This document shows, in pieces, positions 1 through 35,131 of a stretch of DNA of 35,131 nt (position 1 is the first letter of the stretch; each line of letters starts with the position of its first letter). Below the pieces are notes generated by a model. It was given only the letters and a program-made list of their open reading frames with translations, was not told the origin of the DNA and did not search any database. The DNA is from Erysipelotrichaceae bacterium. GTDB taxonomy: Bacteria; Bacillota_I; Bacilli_A; Erysipelotrichales; Erysipelotrichaceae. A program made the position numbers and the translations under genes. The stretch is from NCBI GenBank assembly GCA_012516665.1, contig JAAYWN010000093.1, positions 1 through 35,131 on the forward strand, given 5' to 3'.

Positions 1-132
1 AACAGCAGGGTACACAAGATTCGTATCAACAGCTATATATAAAAATATAGCCGACAGAGAGGAGATACACCGCTTCACGCACAAGCGTGAAGGCAAACGT
101 CTGGTAGACGTTTGAGGGCTCTGCCCCGGGGT
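1..132 (+). mobile_element. Probable right end of an IS200/IS605-type (TnpB-type) element, partial
   Basis: Three hairpins follow each other closely: CTTCACGC/GCGTGAAG at 73-92, AAACGTCT/AGACGTTT at 95-113, and GGGC/GCCC at 116-126. They end in GGGGTAATTCAT, just before a truncated coding sequence begins. One frame is open from base 2 to a TGA at 113-115 and starts TAGYTRF; this could be the tail of a TnpB-like protein, but the piece is too short to prove it. IS200/IS605-family right ends are subterminally hairpinned, carry the 3' part of the omega RNA, and often end in GGGTAGTTCA-like sequence; that resemblance comes from family knowledge. The rest of the element would lie left of the window. 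Other structured repeats (a MITE, or another IS end) are possible. The right boundary, about 129-133, is estimated. Confidence 0.45.
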
Positions 133-355
133 AATTCATTGTTTCTATGAATCGAAAGATTTCGAGGATGCCATTCGTATTGCTGTGTCATTGGGAGGAG
201 ACAGTGATACGATTGCCGCAATTACAGGATCAATTGCAGAAGCATACTATGGCATTCCGAATTCATTGAGAATTCAGGCAGCGGGCTGTTTGGATACGGA
301 ATTGCTGAGAATAGTGAATCATTTTGAGGAAAAGTATCCATCAAAGACCCTATGA
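131..355 (+). pseudogene. C-terminal remnant of an ADP-ribosylglycohydrolase (DraG family)
   Basis: The frame from 131 to the TGA at 353-355 encodes about 74 residues. It includes SLGGDSDTIAAITGSIAEAYYG, trimmed here to its core GGDSDTIAAITG, which is the C-terminal metal-binding signature of ADP-ribosylglycohydrolases. These enzymes remove ADP-ribose from modified proteins or nucleic acids using a dinuclear Mg centre. There is no start codon in this piece, and an in-frame TGA sits at 113-115 in the hairpin-rich sequence upstream, so the N-terminal roughly 200 residues are missing here. The simplest reading is disruption by the element at 1-132. The ORF track misses it because it has no start codon. 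The stop codon lies one base before the parS site. Confidence 0.7.
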
Positions 356-356
356 T

Positions 357-372
357 TGTTTCACGTGAAACA
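357..372. promoter_or_regulatory. parS: parS centromere site (ParB/Spo0J binding)
   Basis: TGTTTCACGTGAAACA is a perfect 16-bp palindrome and matches the bacterial parS consensus TGTTNCACGTGAAACA at every defined base. ParB loads here, spreads as a CTP-dependent clamp, and recruits SMC; ParA then segregates the origin region. A matching ParB is encoded at 11315-12202. The site sits between the ADP-ribosylglycohydrolase remnant and the SRP RNA promoter. I saw no other full match in the window. Confidence 0.93.
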
Positions 373-390
373 ATCAAGGAATTTCATTGC

Positions 391-418
391 TTGCACCAGG
401 AGAAATATCCGATATAAT
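391..418 (+). promoter_or_regulatory. Promoter of the SRP RNA gene
   Basis: TTGCAC (391-396) and a perfect TATAAT (413-418) are separated by 16 bases. The expected transcription start, about 425, coincides with the 5' end of the SRP RNA terminal stem. Confidence 0.75.
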
Positions 419-422
419 ATGA

Positions 423-500
<78 letters not shown>

Positions 501-507
501 TATTTAT

Positions 508-1005
508 ATGAAAACACCTGAAGAATATATGAAAGCTGCGCTGAAAGAAGCGGAGAAGGCAAAACAGATCGATGAAGTGCCTGTGGGAGCCGTGGTTGTC
601 CAAAACGGCATTGTAATTGCAAAGGCGCACAATCTCAGAGAAAAGACGCAGCTGGCAAGCTCACATGCTGAACTGCTGGCAATTCAGAAAGCTTCAAAGA
701 AGCTAGGCACATGGTGCTTAGAGGACTGCGACCTTTATGTCACACTGGAACCATGCCTGATGTGCACTGGAGCCATTGAACTGTCCCGGATCCATGCACT
801 GTATTACGGCACATCCGATCCCAAAGGCGGTTCTGTAGATACACTGATCCAAGTAAAAAAAATACCGCATCTGAATACATATCCTAAGGAGATACATGCG
901 GGCGTCCTGCAGAAAGAATGCAGTGAAATACTGACTTCCTTTTTTCGAGAAAAAAGAAAAATAGCAAAACAAAAGAAAGTACTGGAAAAGGCTGAAAAAC
1001 GCTAG
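508..1005 (+). CDS. tadA: tRNA-specific adenosine deaminase
   Basis: TadA converts A34 of tRNA-Arg(ACG) to inosine, allowing one tRNA to decode three Arg codons. The protein has the cytidine/adenosine deaminase fold with the zinc and catalytic motif HAE (SSHAELLAI) and the PCxxC ligands (EPCLMCTGA). About 165 residues is normal for the family. I prefer ATG 508 (MKTPEEYMKAALKEAEKA), which aligns with the family N-terminus, over the GTG at 490, which lies inside the SRP RNA stem. No Shine-Dalgarno precedes 508, and the gene starts only about 10 nt after the RNA, so it may depend on readthrough from the ffs promoter. The tail is rich in Lys/Arg, as expected for tRNA contact. The last codons form one arm of a terminator. 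Confidence 0.95.
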   Translation: MKTPEEYMKAALKEAEKAKQIDEVPVGAVVVQNGIVIAKAHNLREKTQLASSHAELLAIQKASKKLGTWCLEDCDLYVTLEPCLMCTGAIELSRIHALYYGTSDPKGGSVDTLIQVKKIPHLNTYPKEIHAGVLQKECSEILTSFFREKRKIAKQKKVLEKAEKR

Positions 1006-1032
1006 ATTGATGCGTTTGAGACAGCCTTTTTT
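990..1032 (+). terminator. Terminator of tadA, overlapping the stop codon
   Basis: The outer stem GGCTG (990-994)/CAGCC (1022-1026) and inner stem AAACGC (997-1002)/GCGTTT (1012-1017) are followed by six T. The TAG stop of tadA lies in the loop. The T-run continues directly into the extended -10 element of dnaX. Confidence 0.7.
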
Positions 1033-1040
1033 GTTATAAT
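1032..1040 (+). promoter_or_regulatory. Extended -10 promoter for dnaX
   Basis: TGTTATAAT is a perfect extended -10 (TGnTATAAT). No good -35 is seen at the right spacing. The predicted start near 1047 leaves a leader of about 13 nt containing GGAG before the dnaX ATG. Confidence 0.65.
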
Positions 1041-1059
1041 AGGGATATTGGAGATGCCC

Positions 1060-2784
1060 ATGGCAAAATTAGCTTTATATCAAAAATATCGTTCCTCAAC
1101 TTTTGAAGAAGTTGTCGGACAGGAATACATTGTTCAATCGATAAAGAATGCAGTACATGAAAATAAAGTAGGTCATGCCTATCTTTTCTGCGGTCCGAGA
1201 GGAACGGGGAAGACGACCATGGCAAGACTGCTCGCAAAGGCAGTCAACTGTGAAACCCCCGAAAAAGCACCATGTGAGGAATGTGCCAACTGCATTGCAG
1301 CAAACAATGGGACACATCCGGATATCATTGAGATCAATGCGGCAAATGAAACACATGTAGAAGATATCCGCGATTTGATCGAACGATCCACCTTGGCTCC
1401 CATGCAGGGGAAATATAAAGTCTATATTATTGATGAGGTCCATCAGCTTTCCGGAGCTGCTTCCAGTGCATTGCTGAAGACATTGGAAGAACCGCCGGCA
1501 AATGTGATTTTTATCCTGGCAACAACAGATCCGCAGAAACTGCTGCCGACCATCATTTCGAGATGCCAGAGATATGATTTCACAAAGATCAAGACAGAGC
1601 AGATCAGGGACCATCTTTTGGCAATTGCTGAAAAAGAAAAAATTGAAATGGATCCTGAATCTGCAGAAATGATCGCTGTCATGGCAGATGGCGGAATGAG
1701 AGATGCACAATCGATCATGGATCAGTGTGCTTCGTACACAAATGATCATATAACTATTGAAGATATTGACCGTATTTATGGATTGACAACAGCAGAAGAA
1801 AAAGTCTCGCTGATCCAAGATATTGTCCAGGGCAAGATGGAAGCAGTGATACGAAGGATCCAATCCTATGAGGAACAGGGCATTGATCTGCCGCGATTTA
1901 CTGATGGGATGATCGATATATTGAAGGACTGCGTTGTATATCAGAATACAAAGAAACCTGATCTGCTGCGCACAGCTACAGAAGAGCAGGCAAAAAAGCT
2001 AGCAAAACTGACAGACAGCAGAACATGCATGCATGCCTCAGAAAAACTGATGGAAGCTAAACAGAGATTTAGGATCTCCGGCAATGCGGCTTCTGCGTTT
2101 GAGGTGACCTGCCTATCGCTGCTGACCGAAGGGACCAGTGCAGAAGAACAAGCAGAGCATGAAAAAACTGTACCTGCACCGATCAAGAAAGCAGTCACAG
2201 AACAGCCAGAAGCACCGGCAGAAGAAGAACCAGTGGCGCCAATCCCGCAAAGTGAAAAAATAGAAGCAGTGGCGGCGGAAGAAAAGAAAGAACCTGCATC
2301 AGAAATACCGGAAGGACATCCAATCATGCCGCTTTCTCAGGAGACGATCCTTGCCTTGCTGGTGCAGTGCAATAAAAAATCAAAAGTTGCAGATGAAAAT
2401 ACAATTGCGATGGTCAGATCTTATGGTGACTTGAAACATCGCAGATATACTTCTCTTTTGGAAGATGCAATGATTGGAGCGAGCGGAGAAGACTGTATTC
2501 TGCTGGTCGTACCGCAGGTCATTGCAAATCGCATCAATGAAGAAAAAATGAATCGCGAACTGTACTTCTTCATGAAAGATACAATGAAGACAGATAAGAT
2601 GCTGTATGCCGTCAATGAAGAAGATATGAAAGAAGCGGTAGTTCAGTTTGCATCGCTGATGAAGAAAAAAGAACTGCCGTCACCGATGAAGATTGAAAAG
2701 TATCAGCTTGAAGAAAAAGAGAAAGAAGATCCAGAAAAGAAGATCATGGAGCTTTTTGGCGCTGAAAACGTCACGGTAAAATAA
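1060..2784 (+). CDS. dnaX: DNA polymerase III subunit gamma/tau
   Basis: This is the clamp-loader ATPase of the replisome. The sequence shows Walker A GPRGTGKT at residues 45-52, a four-cysteine zinc module (C64, C72, C75, C78), Walker B-type DEVH at 125-128, and the SRC arginine-finger motif near 167-169. These are followed by the lid and collar domains. An Ala/Glu/Pro-rich linker (about 345-410) leads to a C-terminal tau-like region, giving about 574 residues. I chose ATG 1060 (MAKLALYQKYR) because GGAG at 1050-1053 is correctly spaced and it aligns with other DnaX N-termini; the ORF track extends to TTG 1048. It is followed at 9 nt by ybaB and then recR, the widespread Firmicute dnaX-ybaB-recR order. 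No clear programmed frameshift site was identified. Confidence 0.97.
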   Translation: MAKLALYQKYRSSTFEEVVGQEYIVQSIKNAVHENKVGHAYLFCGPRGTGKTTMARLLAKAVNCETPEKAPCEECANCIAANNGTHPDIIEINAANETHVEDIRDLIERSTLAPMQGKYKVYIIDEVHQLSGAASSALLKTLEEPPANVIFILATTDPQKLLPTIISRCQRYDFTKIKTEQIRDHLLAIAEKEKIEMDPESAEMIAVMADGGMRDAQSIMDQCASYTNDHITIEDIDRIYGLTTAEEKVSLIQDIVQGKMEAVIRRIQSYEEQGIDLPRFTDGMIDILKDCVVYQNTKKPDLLRTATEEQAKKLAKLTDSRTCMHASEKLMEAKQRFRISGNAASAFEVTCLSLLTEGTSAEEQAEHEKTVPAPIKKAVTEQPEAPAEEEPVAPIPQSEKIEAVAAEEKKEPASEIPEGHPIMPLSQETILALLVQCNKKSKVADENTIAMVRSYGDLKHRRYTSLLEDAMIGASGEDCILLVVPQVIANRINEEKMNRELYFFMKDTMKTDKMLYAVNEEDMKEAVVQFASLMKKKELPSPMKIEKYQLEEKEKEDPEKKIMELFGAENVTVK

Positions 2785-2793
2785 GGAGGAATT

Positions 2794-3087
2794 ATGGACT
2801 TAAATGCTTTGATGCAGCAGGCAAAACAAATGCAGGAAGATCTGAAAAAAACACAGACTGAATTGGGAAATAAGATCTATGAGGGTTCATCCAATGGACT
2901 TGTGATCAAGATGAATGGTAAAAACGAAGTGCAGGAAGTAAATATTCCCCAGGAATTAATGGAGGATAAAGATATGCTACAGGACGTGCTCCTGATTGCC
3001 TTCAACAACGCAGCTGATGCGGTCAATGAAGATCGCCAGAATAAGATTGGTGAAACTGCAAAGGGATTGAACATCCCAGGGATGTAA
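2794..3087 (+). CDS. ybaB: Nucleoid-associated protein, YbaB/EbfC family
   Basis: This is a 97-residue DNA-binding protein that acts as a tweezer-like dimer. The N-terminus LNALMQQAKQMQEDLKKTQ is the typical long amphipathic helix, followed by a beta-hairpin core containing VIKMNGKNEVQEVNI and a C-terminal helix ending in GLNIPGM, which matches the family ending. AAGGAGG-like sequence lies just before the ATG. It sits between dnaX and recR, as in many bacteria, and is cotranscribed with them. The family is tied to nucleoid organisation and gene regulation; a direct role with RecR is inferred only from context. Confidence 0.95.
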   Translation: MDLNALMQQAKQMQEDLKKTQTELGNKIYEGSSNGLVIKMNGKNEVQEVNIPQELMEDKDMLQDVLLIAFNNAADAVNEDRQNKIGETAKGLNIPGM

Positions 3088-3090
3088 TTC

Positions 3091-3696
3091 ATGTACCCAC
3101 AGAGCCTGCAGGTATTGATTGAACGATTCCGGCAGCTTCCGGGCGTTGGCGAAAAGACAGCAGAGCGCTATGCACTGTCTGTCGTTGACATGAGCCAAGA
3201 AGATGCGGAACAGATTGTTCAGGCAATCATGGATGTAAAAAAGAAACTGACGTACTGCCGTACATGCGGCAATCTGACAGAGCAGGAAGAATGTGAGATC
3301 TGTGCAGATCCGCAGAGAGATCATAAGCAGATCTTTGTTGTTCAGTCAGCGAAAGATGTATTGGCCATGGAAAAAACAGGAGAATACCATGGCGTCTATC
3401 ATGTCCTGAATGGACTGATCTCCGCTTCCAAAGGAATCATGCCGGAGGATCTGACTATAGATGCATTGGTAAAGCGCGGGAAAGATGCTTCTGAAATCAT
3501 TCTCGCAACAAATACAACAATGGATGGTGAAACTACGGCGATGTATTTGGACAAGCTTTTAACGGAACAATGTCCCAATGTATTGATAACACGGATTGCA
3601 CATGGTCTTCCATTCGGTGGGATGCTGGACTACGCTGATGAAATGACTTTAGCTCACGCTCTGTCTGATCGCAGGACAATGGGCTCAAAAGAATAG
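3091..3696 (+). CDS. recR: Recombination mediator protein RecR
   Basis: RecR works with RecO (and RecF) to load RecA on SSB-coated single-strand gaps. The sequence shows the N-terminal helix-hairpin-helix (RQLPGVGEKTAERYAL), a C4 zinc finger (CRTCGNLTEQEECEIC), a Toprim domain starting at IFVVQSAKDVLAMEKTGEY, and the C-terminal RIAHGLPFGGMLDYADEMTL tail. Its 201 residues match the family length. It lies 3 nt after ybaB with a weak ribosome binding site, which suggests translational coupling. No unusual features were seen. Confidence 0.97.
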   Translation: MYPQSLQVLIERFRQLPGVGEKTAERYALSVVDMSQEDAEQIVQAIMDVKKKLTYCRTCGNLTEQEECEICADPQRDHKQIFVVQSAKDVLAMEKTGEYHGVYHVLNGLISASKGIMPEDLTIDALVKRGKDASEIILATNTTMDGETTAMYLDKLLTEQCPNVLITRIAHGLPFGGMLDYADEMTLAHALSDRRTMGSKE

Positions 3697-3717
3697 AAAA
3701 CGGGGAGGATGATCCAT

Positions 3718-5385
3718 ATGAATGATGATTTAAAGATTGCACAGGCCGCATCGCTCGAAGACATCTATGTCATTGCCGAAAAAGCAGGTATCGCGAAACA
3801 GTATCTGGAACCTTACGGAACAGATAAAGCAAAGATCAATCCCGCATTCACTGAAACAGTCAAGAACAACAAAGATGGCAAACTGATCCTCGTTACAGCA
3901 ATTACGCCTACCAAAGCCGGTGAAGGAAAATCAACAACAACGATCGGTCTTGCGGATGGATTGCAGAAGATTGGAAAGAAAGTCATGGCATGTCTGAGAG
4001 AACCATCATTAGGACCGGTCTTTGGCTTAAAGGGCGGTGCTACAGGCGGTGGATATGCTCAGGTCGTTCCGATGGAATCAATCAATCTTCATTTCACCGG
4101 AGACATGCATGCCATCACCAGTGCCAACAATCTGATTGCTGCGATGCTGGATAACAGCATCTATCAGGGCAATCTTCTGAATATAGATCCAGACAATGTT
4201 GTCTGGAAGAGATGCATGGATATGAATGATCGTACCATGCGCGATATCACGATTGCACAGGATAAAAAGACCAATGGCGTTGAAAGAAAAGATCATTTTG
4301 TTATTACTGTTGCTACAGAAGTGATGGCTATTCTATGCCTGGCCAAAGACATCAAGGATTTTGAAGCACGTATTTCTAGATGCATTGTTGCTTATACGAA
4401 AGATGGCAAACCAGTTACAGTGAAGGATATTGGCGCAGCCGGAGCGGCCACGGTCGTTATGAAAGAAGCCATCAAACCGAACTTAGTACAGACATTGGAG
4501 CATACGCCTGTCTTTATTCATGGCGGGCCATTCGCAAATATTGCGCATGGATGCAATTCAGTGATTGCAACAAAACTGGCATTGAAACTAGCCGACTATG
4601 TTGTTACGGAAGCAGGCTTCGGCGCGGATCTTGGAGCAGAGAAGTTCTTGGATATTAAATGCAGAAGTGCAAATATCAAACCGAGCGCGGTTGTGATCGT
4701 TGCGACCGTACGTGCATTGAAGATGCATGGCGGGGTCGATACAGATGCATTGACCGAAGAAAATATAGACGCTGTTCTGAAGGGTACAGAAAATCTGCAG
4801 AAACATATTGAATCGATCCAGGCTTTCGGTGTTCCTTATGTTGTAGCAGTCAATAAGTTCTCTAAAGATACAGAAGCAGAAGTATCTGCTCTTCTGAATT
4901 GGTGCAGAGAGAATCATCATCCAGTTGCGGAAGCAGACGGTTGGGCCAAAGGCGGAGAAGGCATGATTGATCTTGCCAATCTGACAGTTGCGACATGTGA
5001 AAAAGAAAATCATTATGCACCGATCTATGATGTCAATGAATCCATTGAAGAGAAGATCAACAAGATTGCAAAGATCGTCTATGGTGCAAAGGATGTTGAA
5101 TTCTCACCGGAAGCAGAAGAAAAGATCAAAGAATTTGCTGAATACGGCTGGGATAAGCTTCCTGTATGTATGGCAAAGACACAGAATTCAATTACAGATG
5201 ATGCAAAGCTGAAGGGAAGACCTGTTGGGTTTACCATTCATGTTAAAGATCTCAGTATTTCCAATGGGGCTGGATTTGTTGTGGCATATACAGGAAATAT
5301 TCTGACCATGCCGGGACTGCCAAAGATCCCAGCGGCAGTGAATATGGGAATTGATGAAAACGGAGAGACGTACGGTCTGTTCTAA
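3718..5385 (+). CDS. fhs: Formate-tetrahydrofolate ligase
   Basis: Fhs makes 10-formyl-THF from formate, ATP and THF, feeding one-carbon units to purine and fMet synthesis; it is characteristic of anaerobic and fermentative Firmicutes. The P-loop TPTKAGEGKSTTTIGLADGL is near residues 65-85, followed by the LREPSLGPVFGLKGGATGGG signature. The protein ends in the conserved IDENGETYGLF. The best start is ATG 3718 (MNDDLKIAQ), nine bases after GGGGAGG; the ORF-track ATG at 3709 directly abuts that Shine-Dalgarno. About 555 residues is full length. It follows recR by about 20 nt and probably belongs to the same transcript. I saw no THF riboswitch in the short gap. Confidence 0.97.
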   Translation: MNDDLKIAQAASLEDIYVIAEKAGIAKQYLEPYGTDKAKINPAFTETVKNNKDGKLILVTAITPTKAGEGKSTTTIGLADGLQKIGKKVMACLREPSLGPVFGLKGGATGGGYAQVVPMESINLHFTGDMHAITSANNLIAAMLDNSIYQGNLLNIDPDNVVWKRCMDMNDRTMRDITIAQDKKTNGVERKDHFVITVATEVMAILCLAKDIKDFEARISRCIVAYTKDGKPVTVKDIGAAGAATVVMKEAIKPNLVQTLEHTPVFIHGGPFANIAHGCNSVIATKLALKLADYVVTEAGFGADLGAEKFLDIKCRSANIKPSAVVIVATVRALKMHGGVDTDALTEENIDAVLKGTENLQKHIESIQAFGVPYVVAVNKFSKDTEAEVSALLNWCRENHHPVAEADGWAKGGEGMIDLANLTVATCEKENHYAPIYDVNESIEEKINKIAKIVYGAKDVEFSPEAEEKIKEFAEYGWDKLPVCMAKTQNSITDDAKLKGRPVGFTIHVKDLSISNGAGFVVAYTGNILTMPGLPKIPAAVNMGIDENGETYGLF

Positions 5386-5398
5386 AAGAAGGTAGACA

Positions 5399-6304
5399 AT
5401 GAGCTCAATTGCGTATGTGACAGATGAAGAGATGCTGGAATATCATCGCCTGTGCAGAAATCGCACAATGCTTTTCTGGCGCCTTGCCAGCAGAAGAAAG
5501 ATTGCAGACTTCCGTAAAGGAGATCTGCTGTTCTTCTTTGCCCGGCCATCGCATTCACGCAAGAAGGCCCTGATTGGCTATGCACATTATGATTCTACGA
5601 TCCGTCTTTCTTTAAAGCAGATGTGGGAGAAATATGGCCCTGAGACGGGCTATGATTCCAAACAGCGTCTTCATGATGCTATTGATCGCGCCGCAAAGGG
5701 CGAGATTCCATCTGTGATGAGATGTCTTTATCTGAAAGATGTTGTTTTCTTTCTTTCACCGATCTATCCCGAAGAAGTAGGTCTGTCTATACAGAACAAT
5801 TTAGAGAGTTATACTTATTTGGACCGCAATGATCCAAGAGTGACGGTCAGGATCCTGCAGACAGCAGCGAAGCATGGCATCGATCTTTGGAGCGCAGATG
5901 CCGAACGTACACCGGATGAGATATTCCGCAATGATGAAACAAGACATCAGCTTGCGGTCATCCATAGTGATATGGGCAAAGAATCAGGATCGCAGCAGGA
6001 GAGGACGCGGGCCCATCGCCTATCGCAGATGCAGCGTGAACAGGATGAATGGGAAAGCATCCGAGGATCAGAAACGGACTGTCTGAAAATGACAGCGCAT
6101 CAGATCATGATTGCCATACCGCTTGCGGTACAGGCAAATGACCGTGACGCAAGAATAAGAGAATTATTCGGCAGAATGAGCCTGTATCGGCTCTGTGCCA
6201 AGAAACAGAAGGTAGACCGTCCTATCTCATTCGAGGTCCTGATGGATCGAGAGATCGACGGATTGAAGGAATTGGTGGAAGATTTTAATAATGAAGAATT
6301 ATGA
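5399..6304 (+). CDS. Uncharacterised protein, possible PUA/EVE-like N-terminal domain
   Basis: I do not recognise a named family. The 301-residue protein is soluble, with no signal peptide or membrane segment. Residues 38-70 (RKGDLLFFFARP, then KKALIGYAHYD) have the small-barrel rhythm of PUA/ASCH/EVE domains, which bind modified bases or RNA; this is inference only. A second conserved-looking block is VVFFLSPIYPEEVGLSIQNN near residues 115-135. The C-terminal half is helical and charged, with an Arg/Gln/Glu-rich linker (about 195-220). The gene is 13 nt after fhs, and its 3' end overlaps mnmG by 14 bases, indicating cotranscription and coupling to a tRNA-modification gene. Confidence 0.85.
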   Translation: MSSIAYVTDEEMLEYHRLCRNRTMLFWRLASRRKIADFRKGDLLFFFARPSHSRKKALIGYAHYDSTIRLSLKQMWEKYGPETGYDSKQRLHDAIDRAAKGEIPSVMRCLYLKDVVFFLSPIYPEEVGLSIQNNLESYTYLDRNDPRVTVRILQTAAKHGIDLWSADAERTPDEIFRNDETRHQLAVIHSDMGKESGSQQERTRAHRLSQMQREQDEWESIRGSETDCLKMTAHQIMIAIPLAVQANDRDARIRELFGRMSLYRLCAKKQKVDRPISFEVLMDREIDGLKELVEDFNNEEL

Positions 6305-8180
6305 CATTATCGTTATTGGCGGCGGACATGCAGGCATAGAAGCGGCATTGGCTGCAGCCAGGCTCCATAAAAGAACATTGCTGCTGAGCTTGTCGATCGA
6401 TAACATCGGCAAGATGCCATGCAACCCAAGTGTCGGAGGCCCAGCCAAAGGAATCGTTGTAAGAGAGATCGATGCTTTGGGCGGACAGATGCCGGTAACG
6501 GCTGATCGCACGGCACTGCAGTTCAAAATGCTGAACAGTGCTAAAGGCCCAGGAGTCAGAGCACTGCGGGTACAGTCCGATAAGATTGCATATAAAAAAA
6601 TGATGCAGGAAGTCTGTCTCCACCAGGAGAATCTGACGGTGAAAGCTGGCATGGCTGTTGAAATCAATGCCGAGAATCAGAAGATTACCGGCGTAACATT
6701 AAAAGATGGCTCTTTCATATCCTGTGAGATCGTGATCCTGACGACTGGAACCTATATGGCCGGTGTCAACATGATCTCCAGCGAAGTGAAGATGGGCGGA
6801 CCGGATATGGAAGAAACAACCAATGATCTTTCCGCTTCCCTGCGTCGCTTAGGCATAGAAACAATGCGCCTGAAAACCGGCACACCGCCGCGTGTACTGA
6901 CTTCATCGATCGATTTTGCAAAGACATCCTATGAACCGGGAACAGATGAATTTCTGCGCTTTTCGGAAACAACAAAAAGAGAAGATATTTGGTCCTTTAA
7001 AGATCAGGTGCCATGCTATCTGACATATACAACGCCACGAACACATGAGATCATTCTTTCCAATCTGCAGAAATCTTCGATGTATTCAGGTGTCGTGAAG
7101 GGTGTTGGCCCGCGCTACTGTCCATCGATAGAAGACAAGCTTGTTCGTTTTAAAGATAAGCCAAGGCATTTATTATTCCTTGAACCAGAGTCTTTATCCA
7201 TGGATACGACTTATGTTCAGGGCTTCAGCACATCGCTGCCAAGAGATATCCAGGAACAGATGATCCATACACTGCCTGGTTTTGAACACTGTATTGTAAA
7301 AAAATATGCATATGCGATTGAATATGATGCAATAGATCCGATCCAGATGAAACCAACATTTGAATCTAAGATCATAGAAAATCTATTTACAGCAGGTCAG
7401 GTCAACTGTACTTCCGGCTATGAAGAAGCTGCGGGTCAAGGCATTATGGCTGGTATCAATGCTTCGCTGAAACTGGAGGGAAGAGAACCTCTTGTCTTTG
7501 GCAGAGATGAATCTTATATTGGTGTATTAGTTGATGATCTGACGACCAAAGGAACTAAGGAGCCATACCGTCTACTGACCAGCAGAGCAGAATTCCGCCT
7601 TCTGCTGCGCCATGACAACGCGGAAGAAAGACTGATTGAAAAAGGAAGATACTGCGGGCTTATTGATGATAAGAGGTATGCAGCTTTTGAAGCAAAGGAA
7701 AAGAAACTGCAGGAAACAGAGTCATCCTTAAAAGATACACTGTTTGAACTGGATGATCCAAAGGTCAAAGCCTATCTGGAAGCAGTTGGATATACGGAAA
7801 CAGAGCATAAAGGAGTAAGCGGCAGCGATCTGGTAAAACGTCCGAAGGTAGAGACAGAAAAATTAATGGCTGCTAAGGATATTGCCGTAGATCATGATCT
7901 GGCAAAAAAAGCAGATATCGATATCAAATACGAAGGATATATCAATAAACAGAGAAGAGAAGCAGAAAAGCTCCAGGCAATGGAAGCACAGAAGCTTGGT
8001 GTTGATTTCAATTATGATGAGATCGACAACTTATCGATCGAAGGCAGACAGAAGCTGGTTAAATTCAAGCCAGCGACCATGGGACAGGCATCCAGGATCT
8101 CAGGCGTAAATCCAGCAGATCTGGCAGTGCTGGCCATTTCAATCAAACAGGGAAAAGGGAGAAAATATGAACTACAATGA
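6291..8180 (+). CDS. mnmG: tRNA uridine-5-carboxymethylaminomethyl modification enzyme MnmG (GidA)
   Basis: MnmG is an FAD-dependent enzyme that, with MnmE, installs cmnm5 at U34 of tRNAs reading NNA/NNG codons. The N-terminal dinucleotide-binding motif is IIVIGGGHAGIEAALAAARL, followed by the family signature MPCNPSVGGPAKGIVVREID. Further motifs are KTGTPPR and GQVNCTSGYEEAAGQG. The C-terminal helical domain, which contacts MnmE and tRNA, ends in PADLAVLAISIKQGKGRK. The 629 residues are full length. The start overlaps the end of the upstream unknown gene, and the last bases overlap the next gene (8167). Its partner mnmE is at 27103 in this same window, about 19 kb away rather than adjacent. 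Confidence 0.98.
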   Translation: MKNYDIIVIGGGHAGIEAALAAARLHKRTLLLSLSIDNIGKMPCNPSVGGPAKGIVVREIDALGGQMPVTADRTALQFKMLNSAKGPGVRALRVQSDKIAYKKMMQEVCLHQENLTVKAGMAVEINAENQKITGVTLKDGSFISCEIVILTTGTYMAGVNMISSEVKMGGPDMEETTNDLSASLRRLGIETMRLKTGTPPRVLTSSIDFAKTSYEPGTDEFLRFSETTKREDIWSFKDQVPCYLTYTTPRTHEIILSNLQKSSMYSGVVKGVGPRYCPSIEDKLVRFKDKPRHLLFLEPESLSMDTTYVQGFSTSLPRDIQEQMIHTLPGFEHCIVKKYAYAIEYDAIDPIQMKPTFESKIIENLFTAGQVNCTSGYEEAAGQGIMAGINASLKLEGREPLVFGRDESYIGVLVDDLTTKGTKEPYRLLTSRAEFRLLLRHDNAEERLIEKGRYCGLIDDKRYAAFEAKEKKLQETESSLKDTLFELDDPKVKAYLEAVGYTETEHKGVSGSDLVKRPKVETEKLMAAKDIAVDHDLAKKADIDIKYEGYINKQRREAEKLQAMEAQKLGVDFNYDEIDNLSIEGRQKLVKFKPATMGQASRISGVNPADLAVLAISIKQGKGRKYELQ

Positions 8181-8805
8181 AGTCATTTCCAATGTCCAGA
8201 TCTATGGCTTTGAGGATGCCGTCAAGGGCGCAAAGTATTCCTATGCCGTCGATCTGAACAAAGTTTCCAGCGAGATATCAAAATCAACCATTGCGTTAGC
8301 CGCTTCACAGCCAGGCAGCGGCCACGATCAGTTCATGACAGGAATCATTTTGCAGTTCGATCTGACTTTTTCCAATAAAGCGTGGGTAGAAGCAGAACGC
8401 TATAAATTCCTCAATTTCATTACATCGCAGTCGACGATGCATCGCATCACAAAGTTTAATCTGGATGATGTATATATGCCGCAGGTCGATAAGCGGATCG
8501 TAGAGATCATGAAGGAAAAGGTGGCCGCATATAATCAGCTGCAGACAGAGATCAAAGAGAAGCAGGAAAATGGAAAGGATGTCACAGCTCTGACAGCGAA
8601 GCTTGATCAGATGTATCTTGAACTGCTCTATTCCAATCCGGCTGGCTTCCGGCTGACGGCGAAAATGAGCACAAATTATCGTGCACTGAAGACAATATAT
8701 CGGCAGCGCAAAGATCATAAATTGCCCGAGTGGAGAGCCTTCTGCCAATGGGTCAGAACTTTGCCGCACAGTGAATTCATTACTGGTGAAACAGCCGCAG
8801 AATAA
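8167..8805 (+). CDS. Uncharacterised protein with ThyX-like pattern, lacking the ThyX catalytic motif
   Basis: This 212-residue protein is not one I can name. Its order of features resembles flavin-dependent thymidylate synthase ThyX: an early IYGFEDAVKGAKYSY block, GSGHDQF near 50-56 (compare GHxSxFEH), a beta-strand IILQFDLTF, ERYKFLNFITSQSTMHRI near 77-94 where ThyX has RHRx7S, and a late NYRALKTIYRQRKDHKLPEW (170-189) where ThyX has its N-R-L-x-LR-x-AQxEIR helix. The RHR and NExSxRY residues are absent, so thymidylate synthesis is unlikely. I recall similar proteins in Firmicute phages, but that is memory and unchecked. It overlaps the end of mnmG by 14 bases and ends that operon. Confidence 0.85.
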   Translation: MNYNEVISNVQIYGFEDAVKGAKYSYAVDLNKVSSEISKSTIALAASQPGSGHDQFMTGIILQFDLTFSNKAWVEAERYKFLNFITSQSTMHRITKFNLDDVYMPQVDKRIVEIMKEKVAAYNQLQTEIKEKQENGKDVTALTAKLDQMYLELLYSNPAGFRLTAKMSTNYRALKTIYRQRKDHKLPEWRAFCQWVRTLPHSEFITGETAAE

Positions 8806-8819
8806 AGCATTTTAACAAT

Positions 8820-8851
8820 ATGTGGGGAAAATTATTCTCCACATTTTTATT
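8820..8851 (+). terminator. Terminator after the mnmG operon, built from DnaA-box-like sequence
   Basis: TGTGGGGA (8821-8828) pairs with TCTCCACA (8836-8843), eight pairs including one G-T, followed by TTTTTATTT. Both arms also resemble degenerate DnaA boxes. Confidence 0.55.
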
Positions 8852-8937
8852 TGATCGTGAAAGTAATGTGGATAAAGCAAAATTCCACATCAGCAGTAGA
8901 TGAGATCTGACAATTGTGGACAAAATATTTATCCACG
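8835..8937. promoter_or_regulatory. DnaA-box cluster
   Basis: Within about 100 bp there is one perfect box (TGTGGATAA at 8867-8875, reverse of TTATCCACA). Three more differ by one base: TTCTCCACA at 8835-8843, TGTGGACAA at 8915-8923 (reverse strand), and TTATCCACG at 8929-8937. A weaker two-mismatch copy lies at 8821-8829. I saw no other perfect box in the window. The cluster may bind DnaA to regulate the rsmG-noc-parAB operon or to titrate DnaA. An origin is less likely because transcription runs in the same direction on both sides. Confidence 0.7.
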
Positions 8938-8946
8938 CATTTTACT

Positions 8947-8962
8947 CTTTTCCCGGGAAAAG
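8947..8962. promoter_or_regulatory. Noc-binding-type palindrome (NBS)
   Basis: CTTTTCCCGGGAAAAG is a perfect 16-bp palindrome. Its core TTTCCCGGGAAA matches the core of the Noc-binding consensus ATTTCCCGGGAAAT. A Noc protein with Noc-type DNA-contact residues is encoded just downstream at 9708. The palindrome overlaps the likely -35/spacer of the operon promoter, so autoregulation is possible. Confidence 0.75.
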
Positions 8963-8976
8963 GTTAATGCTAAAAT
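8948..8976 (+). promoter_or_regulatory. Promoter of rsmG-noc-parA-parB
   Basis: An extended -10, TGCTAAAAT (8968-8976), has a weak -35 TTTTCC (8948-8953) at 17 bases. The expected start is near 8983, about 15 nt before the rsmG ATG with its AAGGA. Confidence 0.55.
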
Positions 8977-8997
8977 ATAGAAGAAAAGAAGGAATAC

Positions 8998-9696
8998 ATG
9001 ACCATTGAAGAATTGCGCACAGCATCAGAAGAGATTGGCATCCATCTCACAGATTCCATGGCAGAGCAGCTGGAAACATACTGCGGACTTCTGCAGGAAT
9101 GGAATGAAAAGATCAATCTCACGGCTATAAAAGAAAAGGAAGAGATCATTGAAAAACACTTTCATGATTCGCTGCTTCCTTTAGCTGGCCGCAGGCTGGA
9201 AGGAACTGCAGCAGATGTCGGCACTGGAGCAGGTTTTCCTGGCCTTGTCTGGAAGATCGTTTTCCCTGAATTGCCGGTTGCTTTGATCGAGCCGACAGGA
9301 AAGAGATGTACCTTTTTAAAAGAGGTCATTGATCAGCTTCATTTAAAGGAAATCACGGTCTACAACGAACGTGCGGAAGAACATGCCCTGAAGCATCGGG
9401 AAGAATATACAGCAGTTACCGCAAGAGCAGTTGCAAATCTCAGCATCCTGGCAGAGATCTGTGTTCCTTTATTAAAGAAGGATGGACTGTTCATTGCCAT
9501 GAAGGGATCGCAGGGGCATCAGGAAGCACTTAGTGCTCAGCATGCGATGAAGGTCCTCGGCTGTACCTTAGAAGAAGAAAAAGAGACCTCTCTTTCAGAA
9601 GGAGATCACCGCGTGAATCTCTTTTATCGAAAGACCAGTCATACCCCTATTGAATATCCGCGCAATTATGGCCGGATCAAGAAACAGCCGCTGTAA
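8998..9696 (+). CDS. rsmG: 16S rRNA (guanine-527-N7)-methyltransferase RsmG (GidB)
   Basis: RsmG methylates N7 of G527 in 16S rRNA using SAM; loss gives low-level streptomycin resistance in several bacteria. The 232-residue protein has the expected N-terminal helices (CGLLQEWNEKINLTAIKEKEEI), the SAM-binding motif I ADVGTGAGFPGLVWKI, the acidic LIEPTGKRCTFLKEV segment, and TARAVANLSILAEICVPLLKKDG. GAAGGAATACATG gives a clear ribosome binding site. It is the first gene of the segregation operon, in the conserved Firmicute order rsmG-noc-soj-spo0J, 11 nt before noc. In most Firmicutes mnmG directly precedes it; here the ThyX-like gene and the DnaA/Noc control region intervene. Confidence 0.97.
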   Translation: MTIEELRTASEEIGIHLTDSMAEQLETYCGLLQEWNEKINLTAIKEKEEIIEKHFHDSLLPLAGRRLEGTAADVGTGAGFPGLVWKIVFPELPVALIEPTGKRCTFLKEVIDQLHLKEITVYNERAEEHALKHREEYTAVTARAVANLSILAEICVPLLKKDGLFIAMKGSQGHQEALSAQHAMKVLGCTLEEEKETSLSEGDHRVNLFYRKTSHTPIEYPRNYGRIKKQPL

Positions 9697-9707
9697 AAGG
9701 AGATCAT

Positions 9708-10526
9708 ATGGCAGGAAAGAACATATTTGAACTGTTTAATAACACAGGAAAAGAAGTACATAAGATCATTACGCTGCCTATGGAAATGATCCAGCCTTCC
9801 CGCTATCAGCCGCGTCTGAAGTTTGATGAGGAAGCACTGCAGGAATTGGCGGAATCGATCAAAGAGAATGGCCTGATCCAGCCGATCACGGTGAGACAGA
9901 TCGATGACCATTATGAGATCATTGCTGGAGAAAGAAGATATCGGGCAGCGCGGCTTGCCGGATATGAGGAGATCAAATGCTATGTTCTCTCCCCAAGTGA
10001 AGACCAAGCCGCTCAGATGGCTTTAGTCGAGAATGTGCAGAGAGAGAATCTCAGTGCCATTGAGGAAGCGAAAAGCTATCTGCAGATCATGCGCCAGGCA
10101 AGTCTGACCCAAGAACAGGTCGCGCGCAAGATAGGAAAGTCGCAGTCGGCAGTTGCCAATAAGATCCGTCTGCTGAATCTGCCGCAGGAGATCCAAGATG
10201 GTGTTATTGAAGGAAAGATCACAGAACGCCACGCCAGAGCATTGCTCAGTGCGCCGGAAGATAAGCAGAAGAAAGCCTATCATCATATTTTAAAAAAGGA
10301 ATTGAATGTACGTGAAACAGAAGCATATATTGAAACATTGAATCTTCCGGAAAAGACCCATAAGCGTCAGAAGACACAGGGCTTCTCCAGAAACACACAG
10401 GTCGCTGTCAATACGATCAATCAGTCGGTAAAGATGATCGATAAATTAGGCATCCAGGTCAAAGTAGAAACGCAGGAAACAGATCAGGAAGTACGGATGG
10501 TCATCCATCTGCCGAAGGAAAATTAA
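9708..10526 (+). CDS. noc: Nucleoid occlusion protein Noc
   Basis: Noc is a ParB paralogue that binds NBS sites, spreads, anchors DNA to the membrane and blocks division over the nucleoid. The N-terminal IFELF segment may be an amphipathic membrane-targeting helix. The CTP-binding motif GERRYRAARLAG is at residues 74-85, and the HTH is about 134-156. Residues Q146 (GKSQS), K152 (ANK) and R174 (TERHAR) match Noc-type specificity positions, while the ParB at 11315 has R, M and G there. The C-terminal GFSRNTQVAVNTINQSV block also resembles Bacillus Noc. The 272 residues are full length. AAAGGAGATCATATG gives a strong start. Two NBS palindromes (8947, 26470) lie in the window. Confidence 0.93.
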   Translation: MAGKNIFELFNNTGKEVHKIITLPMEMIQPSRYQPRLKFDEEALQELAESIKENGLIQPITVRQIDDHYEIIAGERRYRAARLAGYEEIKCYVLSPSEDQAAQMALVENVQRENLSAIEEAKSYLQIMRQASLTQEQVARKIGKSQSAVANKIRLLNLPQEIQDGVIEGKITERHARALLSAPEDKQKKAYHHILKKELNVRETEAYIETLNLPEKTHKRQKTQGFSRNTQVAVNTINQSVKMIDKLGIQVKVETQETDQEVRMVIHLPKEN

Positions 10527-10538
10527 GGGGATACTACT

Positions 10539-11315
10539 ATGGGAAAGATTATTGCAATTGCCAACCAGAAAGGCGGGGTCGGGAAAACAACAACAGCTAT
10601 GAATCTGGCGGCAGGTCTTGCCTTTGTAGGCAAGAAAGTACTGCTCGTTGACTTTGACCCGCAGGGAAATGCAACACATGGCATCGGTGCCAACAAAGTT
10701 GGATTTACAAAATCGGTCTACGATGTACTGATGACAGATACATCAGTGAAACAGGCTACAGTAACACTGCAGATGCCACCGATGGATGTGCTTCCTTCAA
10801 CAATCGATCTTTCCGGTGCAGATGTTGCCATGTCGCAATATGAGAATGGCAGAGAACAGCTTTTAAAAAATAAACTGTCCGCGGTCAAGAATGATTACGA
10901 CTATATTATTATTGACTGTCCGCCGGCATTGGGCCTGCTGAATACAAATGCATTGACGGCATCAGATTCAGTTATGATCCCCGTACAGTGTGAATACTTT
11001 GCCTTGGAAGGACTGACACAGCTGCTTTCCACGATCCGCTTAGTACAGAAGCTCTGGAATCCGCAGCTGTCTATTGAAGGCGTATTGCTGACGATGTTCG
11101 ATGCCCGTACAAAGCTATCGGTCGAAGTGCAGCAGGAAGTGAGAAAATATTTTAAAGAAAAAGTCTATAAATGCTTTATCCCAAGAAACGTCAAGCTCAG
11201 CGAGGCACCATCCAGGGAGCAGACTATTTTCGAATATGATACAAGAAGTGAAGGCTCAAAAGCCTATGCTCAATTAGTTCGGGAAGTAATTACCCAGAAT
11301 GAAAGGAGAAAGTAA
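10539..11315 (+). CDS. parA: Chromosome partitioning ATPase ParA (Soj)
   Basis: ParA/Soj is a deviant-Walker ATPase that forms ATP-bound DNA-binding dimers and, with ParB-parS, moves the origin region; in Bacillus it also regulates DnaA. The deviant Walker A KGGVGKTTTAMNLA is at about residues 11-24, with the signature lysine. DFDPQGNAT is Walker A', and YIIIDCPPALGLL is Walker B. The C-terminal IPRNVKLSEAPS motif is typical of chromosomal ParA. At 258 residues it is full length. Its stop overlaps the parB start region (AGTAATGG), so the pair is translationally coupled. The DnaA-box cluster upstream of this operon fits the known Soj-DnaA link, by inference. Confidence 0.97.
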   Translation: MGKIIAIANQKGGVGKTTTAMNLAAGLAFVGKKVLLVDFDPQGNATHGIGANKVGFTKSVYDVLMTDTSVKQATVTLQMPPMDVLPSTIDLSGADVAMSQYENGREQLLKNKLSAVKNDYDYIIIDCPPALGLLNTNALTASDSVMIPVQCEYFALEGLTQLLSTIRLVQKLWNPQLSIEGVLLTMFDARTKLSVEVQQEVRKYFKEKVYKCFIPRNVKLSEAPSREQTIFEYDTRSEGSKAYAQLVREVITQNERRK

Positions 11316-12202
11316 TGGCACAGGAAAAACATCTTGGCAGAGGACTGAATGCGATCTTTGGTCAGAATGTAGAACAGTTTCTAGATGATATTCAGAATAA
11401 TGCAACAGAAGTGCCGGGCAGAAGAGAAATTGAGATCAATATTTCTGAGATCCGGCCGAATCCATATCAGCCAAGAAAAGAATTTGAACCAAAAGCATTG
11501 CAGGAATTGGCAGATTCCATCAAGACACATGGCATTTTTACGCCATTGCTGGTCAGAAAAAGCGTATCCGGCTATGATCTGATCGCAGGCGAAAGAAGAC
11601 TGCGGGCAGCGAAGCTGGCAGGATTGACACAGGTACCTGCTATTGCTGTAGACTTCACCGAAGAACAAATGATGGAGATCTCAATTCTGGAAAATGTTCA
11701 GAGAGAAGATCTGAATCCTATCGAGGAAGCAGCAGCATATGAATCTTTAGTCAAGAAACTTGGCTATACGCAGGAAAAGCTTGCTCAGAGAGTTGGCAAG
11801 AGCAGAGAATACTGCGCCAATATGATGAGATTGCTGAAATTGCCAAGTGAGGTCCAGCAGTTGGTCATTGAAAAGAAACTGACAAATGGGCATGTCAGAC
11901 CTTTGCTGTCATTGGAAGATGATGATGCCATCTATGATGCGGCAATGAAGATCGTCCATGATAAGATGTCCGTCCGCGATGTTGAAAAATATGTCAAAGA
12001 ACTGAATGGAAAAGCTCCTAAGCCAGTCAAGGCAGAAAAGAAAAAGGATCCGATGATCCGCGATATTGAAGCCAGAATGAGCAGCAAACTTGGTACAGAA
12101 GTAGAGATCCAGACCAAGAAGATCAGTATTTCTTTCAGCGATACAGATGATCTGAACCGCATTCTGGAAATACTAGGATGCTTAGAAGAAAGCTATGAAT
12201 GA
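11315..12202 (+). CDS. parB: Chromosome partitioning protein ParB (Spo0J)
   Basis: ParB is the CTP-dependent clamp that loads at parS. The N-terminal LGRGLNAIFGQN is the ParA-interacting tail. The domain continues with IRPNPYQPRKEFEPKALQEL, the CTP-binding motif GERRLRAAKLAG, ENVQREDLNPIEEA, and the HTH containing RVGKSREYCANMMRLLKLP. The C-terminal dimerisation domain contains ARMSSKLGTEVEI. The specificity positions read R (GKSR), M (ANM) and G (TNGHVR), of the ParB type, which fits the perfect parS at 357. At 295 residues it is complete. It is the last gene of the rsmG operon and is followed by a terminator. Confidence 0.97.
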   Translation: MAQEKHLGRGLNAIFGQNVEQFLDDIQNNATEVPGRREIEINISEIRPNPYQPRKEFEPKALQELADSIKTHGIFTPLLVRKSVSGYDLIAGERRLRAAKLAGLTQVPAIAVDFTEEQMMEISILENVQREDLNPIEEAAAYESLVKKLGYTQEKLAQRVGKSREYCANMMRLLKLPSEVQQLVIEKKLTNGHVRPLLSLEDDDAIYDAAMKIVHDKMSVRDVEKYVKELNGKAPKPVKAEKKKDPMIRDIEARMSSKLGTEVEIQTKKISISFSDTDDLNRILEILGCLEESYE

Positions 12203-12282
12203 ATAGATACGGCCACCGCTGTGCCAATGATGCAGGTTTCAGCTTGAACATTGAAATAAGGAAGGGCCATAACGCAATATAG

Positions 12283-12325
12283 AGAGAGATCACCTTATTA
12301 ATATTAAAGTGACGGCTCTCTTTTT
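12283..12325 (+). terminator. Terminator of the rsmG-noc-parAB operon
   Basis: AGAGAG (12283-12288) pairs with CTCTCT (12316-12321), and TCAC (12290-12293) with GTGA (12309-12312), separated by a small internal loop and followed by TTTTT. Confidence 0.65.
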
Positions 12326-12603
12326 CCTTCAGTACGATTGCCGCTGCCTAAAACTGACATGCGTTTTGAATGTTCATCATTAATAAAATCAAGAAATCAA
12401 TTGTATAGATATAGCAGTGCACTGTCTGCTTCATGACTCTGATGATCTCAAATACACCTGATTGTTGAATCTGACAGTACCAAGAGCGTAAAGGAAGCAG
12501 AACATCTTTGTTTTCAAATAGATTTGTAAAACCATTGCCTTGATCATTGCGCCATGATCCTGCATAAAGCAGATACAGCATAAAACGCCTGAAAATATAG
12601 AAA

Positions 12604-12625
12604 TACACATTTTCTGAAATGTGTA
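12604..12625. repeat. Perfect 9-bp inverted repeat upstream of atpI
   Basis: TACACATTT (12604-12612) and AAATGTGTA (12617-12625) flank TCTG. There is no T-run, so an operator or mRNA-leader element is more likely than a terminator. The function is unknown. Confidence 0.5.
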
Positions 12626-12728
12626 AATATTCGGGAAGTAGATGGTAATTTAAGAGGTTTATAGAATATAATAAAATCATTCATACAGATTTGATATATT
12701 TTGCAATAGCTTACGGAGGATCCATGCA

Positions 12729-13070
12729 ATGACAGACAGAGGCTGGAAGATATTCGCTGTTTTATCCATCGTCATTTCATTGATATTTGCATTCATCGAT
12801 TGGCGGATGATGACAGGCTTTATGCTTGGCTGTGCGGCATCGGCTTTTGTTTATCGCAATACCGTAAACTATGTGGATCGTACTTTGGCAAAGCACGTAT
12901 CAACAGGAATGGCATATCATCTGACTTTGAATTATCTGATATGGACAGCAGTGCTGATCCTGTCTGCTGTACTGCCGCAGTTCTTCAATATTCTATGCTG
13001 TGCAGCTGGACTGTTCATGATCCGCATCTGTCTGATCACTGATTCATTCTGGCATAAGAAGGAGGCATAA
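12729..13070 (+). CDS. atpI: ATP synthase subunit I (AtpI-like)
   Basis: This 113-residue, very hydrophobic protein has four predicted membrane segments: about 8-25 (IFAVLSIVISLIFAFI), 28-43, 65-82 (TLNYLIWTAVLILSAVL) and 85-103. AtpI proteins are chaperone-like helpers for c-ring assembly in several bacteria, including Na+-type enzymes. Sequence conservation is low, and the call rests on size, topology and position as first gene of the atp operon, one base before atpB (TAAATGG). ACGGAGGATCC gives a strong ribosome binding site. A different small membrane protein cannot be excluded. Confidence 0.8.
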   Translation: MTDRGWKIFAVLSIVISLIFAFIDWRMMTGFMLGCAASAFVYRNTVNYVDRTLAKHVSTGMAYHLTLNYLIWTAVLILSAVLPQFFNILCCAAGLFMIRICLITDSFWHKKEA

Positions 13071-13787
13071 ATGGTCATACAGACTGATGTATACACAATC
13101 ATTCTCCTGACGGTCCTATTGGGAATAGGTATTGTTTGGATCTCAAAAAAGATCGACAGGCTGGATCCTGTGGCGAAGCCCAAAGGAATTGCAGGTGCTG
13201 TGATCCTTGGCGTACAGTCAGTAGCCAATACATGTATTTCAAATGTAGGCAGAAAAATCGCATATAACTTAGCACCATATATACTGGTGCTTTGGATATA
13301 TATATTTTCGGCAAATATTTTTTCTTTATTTGGCTTTGCATCGCCGACAGCCAATCTCTCCGTGACATTGCTGCTGGCCTTTATCACATGGCTGCTGATC
13401 CAGATCGTAGAATTCAAGTATGGAGGAGTCAAAGGATATTTCCACTCATTTCTTGAACCAATTGCAGTCATGCTGCCAATGAATATCATCGGCAAGTTCT
13501 CAACAATGATCTCCATGTCCCTGCGTCTGTTCGGCAATATTACATGCGGCGGTATCATGATGCAGCTGGTATATGCCGGAGCACAGCTTCTTTCAAATTC
13601 AATCTTAGGATGGATGACGGAATCAGGCACGGTATTTAACTTTATGGCACCGATACTGACACCGTTATTGCATGCATATTTTGATGTGTTCTCAGGATTT
13701 ATACAGACCCTGGTATTTGTTACACTGACAGTTGTTCTTATCGGAAATGATGTTCCGGAAGAAATAAAGAATGATCATAGAGATTAA
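13071..13787 (+). CDS. atpB: ATP synthase F0 subunit a
   Basis: Subunit a is the membrane stator half-channel that passes ions to the c-ring. The 238-residue protein has multiple membrane helices and the conserved helix MSLRLFGNITCGGIMM carrying the essential arginine (SLRLFGN). The last helix is FSGFIQTLVFVTLTVVLIG, with the conserved Gln. FHSFLEPIAVMLPMNIIGKFS is also characteristic. The N-terminus begins with a membrane helix after VIQTDVYTIILL. AtpI ends one base earlier. Whether the translocated ion is H+ or Na+ is best judged from subunit c. Confidence 0.97.
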   Translation: MVIQTDVYTIILLTVLLGIGIVWISKKIDRLDPVAKPKGIAGAVILGVQSVANTCISNVGRKIAYNLAPYILVLWIYIFSANIFSLFGFASPTANLSVTLLLAFITWLLIQIVEFKYGGVKGYFHSFLEPIAVMLPMNIIGKFSTMISMSLRLFGNITCGGIMMQLVYAGAQLLSNSILGWMTESGTVFNFMAPILTPLLHAYFDVFSGFIQTLVFVTLTVVLIGNDVPEEIKNDHRD

Positions 13788-13802
13788 CAGGAGGAAAAAT
13801 CT

Positions 13803-14027
13803 ATGGAAAAAGGTTTAATTGCAATTGGAGCTGGGCTTGCGGTAATGACCGGTATGATGACAGGCCGCGGCGAAGGTGAAGTCGCTGCTCATGCCTGCGA
13901 TGCCATCGCAAAGAATCCCGAAGTAGAAAGCAAGATCCGCTCAACAATGATCTTAGGTATTGCTTTATCTGAAACATGCGCTATCTATGGTCTGCTGATC
14001 TCAATTCTTCTGATATTTGTATACTGA
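13803..14027 (+). CDS. atpE: ATP synthase F0 subunit c, two-carboxylate type
   Basis: Subunit c forms the rotor ring. The 74-residue hairpin has helix 1 (GLIAIGAGLAVMTGMMTG), the polar loop AIAKNPEVESKIR, and helix 2 (TMILGIALSETCAIYGLLISILLIF). The ion-binding carboxylate is E57 in LSET, with T58 and Y62 at positions used by Na+-binding c subunits. Aligned on the polar-loop NPE, E24 in GRGEGE takes the place of Gln32 of the Ilyobacter Na+ ring, giving the two-carboxylate pattern described for Fusobacterium. Helix 1 is unusual in breaking the glycine repeat with MM, R22 and E26. AGGAGG precedes the ATG. Confidence 0.96.
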   Translation: MEKGLIAIGAGLAVMTGMMTGRGEGEVAAHACDAIAKNPEVESKIRSTMILGIALSETCAIYGLLISILLIFVY

Positions 14028-14040
14028 GGACAGCTGAAAA

Positions 14041-14559
14041 ATGAGTATAGATGTTGACATCATCAGTCAGCTAGTGCCAAACGTGATGACCATGATCGTT
14101 CAGCTCTGCAGTACAGTCGTGCTCTGTCTGCTTGTAAAAAAATTTCTTTGGAAATCCGTTATGAACTTTTTCAATGCCCGTACCGAAAAGATGCAGGCAG
14201 ATCTGACGGCGGGAGAACAGGCCAAACAGGCTGCTCTTTCTGACCGCGAGCAGGCACGCAATGAATTGAACAGTGCTGCCAGCAGATCAGAAGAGATTGT
14301 TAATGCAGCTGTAAAAGAAGCGAAAGACGAAAAGGCAGGAATTCTTGCCCAGGCTTCAAAGGAAGCCGAAGCAGAACGTAAAAAGGCACACGAGCAGATC
14401 GAAGCAGAAAGAATCGCCATGGCAGATGACGTTAAAGAAGAGATGGTCAATGTTGCTATGGACGCTGCTGGCAAGCTGATCGGTGAGATGAATGGTGAAG
14501 AGATTGATCGCAAAGCTATCGCTGATTTTGTAAAGGAAGCAGCAGCGCATGACCAATGA
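14041..14559 (+). CDS. atpF: ATP synthase F0 subunit b
   Basis: Subunit b is the peripheral stalk linking subunit a to F1 delta and alpha. It has a single N-terminal membrane helix (VMTMIVQLCSTVVLCLLVKKFLW, about residues 15-37), then a long charged coiled coil rich in Ala/Glu/Lys to the end, as expected at 172 residues. It starts 13 nt after atpE, with GAGGA as ribosome binding site. Its last 11 bases overlap atpH, so translation is coupled. Confidence 0.96.
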   Translation: MSIDVDIISQLVPNVMTMIVQLCSTVVLCLLVKKFLWKSVMNFFNARTEKMQADLTAGEQAKQAALSDREQARNELNSAASRSEEIVNAAVKEAKDEKAGILAQASKEAEAERKKAHEQIEAERIAMADDVKEEMVNVAMDAAGKLIGEMNGEEIDRKAIADFVKEAAAHDQ

Positions 14560-15094
14560 GATCACACAGCGGTACGCACAGGGAATGTTTGAGCTGGCGA
14601 AAGAAGAAAAAAGCGTAGAAGAAAAGAAAAAACAGGCAGAGAGCATTTTGGAAACAATGAACACCTGTCCTGATTTTGCTTTGTTTTTGCGCGCCGTGAA
14701 AGTAACAAAACAGGAAAAGTACGAATTGATCGATCGCATCTTTCAAAAAGCAGTCGATCATGACATGTGCTCCTTTATGAAACTGATCATTGAAAAAGGC
14801 AGATCTTACTATATGCAGGGCATCATGGAAGATTATGTCAAGTTGGCAAATGAGGATCTTGGCATAGAACTTGCGGAAGTTGTTTCGGCAAGAAAGCTCA
14901 GTGCACAGGACATGCAGACAATCGGTGAAGCATTGGTCAGAAAAACAAATAAAAAAATTGTTCTTAAGAATAAGATCGATCCAAGTGTCATTGGCGGCAT
15001 CAGAGTTACGATGGCAAACAGCGTAACAGATGCAACGATATCCGCAAAGATCGAAAGAATGAGAAGCGCATTATTGAAAGGAGGCAGAGCATGA
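14549..15094 (+). CDS. atpH: ATP synthase F1 subunit delta
   Basis: The delta subunit caps F1 and holds it to the b stalk. The 181-residue protein shows the N-terminal helical domain ([16 protein letters not shown]) and the C-terminal signature [23 protein letters not shown] with GG-x-R. It overlaps atpF at its start and atpA by 4 bases (ATGA) at its end. Confidence 0.95.
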
Positions 15095-16620
15095 GCAGAG
15101 ATATAAGACCAGAAGAGATAAGCTCACTGATCAAAGAAGAAATAAAGAACTATGATCAGAAGATCCATTCTGATGATGTAGGATATGTCATTTCTGTCGG
15201 CGATGGTATCGCTATGGTGCAGGGCATTGAAAAAGCAATGTCTTCGGAACTGCTGGAATTCCCGCATGATGTCATGGGAATGGTCATGAATCTGGAAGAG
15301 GACCATATCGGGGTTGTTCTTTTAGGCGATGACCGCGAGATCAAAGAAGGCGATGAGGTAAAACGTACCGGCAGGATCGTTGAAGTTCCCGTCGGCGATG
15401 GCTTGCTGGGCAGAGTTGTTGATCCTTTGGGAAATGCGATCGATGGCGGCGAAGCAATTGCTTACACAAAGACACGTGCGATTGAAAGAGTTGCTCCCGG
15501 TGTCATGACAAGAAAATCAGTCTATCAGCCTTTGATGACTGGTCTGAAAGTGATTGATTCCATGATCCCTATCGGCAAAGGACAGCGTGAGCTGATCATC
15601 GGCGATCGTGAAACAGGCAAAACAGCGATTGCTGTAGATACCATCATCAATCAGAAGGGCAAGGATGTTTACTGTATCTATGTGGCTATCGGTCAGAAAG
15701 AATCGACGGTTGCACGCATGGTGCAGAAGCTCAGAGAAAATGAAGCAATGGACTATACCGTTGTGGTCAATGCATCGGCATCGGCCAGTGCACCGCTGCA
15801 GTATATTGCACCATATGCAGGCTGTGCGATGGGTGAAGAATGGATGGAGAATGGCAAAGATGTTCTTATTGTCTATGATGATCTGTCCAAGCATGCGGTA
15901 GCTTACAGAACGATGTCGCTGCTGCTGAAAAGACCTCCGGGAAGAGAAGCATATCCCGGCGATGTCTTCTATCTGCATTCCAGATTGTTAGAGAGAGCCG
16001 CAAAACTATCTGATGAACTTGGCGGCGGTTCTTTGACTGCACTGCCGATCATTGAAACACAGGCTGGCGATATCTCGGCATATATTCCGACCAATGTCAT
16101 TTCTATTACGGACGGACAGATCTTCCTGCAGACAGATCTGTTTGCGGCAGGACAGAGACCGGCTGTTGATTCCGGCTTATCAGTATCACGTGTAGGATCC
16201 AATGCCCAGACCAAAGCAATGAAGGCCGTTTCGTCGACCTTAAAGCTGGACCTTGCACAGTACCATGAAATGCAGACGTTTGCCCAGTTCGGATCTGATC
16301 TTGATGCGAGCACCAAGAAGATCCTGAACCATGGTGAAAGAGTGACGGAGCTTTTGAAGCAGCCGCAGTATAAGCCAATGTCATTGACCGATCAGGTGCT
16401 TTCTCTATATGCTGTGAAGCATGGCTATATGGATGAAATACCAGCGGCGGAAGTGGCAGCTTTTGAAAAGAGCCTGCTGCGTTATTTCCATGATTCCTGC
16501 AAAGATGTATGTGAAGAGATTGAGAAAAAAGGTTTCTTCAGTGATGAATGCATTGCCAAGACAGAAGAAGGAATGAAAAAAGCATTGGATCAGTTCAAAC
16601 TTGTTAAAGGAGTGAACTGA
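15091..16620 (+). CDS. atpA: ATP synthase F1 subunit alpha
   Basis: Alpha is the non-catalytic, nucleotide-binding F1 subunit. The N-terminal [16 protein letters not shown] binds delta. The Walker A is [15 protein letters not shown] near residue 170, and [16 protein letters not shown] is Walker B. The signature [23 protein letters not shown] is present, and [18 protein letters not shown] carries the arginine finger (SVSR). The 509 residues are full length. It is overlapped at the start by atpH and ends 1 nt before the atpG ATG. Confidence 0.98.
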
Positions 16621-16621
16621 T

Positions 16622-17500
16622 ATGGCAGGCCAATCCAGGCAGGCATTGCGGACAAGGATCAAGTCCGTACAGTCTACCCGCAAGATCACGAAAGCAATGG
16701 AAATGATCGCCAATGCAAAGCTGTTCCGTCAGAGAACAAAGATGGAAGCCAATCGTGAATATGCTCAGCGTCTGCAGGATACTGTCAATGAGATCATGTA
16801 TAAGAATCCTGATGCGGAATCTCAATTCCTGAAAAAAACAGAAAGCAGCCATCGCATGACGATCATCTTCGGTTCTGATCTTGGTCTGTGCGGCGGTTAT
16901 AACGGAAATGTCCTGAAGCTGGCTAGAGAACAGCTGGATCCAAATGACCCGGTCATTCTCATCGGAACATCTCTGTATCATCAATTTCAAGAGTATGGTT
17001 TTCATCTGCTGAATGCAGAACCGATCTCTTCAGATAAGGTAACATTTCTTGAACTGAAGAAAGCAGTGGAAACAGGCATCAAGCTTTATCAAAACGATGA
17101 GGTCGGAACAGTGCAGCTGCTGTATACAGAATTCGTCAACACGATGACCTTCCGTCCGGAGTTTGATGTTCTTCTGCCATGTACGATCGATGAACAGAAA
17201 AAAGAAGAGATTGCGGCAGCGGATAAAGCAGATAAAGAACTTCCAAAAGAAACATTATTTGAACCGAATGCTGAAACGATCCTGGATCAGCTGATCCCAA
17301 TGATGGTGCAGGATGTGGCGTATTCTGATTGGATGGAGTCAACTACTTCTGAACAGGGAAGCAGAAGAGTCGCTATGAAGACAGCATCCGACAATGCGGA
17401 TGATCTGAGCTCTTCGCTGCAGCTTGAATACAACAAGGCCAGACAGGCCGCTATCACGCAGGAGATTACCGAGATCGTCGGCGGATCCAGTGCCGTATAA
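16622..17500 (+). CDS. atpG: ATP synthase F1 subunit gamma
   Basis: Gamma is the central rotor shaft. The N-terminal helix (LRTRIKSVQSTRKITKAMEMIANAKL) and the C-terminal helix (MKTASDNADDLSSSLQLEYNKARQAAITQEITEIVGG) form the antiparallel coiled coil that turns inside alpha3-beta3. SDLGLCGGYN is the typical central-domain motif. The 292 residues are normal. It lies between atpA and atpD in the standard order. Confidence 0.97.
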   Translation: MAGQSRQALRTRIKSVQSTRKITKAMEMIANAKLFRQRTKMEANREYAQRLQDTVNEIMYKNPDAESQFLKKTESSHRMTIIFGSDLGLCGGYNGNVLKLAREQLDPNDPVILIGTSLYHQFQEYGFHLLNAEPISSDKVTFLELKKAVETGIKLYQNDEVGTVQLLYTEFVNTMTFRPEFDVLLPCTIDEQKKEEIAAADKADKELPKETLFEPNAETILDQLIPMMVQDVAYSDWMESTTSEQGSRRVAMKTASDNADDLSSSLQLEYNKARQAAITQEITEIVGGSSAV

Positions 17501-19308
<1,808 letters not shown>

Positions 19309-19312
19309 ATAT

Positions 19313-19343
19313 AAAGAACTATCTTAAGGATAGTTCTTTTTAT
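19313..19343 (+). terminator. Terminator of the atp operon
   Basis: AGAACTATC (19315-19323) pairs perfectly with GATAGTTCT (19329-19337), with loop TTAAG, followed by TTTTTATT. Confidence 0.88.
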
Positions 19344-19588
19344 TAGGTTAGATAAAGATCAAAACAATGGCAGGACAGCAGTCAAGTATGATTAATAAAT
19401 ACTCATTGCAGCTGGCCGATCCGATGCTCAGCCGCATATGTGCATGCATGCTGTGAACTGTCATCGATGGAAGGTCAATTAGGAAATGGGTCTATTTTGG
19501 CATATAATCATTAAGGAAAATCCAGCAGCTTATTATCAGTATTCTGTACGGACGACAGCCGATCAGATAGGATCATTGTGAGGAAAGA

Positions 19589-20395
19589 ATGTTAAGAAAT
19601 CTAGATGAGATCAAAGAGAGAATGAAGACGATCAAGGCTTTTATTCTTGATATGGATGGCACCATCTATCTGGGAAATGAACTGTTTCCTTATACACATG
19701 CATTTTTAAAGAAAATAGAAGATACGGACCGCCGCTATTATTTCTTTACGAATAATTCTTCCAAAGATATTACTGCATACTTTGAAAAGCTTCATCATAT
19801 GGGCATTGATATTGCTAAGGAACAGATGATGGTATCGACTCATGTGATCATAAGATGGCTGAAGAAGAATTACGATGGAAAGAAACTGTATGTCGTAGGA
19901 ACACCGGCCCTGCAAAGAGAATTTGCAGAGAATGGATGGATACTGGATGATCATGATCCCGACATTGTCATTCTTGGATTTGATACATCACTGACATATG
20001 AAAAACTGGCGAAAGCATGCACCTTCATTCGTCATGGCAAGCTTTACTTTGGCATCAATCCGGATCTGAACTGTCCCATAGAGGAAGGGGAGTTTATTCC
20101 TGACTGCGGCAGTATGGCACGGCTGATTGAAGCCAGTACTGGCAAATATCCCGAATTCTTCGGCAAGCCCAGCCGCCGGGCATTGGATTATATGGTGGAA
20201 GCAGCGGGACTGCCGGCAGCACAGATTGCGATTGTTGGCGATCGTCTGTACACAGATATTGCTGTAGCAGAAGACAGTGAAGCGTTCAGCATCCTTGTCA
20301 TGAGCGGTGAGACCAAAGAAGAAGATCTTGCCCGCAGCAATACCATCCCGGACGCTGTCATTGAAAATATAGGCGTCCTGACAGATCTGCTGTGA
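19589..20395 (+). CDS. HAD-IIA family sugar/p-nitrophenyl phosphatase (NagD-like)
   Basis: A cytosolic HAD-superfamily phosphatase of the NagD/phosphoglycolate phosphatase-like class. Motif I is FILDMDGTIYLG (residues 18-29) with the nucleophile Asp and acid/base Asp. Motif II is FFTNNSS, motif III's Lys lies in FGKPSRRALDYM, and motif IV is IVGDRLYTDIAVA. The type IIA cap lies between motifs II and III (about 80-180). The 268 residues are typical. The substrate cannot be read from sequence. The gene stands alone about 280 bp after atpC; TATAAT at 19503 is a possible -10 without a clear -35. The gap shows no other recognisable element. GAGGAAAGAATG supports the start. Confidence 0.92.
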   Translation: MLRNLDEIKERMKTIKAFILDMDGTIYLGNELFPYTHAFLKKIEDTDRRYYFFTNNSSKDITAYFEKLHHMGIDIAKEQMMVSTHVIIRWLKKNYDGKKLYVVGTPALQREFAENGWILDDHDPDIVILGFDTSLTYEKLAKACTFIRHGKLYFGINPDLNCPIEEGEFIPDCGSMARLIEASTGKYPEFFGKPSRRALDYMVEAAGLPAAQIAIVGDRLYTDIAVAEDSEAFSILVMSGETKEEDLARSNTIPDAVIENIGVLTDLL

Positions 20396-20543
20396 ACGAA
20401 AAATCATCGGACAGCTATGCCAGCTGAATTACGGTATAATGGAAATGCAGGTTTAAATAGAAATGATCTGCTGTGAATTGAAAACAGCAGGAAGAGGCAG
20501 CACGGACATTCATTCGGCAATGTCAGGGAGAGGGAAAGACCAG

Positions 20544-21359
20544 ATGGAAAATAAATTACTGAAGCAGCATGCCAATCACATCCGTATCAATGTTCTGAAG
20601 GAAGTGGCGAATGCCAACAGCGGACATCCAGGCGGAAGCCTAAGCTCAGCAGACATTGTTACCCTGCTGTATTTTGAGATCATGGATATCAATCAGGACA
20701 ATGTCCGTTCCATTGACCGTGATCGCTTTGTACTGTCAAAGGGACATGTATCTCCGCTATTATATGCAGTCCTCAGTGAAAAGGGATTTATTCCTGAAGA
20801 AGAACTGATGACGTTCCGCAAGATCAATTCAAGACTGCAGGGACATCCGAATATGAATCTGGTACCTGGCGTTGATATGAGCACAGGCTCTTTGGGACAG
20901 GGCTTAGCAGCAGCAGATGGCATGGCAATTGCCAATAAGCTATCCAAGAATGATCATCGTGTCTACTGTTTGGTAGGCGATGGTGAAAGTGAAGAAGGAG
21001 AGATCTGGGAAGCTGCGATGGCTGCTCATCATTATAAGAGCGACAATCTCTGCATGATATTGGATTCAAATGGTCTGCAGATCGATGGCAAGGTCGAAGA
21101 TGTCATTGGCCCGAATCCATTGGATCAGAAGATGGAAGCGTTTGGCTGGCATGTCATTCATGCGGATGGCCATGATTTTGATGATCTGAGAAAAGCTTTC
21201 AAAGAAGCAGAGAATACCAAAGGTGTTCCGACCTGCATCGTAGCGCATACCATTAAAGGAAAAGGTGTCTCCTATATGGAGAATCAGGCCGGCTGGCATG
21301 GCAAAGCACCGAATGCAGAACAATTGAAACAGGCGATCGAAGAACTGGAGGCAGAGTAA
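20544..21359 (+). CDS. Transketolase, N-terminal (TPP-binding) subunit
   Basis: The first half of a split transketolase in the non-oxidative pentose phosphate pathway. HANHIRINVLKEVANANSGHPGGSL is the family start, trimmed here to NSGHPGGSLSSADIV. The TPP motif is GDGESEEGEIWEAAMAAHHYKSDN (core GDGESEEGEIWE), and AHTIKGKGVSYMENQAGWHG is present. I take ATG 20544 (MENKLLKQHA) as the start because GGGAGAGGGAAAG precedes it and the extra 27 residues of the ORF-track start at 20463 look non-family. The stop lies 1 nt before the C-terminal partner. About 271 residues is normal for the split form. TATAAT at 20435 may be the -10. A CTGCTGT/ACAGCAG hairpin precedes the gene. Confidence 0.95.
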   Translation: MENKLLKQHANHIRINVLKEVANANSGHPGGSLSSADIVTLLYFEIMDINQDNVRSIDRDRFVLSKGHVSPLLYAVLSEKGFIPEEELMTFRKINSRLQGHPNMNLVPGVDMSTGSLGQGLAAADGMAIANKLSKNDHRVYCLVGDGESEEGEIWEAAMAAHHYKSDNLCMILDSNGLQIDGKVEDVIGPNPLDQKMEAFGWHVIHADGHDFDDLRKAFKEAENTKGVPTCIVAHTIKGKGVSYMENQAGWHGKAPNAEQLKQAIEELEAE

Positions 21360-21360
21360 G

Positions 21361-22293
21361 ATGGCAAAGGCAACGCGGGAAGCGTATGGGGAAACACTGA
21401 CACAGCTGGTCAAAGAGAATGAGAAGATCGTTGTACTGGATGCGGATCTTGCGGGAAGCACAAAGACAGCTATGGCAAAGAAAGAAGCACCGGATCGTTT
21501 CTTTGATATGGGCATTGCCGAAGCCGATATGATGGGACACGCGGCAGGACTTGCCGCAAGCGGCTATATTCCCTTTGCCAGCAGCTTTTCAATGTTCTGC
21601 ATTGGCAGAGCCTGGGAACAGATCCGCAACAGCATTGCCTATCCGCGCCTGAATGTAAAGATCTGCGGAACGCACAGCGGTATTACTGTTGGTGAAGATG
21701 GCGTTTCTCATCAGGCGATTGAAGATATTGCCTTGATGAGAGCAATGCCGAATATGGAGGTCTATGTGCCTAGCGATGCAGCGGAGGCAGAAGCAGTGAT
21801 CCGCTATGTGGCAGGAACAAAGAATCCATGCTATGTCAGACTGAGCAGAAGCGGGATCATGGATGTCTATCCGGAAGGAACGAAGTTTGATTTTACAAAA
21901 ACAAATGTTGTGCGCCATGGTGAAAAGGCAGTCTGCTTTGCAACAGGTGTCATGGTAGCGATGACTTTGCAGGCAGCTGAAAAACTGGCACAGGAAGGCA
22001 TCGAAGTCGAAGTAGTCGATGTCTGTGCGATCAAACCATGCGATGAAGCTGGTATTGTGGCTGAGCTGCAGAAATTCAATCAGGTATTTACGATTGAGGA
22101 ACATACAGTTGTCGGCGGCTTGGGTGGTATGATCTCTGAAATTGCCGGTGAAAAATGTCCGCGCTGGATCCATAAGATCGGTCTGCAGGATCGGTTTGCG
22201 GAAAGCGGTGAGGCAAAAGCACTGCTGGCGAAATATGAGCTTGATGGTGACGGTATCTATAAGCAGATCAAAGAAGTTCTGACAAAGAAATAA
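21361..22293 (+). CDS. Transketolase, C-terminal (pyrimidine-binding) subunit
   Basis: The second half of the split transketolase. It contains REAYGETLTQLVKENEKIVVLDADLAGS (core VVLDADLAGS), the catalytic Glu in FFDMGIAEADMMGHAAGLA, and FASSFSMFCIGRAWEQIRN. The C-terminal swivelling domain ends with VVDVCAIKPCDEAGI and TIEEHTVVGGLGGMISEI. The 310 residues match the split form found in many Firmicutes and archaea. The N-terminal subunit ends one base upstream, so the two should be made in equal amounts. A strong terminator follows. Confidence 0.95.
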   Translation: MAKATREAYGETLTQLVKENEKIVVLDADLAGSTKTAMAKKEAPDRFFDMGIAEADMMGHAAGLAASGYIPFASSFSMFCIGRAWEQIRNSIAYPRLNVKICGTHSGITVGEDGVSHQAIEDIALMRAMPNMEVYVPSDAAEAEAVIRYVAGTKNPCYVRLSRSGIMDVYPEGTKFDFTKTNVVRHGEKAVCFATGVMVAMTLQAAEKLAQEGIEVEVVDVCAIKPCDEAGIVAELQKFNQVFTIEEHTVVGGLGGMISEIAGEKCPRWIHKIGLQDRFAESGEAKALLAKYELDGDGIYKQIKEVLTKK

Positions 22294-22301
22294 TATAGCT
22301 G

Positions 22302-22331
22302 AAGGGAACTGAGACAGCAGTTCCCTTTTTT
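22302..22331 (+). terminator. Terminator after the transketolase pair
   Basis: AAGGGAACTG (22302-22311) pairs perfectly with CAGTTCCCTT (22318-22327), loop AGACAG, with T-run. Confidence 0.9.
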
Positions 22332-22339
22332 AAATAAAC

Positions 22340-22348
22340 TGCTACAAT
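22340..22348 (+). promoter_or_regulatory. Extended -10 promoter upstream of the 22388 gene
   Basis: TGCTACAAT is a good extended -10, just after the transketolase terminator. The predicted start near 22355 precedes AAGGAG and the ATG at 22388. Confidence 0.5.
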
Positions 22349-22387
22349 CATTCATGCAATCCTCGAGATGCATATATAAGGAGACAT

Positions 22388-22942
22388 ATGATCAGAAAGT
22401 TCTATCAATCAGTCAATACGATCAAATATTCTATTCCGATGACCGTTCTGGCATTTATTATCTTTGCGGAAGCATATCTTACAACAATGGGGAAGGATAT
22501 TTCAGCGCTTCGCATTGCTTTGATCGTGACCGCGGCAGCCTTAGCTGTCGTTATGGTCTTTTACTATCGCAGCAAGTTCCAGGTAAGACGTCAGCTGAAG
22601 AAAGTAGAGGACTTGAAGGCATATGAAGCCGGCGGGATGATCGATCGAAGCTATTTCTTGGAAGACCGCATGCTTGTGTGTGCGGGCCTGCATATTGAAG
22701 AAGTGAGGACAAAAGATCTGGTCGAAGCAGTTTTAGAAGAAAAGGCACATGGCAGATTTGTGCTTCATCTAAAAGACCATACACATACAATAGACATGAG
22801 CTTATTAGATCGTGAAGAGGGAGAAAGGACCGCAGGATACCTAAAACGGGTCAATCCAGCGATCGTTCTGACTGATGTCGAGCCGAAAGGAAAGGGAACA
22901 TTGAAGGAATTGGGGGCAGTTGTACGCTATGAGAAAAAATAA
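22388..22942 (+). CDS. Uncharacterised membrane protein with two N-terminal helices
   Basis: I do not recognise this 184-residue protein. Two membrane helices (about 14-31, SIPMTVLAFIIFAEAYL; and 42-59, RIALIVTAAALAVVMVFYY) are followed by a soluble domain of roughly 120 residues. The domain's alternating strands and last helix (RFVLHLKDHTHTIDMSLL, then EGERTAGYLKRV) would fit a bacterial PH-like domain; that is a guess from pattern. Its start has AAGGAGACATATG. It lies 3 nt before the small Sm-like gene at 22946, so the two are probably cotranscribed. Confidence 0.82.
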   Translation: MIRKFYQSVNTIKYSIPMTVLAFIIFAEAYLTTMGKDISALRIALIVTAAALAVVMVFYYRSKFQVRRQLKKVEDLKAYEAGGMIDRSYFLEDRMLVCAGLHIEEVRTKDLVEAVLEEKAHGRFVLHLKDHTHTIDMSLLDREEGERTAGYLKRVNPAIVLTDVEPKGKGTLKELGAVVRYEKK

Positions 22943-22945
22943 CAG

Positions 22946-23206
22946 ATGACAGCACAGCAGGAATTGTTAAGAGCACTGACCAAAAGATTTATTCAGGTAA
23001 CAATGCAGGATGGTTCTGTCCATGCTGGATATATTGGGAATCCAGAAGATTTTAAGGAAAGTATGCCGGAAGATATGCTGCTGATCAATGGGCTGATGAA
23101 GGACAGTGTGAAAATATCACAGGTCGTTGATGTGCAGTTCCCTGCCCGGGAAGAGACAACGTCAATTCCGATTATTGGACAGGCCGGATCGGCAGATCAG
23201 AAATAA
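22946..23206 (+). CDS. Small uncharacterised protein, possible Sm/SH3-like barrel
   Basis: An 86-residue protein of unknown function. An N-terminal helix (QQELLRALTKR) is followed by strands RFIQVTMQDGSVHAGYIGN, DMLLINGL and KISQVVDVQF. That order (strand, Asp-Gly turn, Gly-Tyr-Ile strand, then two more) resembles the minimal Sm/SH3 barrel fold, but no diagnostic RNA-binding motif is present. The C-terminus is extended and probably disordered. It directly follows the membrane-protein gene and ends at a terminator, so the two form a unit. Confidence 0.78.
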   Translation: MTAQQELLRALTKRFIQVTMQDGSVHAGYIGNPEDFKESMPEDMLLINGLMKDSVKISQVVDVQFPAREETTSIPIIGQAGSADQK

Positions 23207-23229
23207 GAGCTGGCAGAAGTCAGCTTTTT
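23205..23229 (+). terminator. Terminator after the 22946 gene
   Basis: AAGAGCTG pairs with CAGCTTTT (one G-T pair), loop GCAGAAGT, leading into TTTTT. The stem is short, so confidence is modest. Confidence 0.55.
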
Positions 23230-23245
23230 GATTTCAGTCATCTTC

Positions 23246-23274
23246 TTGTCACCAGTCAATAAGGATATTAAAAT
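23246..23274 (+). promoter_or_regulatory. Promoter of the 23292-cls gene group
   Basis: TTGTCA (23246-23251), 17-base spacer, TAAAAT (23269-23274). Each hexamer differs from consensus at one position. The expected start is about 23281, with AAGGA ahead of the ATG at 23292. Confidence 0.7.
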
Positions 23275-23291
23275 GCATAGAAGGATACGAT

Positions 23292-23579
23292 ATGAGAAAT
23301 GATGAAGAAAGCAAAATGATCCGTATTCTGCAGCAATATGGGTATCCAGAATCTTTTGGCAGAGCGATTGCCCAGCAGCTGCATACAGAGAATGCAATGA
23401 AGCGCATGATCAGCTATCTGCTTCAGGGAAAACCAGGCAGTCCGGAAGAAATTGCGGATGAAATGGTCGCTATTGAAGAAGAAAGGCAGCGCTGGATCCA
23501 GAAGAAACAGGCAGAATATGCGAATCAGAAGTATAACGAGCTTTTAGCACTGGGCATAGAAAAAGAGGATGAAGAATGA
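23292..23579 (+). CDS. Small helical protein, possible UBA-like N-terminus, unknown function
   Basis: A 95-residue acidic, all-helical protein. Residues 8-42 (MIRILQQYGYPESFGRAIAQ, then a helix with MKRMISYLL) have the helix-GYP-helix-helix pattern of UBA-like modules, as in the N-terminus of EF-Ts; this is inference only. The rest is a long charged helix (EEERQRWIQKKQAEYANQKY). It has its own promoter. Its stop overlaps the start of the next gene (ATGA), indicating coupling. Confidence 0.78.
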   Translation: MRNDEESKMIRILQQYGYPESFGRAIAQQLHTENAMKRMISYLLQGKPGSPEEIADEMVAIEEERQRWIQKKQAEYANQKYNELLALGIEKEDEE

Positions 23580-23962
23580 CAGATACAGATAAATATATTA
23601 AGGATGGTGTACTATGTTCCTTCCCATATCATTTTGAACTTCATAAAGAAGGAGAGAAGATCACAGGTGAAGAAACGTCCTATCTTTACAGCAATCTGCA
23701 GTACAGTGAAGAAGAAAAAAAAGCGATTGAAGAGGAATTGAAAAAGATCCATACAGCTGAAGGGGCTGGATTTGCATTGGAAGGAAACGAGATCAACTAT
23801 CATATAGAAGCGGCTGGGGATCCGAAAGAGACAGATCTGGACAATGAAGTCAATATCCGCAGAAATTTTATCGAAAATTACTTAGAGGCTGAAGATGAAT
23901 TGGATGCTTTGGTCAGAAAATATCATGGCAGTACAAAGAAAACAGAGTTTGTAAAAATATAG
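23576..23962 (+). CDS. Acidic uncharacterised protein
   Basis: A 128-residue protein with no recognised family. It is rich in Glu/Lys and has no membrane segment. The first part looks like mixed beta (YIKDGVLCSFPYHFELHKEG), followed by a charged helix (EEEKKAIEEELKKIHTAEG) and an acidic C-terminal helix (RRNFIENYLEAEDELDALVRKYHG). The start overlaps the stop of the UBA-like gene by four bases. It lies 36 nt before cls, so the three may be one transcript. Short length and composition limit any functional call. Confidence 0.75.
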   Translation: MTDTDKYIKDGVLCSFPYHFELHKEGEKITGEETSYLYSNLQYSEEEKKAIEEELKKIHTAEGAGFALEGNEINYHIEAAGDPKETDLDNEVNIRRNFIENYLEAEDELDALVRKYHGSTKKTEFVKI

Positions 23963-23998
23963 ATCCTCGCTAAGGCTTGAGCAGAAAGGAACAAGCGT

Positions 23999-25519
23999 AT
24001 GAAAATTCTGAAGAAAGTATTCAATCGTGCAGTGATCATGGCAGTAGCTGTGCTTCTGGAACTGCTGATCATTTATGGTCTGTTCGCAAAGCTTGGATCA
24101 TCCGCCGGATGGATCGAAGGGGTCCTGCGCCTGCTTTCTTTGATCATTATTCTGTATATTGCGCGGACGTCTCTGCATCTATCTTCCGATATGATGTGGA
24201 TCTTGATCATTGTAGCGCTTCCTGTTCCAGGAACCATCATTTATCTGTTCCTTGGCGCCAATCTGCTGTCATCCAAGGTGTTCCGCAATCTTGTCAAAGA
24301 AACGGAGAAAGCGAAGAAATATTACATCCAAGATGAAACAATCCTGCAGGAAGCAGAAGATCGTTCGCCTTCTGCAAAGGGACAGCTGAATTACATTTCC
24401 AATCATGCAGGTTTCCCCGTTTATCGCAATCAAGGCGTTCAATACTATAAGCTTGGCGATGAGGGATATCCGGTGATGAAGGAAGAGCTGAAGAAAGCAG
24501 AGAAGTTCATTTTCTTGGAATATTTCATCATTCAGGAAGGGGTCATGTGGAATGGTATCCTAGATATTTTAAAGGATAAGGTAAAGCATGGCGTGGAAGT
24601 CCGTGTCATGTACGATGATATGGGCAGTTTCGCAACTGTTCCGGCAAGCTATGCCAAACAGCTGGAGAGCTTCGGCATTGAATGCGTCCGTTTCAACGCC
24701 ATTAACCCGATCATCAATATTGTGATGAATCATCGTGATCATCGCAAGATCCTGGTCATCGATGGAAAAGTCGGCTTTACCGGCGGAATTAACTTGGCAG
24801 ATGAGTATATCAATGTCAAAACAGTCCACGGTCATTGGAAAGACAACTGCATGATGATCAGAGGAGAAGCTGTCTGGTCGCTGACATGCATGTTCCTGAC
24901 AAGCTGGAATGCACATCGCCATCAGGATCAGGATTATGAAAAATATCATGTTCATACAGATGATATCATTCAGGAAGGATATACTGCGCCTTATGGGGAA
25001 ACACCGCTGGATGGGGAGATCACGGGGCAGAATATTTATATGAACATCATTAATCAGGCTCAGAATTACTGCTACATATATACGCCATACCTGATTATTG
25101 ATACTGAAATGAGCAATGCGATGATCTTAGCTGCCCAGAGAGGGGTAGATATTCGTCTGATCACACCAGGGATCCCAGATAAGAAGATCGTATGGGATAT
25201 TACACGATCCTACTACAAACAGCTGATCCTGGGCGGCGTTAAGATCTATGAGTATACGCCTGGCTTTGTGCATGCAAAAGTGTTTGCGGCAGATGATCAG
25301 ATCGCTACGGTAGGGACCTTGAATCTGGATTATCGCTCGCTGTATCTGCATTTTGAAAATGGCATTTATCTCTATCATGTCAAAGAAATTGCGACGATCC
25401 GCGATGATTATCTGGCGACGATCCAGAAGTGCCACCAGATGACCGCAAAAGAAAGTACCTTCGGTGCCATTAAGACCATATTTATTTCAATTGTGCGCAT
25501 TTTTGAACCAATGATGTGA
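23999..25519 (+). CDS. cls: Cardiolipin synthase
   Basis: Cls condenses phosphatidylglycerol to cardiolipin at the cytoplasmic membrane through a phospholipase-D mechanism. Two N-terminal membrane helices (about 14-32 and 40-57, with a further hydrophobic stretch WILIIVALPVPGTIIYLFLG) are followed by two HKD motifs: HRDHRKILVIDGKVGFTGGI (first) and HAKVFAADDQIATVGTLNLD (second). The 506 residues are usual. AAAGGAACAAGCGTATG supports the start. It follows the small unknown genes and ends opposite the reverse-strand helicase. Confidence 0.96.
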   Translation: MKILKKVFNRAVIMAVAVLLELLIIYGLFAKLGSSAGWIEGVLRLLSLIIILYIARTSLHLSSDMMWILIIVALPVPGTIIYLFLGANLLSSKVFRNLVKETEKAKKYYIQDETILQEAEDRSPSAKGQLNYISNHAGFPVYRNQGVQYYKLGDEGYPVMKEELKKAEKFIFLEYFIIQEGVMWNGILDILKDKVKHGVEVRVMYDDMGSFATVPASYAKQLESFGIECVRFNAINPIINIVMNHRDHRKILVIDGKVGFTGGINLADEYINVKTVHGHWKDNCMMIRGEAVWSLTCMFLTSWNAHRHQDQDYEKYHVHTDDIIQEGYTAPYGETPLDGEITGQNIYMNIINQAQNYCYIYTPYLIIDTEMSNAMILAAQRGVDIRLITPGIPDKKIVWDITRSYYKQLILGGVKIYEYTPGFVHAKVFAADDQIATVGTLNLDYRSLYLHFENGIYLYHVKEIATIRDDYLATIQKCHQMTAKESTFGAIKTIFISIVRIFEPMM

Positions 25520-25669
25520 TGGTTTCACACAGAGCTTCATGGAATGTTCACGCAGGGGACAAAAGAACTTCATACAGATTCAGTATCTTATAAGTGTCAA
25601 AAGGGAAGACATCCCAAATGACCGTTCATAAAATTCTTTTCCCCCGAATGAAAATTTGAACATATCAAA

Positions 25670-25697
25670 AGAAAAGTCTCCGTGAGGAGGCTTTTCT
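25670..25697 (-). terminator. Terminator of the DbpA-like helicase gene (possibly bidirectional)
   Basis: AGAAAAGTCTCC (25670-25681) pairs with GGAGGCTTTTCT (25686-25697), loop GTGA, 12 pairs with one G-T. Read on the - strand it ends in T-rich sequence and starts at the helicase stop codon. It may also stop cls transcription. The 25520-25669 stretch before it shows nothing else recognisable. Confidence 0.75.
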
Positions 25698-27030
25698 AAT
25701 GCCGTTTCAATTCAACTTTTCTTTTCCTGCCTTTTACCGATATAGAAGCAGGGAGAGAGGAAGGATCATTTTTCAGAATGGCAACAGTACTGTAGGTATC
25801 CTGAATCTCCAGAGCACCAATTTCATCAAAAGTATAGATGGTGCACAGAGCACCGATCAGATCGCCAGGACGGATCTTATCTTTTCTGCCTGCTCGGATC
25901 AGCAGTTCCATCGTATCTGTCTTCTTCGGCTGTGCCTTTCGGAAGGGCTTAGAAAGATCTGCTGGTTCAGGCTTTTCTAGATACAGCGTACTGTGATCCA
26001 TAATGTACTTTCCGACTTCATTGACAGGTTCATTGACATCAAAGATGGTGAGTGTCATGCCTTCATTTCCCTGATGTGCTGTTCTGCCGGAACGATGGAT
26101 CCATGTTTCAGTATTTACAGGAATATCATAGTGAATGATATGAGAAACATCTGTGATATCCAATCCTCTGGCAGCAGCGTCGGTCGCAATCAGGACACGT
26201 ATCCTGCCTTCTTTGAAACTGCGCAGGATCTGAATCCGTTTTCTTTCTTCAAAGAAAGAAGAGAAGGCAGAGGCTAGAATATGGCTCTGCTTGCACATAT
26301 TCGCGAGATCATTCGCATCATTCTTATAGTTGGTGAAGACAATGGCTGTTGTGATCGGCAAGGTCTTCAGCAGCTGCATCAATTCTTTATTCCGGTCCTG
26401 TGTCTCAACGTAGTAAGTTTCGATGGATGTGTTGATACTTGATTGGGCACCAATGTTAACATATTCACAATTTCCCGGGAAAAGTTTATCCGTCAGTTCA
26501 TTCTCGGTCGCCGAGAGACAGACTGTCTGGACATGTGAAAGATAATTGCGTATTTCTTCTGTTTCTTCACTCTGCCCAGTCGAGATGATCTGATCAGCTT
26601 CATCAAAGATTAGCAGGGACAGTGCTGAAAGATCAATGCATTTCTGATGCAGCAGATCCACAATTCTGCCTGGTGTACCGATCAGGATCTGAGGACGATG
26701 CCGCAGTGCATTCATCTGTTTTGAGATATCCATCCCGCCGATCAAAGTGACGATATGATTCCCGGTACGGACGGAGAGCTTCTTCGCATTCTCTGCGACC
26801 TGCAGAGCCAGTTCCCTGGTCGGCACAATGATCAGCACTTTGGTCATGCTTTCATTCTGATCGATGCGGTCAATCGCAGGGATCAGATAGGCAAATGTCT
26901 TGCCAGAGCCAGTCGGTGATTTAACAAAGACGTCTTTTCCTTCTTCAATCAGAGGAATCGCCTTTTTTTGAATTTCAAGAAGATCATGGATGCCAAGTTC
27001 TTCTAATGTCTGTTTCAATTCGTTTTTCAT
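25696..27030 (-). CDS. dbpA: DEAD-box RNA helicase, DbpA/YxiN-like
   Basis: An ATP-dependent RNA helicase, probably acting in 50S assembly. Motifs in order are the Q-motif region (LEELGIHDLLEIQKKAI), I SPTGSGKTFAYLIP, Ia PTRELALQ, Ib TPGRIVDL, II DEAD, III SAT, V ATDAAARGLDI and VI HRSGRTAHQG. The C-terminal about 75 residues (RKDKIRPGDLIGAL, then IGALEIQDTYSTVAIL, then KGRKRKVELKR) look like the DbpA RNA-binding domain that recognises 23S rRNA hairpin 92. At 444 residues it is slightly short. It is the only reverse-strand gene. No Shine-Dalgarno is seen before ATG 27030 (GTCCCTATG). A Noc-type palindrome lies inside it at 26470. Confidence 0.93.
   Translation of the reverse strand: MKNELKQTLEELGIHDLLEIQKKAIPLIEEGKDVFVKSPTGSGKTFAYLIPAIDRIDQNESMTKVLIIVPTRELALQVAENAKKLSVRTGNHIVTLIGGMDISKQMNALRHRPQILIGTPGRIVDLLHQKCIDLSALSLLIFDEADQIISTGQSEETEEIRNYLSHVQTVCLSATENELTDKLFPGNCEYVNIGAQSSINTSIETYYVETQDRNKELMQLLKTLPITTAIVFTNYKNDANDLANMCKQSHILASAFSSFFEERKRIQILRSFKEGRIRVLIATDAAARGLDITDVSHIIHYDIPVNTETWIHRSGRTAHQGNEGMTLTIFDVNEPVNEVGKYIMDHSTLYLEKPEPADLSKPFRKAQPKKTDTMELLIRAGRKDKIRPGDLIGALCTIYTFDEIGALEIQDTYSTVAILKNDPSSLPASISVKGRKRKVELKRH
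26470..26483. promoter_or_regulatory. Noc-binding-type site inside the helicase gene
   Basis: ATTTCCCGGGAAAA matches the Noc consensus ATTTCCCGGGAAAT at 13 of 14 positions, with the perfect palindromic core TTTCCCGGGAAA. Noc sites are typically scattered through coding and non-coding DNA. Confidence 0.72.
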
Positions 27031-27036
27031 AGGGAC

Positions 27037-27081
27037 AGTTTAACACAGGAAAAGAATGAAATTGGGGTTTTGTGTTAAACT
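27037..27081. promoter_or_regulatory. Divergent control region with perfect 11-bp inverted repeat (helicase/mnmE)
   Basis: AGTTTAACACA (27037-27047) and TGTGTTAAACT (27071-27081) are exact inverted copies separated by 23 bases. Each arm contains a TGTTAAACT extended-10-like element pointing outward. Toward mnmE, a start near 27088 would be followed by AAGGA and the ATG at 27103. Toward the helicase, the -10-like element is only 6 bases from the ATG, suggesting a leaderless mRNA. Alternatively the repeat is an operator. Confidence 0.5.
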
Positions 27082-27102
27082 AATGCAGAAGGAAAATAAA
27101 AA

Positions 27103-28425
27103 ATGGTCACGGATACGATAGCAGCGATTGCGACCGCCTCCACGATGTCCGCGGTTTCTATGATCCGGATCTCGGGAGAAGATGCGATTGAAATTGCAGG
27201 AAAACTGATAGAAGAAGATCTCCAGAAGGCGAAGGGATATACGATCCACTATGGAACAGCCAAGGAACATGGGGCACCGGTGGATGAAGTCCTAGTTTCT
27301 GTTTTCAGGGCGCCAAAGAGCTATACCGGTGAAGATGTGATCGAAGTATCATGTCATGGCGGTGTCTATATCACGCGCCGGATCCTTTCATTGATCTTAG
27401 GATTAGGTGCCAGAATGGCGCGCCCAGGAGAATTTACCGAACGTGCTTTTCTGCACGGAAAGATGGATCTTGCCCAGGCAGAGGGTGTTGATGATTTGAT
27501 CCGGGCAAAAGATGCAGTCAATGCAAAAAGTGCAGTCCATTCTCTGAAGGGCTCCGTTGCCAAGCTCCTGGATCCATTGGAAGAAGATCTGACGCAGATC
27601 ATTTCTAATATTGAAGTAAACATAGATTATCCAGAATATGATGATGTTCATGTTTTGAGCGAGGAAGAAGTCCTGCCGAAAAGCGAAGCTTGGCTGGAAC
27701 AGATCCACGCCATTATTGAAACAGCACAGCAGGCAGTTACGATCCGTGAAGGCATCGATACAGTGATCCTTGGCCGTCCAAATGTAGGCAAAAGCTCATT
27801 GCTGAACGCTTTGCTTGAAGAAGATAAGGCGATTGTCACAGATATTGCCGGTACAACAAGAGATCTTGTTGAAGGAACAGTGCGGATCGGGGGCATCACT
27901 CTGAACCTGATCGACACTGCCGGTGTCCATACGACGCAGGATACGATAGAAAAGATGGGGATTGATCGTTCTCTGCAGGCCATGGAAAAGGCAAAGCTTG
28001 TCATTGTTGTCCTGGATGGCAGTAAAAAAATGACGGAAGATGATCGGAAGCTGCTGAAACTGACAGAGAATAAGGAACGTATTGTTGTCTACAACAAAGC
28101 AGATCAGAAAAAAACAGGAGATGTTTCCATCAGTGCAAAGAATCATCAGCTGGATGAACTGATTGCGGCAATCCAGCAGAAATATGAAAAAGAGATCCAG
28201 GCAGCGGATACCGATACGCTGAACAATGAAAGACAGATCGGTCTGGCTCTGCAGGCAGAACAGGCAATGAAGGATGCGGTCCATTCCTTAAAACAGGGAG
28301 TTGAACTGGATCTGGTAACGATCGATCTGGAAAATGCATGGTATGCATTGCGGGAAATTACAGGCAAGAGCGGAAAAGAAGACTTATTGGATGAGATCTT
28401 CTCCCGTTTCTGCCTGGGGAAGTAA
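27103..28425 (+). CDS. mnmE: tRNA modification GTPase MnmE (TrmE/ThdF)
   Basis: MnmE is the K+-stimulated GTPase partner of MnmG for cmnm5U34. The N-terminal formyl-THF-binding domain begins DTIAAIATASTMSAVSMIRISG, trimmed here to IAAIATASTMSAVSMIR. The inserted G domain shows G1 GRPNVGKSSLLNAL, G3 DTAG and G4 NKAD. The protein ends in FCLGK, the conserved C-terminal C(I/L)GK with the functional cysteine. The 440 residues are full length. It needs a one-carbon folate, fitting fhs upstream in the window. It starts the run mnmE-tatD-rnmV-rsmA-ispE-glmU. Confidence 0.97.
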   Translation: MVTDTIAAIATASTMSAVSMIRISGEDAIEIAGKLIEEDLQKAKGYTIHYGTAKEHGAPVDEVLVSVFRAPKSYTGEDVIEVSCHGGVYITRRILSLILGLGARMARPGEFTERAFLHGKMDLAQAEGVDDLIRAKDAVNAKSAVHSLKGSVAKLLDPLEEDLTQIISNIEVNIDYPEYDDVHVLSEEEVLPKSEAWLEQIHAIIETAQQAVTIREGIDTVILGRPNVGKSSLLNALLEEDKAIVTDIAGTTRDLVEGTVRIGGITLNLIDTAGVHTTQDTIEKMGIDRSLQAMEKAKLVIVVLDGSKKMTEDDRKLLKLTENKERIVVYNKADQKKTGDVSISAKNHQLDELIAAIQQKYEKEIQAADTDTLNNERQIGLALQAEQAMKDAVHSLKQGVELDLVTIDLENAWYALREITGKSGKEDLLDEIFSRFCLGK

Positions 28426-28426
28426 T

Positions 28427-29209
28427 ATGGCAGAGCTCCATTTTGTAGACAGCCATGCCCATATTCTTGGGCAGGAATATGACAGGGATCGTGATGAAAT
28501 GATCGCTAGAGCCATAGAGAAACACGTGGATCGGATCATGATCATCGCACTTTCCTATGAAGAAGCAGAAAAAGCAATTGCCTTTGCGGCTGGAGACACA
28601 CATAGATATACAGTCGCTGCTGGGATCTTCCCGGATGATGCTGAAAAAGTAACGGAAGAAAGCTGGCAGAAATTTGTAAAACTGGTGTCACAGCCGCAGG
28701 TCCAGGTCATCGGTGAAATCGGGCTTGATTACCATTGGCAGAAAGATCCGCAGATCCGGGCAAAACAGAGAGAACTGTTCATCAGACAGGTACAATTGGC
28801 AAATTCTCTGCAGAAGCCATTTGCGATCCACAGCCGAGATGCAATGCAGGATACGTATGACATTCTTAAGAAATACCAGGGCCATGGATTGCTGCACTGT
28901 TTCAGCGGCACCAAAGAGATGGCTCAGGAATTTACGAAGCTCGGTTATTATTTGGCATTCGGCGGCGCATTGACCTTTAAGAATGCACGGCATTCCGTCG
29001 AGGCTGTACAGGCAACGGATGAAAAGTGGCTCCTGACGGAGACGGACAGCCCATATATGGCTCCTGAACCAGTGCGCGGAACACGCAATGAACCATCAAA
29101 TATTCCATATATTGCCGCAAAGATGGCAGAAGTCAAGGGCGTCAGCCTTGAACATATGGCACAGACGATCGAAGCGAACTGGGATCGCTTTCTAGGAGAA
29201 GATCAATGA
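28427..29209 (+). CDS. tatD: TatD family metal-dependent DNase
   Basis: TatD-family proteins are TIM-barrel metallohydrolases with 3'-5' DNase activity. VDSHAHI (residues 7-13) gives the HxH metal pair, VIGEIGLDYHW carries the metal-binding Glu, and IHSRDA, LLHCFSGT and LTETDSPYMAPEPVRGTRNEP (core TETDSPYMAP) complete the site. I chose ATG 28427 (MAELHFVDSHAHI), one base after the mnmE stop, because it aligns with the family start; the ORF-track start at 28334 is inside mnmE. About 260 residues is normal. The tatD-rnmV-rsmA order is conserved in Firmicutes. Confidence 0.96.
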   Translation: MAELHFVDSHAHILGQEYDRDRDEMIARAIEKHVDRIMIIALSYEEAEKAIAFAAGDTHRYTVAAGIFPDDAEKVTEESWQKFVKLVSQPQVQVIGEIGLDYHWQKDPQIRAKQRELFIRQVQLANSLQKPFAIHSRDAMQDTYDILKKYQGHGLLHCFSGTKEMAQEFTKLGYYLAFGGALTFKNARHSVEAVQATDEKWLLTETDSPYMAPEPVRGTRNEPSNIPYIAAKMAEVKGVSLEHMAQTIEANWDRFLGEDQ

Positions 29210-29739
29210 AAGCAATTCAGGAAGTGATCGTGGTAGAAGGCCGTCATGATACAGAAAAGCTCAGAAAATATTTTGCCTGTGATACGATCGAGACGGGCGG
29301 ATCTTCATTGGGAAAAGAAGTCATAGAACGAATTCGGCAGGCACAGGCATCTCGCGGTGCAATCATCTTTACCGATCCGGACTCGGCTGGCAATCGTATT
29401 CGCAATGCGATCAACCGCGCTGTGCCAGGCTGTAAGAATGCTTTTGTAGATCGTCAGGATGCGCATACCGCAAAGAAAGTCGGCGTCGAGCATGCGGATG
29501 AAGGTCCATTGGTCGAGGCCTTAGAACATCTGGTAACTTACTGCGAATATCCAAATAAGGAGATCACGGTGGAAGAATTCTATGATCTGGGATTGATCGG
29601 CACTGCAGACAGTGCTGCTAAACGTGAACAGGTCGGGCGTTTCTTTCATGTCGGCGGCGGCAGTGCAAAGACCGTGCGGCATCGTCTGAACTGTCTGCAG
29701 ATCACCTATGAACAGCTGAAGGAGGCGGTAGGGCAATGA
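29206..29739 (+). CDS. rnmV: Ribonuclease M5
   Basis: RNase M5 trims 5S rRNA precursors in low-GC Gram-positive bacteria. It has an N-terminal Toprim domain with VIVVEGRHDTEKLRKYF (catalytic Glu) and IIFTDPDSAGNRIR (DxD-type motif). The C-terminal half is the ribosomal-protein-assisted RNA-binding domain. The 177 residues match. It overlaps tatD by four bases and rsmA by four, so the three are coupled. Confidence 0.96.
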   Translation: MKAIQEVIVVEGRHDTEKLRKYFACDTIETGGSSLGKEVIERIRQAQASRGAIIFTDPDSAGNRIRNAINRAVPGCKNAFVDRQDAHTAKKVGVEHADEGPLVEALEHLVTYCEYPNKEITVEEFYDLGLIGTADSAAKREQVGRFFHVGGGSAKTVRHRLNCLQITYEQLKEAVGQ

Positions 29740-30581
29740 CAAAATTCATTTCAACACCGTCCCGTACGAAAGAGATCTTAGAGACGTATGGACTGCGGGC
29801 AAAAAAGAGCTTCGGTCAGAATTTTCTGGTCGACCCCGTCATTGTTGAACGCTGTGCAGAAGAAGCGCATTGTGAAGGGGCTGTCATTGAGATCGGTCCT
29901 GGTATCGGCTCTTTAACAGAACAGCTGGCCATCCATGCGAAGCATGTAACAGCATATGAAGTAGATCCAGATCTGATCGATGTGCTGAAAGATACACTGC
30001 AGGCATATGACAATGTGGAGATCATTCTGCAGGATTTCCTGACGATCGATCTGCCAGGCAAGGTCAAAGAACTGAAAGAGAAGTATGGTACGGTAAGTGT
30101 CTGTTCCAATCTGCCGTATTATGTAACAACACCGATCCTGTTTCAGATCTTTGAACAGGGAGCAGAGATTCCATATATTACGGTTATGGTCCAGAAAGAA
30201 GTCGGCGAGCGCTTCGCGGCCAGACCGAACGAAGCACCATATGGTGCACTGTCTGCGGAAGGACAGTATCTATATGAAGTGAAGAAGTTATTCAATGTGC
30301 CCGGCAGGAGCTTCAATCCATCACCGGATGTAGACAGTGTGATCATCCAGTTCAAACGCAGAGAAGATGCGGACCTTTCGATCAATCTGAATTCTTTCTT
30401 TGAGCTTGTCAGAGCATGCTTTAAGCAGAGAAGAAAAACAATATATAATAATTTAAAAGAATATCTTGATGACAGCGAACGAGCAAAAAAAGTGCTGGCA
30501 GAAGCTGAGATCCCCTGCACGAAAAGAGCGCAGGAATGTTCTTGGCAGGATCTGAAAAGAATATTTGAGGCAATGCAATGA
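29736..30581 (+). CDS. rsmA: 16S rRNA (adenine-1518/1519-N6)-dimethyltransferase (KsgA)
   Basis: RsmA dimethylates A1518 and A1519 of 16S rRNA late in 30S maturation. KKSFGQNFLVDP is the family N-terminal motif, VIEIGPGIGSLTEQL the SAM-binding motif I, and CSNLPYYVTTPIL the catalytic NLPY motif. The C-terminal helical domain contains RACFKQRRKTIYNNLKEYL. The 281 residues are complete. It overlaps both neighbours by four bases. Confidence 0.97.
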   Translation: MTKFISTPSRTKEILETYGLRAKKSFGQNFLVDPVIVERCAEEAHCEGAVIEIGPGIGSLTEQLAIHAKHVTAYEVDPDLIDVLKDTLQAYDNVEIILQDFLTIDLPGKVKELKEKYGTVSVCSNLPYYVTTPILFQIFEQGAEIPYITVMVQKEVGERFAARPNEAPYGALSAEGQYLYEVKKLFNVPGRSFNPSPDVDSVIIQFKRREDADLSINLNSFFELVRACFKQRRKTIYNNLKEYLDDSERAKKVLAEAEIPCTKRAQECSWQDLKRIFEAMQ

Positions 30582-31429
30582 AAGAAAGAGCGTATGCAAA
30601 GATCAATCTATGTTTGGATGTTGTAGGAAAGAGGGCATCAGATGGATATCATGAGCTGAAGATGATCATGGTGCCGATAGATTTCTATGATGTCCTGGCA
30701 ATGGAACCGGCAGAAGAAACATCGCTGTCGCTGAATCGCAGCTATCTGCCGGTCAACGGCAAGAATACGATCATCAAAGCAATTTCGGTCATGAAGAAAA
30801 AATACGGCTTTCATGAGAACTATGCATGCATACTGCAGAAGCATATTCCGACCAGAGCAGGATTGGCTGGCGGCAGTGCGGATGCGGCAGCCGCGATCCG
30901 TATGATGAACAGCATGCTTGGTCTTCATCTTTCCAATGAAGAACTGATCGAGGTCGGACAGGAAGTTGGATCGGATGTACCATTCTGCCTGCTGAATCAG
31001 CCTGCATATGTTGAAGGTACAGGTGAGAAGATTGAACCATTCTACTGCCATCCTGACTTAGAGCTTCTCTTGGTCAAGCCAAGAAGAGGTGTATCTACCA
31101 AGGAAGCATTTCAGATCGTCGATCAGGGAAATGATGTACATCCTGACTGTGCGGCCATGAAAGAAGCATTGATGATGGATGATTATGAAGGCATCATTGA
31201 TAATCTTGGCAACAGTCTTGAAGCAGCCTCTCTGCAGCTGGTGTCTGAGATCAAAGAGATCAAGGAACAGATGAAAAAAGATGGTTTTGACGGGGTGCTG
31301 ATGTCGGGCTCCGGCTCCACCGTCTTCGGCATAACAAGAGAGGATGCATTGCTGGAACAGGAAATGAAAAAAATGAAAGCAGAAGGATACTTTGTGCGCA
31401 GAACAAAGATCCTGTCAGGAGGAAGATAA
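30578..31429 (+). CDS. ispE: 4-diphosphocytidyl-2-C-methyl-D-erythritol kinase
   Basis: IspE phosphorylates CDP-ME in the non-mevalonate (MEP) isoprenoid pathway. It is a GHMP kinase with AYAKINLCLDV at the N-terminus (catalytic Lys), the ATP-binding glycine loop PTRAGLAGGSADAAA, and the C-terminal motif GVLMSGSGSTVFG. The 283 residues are standard. Its presence indicates that the organism uses the MEP route. It overlaps rsmA by four bases and ends 1 nt before the glmU ATG, the common Firmicute ksgA-ispE-(purR-spoVG)-glmU neighbourhood without the usual intervening genes. Confidence 0.97.
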   Translation: MKERAYAKINLCLDVVGKRASDGYHELKMIMVPIDFYDVLAMEPAEETSLSLNRSYLPVNGKNTIIKAISVMKKKYGFHENYACILQKHIPTRAGLAGGSADAAAAIRMMNSMLGLHLSNEELIEVGQEVGSDVPFCLLNQPAYVEGTGEKIEPFYCHPDLELLLVKPRRGVSTKEAFQIVDQGNDVHPDCAAMKEALMMDDYEGIIDNLGNSLEAASLQLVSEIKEIKEQMKKDGFDGVLMSGSGSTVFGITREDALLEQEMKKMKAEGYFVRRTKILSGGR

Positions 31430-31430
31430 G

Positions 31431-32372
31431 ATGAAGAATGCAATTATCATGGCCGGCGGCAAAGGAACGCGAATGAAGAGCGAACTGCCGAAGGTGCTGC
31501 ATAAGATCTTAGAAGAACCGATGGTCGGTCTGCAGATCCGCTCTTTAAGAAAAGCAGGCATTGAACGGATCGTTACGATCGTTGGCTATCGTCATGAAGA
31601 TGTTGAAAAAGAGATGGCAGGACAGTGTGAATTTGCTCTGCAGGAACCGCAGCTTGGAACAGGACATGCAGTCATGCAGGCAAAGCAATTGGAAAAAGAA
31701 ACGGGCACTACGATCGTTGCCAATGGAGACTGTCCATTGATCTCGGCTGAAACTTATCAGAAGATGCTTGCATGTTTAGGAGATGCTGACATGGCCATCC
31801 TGACAGCTGTTCCGGAAGACAGCAAAGCCTATGGCAGAGTGATCCGCCAAGCAGATGGCACGGTCGCAAAAGTAGTTGAATATAAGGATGCCAATGAAGA
31901 AGAAAAAGCGGTCAGAGAGATCAATACCGGCATCTATGCATTTAACAATCAGTCATTGTTTGCAGGACTGAAGCTCCTGAAGAATGACAATGCACAGAAA
32001 GAATACTATCTGCCAGGATTGGTAGAGATCATGATTGCACAGGGAAAGAAAGTCATTGCGATCCCTGCCAGCAATTGGGAAGAATGCGAAGGTGTTGATG
32101 ACAACACTGCCTTGGCCCAGGCATCCAAGTACCTGAAGCATCAGATCAATGCTCATTGGATGCAGGAAGGAGTCACGATCATAGATCCTGACAGTACTTA
32201 TATCGGACCGGATGTGACGTTTGGCCATGATATTACCGTTCATCCAAATACATACTTATATGGAAAGACAATTGTTGAAGATGGAGCAGAGATCCTGCCA
32301 GGATGCTATACAAAGAATGCAGTAATTCATAAAAATGAGATCCTTGGACCATTTTGCGTGAGAAAAGGTTGA
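31431..32372 (+). CDS. glmU: GlmU uridyltransferase domain, lacking the acetyltransferase domain
   Basis: Normal GlmU (about 455 aa) makes UDP-GlcNAc in two steps. Here only about 313 residues are encoded. The N-terminal uridyltransferase looks intact: MAGGKGTRMKSELPKVLHK, PQLGTGHAV, NGDCPLI, then EINTGIYAF and ECEGVDDNTALAQ. The left-handed beta-helix begins (IGPDVTFGHDITVHPNTYLYG) but stops at GPFCVRKG, where the complete protein continues with LRPGT and about 130 more residues holding the acetyltransferase active site. I found no frameshifted continuation downstream. I chose ATG 31431 (MKNAIIMAGG), with GGAGG before it, over the ORF-track ATG at 31392, which lies in ispE. Confidence 0.92.
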   Translation: MKNAIIMAGGKGTRMKSELPKVLHKILEEPMVGLQIRSLRKAGIERIVTIVGYRHEDVEKEMAGQCEFALQEPQLGTGHAVMQAKQLEKETGTTIVANGDCPLISAETYQKMLACLGDADMAILTAVPEDSKAYGRVIRQADGTVAKVVEYKDANEEEKAVREINTGIYAFNNQSLFAGLKLLKNDNAQKEYYLPGLVEIMIAQGKKVIAIPASNWEECEGVDDNTALAQASKYLKHQINAHWMQEGVTIIDPDSTYIGPDVTFGHDITVHPNTYLYGKTIVEDGAEILPGCYTKNAVIHKNEILGPFCVRKG

Positions 32373-32397
32373 AAAAAGGCAGGAAAACTGGTTTAAT
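32369..32397 (+). promoter_or_regulatory. Promoter of prs, overlapping the end of glmU
   Basis: TTGAAA (32369-32374), 17-base spacer, and extended -10 TGGTTTAAT with hexamer TTTAAT (32392-32397). The -35 overlaps the glmU stop codon (TGA 32370-32372). The predicted leader is about 68 nt. Confidence 0.7.
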
Positions 32398-32471
32398 GGT
32401 GACGCACATATGAAAAGATCTGATCTAAACAGAGTGTTTTAGACCAAATCTAAAAAAGAAAGAGGAAAAGC

Positions 32472-33446
32472 ATGGTTAAGGAAACTGTTGTATTCGCTCT
32501 GACTTCCAGCACTGATCTGGCTGCTGCAATCTGCAAGGACTTGAATCTCCCTTTAGGAAAGATCAAGGTCGAGCATTTCGCAGATGGTGAGATTCTGGTG
32601 GAACCCCAGGAATCTGTAAGAGGACGTTCGGTATTTATTGTTCAGTCGACATGCACGCCGGTTACAGAACATCTGATGGAGGTACTTGTCTGCATTGATG
32701 CATGCAAGAGAGCGAGCGCAGGTGAGATCAATGTTATCATGCCGTACTATGGATATGCACGGCAGGATCGCAAAGCAAAGCCGCGTCAGCCAATCACTTC
32801 CAAATTGGTCGCAAATCTATTGGTCACCGCAGGTGCCAACCGCGTCATTACATTTGATCTTCATGCAGCGCAGATCCAAGGATACTTTGATATCCCGATC
32901 GATGATCTGACAGCAGTACCGATGCTTGGAAAATATTTCAAGGATAAGAACTTTCCAAAGGATGGCGTCGTAGTCGTATCTCCTGACCATGGCGGCGTTG
33001 TAAGAGCCAGAAGATTGGCGGATGTACTGGATGCGCCGATCGCCATCATTGACAAGAGAAGACCGAAGCCGAATATGGTCGAGGCTCAGAATGTCATTGG
33101 CGATGTAAATGGCAAGATCTGCATTGTTGTGGATGATATTGTCGATACAGCAGGAACACTGTGTGCTGGCTGCAAGATCTTAAAGGATCATGGTGCCAAA
33201 GAAGTATATGTTGGCGTTACCCATGGCATCTTCTCCAGAGATGCAGTTGAAAAGGTCGAAAACAGTGTCATCAAGGAAATGGTCATCTCAAATACGATCC
33301 CATTCCCGAAGGAAAAAGCAGAGCATTCCACAAAGATCCATGTTCTGTCTATTGATGCAATGATTGCTAAAGCAATTGATGCCATTGAGAACCATACACC
33401 GGTATCTGATGTCTATAATGATTTTGGCTTTGATATGTATAAGTAA
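32472..33446 (+). CDS. prs: Ribose-phosphate pyrophosphokinase
   Basis: Prs makes PRPP from ribose 5-phosphate and ATP, feeding nucleotide, His and Trp synthesis; the transketolase and fhs in this window serve the same nucleotide supply. Motifs are FADGEILVEPQESVRG, the flexible loop PYYGYARQDRKAKPRQPITSK (core GYARQDRKAKPR), FDLHAAQIQGYFDIP, the PRPP loop VVDDIVDTAGTLC, and the metal-binding SPDHGGVVRAR. The 324 residues fit class I. It follows glmU as in many Firmicutes, with its own promoter and terminator. Confidence 0.97.
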   Translation: MVKETVVFALTSSTDLAAAICKDLNLPLGKIKVEHFADGEILVEPQESVRGRSVFIVQSTCTPVTEHLMEVLVCIDACKRASAGEINVIMPYYGYARQDRKAKPRQPITSKLVANLLVTAGANRVITFDLHAAQIQGYFDIPIDDLTAVPMLGKYFKDKNFPKDGVVVVSPDHGGVVRARRLADVLDAPIAIIDKRRPKPNMVEAQNVIGDVNGKICIVVDDIVDTAGTLCAGCKILKDHGAKEVYVGVTHGIFSRDAVEKVENSVIKEMVISNTIPFPKEKAEHSTKIHVLSIDAMIAKAIDAIENHTPVSDVYNDFGFDMYK

Positions 33447-33454
33447 GAAAAATG

Positions 33455-33488
33455 CCGGAGGTCTGATAAAGATCTCCAGTTTTTTTTA
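33455..33488 (+). terminator. Terminator of prs
   Basis: GGAGGTC (33457-33463) pairs with GATCTCC (33471-33477) with one G-T, extended by C-G, followed by eight T. Confidence 0.85.
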
Positions 33489-33642
33489 TCTTATAAGAAT
33501 TTCAATGATTCAGCGGAGAATAAGAAAACTGGATCGTATAGAGACGAGAAAGTCATTGCATCGAATAGCGATGATCTGAGTGATGAAGGAATGATTGGAC
33601 AGAGAAAGAAACTTTTATGGTTTTCTTATGTATGGATTTCAA

Positions 33643-33678
33643 TTTCGCAAAAATGAAAATTGTATAAAATTGCGAAAT
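33643..33678. repeat. Left 36-bp flanking repeat of the ATPase cassette
   Basis: The repeat begins TTTCGCAAAAATGAAAAT and ends TATAAAATTGCGAAAT. Its outer 8 bp are an exact inverted repeat (TTTCGCAA/TTGCGAAA). An almost identical copy (34 of 36 bases) lies in the same orientation at 34921-34956. It overlaps the likely promoter of the ATPase gene. Confidence 0.9.
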
Positions 33679-33688
33679 GACATATAAT
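33660..33688 (+). promoter_or_regulatory. Possible promoter of the ATPase gene inside the left repeat
   Basis: A perfect TATAAT (33683-33688) lies 17 bases after a weak TTGTAT (33660-33665), which is inside the 36-bp repeat. The expected start falls at about 33695, the same base as the preferred ATG, so the mRNA could be leaderless. Confidence 0.5.
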
Positions 33689-33694
33689 TTGATC

Positions 33695-34909
33695 ATGAAA
33701 ATAATTGAACGCATCACGTACATGAATCAGCTAAAATCTGTTAAGAATACCCCTGATATAAAAGTGATTACAGGAATCAGAAGAAGTGGGAAATCCAAAT
33801 TGATGGATATGTTTTCTGAATCGCTTGAACAAGAGGAAAAAGCGAATGTTGTCAGAGTGAAATTGAATCTAAAGAAATTTCAGAATTTGCAAAATGCGAA
33901 TAATTTATATGATTATGTTGAGAAAAGTTATATCAAAGGGAAAACAAACTATCTGTTAATTGATGAAGTTCAGATGTGCAATGGATTTGAAGAAGCAATC
34001 AGCAGTATACATGAAGAAGAGCTGTTCGATATCTATCTGACTGGTTCTAATGCTTTTCTTTTATCAAGTGATCTTGCGACGCTGTTTGGAGGCAGGGTGT
34101 TTGAAATCAGTATGTTTCCATTTTCTTTTTCAGAGTATTTAAAATATTATCCAACGAAAGATATTGATACTGCCTTTGATGACTATTTCGTGCGGGGCGG
34201 CATGTCTGGCTCCTATGCATATAGAACAAATAAAGATGCGACAAAATATGTGGGAGAAGTATTCAAAACAACAATCGTAAGAGATATTGTACAGAAATAT
34301 AGAATAGAAAATGAAGACCTGCTTTTGATGCTGGCCAATTTCATGATGGATAGTATTGGCAGTCAACTATCCATTCGTAATATTGCTTCAAAGTTAACTT
34401 CAAGTACGTATACAACAAACGATAAAACGGTTGGCAGTTATCTAAACTATTTATGTAAGTCTTTTCTATTTTATCCAATTGCAAGATATGACATCAAAGG
34501 AAAGAAATATTTAGAATCAGATAAGAAGTATTATCTTGCGGACTTATCATTTCGTTATTCCGAACTTGGCACAAGATATGCGGATTATGGTCATCTTTAT
34601 GAGAATATGGTTGCAATTGAATTGCTGAGAAGAGGGTATGAAGTGTATGTAGGTCAACTTTATAAAAAAGAAATTGACTTTGTGGTAAGAAAAAAAGGGA
34701 TGATTCAATACATTCAAGTTTCGGATGATATATCCTCAAAAGAGACATTTCAAAGAGAGATTTCCCCACTTTTAGCAATTCGAGATGCTTATCCAAAAAT
34801 GATTATTGCACGCACAAAGCATCCAGAAATGCAGCAGGAAGGAATCAGAATCATAGATATTGCACGATGGCTTTCAAATACAGCAGAGGAAAATGGCAGT
34901 CAGGTGTAA
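33695..34909 (+). CDS. AAA-type ATPase with C-terminal DUF4143-like domain
   Basis: About 404 residues. The N-terminal AAA_14 domain has Walker A GIRRSGKSKL and Walker B LLIDEVQ, then a sensor region YLTGSNAFLLSSDLATLFGGR and FPFSFSEYL. The C-terminal half resembles DUF4143: YENMVAIELLRRGYEVYVG and the nuclease-like EIDFVVRKKGMIQYIQVS (E/D-x-Q arrangement). The biological role of the family is unsettled. I prefer ATG 33695 (MKIIERITYMNQL), which fits the family start, over 33677 in the ORF track, which overlaps the repeat; neither has a Shine-Dalgarno. The gene is AT-richer than its neighbours and is bracketed by 36-bp repeats, suggesting acquisition. Confidence 0.9.
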   Translation: MKIIERITYMNQLKSVKNTPDIKVITGIRRSGKSKLMDMFSESLEQEEKANVVRVKLNLKKFQNLQNANNLYDYVEKSYIKGKTNYLLIDEVQMCNGFEEAISSIHEEELFDIYLTGSNAFLLSSDLATLFGGRVFEISMFPFSFSEYLKYYPTKDIDTAFDDYFVRGGMSGSYAYRTNKDATKYVGEVFKTTIVRDIVQKYRIENEDLLLMLANFMMDSIGSQLSIRNIASKLTSSTYTTNDKTVGSYLNYLCKSFLFYPIARYDIKGKKYLESDKKYYLADLSFRYSELGTRYADYGHLYENMVAIELLRRGYEVYVGQLYKKEIDFVVRKKGMIQYIQVSDDISSKETFQREISPLLAIRDAYPKMIIARTKHPEMQQEGIRIIDIARWLSNTAEENGSQV

Positions 34910-34920
34910 TGCAAACAGTG

Positions 34921-34956
34921 TTTCGCAAAAATGAAAATAATATAAAATTGCGAAAT
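34921..34956. repeat. Right 36-bp flanking repeat of the ATPase cassette
   Basis: This is the same 36-bp unit as at 33643-33678, differing only at two adjacent bases (AA for TG in the centre). It starts 11 bases after the ATPase stop codon. The stretch from here to the window end (34957-35131) shows no supported gene; a reverse-strand frame open to the edge (about 22 codons) is too short to call. Confidence 0.9.
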
Positions 34957-35131
34957 TAAAATACTGTATAGTGCAGGATCAAACCAAATAATAAAATCAT
35001 TGGTATTGGGGAAGAAATAGAAAGAATGAACGAGAGAATTCAAGGCAATGCATTGTTTATACTCTTATAGCGATGAGAAGTGCCGATTGCCATTTCAGAT
35101 ACTCTGACAGCGACCATCTCCTGTTTTTTGA

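Follow-up and report, generated by a model that had tools for sequence, protein, structure and literature searches.

The window analysed here (the whole stretch of 35,131 nucleotides, from genome G000) carries a small gene between mnmG and rsmG, the start of which lies 14 bases inside mnmG (Table 1). The open reading frame is a real, conserved gene, as the initial annotation had described it, and the three motifs quoted there (GSGHDQF, ERYK..TSQS and NYRALKTIYRQRKDHKLPEW) are all present in the product. MnmG carries out an FAD- and folate-dependent tRNA modification, and the product of fhs supplies the folate one-carbon pool, which is used both by MnmG and by thymidylate synthase. MnmG resembles the function proposed below in its cofactors (CH2-THF and FAD) and is the genetic neighbour, but it is unrelated in fold and sequence and acts on tRNA.

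Within the window lineage the order fhs-orf301-mnmG-gene-rsmG is conserved, and the order of the first four is kept at loci L036, L037, L038, L041, L042, L053 and L057. The protein encoded by orf301 has conserved counterparts of 35-65% identity throughout the genus and in related Erysipelotrichaceae/Holdemania. The genes directly 3' of rsmG have an origin-proximal arrangement. The initial annotation regarded the gene as captured between two core genes; the position between mnmG and rsmG stands, but 'captured' implies too recent an event for a linkage to mnmG that is common to all 45 genus loci with mnmG in range and to three further Erysipelotrichaceae/Holdemania loci. The linkage is limited to Erysipelotrichaceae-type genomes and is not seen in Clostridia or phages. 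A prophage origin of the window copy was rejected, as all genus loci have a chromosomal context.

Table 1. Features of the locus and conserved motifs of the encoded protein (positions in the window; motif counts are out of 67 aligned members).
Feature	Position	Strand	Basis or conservation
fhs, formate-tetrahydrofolate ligase, upstream in conserved cluster	3709..5385	+	Pfam FTHFS, E 5e-261
orf301, 301-aa protein	5399..6304	+	no Pfam match
mnmG	6291..8180	+	Pfam GIDA
212-aa protein of ThyX fold, proposed as a divergent thymidylate synthase	8167..8805	+	ORF with ATG start; AF2 model; fold matches; homologues and distribution
Motif 1, G-x-G-H53-D-x-[FW]	8314..8334	+	H 63/67; aligns with ThyX H53
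Motif 2, E-R78-Y79-K80-...-T-S-Q-S89-T-M-H-R93, in place of ThyX RHR-x7-S-x-R-Y	8395..8445	+	R78, S89 67/67; H92, R93 65/67
Motif 3, P158 ... T-N170-Y-R172-A-L-K-x-I-Y-x-Q-R181-x-x-H-K-L-P-E-W	8638..8733	+	P158, N170, R181 67/67; R172 64/67
rsmG, downstream neighbour	8998..9696	+	Pfam GidB
parB-like gene, parA, parB	9708..12202	+	

Family membership and predicted fold

Searches of Pfam, NCBIfam and PDB sequences with the single window protein gave nothing useful. There was no Pfam Thy1 match at E<=10 and no PF00303 (Thymidylat_synt) match, the latter being absent from the whole of G000 as well; weak matches to Com_YlbF and P10 were rejected as coiled-coil noise. The protein does match the phage family PHROG 6721 (E 4.3e-48, residues 7-207 of 212), as do all 67 aligned family members. 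PHROG 6721, which carries no function, is thus the same family; the present analysis assigns it a fold, extends it to bacteria and proposes what it does. Homologues are present in 46 of the 60 genus genomes, in Lachnospiraceae, Oscillospiraceae and Ruminiclostridium MAGs and in at least 562 viral-contig stretches, bearing out the suggested relatedness to phage genes. AKP44750.1 of phage phiCDIF1296T and QBJ04112.1 of phage Fnu1 are among the intact members. Intact orthologues have dN/dS values of 0.03-0.16, and conservation of the family is far beyond chance. A sister subfamily with the motif D-T-Y-K-V-G-T-V-A-N-S-x-S-T-M-H-K accounts for 550 viral-contig stretches together with bacterial members. 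No description of this family was found in literature searches of partial coverage.

Weak matches to PF02511 (Thy1) were obtained for 34 of the 67 members, with a best E of 1.5e-4, and in six Clostridia genomes the sub-threshold PF02511 matches, which cover the C-terminal part of the proteins, are the same genes that the family profile found independently. The window protein alone does not match Thy1, and hhalign of the family against ThyX reaches a modest probability of just 48%. By strict criteria the protein is outside PF02511, because the family stays below the Pfam gathering score of 24.8 bits and does not have the full RHR motif. The PF02511 matches in G031, G072 and G093 (L077-L079) were set aside as other odd Thy1 proteins outside this family; these are unusual Thy1-domain proteins that lack the RHR motif or are otherwise odd.

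The AlphaFold2 model of the window protein, built with 67 relatives, has a pLDDT of 94.3 and a pTM of 0.86, and a Foldseek search against the PDB gave ThyX in all 50 matches listed (best E 1.6e-6, probability 1.00, with a modest TM of ~0.6), headed by the H. pylori ThyX structure that contains FAD and dUMP. In a viral structure library the closest models belonged to phage proteins that have not been characterised, with annotated ThyX next, and the sister subfamily's own model has the ThyX fold again (best E 3e-8). The ThyX-like fold of the initial annotation is therefore upheld, the structure search that it proposed having returned ThyX structures and not an unrelated fold. The protein is homologous to ThyX in fold and most likely works like ThyX.

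In-frame TAG codons occur in the viral members L109, L112, L116, L117, L127, L129, L147, L149 and L151. Some of these sit where relatives have Q (NIYI*RKDHRLPEW against IYxQRK), suggesting that the phages concerned may read TAG as glutamine. One TAG is also present in each of two bacterial matches, in G308 and G418.

Active-site residues

The register between the family and T. maritima ThyX was determined by ungapped scoring over 121 offsets with 2000 shuffles, and conservation was assessed over 67 members. The best registers, 0 for residues 50-82 and +7 for residues 147-176, were reached by none of the 2000 shuffles, and pair H53 with H53, R78 with R78, P158 with P151, N170 with N163, R172 with R165 and R181 with R174 (family and T. 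maritima ThyX, respectively). A different register from MAFFT and hhalign, which placed MHR on RHR, was rejected because the ungapped registers score best and because the predicted strand-helix-strand order fits them.

ThyX S88 is kept as family S89 in all 67 members, with a shift of one residue. The ThyX RHR motif is kept in part: R78 is present throughout (67/67), H79 is replaced by Y and R80 by H, R or K, and the sister subfamily has T-Y-K in its place. Also replaced are R90, the lid residue Y91 and the phosphate-binding R147; the family has M91, H92 and L154 at these positions, with R93 following H92. The literal RHR-x7-S and NExSxRY signatures are absent, as was first reported, but the ThyX residues kept in the ungapped register mean that the signature is altered and not simply missing, and the pattern of kept and replaced residues indicates a site that has been rebuilt and not erased. 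In ThyX, RHR binds FAD (PMC6514825), R78, R80, S88 and R90 contact dUMP (PMC3498832), and H53 makes a stacking contact with flavin or folate, to which Y91 forms a hydrogen bond (PMC11940539). As RHR, R90, Y91 and R147, with their roles in binding FAD or the dUMP phosphate or in the lid, are replaced, the chemistry or substrate could differ.

Compared with the ThyX structures 1KQ4, 3N3Y and 2AF6 (PF02511), the family thus shares the fold and the order and spacing of H53, R78, the S88 equivalent, P151, N163, R165 and R174. It differs in its ~14% identity to solved ThyX, in R-Y-[HKR] for RHR, in S-T-M-H-R for S-x-R-Y, in L for R147 and in a C-terminal signature of its own (H-[KR]-L-P-E-W...FC...LP).

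Distribution and the known thymidylate synthases

Thymidylate synthesis is an essential process that also serves as a drug target; no thymidylate synthases other than ThyA and ThyX are known. Profile searches found no ThyA, ThyX or DHFR in the window genome, which does have thymidine kinase. Among the 60 genomes of the genus, ThyA was found in 27, PF02511 in two and neither in 31. The gene is carried by 27 of these 31, all with intact motifs, including G058, a genome in a single contig of 2.6 Mb; the four without it are 69-90% complete. Of the 27 ThyA-positive genomes, ten are without the gene and 17 carry it. Motifs are altered in 14 of these 17, with GHD or STMHR lost in some of them, and intact in three; the copy in G028, a ThyA-positive genome, is cut by a contig end and is intact. 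A tree of MnmG shows about six changes in ThyA presence and about six in motif loss, and independent pairs are never opposite, although just three contrasts are independent and well supported and the genome counts overstate independence. DHFR was absent from eight of the 12 ThyA/ThyX-less genus carriers searched, compared with none of 19 ThyA-positive genomes, a pattern familiar from ThyX organisms.

The motif-altered copies (L167, L169-L179) are full-length with dN/dS values of 0.07-0.14, and are therefore not simple pseudogenes. Such purifying selection makes a second role possible in ThyA-positive genomes, where these copies are perhaps repurposed.

The distribution that the initial annotation had proposed to examine, phages included, extends over the genus, several Clostridia lineages and viral contigs. 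Neither ThyA nor ThyX was found in any of 29 MAG carriers outside the genus (Lachnospiraceae, Oscillospiraceae, Ruminiclostridium, Holdemania and other Erysipelotrichaceae), a set that was found through the gene and consists partly of close relatives. In 293 Clostridia genomes drawn evenly, 259 had ThyA or ThyX over threshold and 34 had neither. The family was present in 24 of the 34 and in six of the 259 (Fisher p 6e-22), counts which are inflated by relatedness, since genomes within a lineage are not independent. The genomes are mostly MAGs. Most of the 24 carry the sister subfamily. ThyA, ThyX and the family are all missing from ten Clostridia (G132, G139, G166, G215, G217, G277, G283, G293, G361 and G417); five are 0.8-0.9 Mb in size and most are without thymidine kinase too, and they are possibly host-dependent or possess yet another synthase.

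Gene neighbourhoods outside the genus differ from that of the window. Clostridia neighbours include lgt, aspartokinase, gyrB (recognised by reading the sequence) and others, and these are therefore chromosomal genes. The sister-subfamily gene is directly upstream of folA in G337, G169 and G194, and one gene away in G297, a folA-adjacent place that thyA takes in relatives of the window organism such as G061 and G074. In phage ProddE, which has no annotated thymidylate synthase, the gene is a few genes from those for NTP pyrophosphohydrolase and nrdD/nrdG.

Salvage of thymidine as the sole source was rejected for most carriers. Among 52 carriers without a known synthase, a real thymidine kinase is missing from 47 and DHFR from 36, in searches confined to thymidine kinase among the deoxynucleoside kinases and to the DHFR type encoded by folA. 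According to Myllykallio's rule, as restated in PMC1971073, tdk is retained by bacteria in which both thyA and thyX are missing; the 47 carriers break this rule unless the family is a synthase.

Proposed function and competing explanations

Carriers that lack both known thymine-making enzymes make it very probable that the gene is an unrecognised version of an essential enzyme. We put at roughly 85% the probability that it encodes the enzyme for de novo thymidylate synthesis in this organism, on a divergent branch of the flavin-dependent ThyX fold that has gone unannotated. Several findings favour this reading: the fold, the ThyX residues that are partly kept, the lack of ThyA, canonical ThyX and often thymidine kinase in carriers, the folA adjacency in three genomes of the sister subfamily, and the conserved cluster with fhs and mnmG. 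ThyX itself is an FAD-binding homotetramer that turns dUMP into dTMP with CH2-THF. The protein would bind dUMP and reduced FAD, take a one-carbon unit from 5,10-methylene-tetrahydrofolate and methylate C5 of dUMP to give dTMP. Contacts with flavin and uracil would come from R78 and R181, and the basic residue at position 80, S89 and H92-R93 may take over the phosphate-binding and lid work of ThyX R80, S88, R90, Y91 and R147. The folate product would be tetrahydrofolate and not dihydrofolate, as in ThyX, a suggestion prompted by the many carriers that have lost folA; in the sister subfamily, members linked to folA may form a different product. The likeness to ThyX would thus include the pathway step, the loss of folA and a distribution that excludes ThyA. 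With ThyA (PF00303) the family would share the reaction and, for some sister-subfamily members, the folA-adjacent position, whereas fold and sequence are unrelated. The role in folate or nucleotide chemistry that was first suggested for the protein gains support from these data, the activity being presumed.

Thymidylate-synthase relatives serve phages for modified bases (PMC7824862). This precedent, the large phage distribution and the changed phosphate- and flavin-binding residues would be consistent with a ThyX-fold enzyme that modifies some other pyrimidine nucleotide or base (hydroxymethylating dUMP or dCMP, for instance, chiefly for use in phage DNA), in hosts that import thymidine. Such a function is improbable, as the gene lies on ordinary chromosomes in core positions (mnmG, lgt, aspartokinase, gyrB, folA), the carriers have no known synthase and 47 of 52 no thymidine kinase, and a base-modifying enzyme leaves the exclusion of ThyA unexplained.

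The initial annotation favoured a dead or repurposed fold, and the overlap and conserved linkage with mnmG could be read as those of a regulatory or tRNA-related partner of MnmG. The copies in ThyA genomes, which have lost motif residues and are still under purifying selection, point the same way, and for these degenerate copies the description may be true. For the family it is very improbable and probably wrong: the mnmG linkage is absent in Clostridia and phages, the motif residues are kept in every ThyA/ThyX-less genus carrier, and the intact form tracks the absence of ThyA and ThyX while damaged-looking copies occur in ThyA genomes. That the carriers are thymidine auxotrophs living by salvage, with co-occurrence due to shared gut or rumen ancestry and phage exposure, is hardly credible, for although most are gut or rumen bacteria, G000 has thymidine kinase and relatedness inflates the counts, the pattern recurs in Erysipelotrichaceae and several Clostridia lineages, three folA adjacencies are present and 47 of 52 are without the thymidine kinase gene tdk, which PMC1971073 reports in bacteria lacking thyA and thyX.

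A de novo thymidylate synthase thus remains the preferred explanation. On balance, it is probable that the two subfamilies together form a third class of thymidylate synthase, with the ThyX fold and a catalytic constellation of its own, which makes all dTMP in ~8% of sampled Clostridia, in a large Erysipelotrichaceae genus and in many of their phages; such an enzyme may depart from ThyX in its reductant or in the form of its substrate. If this is true, the family would close a gap in the many genomes from gut and rumen that at present give the impression of thymidine auxotrophy, metabolic models would be corrected and a large phage family of 'unknown' proteins (PHROG 6721 and the sister subfamily) would gain a function. 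It would also show the extent to which the ThyX active site can be rebuilt.

What the first reader, a model, noticed from the sequence alone, without database searches (positions are those of the whole stretch)
31431..32372. GlmU lacks the acetyltransferase domain
The protein stops at about residue 313, at the point where the catalytic left-handed beta-helix should begin in earnest. No frameshifted continuation is visible, and a prs promoter begins over the stop codon. The cell still needs glucosamine-1-phosphate N-acetyltransferase, so another protein must supply it, or the pathway is rewired, for instance through GlcNAc salvage.
Basis: partly seen in the sequence, partly recalled or inferred. 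Interest (0 to 1): 0.58.

Follow-up and report, generated by a model that had tools for sequence, protein, structure and literature searches.

The report
Halved GlmU with separate replacement acetyltransferase
This gut bacterium has lost half of GlmU, a two-part enzyme that makes a key cell-wall building block, and the missing half appears to be supplied by a separate, horizontally spread enzyme of archaeal type; the same swap has happened several times in its relatives.

Summary
The glmU at 31431-32372 encodes 313 aa: an intact uridyltransferase domain plus a stub of left-handed beta-helix (LbH), ending before every acetyltransferase catalytic residue. The genome (Bulleidia/Solobacterium-type Erysipelotrichaceae, 95% complete) has no other GlmU, yet has GlmS, GlmM and MurA, so it makes GlcN-1-P and needs UDP-GlcNAc. 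It carries a separate 221-241 aa LbH protein (contig C166:1992-2714) closest to the acetyltransferase half of archaeal ST0452, with GlmU's R-E-K-H-Y active-site pattern at identical spacing. In 148 genomes of the order this LbH is in 31 of 32 with truncated GlmU and 3 of 85 with full-length GlmU; truncation changed state 6-8 times on the tree. Outside the order, none of 12 LbH carriers has a full-length GlmU and five have the truncated form. All 64 GlmU C domains examined in genomes without LbH keep the catalytic residues; the only four that lost them are in LbH carriers. LbH is 80% identical between families whose GlmU-N is 41% identical, so it spreads horizontally. Best reading: recurrent displacement of the GlmU acetyltransferase domain by a mobile stand-alone GlcN-1-P acetyltransferase. 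GlcNAc salvage is not needed. Enzyme activity is inferred, not measured.

The parts
31431..32372 (+). glmU, truncated: 313-aa monofunctional GlcNAc-1-P uridyltransferase
   Evidence: AF2 model pLDDT 92.7, best Foldseek hits are GlmU chains including the 331-residue E. coli construct entries 1fxj/1fwy
31431..32165 (+). uridyltransferase domain plus linker helix (about residues 1-245), catalytic motif GKGTRM, K21, Q71, D100, E150, N165 conserved
   Evidence: identical in 32 of 32 truncated and 52 of 52 full-length proteins compared; domain limits from the AF2 secondary structure
32166..32369 (+). residual left-handed beta-helix coils (about residues 246-313); ends before the positions of R333, E349, K351, H363, Y366 of E. 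coli GlmU
   Evidence: Hexapep matches; AF2 model; ends vary between species
30578..31429 (+). ispE, upstream neighbour in the conserved rnmV-ksgA-ispE-glmU-prs order
   Evidence: same order in relatives
32472..33446 (+). prs, downstream neighbour

Best explanation
GlmU here is a monofunctional uridyltransferase (GlcNAc-1-P + UTP to UDP-GlcNAc). The preceding step (GlcN-1-P + acetyl-CoA to GlcNAc-1-P) is done by a separate left-handed beta-helix protein, 221-241 aa, encoded elsewhere in the genome (G000:C166:1992-2714) and related to the C-terminal half of archaeal bifunctional GlmU (ST0452 type). The LbH gene spreads horizontally. Where it arrives it makes GlmU's own acetyltransferase domain redundant, and that domain is then lost by truncation or by decay of its active site. 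Shown: the truncation, the LbH gene, its residues and the co-occurrence. Well supported: the horizontal spread. Inferred: the enzymatic activity of the LbH protein and its physiological substrate.
For: (1) GlmS, GlmM and MurA all present over cut-off, so the substrate is made and the product needed. (2) No second GlmU; of the other LbH proteins in the genome, those examined are serine and maltose/galactoside-type acetyltransferases, and the two adjacent ones on C193 (388 and 375 aa) have the length and NTP-transferase-plus-LbH layout of GlgC/GlgD. (3) The candidate's best family is TIGR03992 aligned to its acetyltransferase half (215-393 of 393), best PDB hit ST0452 (1.3e-20), best Foldseek hits ST0452 chains. 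ST0452 has measured GlcN-1-P acetyltransferase activity with His308 essential (PMC4909775); the aligned residue is H118, invariant in 31 homologues, as are R88, E104, K106 and Y121, with GlmU spacing. S. aureus GlmU key catalytic residues are E348 and H362, the same spacing of 14 (PMC11947611). (4) LbH in 31/32 truncated against 3/85 full-length genomes, Fisher 9e-24. (5) 6-8 state changes on a Prs+GlmU-N tree; independent pairs go the same way in 5, opposite in 0, tied in 1. (6) Extra named genomes: 8/9 truncated and 0/4 full-length carry it. (7) Outside the order, 12 LbH carriers: 5 truncated GlmU, 7 without recognisable GlmU, 0 full-length; 20 controls: 0 truncated. (8) 64/64 GlmU C domains without LbH keep H-Y-K-E-R; the only 4 that lost them sit in genomes with LbH. 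(9) LbH 80% identical across families whose GlmU-N is 41% and Prs 58% identical.
Against: No enzyme assay. At the position of E. coli N377 the LbH family has an invariant His, and the loop Lys (K392 / ST0452 K337) is shifted by one residue and not fully conserved. One truncated genome in the order sample (G138, a 92%-complete MAG) and one named MAG (G156) lack a detectable LbH, and one truncated Clostridia bin does too. Fisher's test ignores relatedness; the tree-based sign test alone reaches only p = 0.0625 because there are few independent pairs. The LbH gene lies on a 6.2-kb contig of a fragmented assembly, although the same gene is seen in isolates and single-contig relatives.
Confidence: 0.88

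Rival explanations
1. The acetyl group comes in by GlcNAc salvage: imported GlcNAc or GlcNAc-phosphate is converted to GlcNAc-1-P, and the truncated GlmU only adds UMP, as proposed for Rickettsia.
For: Precedent: rickettsial GlmU lacks the whole C-terminal domain and is thought to use host NAG-1-P (PMC5615194).
Against: GlmS and GlmM, the enzymes that make GlcN-1-P de novo, are both present over cut-off, unlike the host-dependent route described for Rickettsia. Salvage does not explain the LbH co-occurrence or the decay of GlmU-C active sites only in LbH carriers.
Confidence: 0.04
2. Acetylation happens at GlcN-6-P by a GNAT (eukaryotic GNA1 type), followed by a mutase acting on GlcNAc-6-P; the LbH protein does something else.
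For: No tool result supports it; GNAT proteins are common and were not surveyed one by one here.
Against: Would leave the bacterial-type GlmM and the near-perfect LbH-truncation link unexplained. LbH has the active-site pattern of GlcN-1-P acetyltransferases.
Confidence: 0.04
3. The LbH protein acetylates another amino-sugar phosphate (for example GalN-1-P) for a surface polymer, and its link with truncation is indirect.
For: ST0452 also accepts GalN-1-P (PMC4909775); in the window's genome and some relatives the upstream gene looks, by eye, like a LytR-CpsA-Psr protein.
Against: It would leave the essential GlcN-1-P step uncatalysed in more than 30 genomes, and the neighbourhoods are not conserved across genera.
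Confidence: 0.03
4. Assembly error, frameshift or recent pseudogene.
For: The genome is a fragmented assembly of 222 contigs.
Against: Conserved across many species, cultured isolates and single-contig genomes; uridyltransferase residues kept in 32 of 32; no remnant downstream.
Confidence: 0.01

Closest known systems
Bifunctional GlmU (TIGR01173; S. aureus 9dqf, E. coli 1hv9)
   Same: The uridyltransferase domain, its catalytic residues and the gene neighbourhood ispE-glmU-prs shared with full-length relatives
   Different: The acetyltransferase part of the LbH domain is absent; the protein falls below the family's score cut-off
Rickettsial C-terminally truncated GlmU (PMC5615194)
   Same: Natural loss of the whole acetyltransferase domain
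   Different: There it is explained by host-derived NAG-1-P; here GlmS and GlmM are kept and a separate acetyltransferase is present
Archaeal bifunctional GlmU (TIGR03992; ST0452, PDB 2ggo, 5z09, 5z0a)
   Same: Its C-terminal half is the closest solved and characterised relative of the stand-alone LbH; His308, Tyr311 and Asn331 equivalents are conserved
   Different: The LbH is a separate bacterial protein with no nucleotidyltransferase domain and a short helical N-terminus; a His where GlmU and ST0452 have Asn in the pocket
Mimivirus R689 (PMC9614988)
   Same: A monofunctional uridyltransferase resembling the GlmU N domain, shown to be active alone
   Different: 255 aa, viral, and paired with a eukaryotic-type GNAT acetyltransferase

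Membership tests
Bifunctional GlmU (TIGR01173) | Intact uridyltransferase domain with catalytic residues | tested here: met
Bifunctional GlmU (TIGR01173) | Complete C-terminal LbH acetyltransferase domain with R333/E349/K351/H363/Y366 | tested here: not met
   Protein ends at residue 313, model position about 311 of 452
Monofunctional (Rickettsia-type) truncated GlmU | N domain only, no acetyltransferase domain in the protein | tested here: met
Monofunctional (Rickettsia-type) truncated GlmU | No de novo GlcN-1-P route; GlcNAc-1-P taken from the host | tested here: not met
   GlmS and GlmM present over cut-off
GlcN-1-P acetyltransferase domain of archaeal GlmU (TIGR03992 C half) | Sequence and fold similarity of the stand-alone LbH | tested here: met
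   130 bits to positions 215-393; PDB 1.3e-20; Foldseek ranks 1-5 and 7 are ST0452
GlcN-1-P acetyltransferase domain of archaeal GlmU (TIGR03992 C half) | Catalytic His308 (essential), Tyr311, Asn331 | tested here: met
   H118, Y121, N141 invariant in 31 sequences
GlcN-1-P acetyltransferase domain of archaeal GlmU (TIGR03992 C half) | Fused nucleotidyltransferase domain / family cut-off of 292 bits | tested here: not met
   Stand-alone, 130 bits: related to the domain, not a member of the bifunctional family
GlcN-1-P acetyltransferase domain of archaeal GlmU (TIGR03992 C half) | Measured GlcN-1-P acetyltransferase activity | not testable with these tools
   needs an assay

The most novel reading that the evidence does not exclude
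In Erysipelotrichales GlmU is being taken apart domain by domain. One set of lineages lost the acetyltransferase half and uses a mobile stand-alone archaeal-type enzyme. A mirror-image set (19 of 148 genomes) keeps the acetyltransferase half but has deleted or degraded the uridyltransferase half, which must be replaced by a non-GlmU enzyme, perhaps a 303-aa 3PNN-like nucleotidyltransferase or GlmR. In one genus both halves of GlmU look catalytically dead while the gene is kept.
Probability: 0.45. Interest if true: 0.68.

Novelty: new variant of a known kind. Interest (0 to 1): 0.56.

Why it matters
GlmU is treated as a fused, nearly universal and essential bacterial enzyme and as an antibacterial target. 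Here the acetyltransferase half has been displaced repeatedly by a separate, horizontally moving gene in common gut and oral Bacillota, including cultured Bulleidia and Lactimicrobium. Pathway reconstructions, and any drug aimed at the GlmU acetyltransferase site, would misjudge these organisms, and neither protein reaches the score cut-off of a curated family. It also gives a natural series (both enzymes present, domain lost, active site decayed) for studying how an essential fused enzyme is taken apart.

Tried and rejected
Second GlmU in the genome: none. Other LbH proteins as the source: the ones examined are CysE- and Maa-type, with GlgC/GlgD-like proteins besides. Eukaryotic-type UDPGP as the uridyltransferase of genomes lacking GlmU-N: only 2 of 148. 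LbH linked to glmU by position: no, its neighbourhood is not conserved. Decay of GlmU-C in the three full-length + LbH genomes: not seen, residues intact; an earlier motif search that seemed to miss two of them was a pattern failure. Promoter over the stop codon: not found by the scan.

Full report
Observation. The ORF at 31431-32372 (+) is a 313-aa GlmU with a complete uridyltransferase domain and a stub of beta-helix. TIGR01173 aligns only up to position 311 of 452. The 99 bases to prs hold no remnant in any frame. The AF2 model of the protein is confident (pLDDT 92.7) and matches GlmU structures, including 1fxj and 1fwy, which are 331-residue E. coli constructs of the same extent. That such a construct keeps uridyltransferase activity is recalled knowledge, not tested here. 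K21, Q71 and D100, equivalent to K25, Q76 and D105 that are required in H. influenzae GlmU (PMC10128056), are present in all 84 proteins compared, as are nearly all other ligands checked. The window's protein and its sister species have Asp instead of Asn at the E. coli N227 position, a Mg2+ ligand by my own knowledge; the 30 other truncated proteins keep Asn.

Relatives. The organism is a Bulleidia/Solobacterium-type Erysipelotrichaceae. Truncated GlmU of about 300-340 aa occurs in cultured Bulleidia extructa W1219 and Lactimicrobium massiliense, in many MAGs, and in single-contig genomes. In 148 genomes of the order: 85 full-length, 32 truncated, 19 with only the C-terminal part recognisable, 11 without a strong match, and 1 cut by a contig edge.

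The rest of the pathway. GlmS (754 bits), GlmM (532 bits) and MurA (514 bits) are all over their cut-offs in the window's genome. A published Bulleidia extructa genome lists MurA to MurG (PMC12786226). So GlcN-1-P is made and UDP-GlcNAc is needed.

The replacement. The genome has a 241-aa LbH ORF (221 aa from the likely start) at C166:1992-2714. It is closest to the acetyltransferase half of archaeal GlmU; its AF2 model (pLDDT 75.9) finds ST0452 first. ST0452 acetylates GlcN-1-P and GalN-1-P, and His308 is essential for both (PMC4909775). Counting along the alignment, H308, Y311 and N331 fall on H118, Y121 and N141, all invariant in 31 homologues, with R88, E104 and K106 also invariant and at GlmU spacing. 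Differences: an invariant His at the N377 position, and a shifted loop lysine.

Co-occurrence. The LbH is in 31 of 32 truncated genomes and 3 of 85 full-length ones (Fisher 9e-24). Within the window's own genus both full-length species lack LbH, while 14 of 15 truncated ones have it; the exception is the incomplete MAG G138. On a tree of Prs plus the GlmU N domain, truncation changed state 6-8 times, and independent pairs go the expected way in 5 of 6 with none against; the sign test is limited by numbers (p = 0.0625). Outside the order, 12 LbH carriers were found among 392 genomes of the phylum; five have truncated GlmU, seven have none recognisable, none is full-length; 20 other genomes of that sample, chosen blindly by number, have no truncated GlmU. 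Most of those controls have no GlmU at all, so the informative controls are few.

Active-site decay. Of 71 GlmU C domains aligned, all 64 in genomes without LbH keep His, Tyr, Lys, Glu and Arg at the catalytic positions. Four have lost Arg, Glu and Lys, and all four are in genus g4, which carries LbH. Three full-length LbH carriers are intact, as expected of recent acquisition. The four share one genus and may reflect one event. This evidence comes from different proteins than the truncation count and points the same way.

Mobility. Against the window's genome, LbH is 78-81% identical in the second family, where GlmU-N is 41-44% and Prs 57-58% identical; in same-genus G014 it is only 70% although Prs is 81%. 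The LbH tree puts second-family sequences among Bulleidia ones with modest support, and gene neighbourhoods differ between genera. Horizontal spread followed by loss of the redundant domain is the simplest account.

What is known. Truncated GlmU is known in Rickettsia, explained there by host NAG-1-P (PMC5615194), and a stand-alone viral uridyltransferase is active (PMC9614988). I found no paper in the library describing a separate GlcN-1-P acetyltransferase paired with truncated GlmU, or truncation in Erysipelotrichales; the library misses most subscription journals. Hence 'new variant of a known kind'.

Mirror image. Nineteen genomes keep the C domain but have deleted (214-249 aa proteins) or degraded (363-385 aa) the uridyltransferase half at the same locus. 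Their uridyltransferase is unknown. Six of 22 such or GlmU-less genomes examined carry a conserved 297-315 aa nucleotidyltransferase related to PDB 3pnn, an uncharacterised protein; whether it is absent elsewhere was not tested. GlmR, shown to have uridyltransferase activity in Listeria (PMC10128056), is another candidate.

Noticed in passing
L157-L166, L168-L172 (with L173-L176: 19 genomes; C-only GlmU at the ispE-glmU-prs locus): Mirror-image loss: the uridyltransferase domain of GlmU is deleted or has lost its GxGTRM motif while the acetyltransferase domain keeps its active site (15 genomes); the UDP-GlcNAc pyrophosphorylase of these genomes is unknown.
   Followed up: partly
L173-L176 (G100, G135, G098, G006): In one genus both domains of GlmU look catalytically dead, yet a 368-385 aa ORF is kept at the locus; these genomes carry the stand-alone LbH.
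   Followed up: partly
L347:775-1686 and homologues in L348-L352: Conserved 297-315 aa nucleotidyltransferase (LAAGMGSRYGGLKQ motif, PDB 3pnn-like, function unknown) in six genomes that lack a GlmU uridyltransferase domain or GlmU altogether: candidate replacement uridyltransferase.
   Followed up: partly
G041 and G062: Two 98-99% complete genomes of the family gave no candidate at all for GlmU or any NTP_transferase (PF00483); G041 gave none for LbH either. Either withheld or oddly coded sequence, or a very unusual sugar metabolism.
   Followed up: no
L073:6001-6948 and L115:6001-7014: GlmU truncated at 318 aa in a Clostridia bin without LbH, and at 340 aa in a Cloacimonadota bin that has a 397-aa frame weakly resembling LbH (28%), perhaps an archaeal-type GlmU.
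   Followed up: partly
window 32097-32099 (GlmU residue 223): Asp in place of the Asn expected to bind Mg2+ (E. coli N227); only in this species and its 94%-identical sister among 84 proteins.
   Followed up: no
window 32416-32451: 14-pair hairpin between glmU and prs that scores as a terminator only on the minus strand.
   Followed up: no
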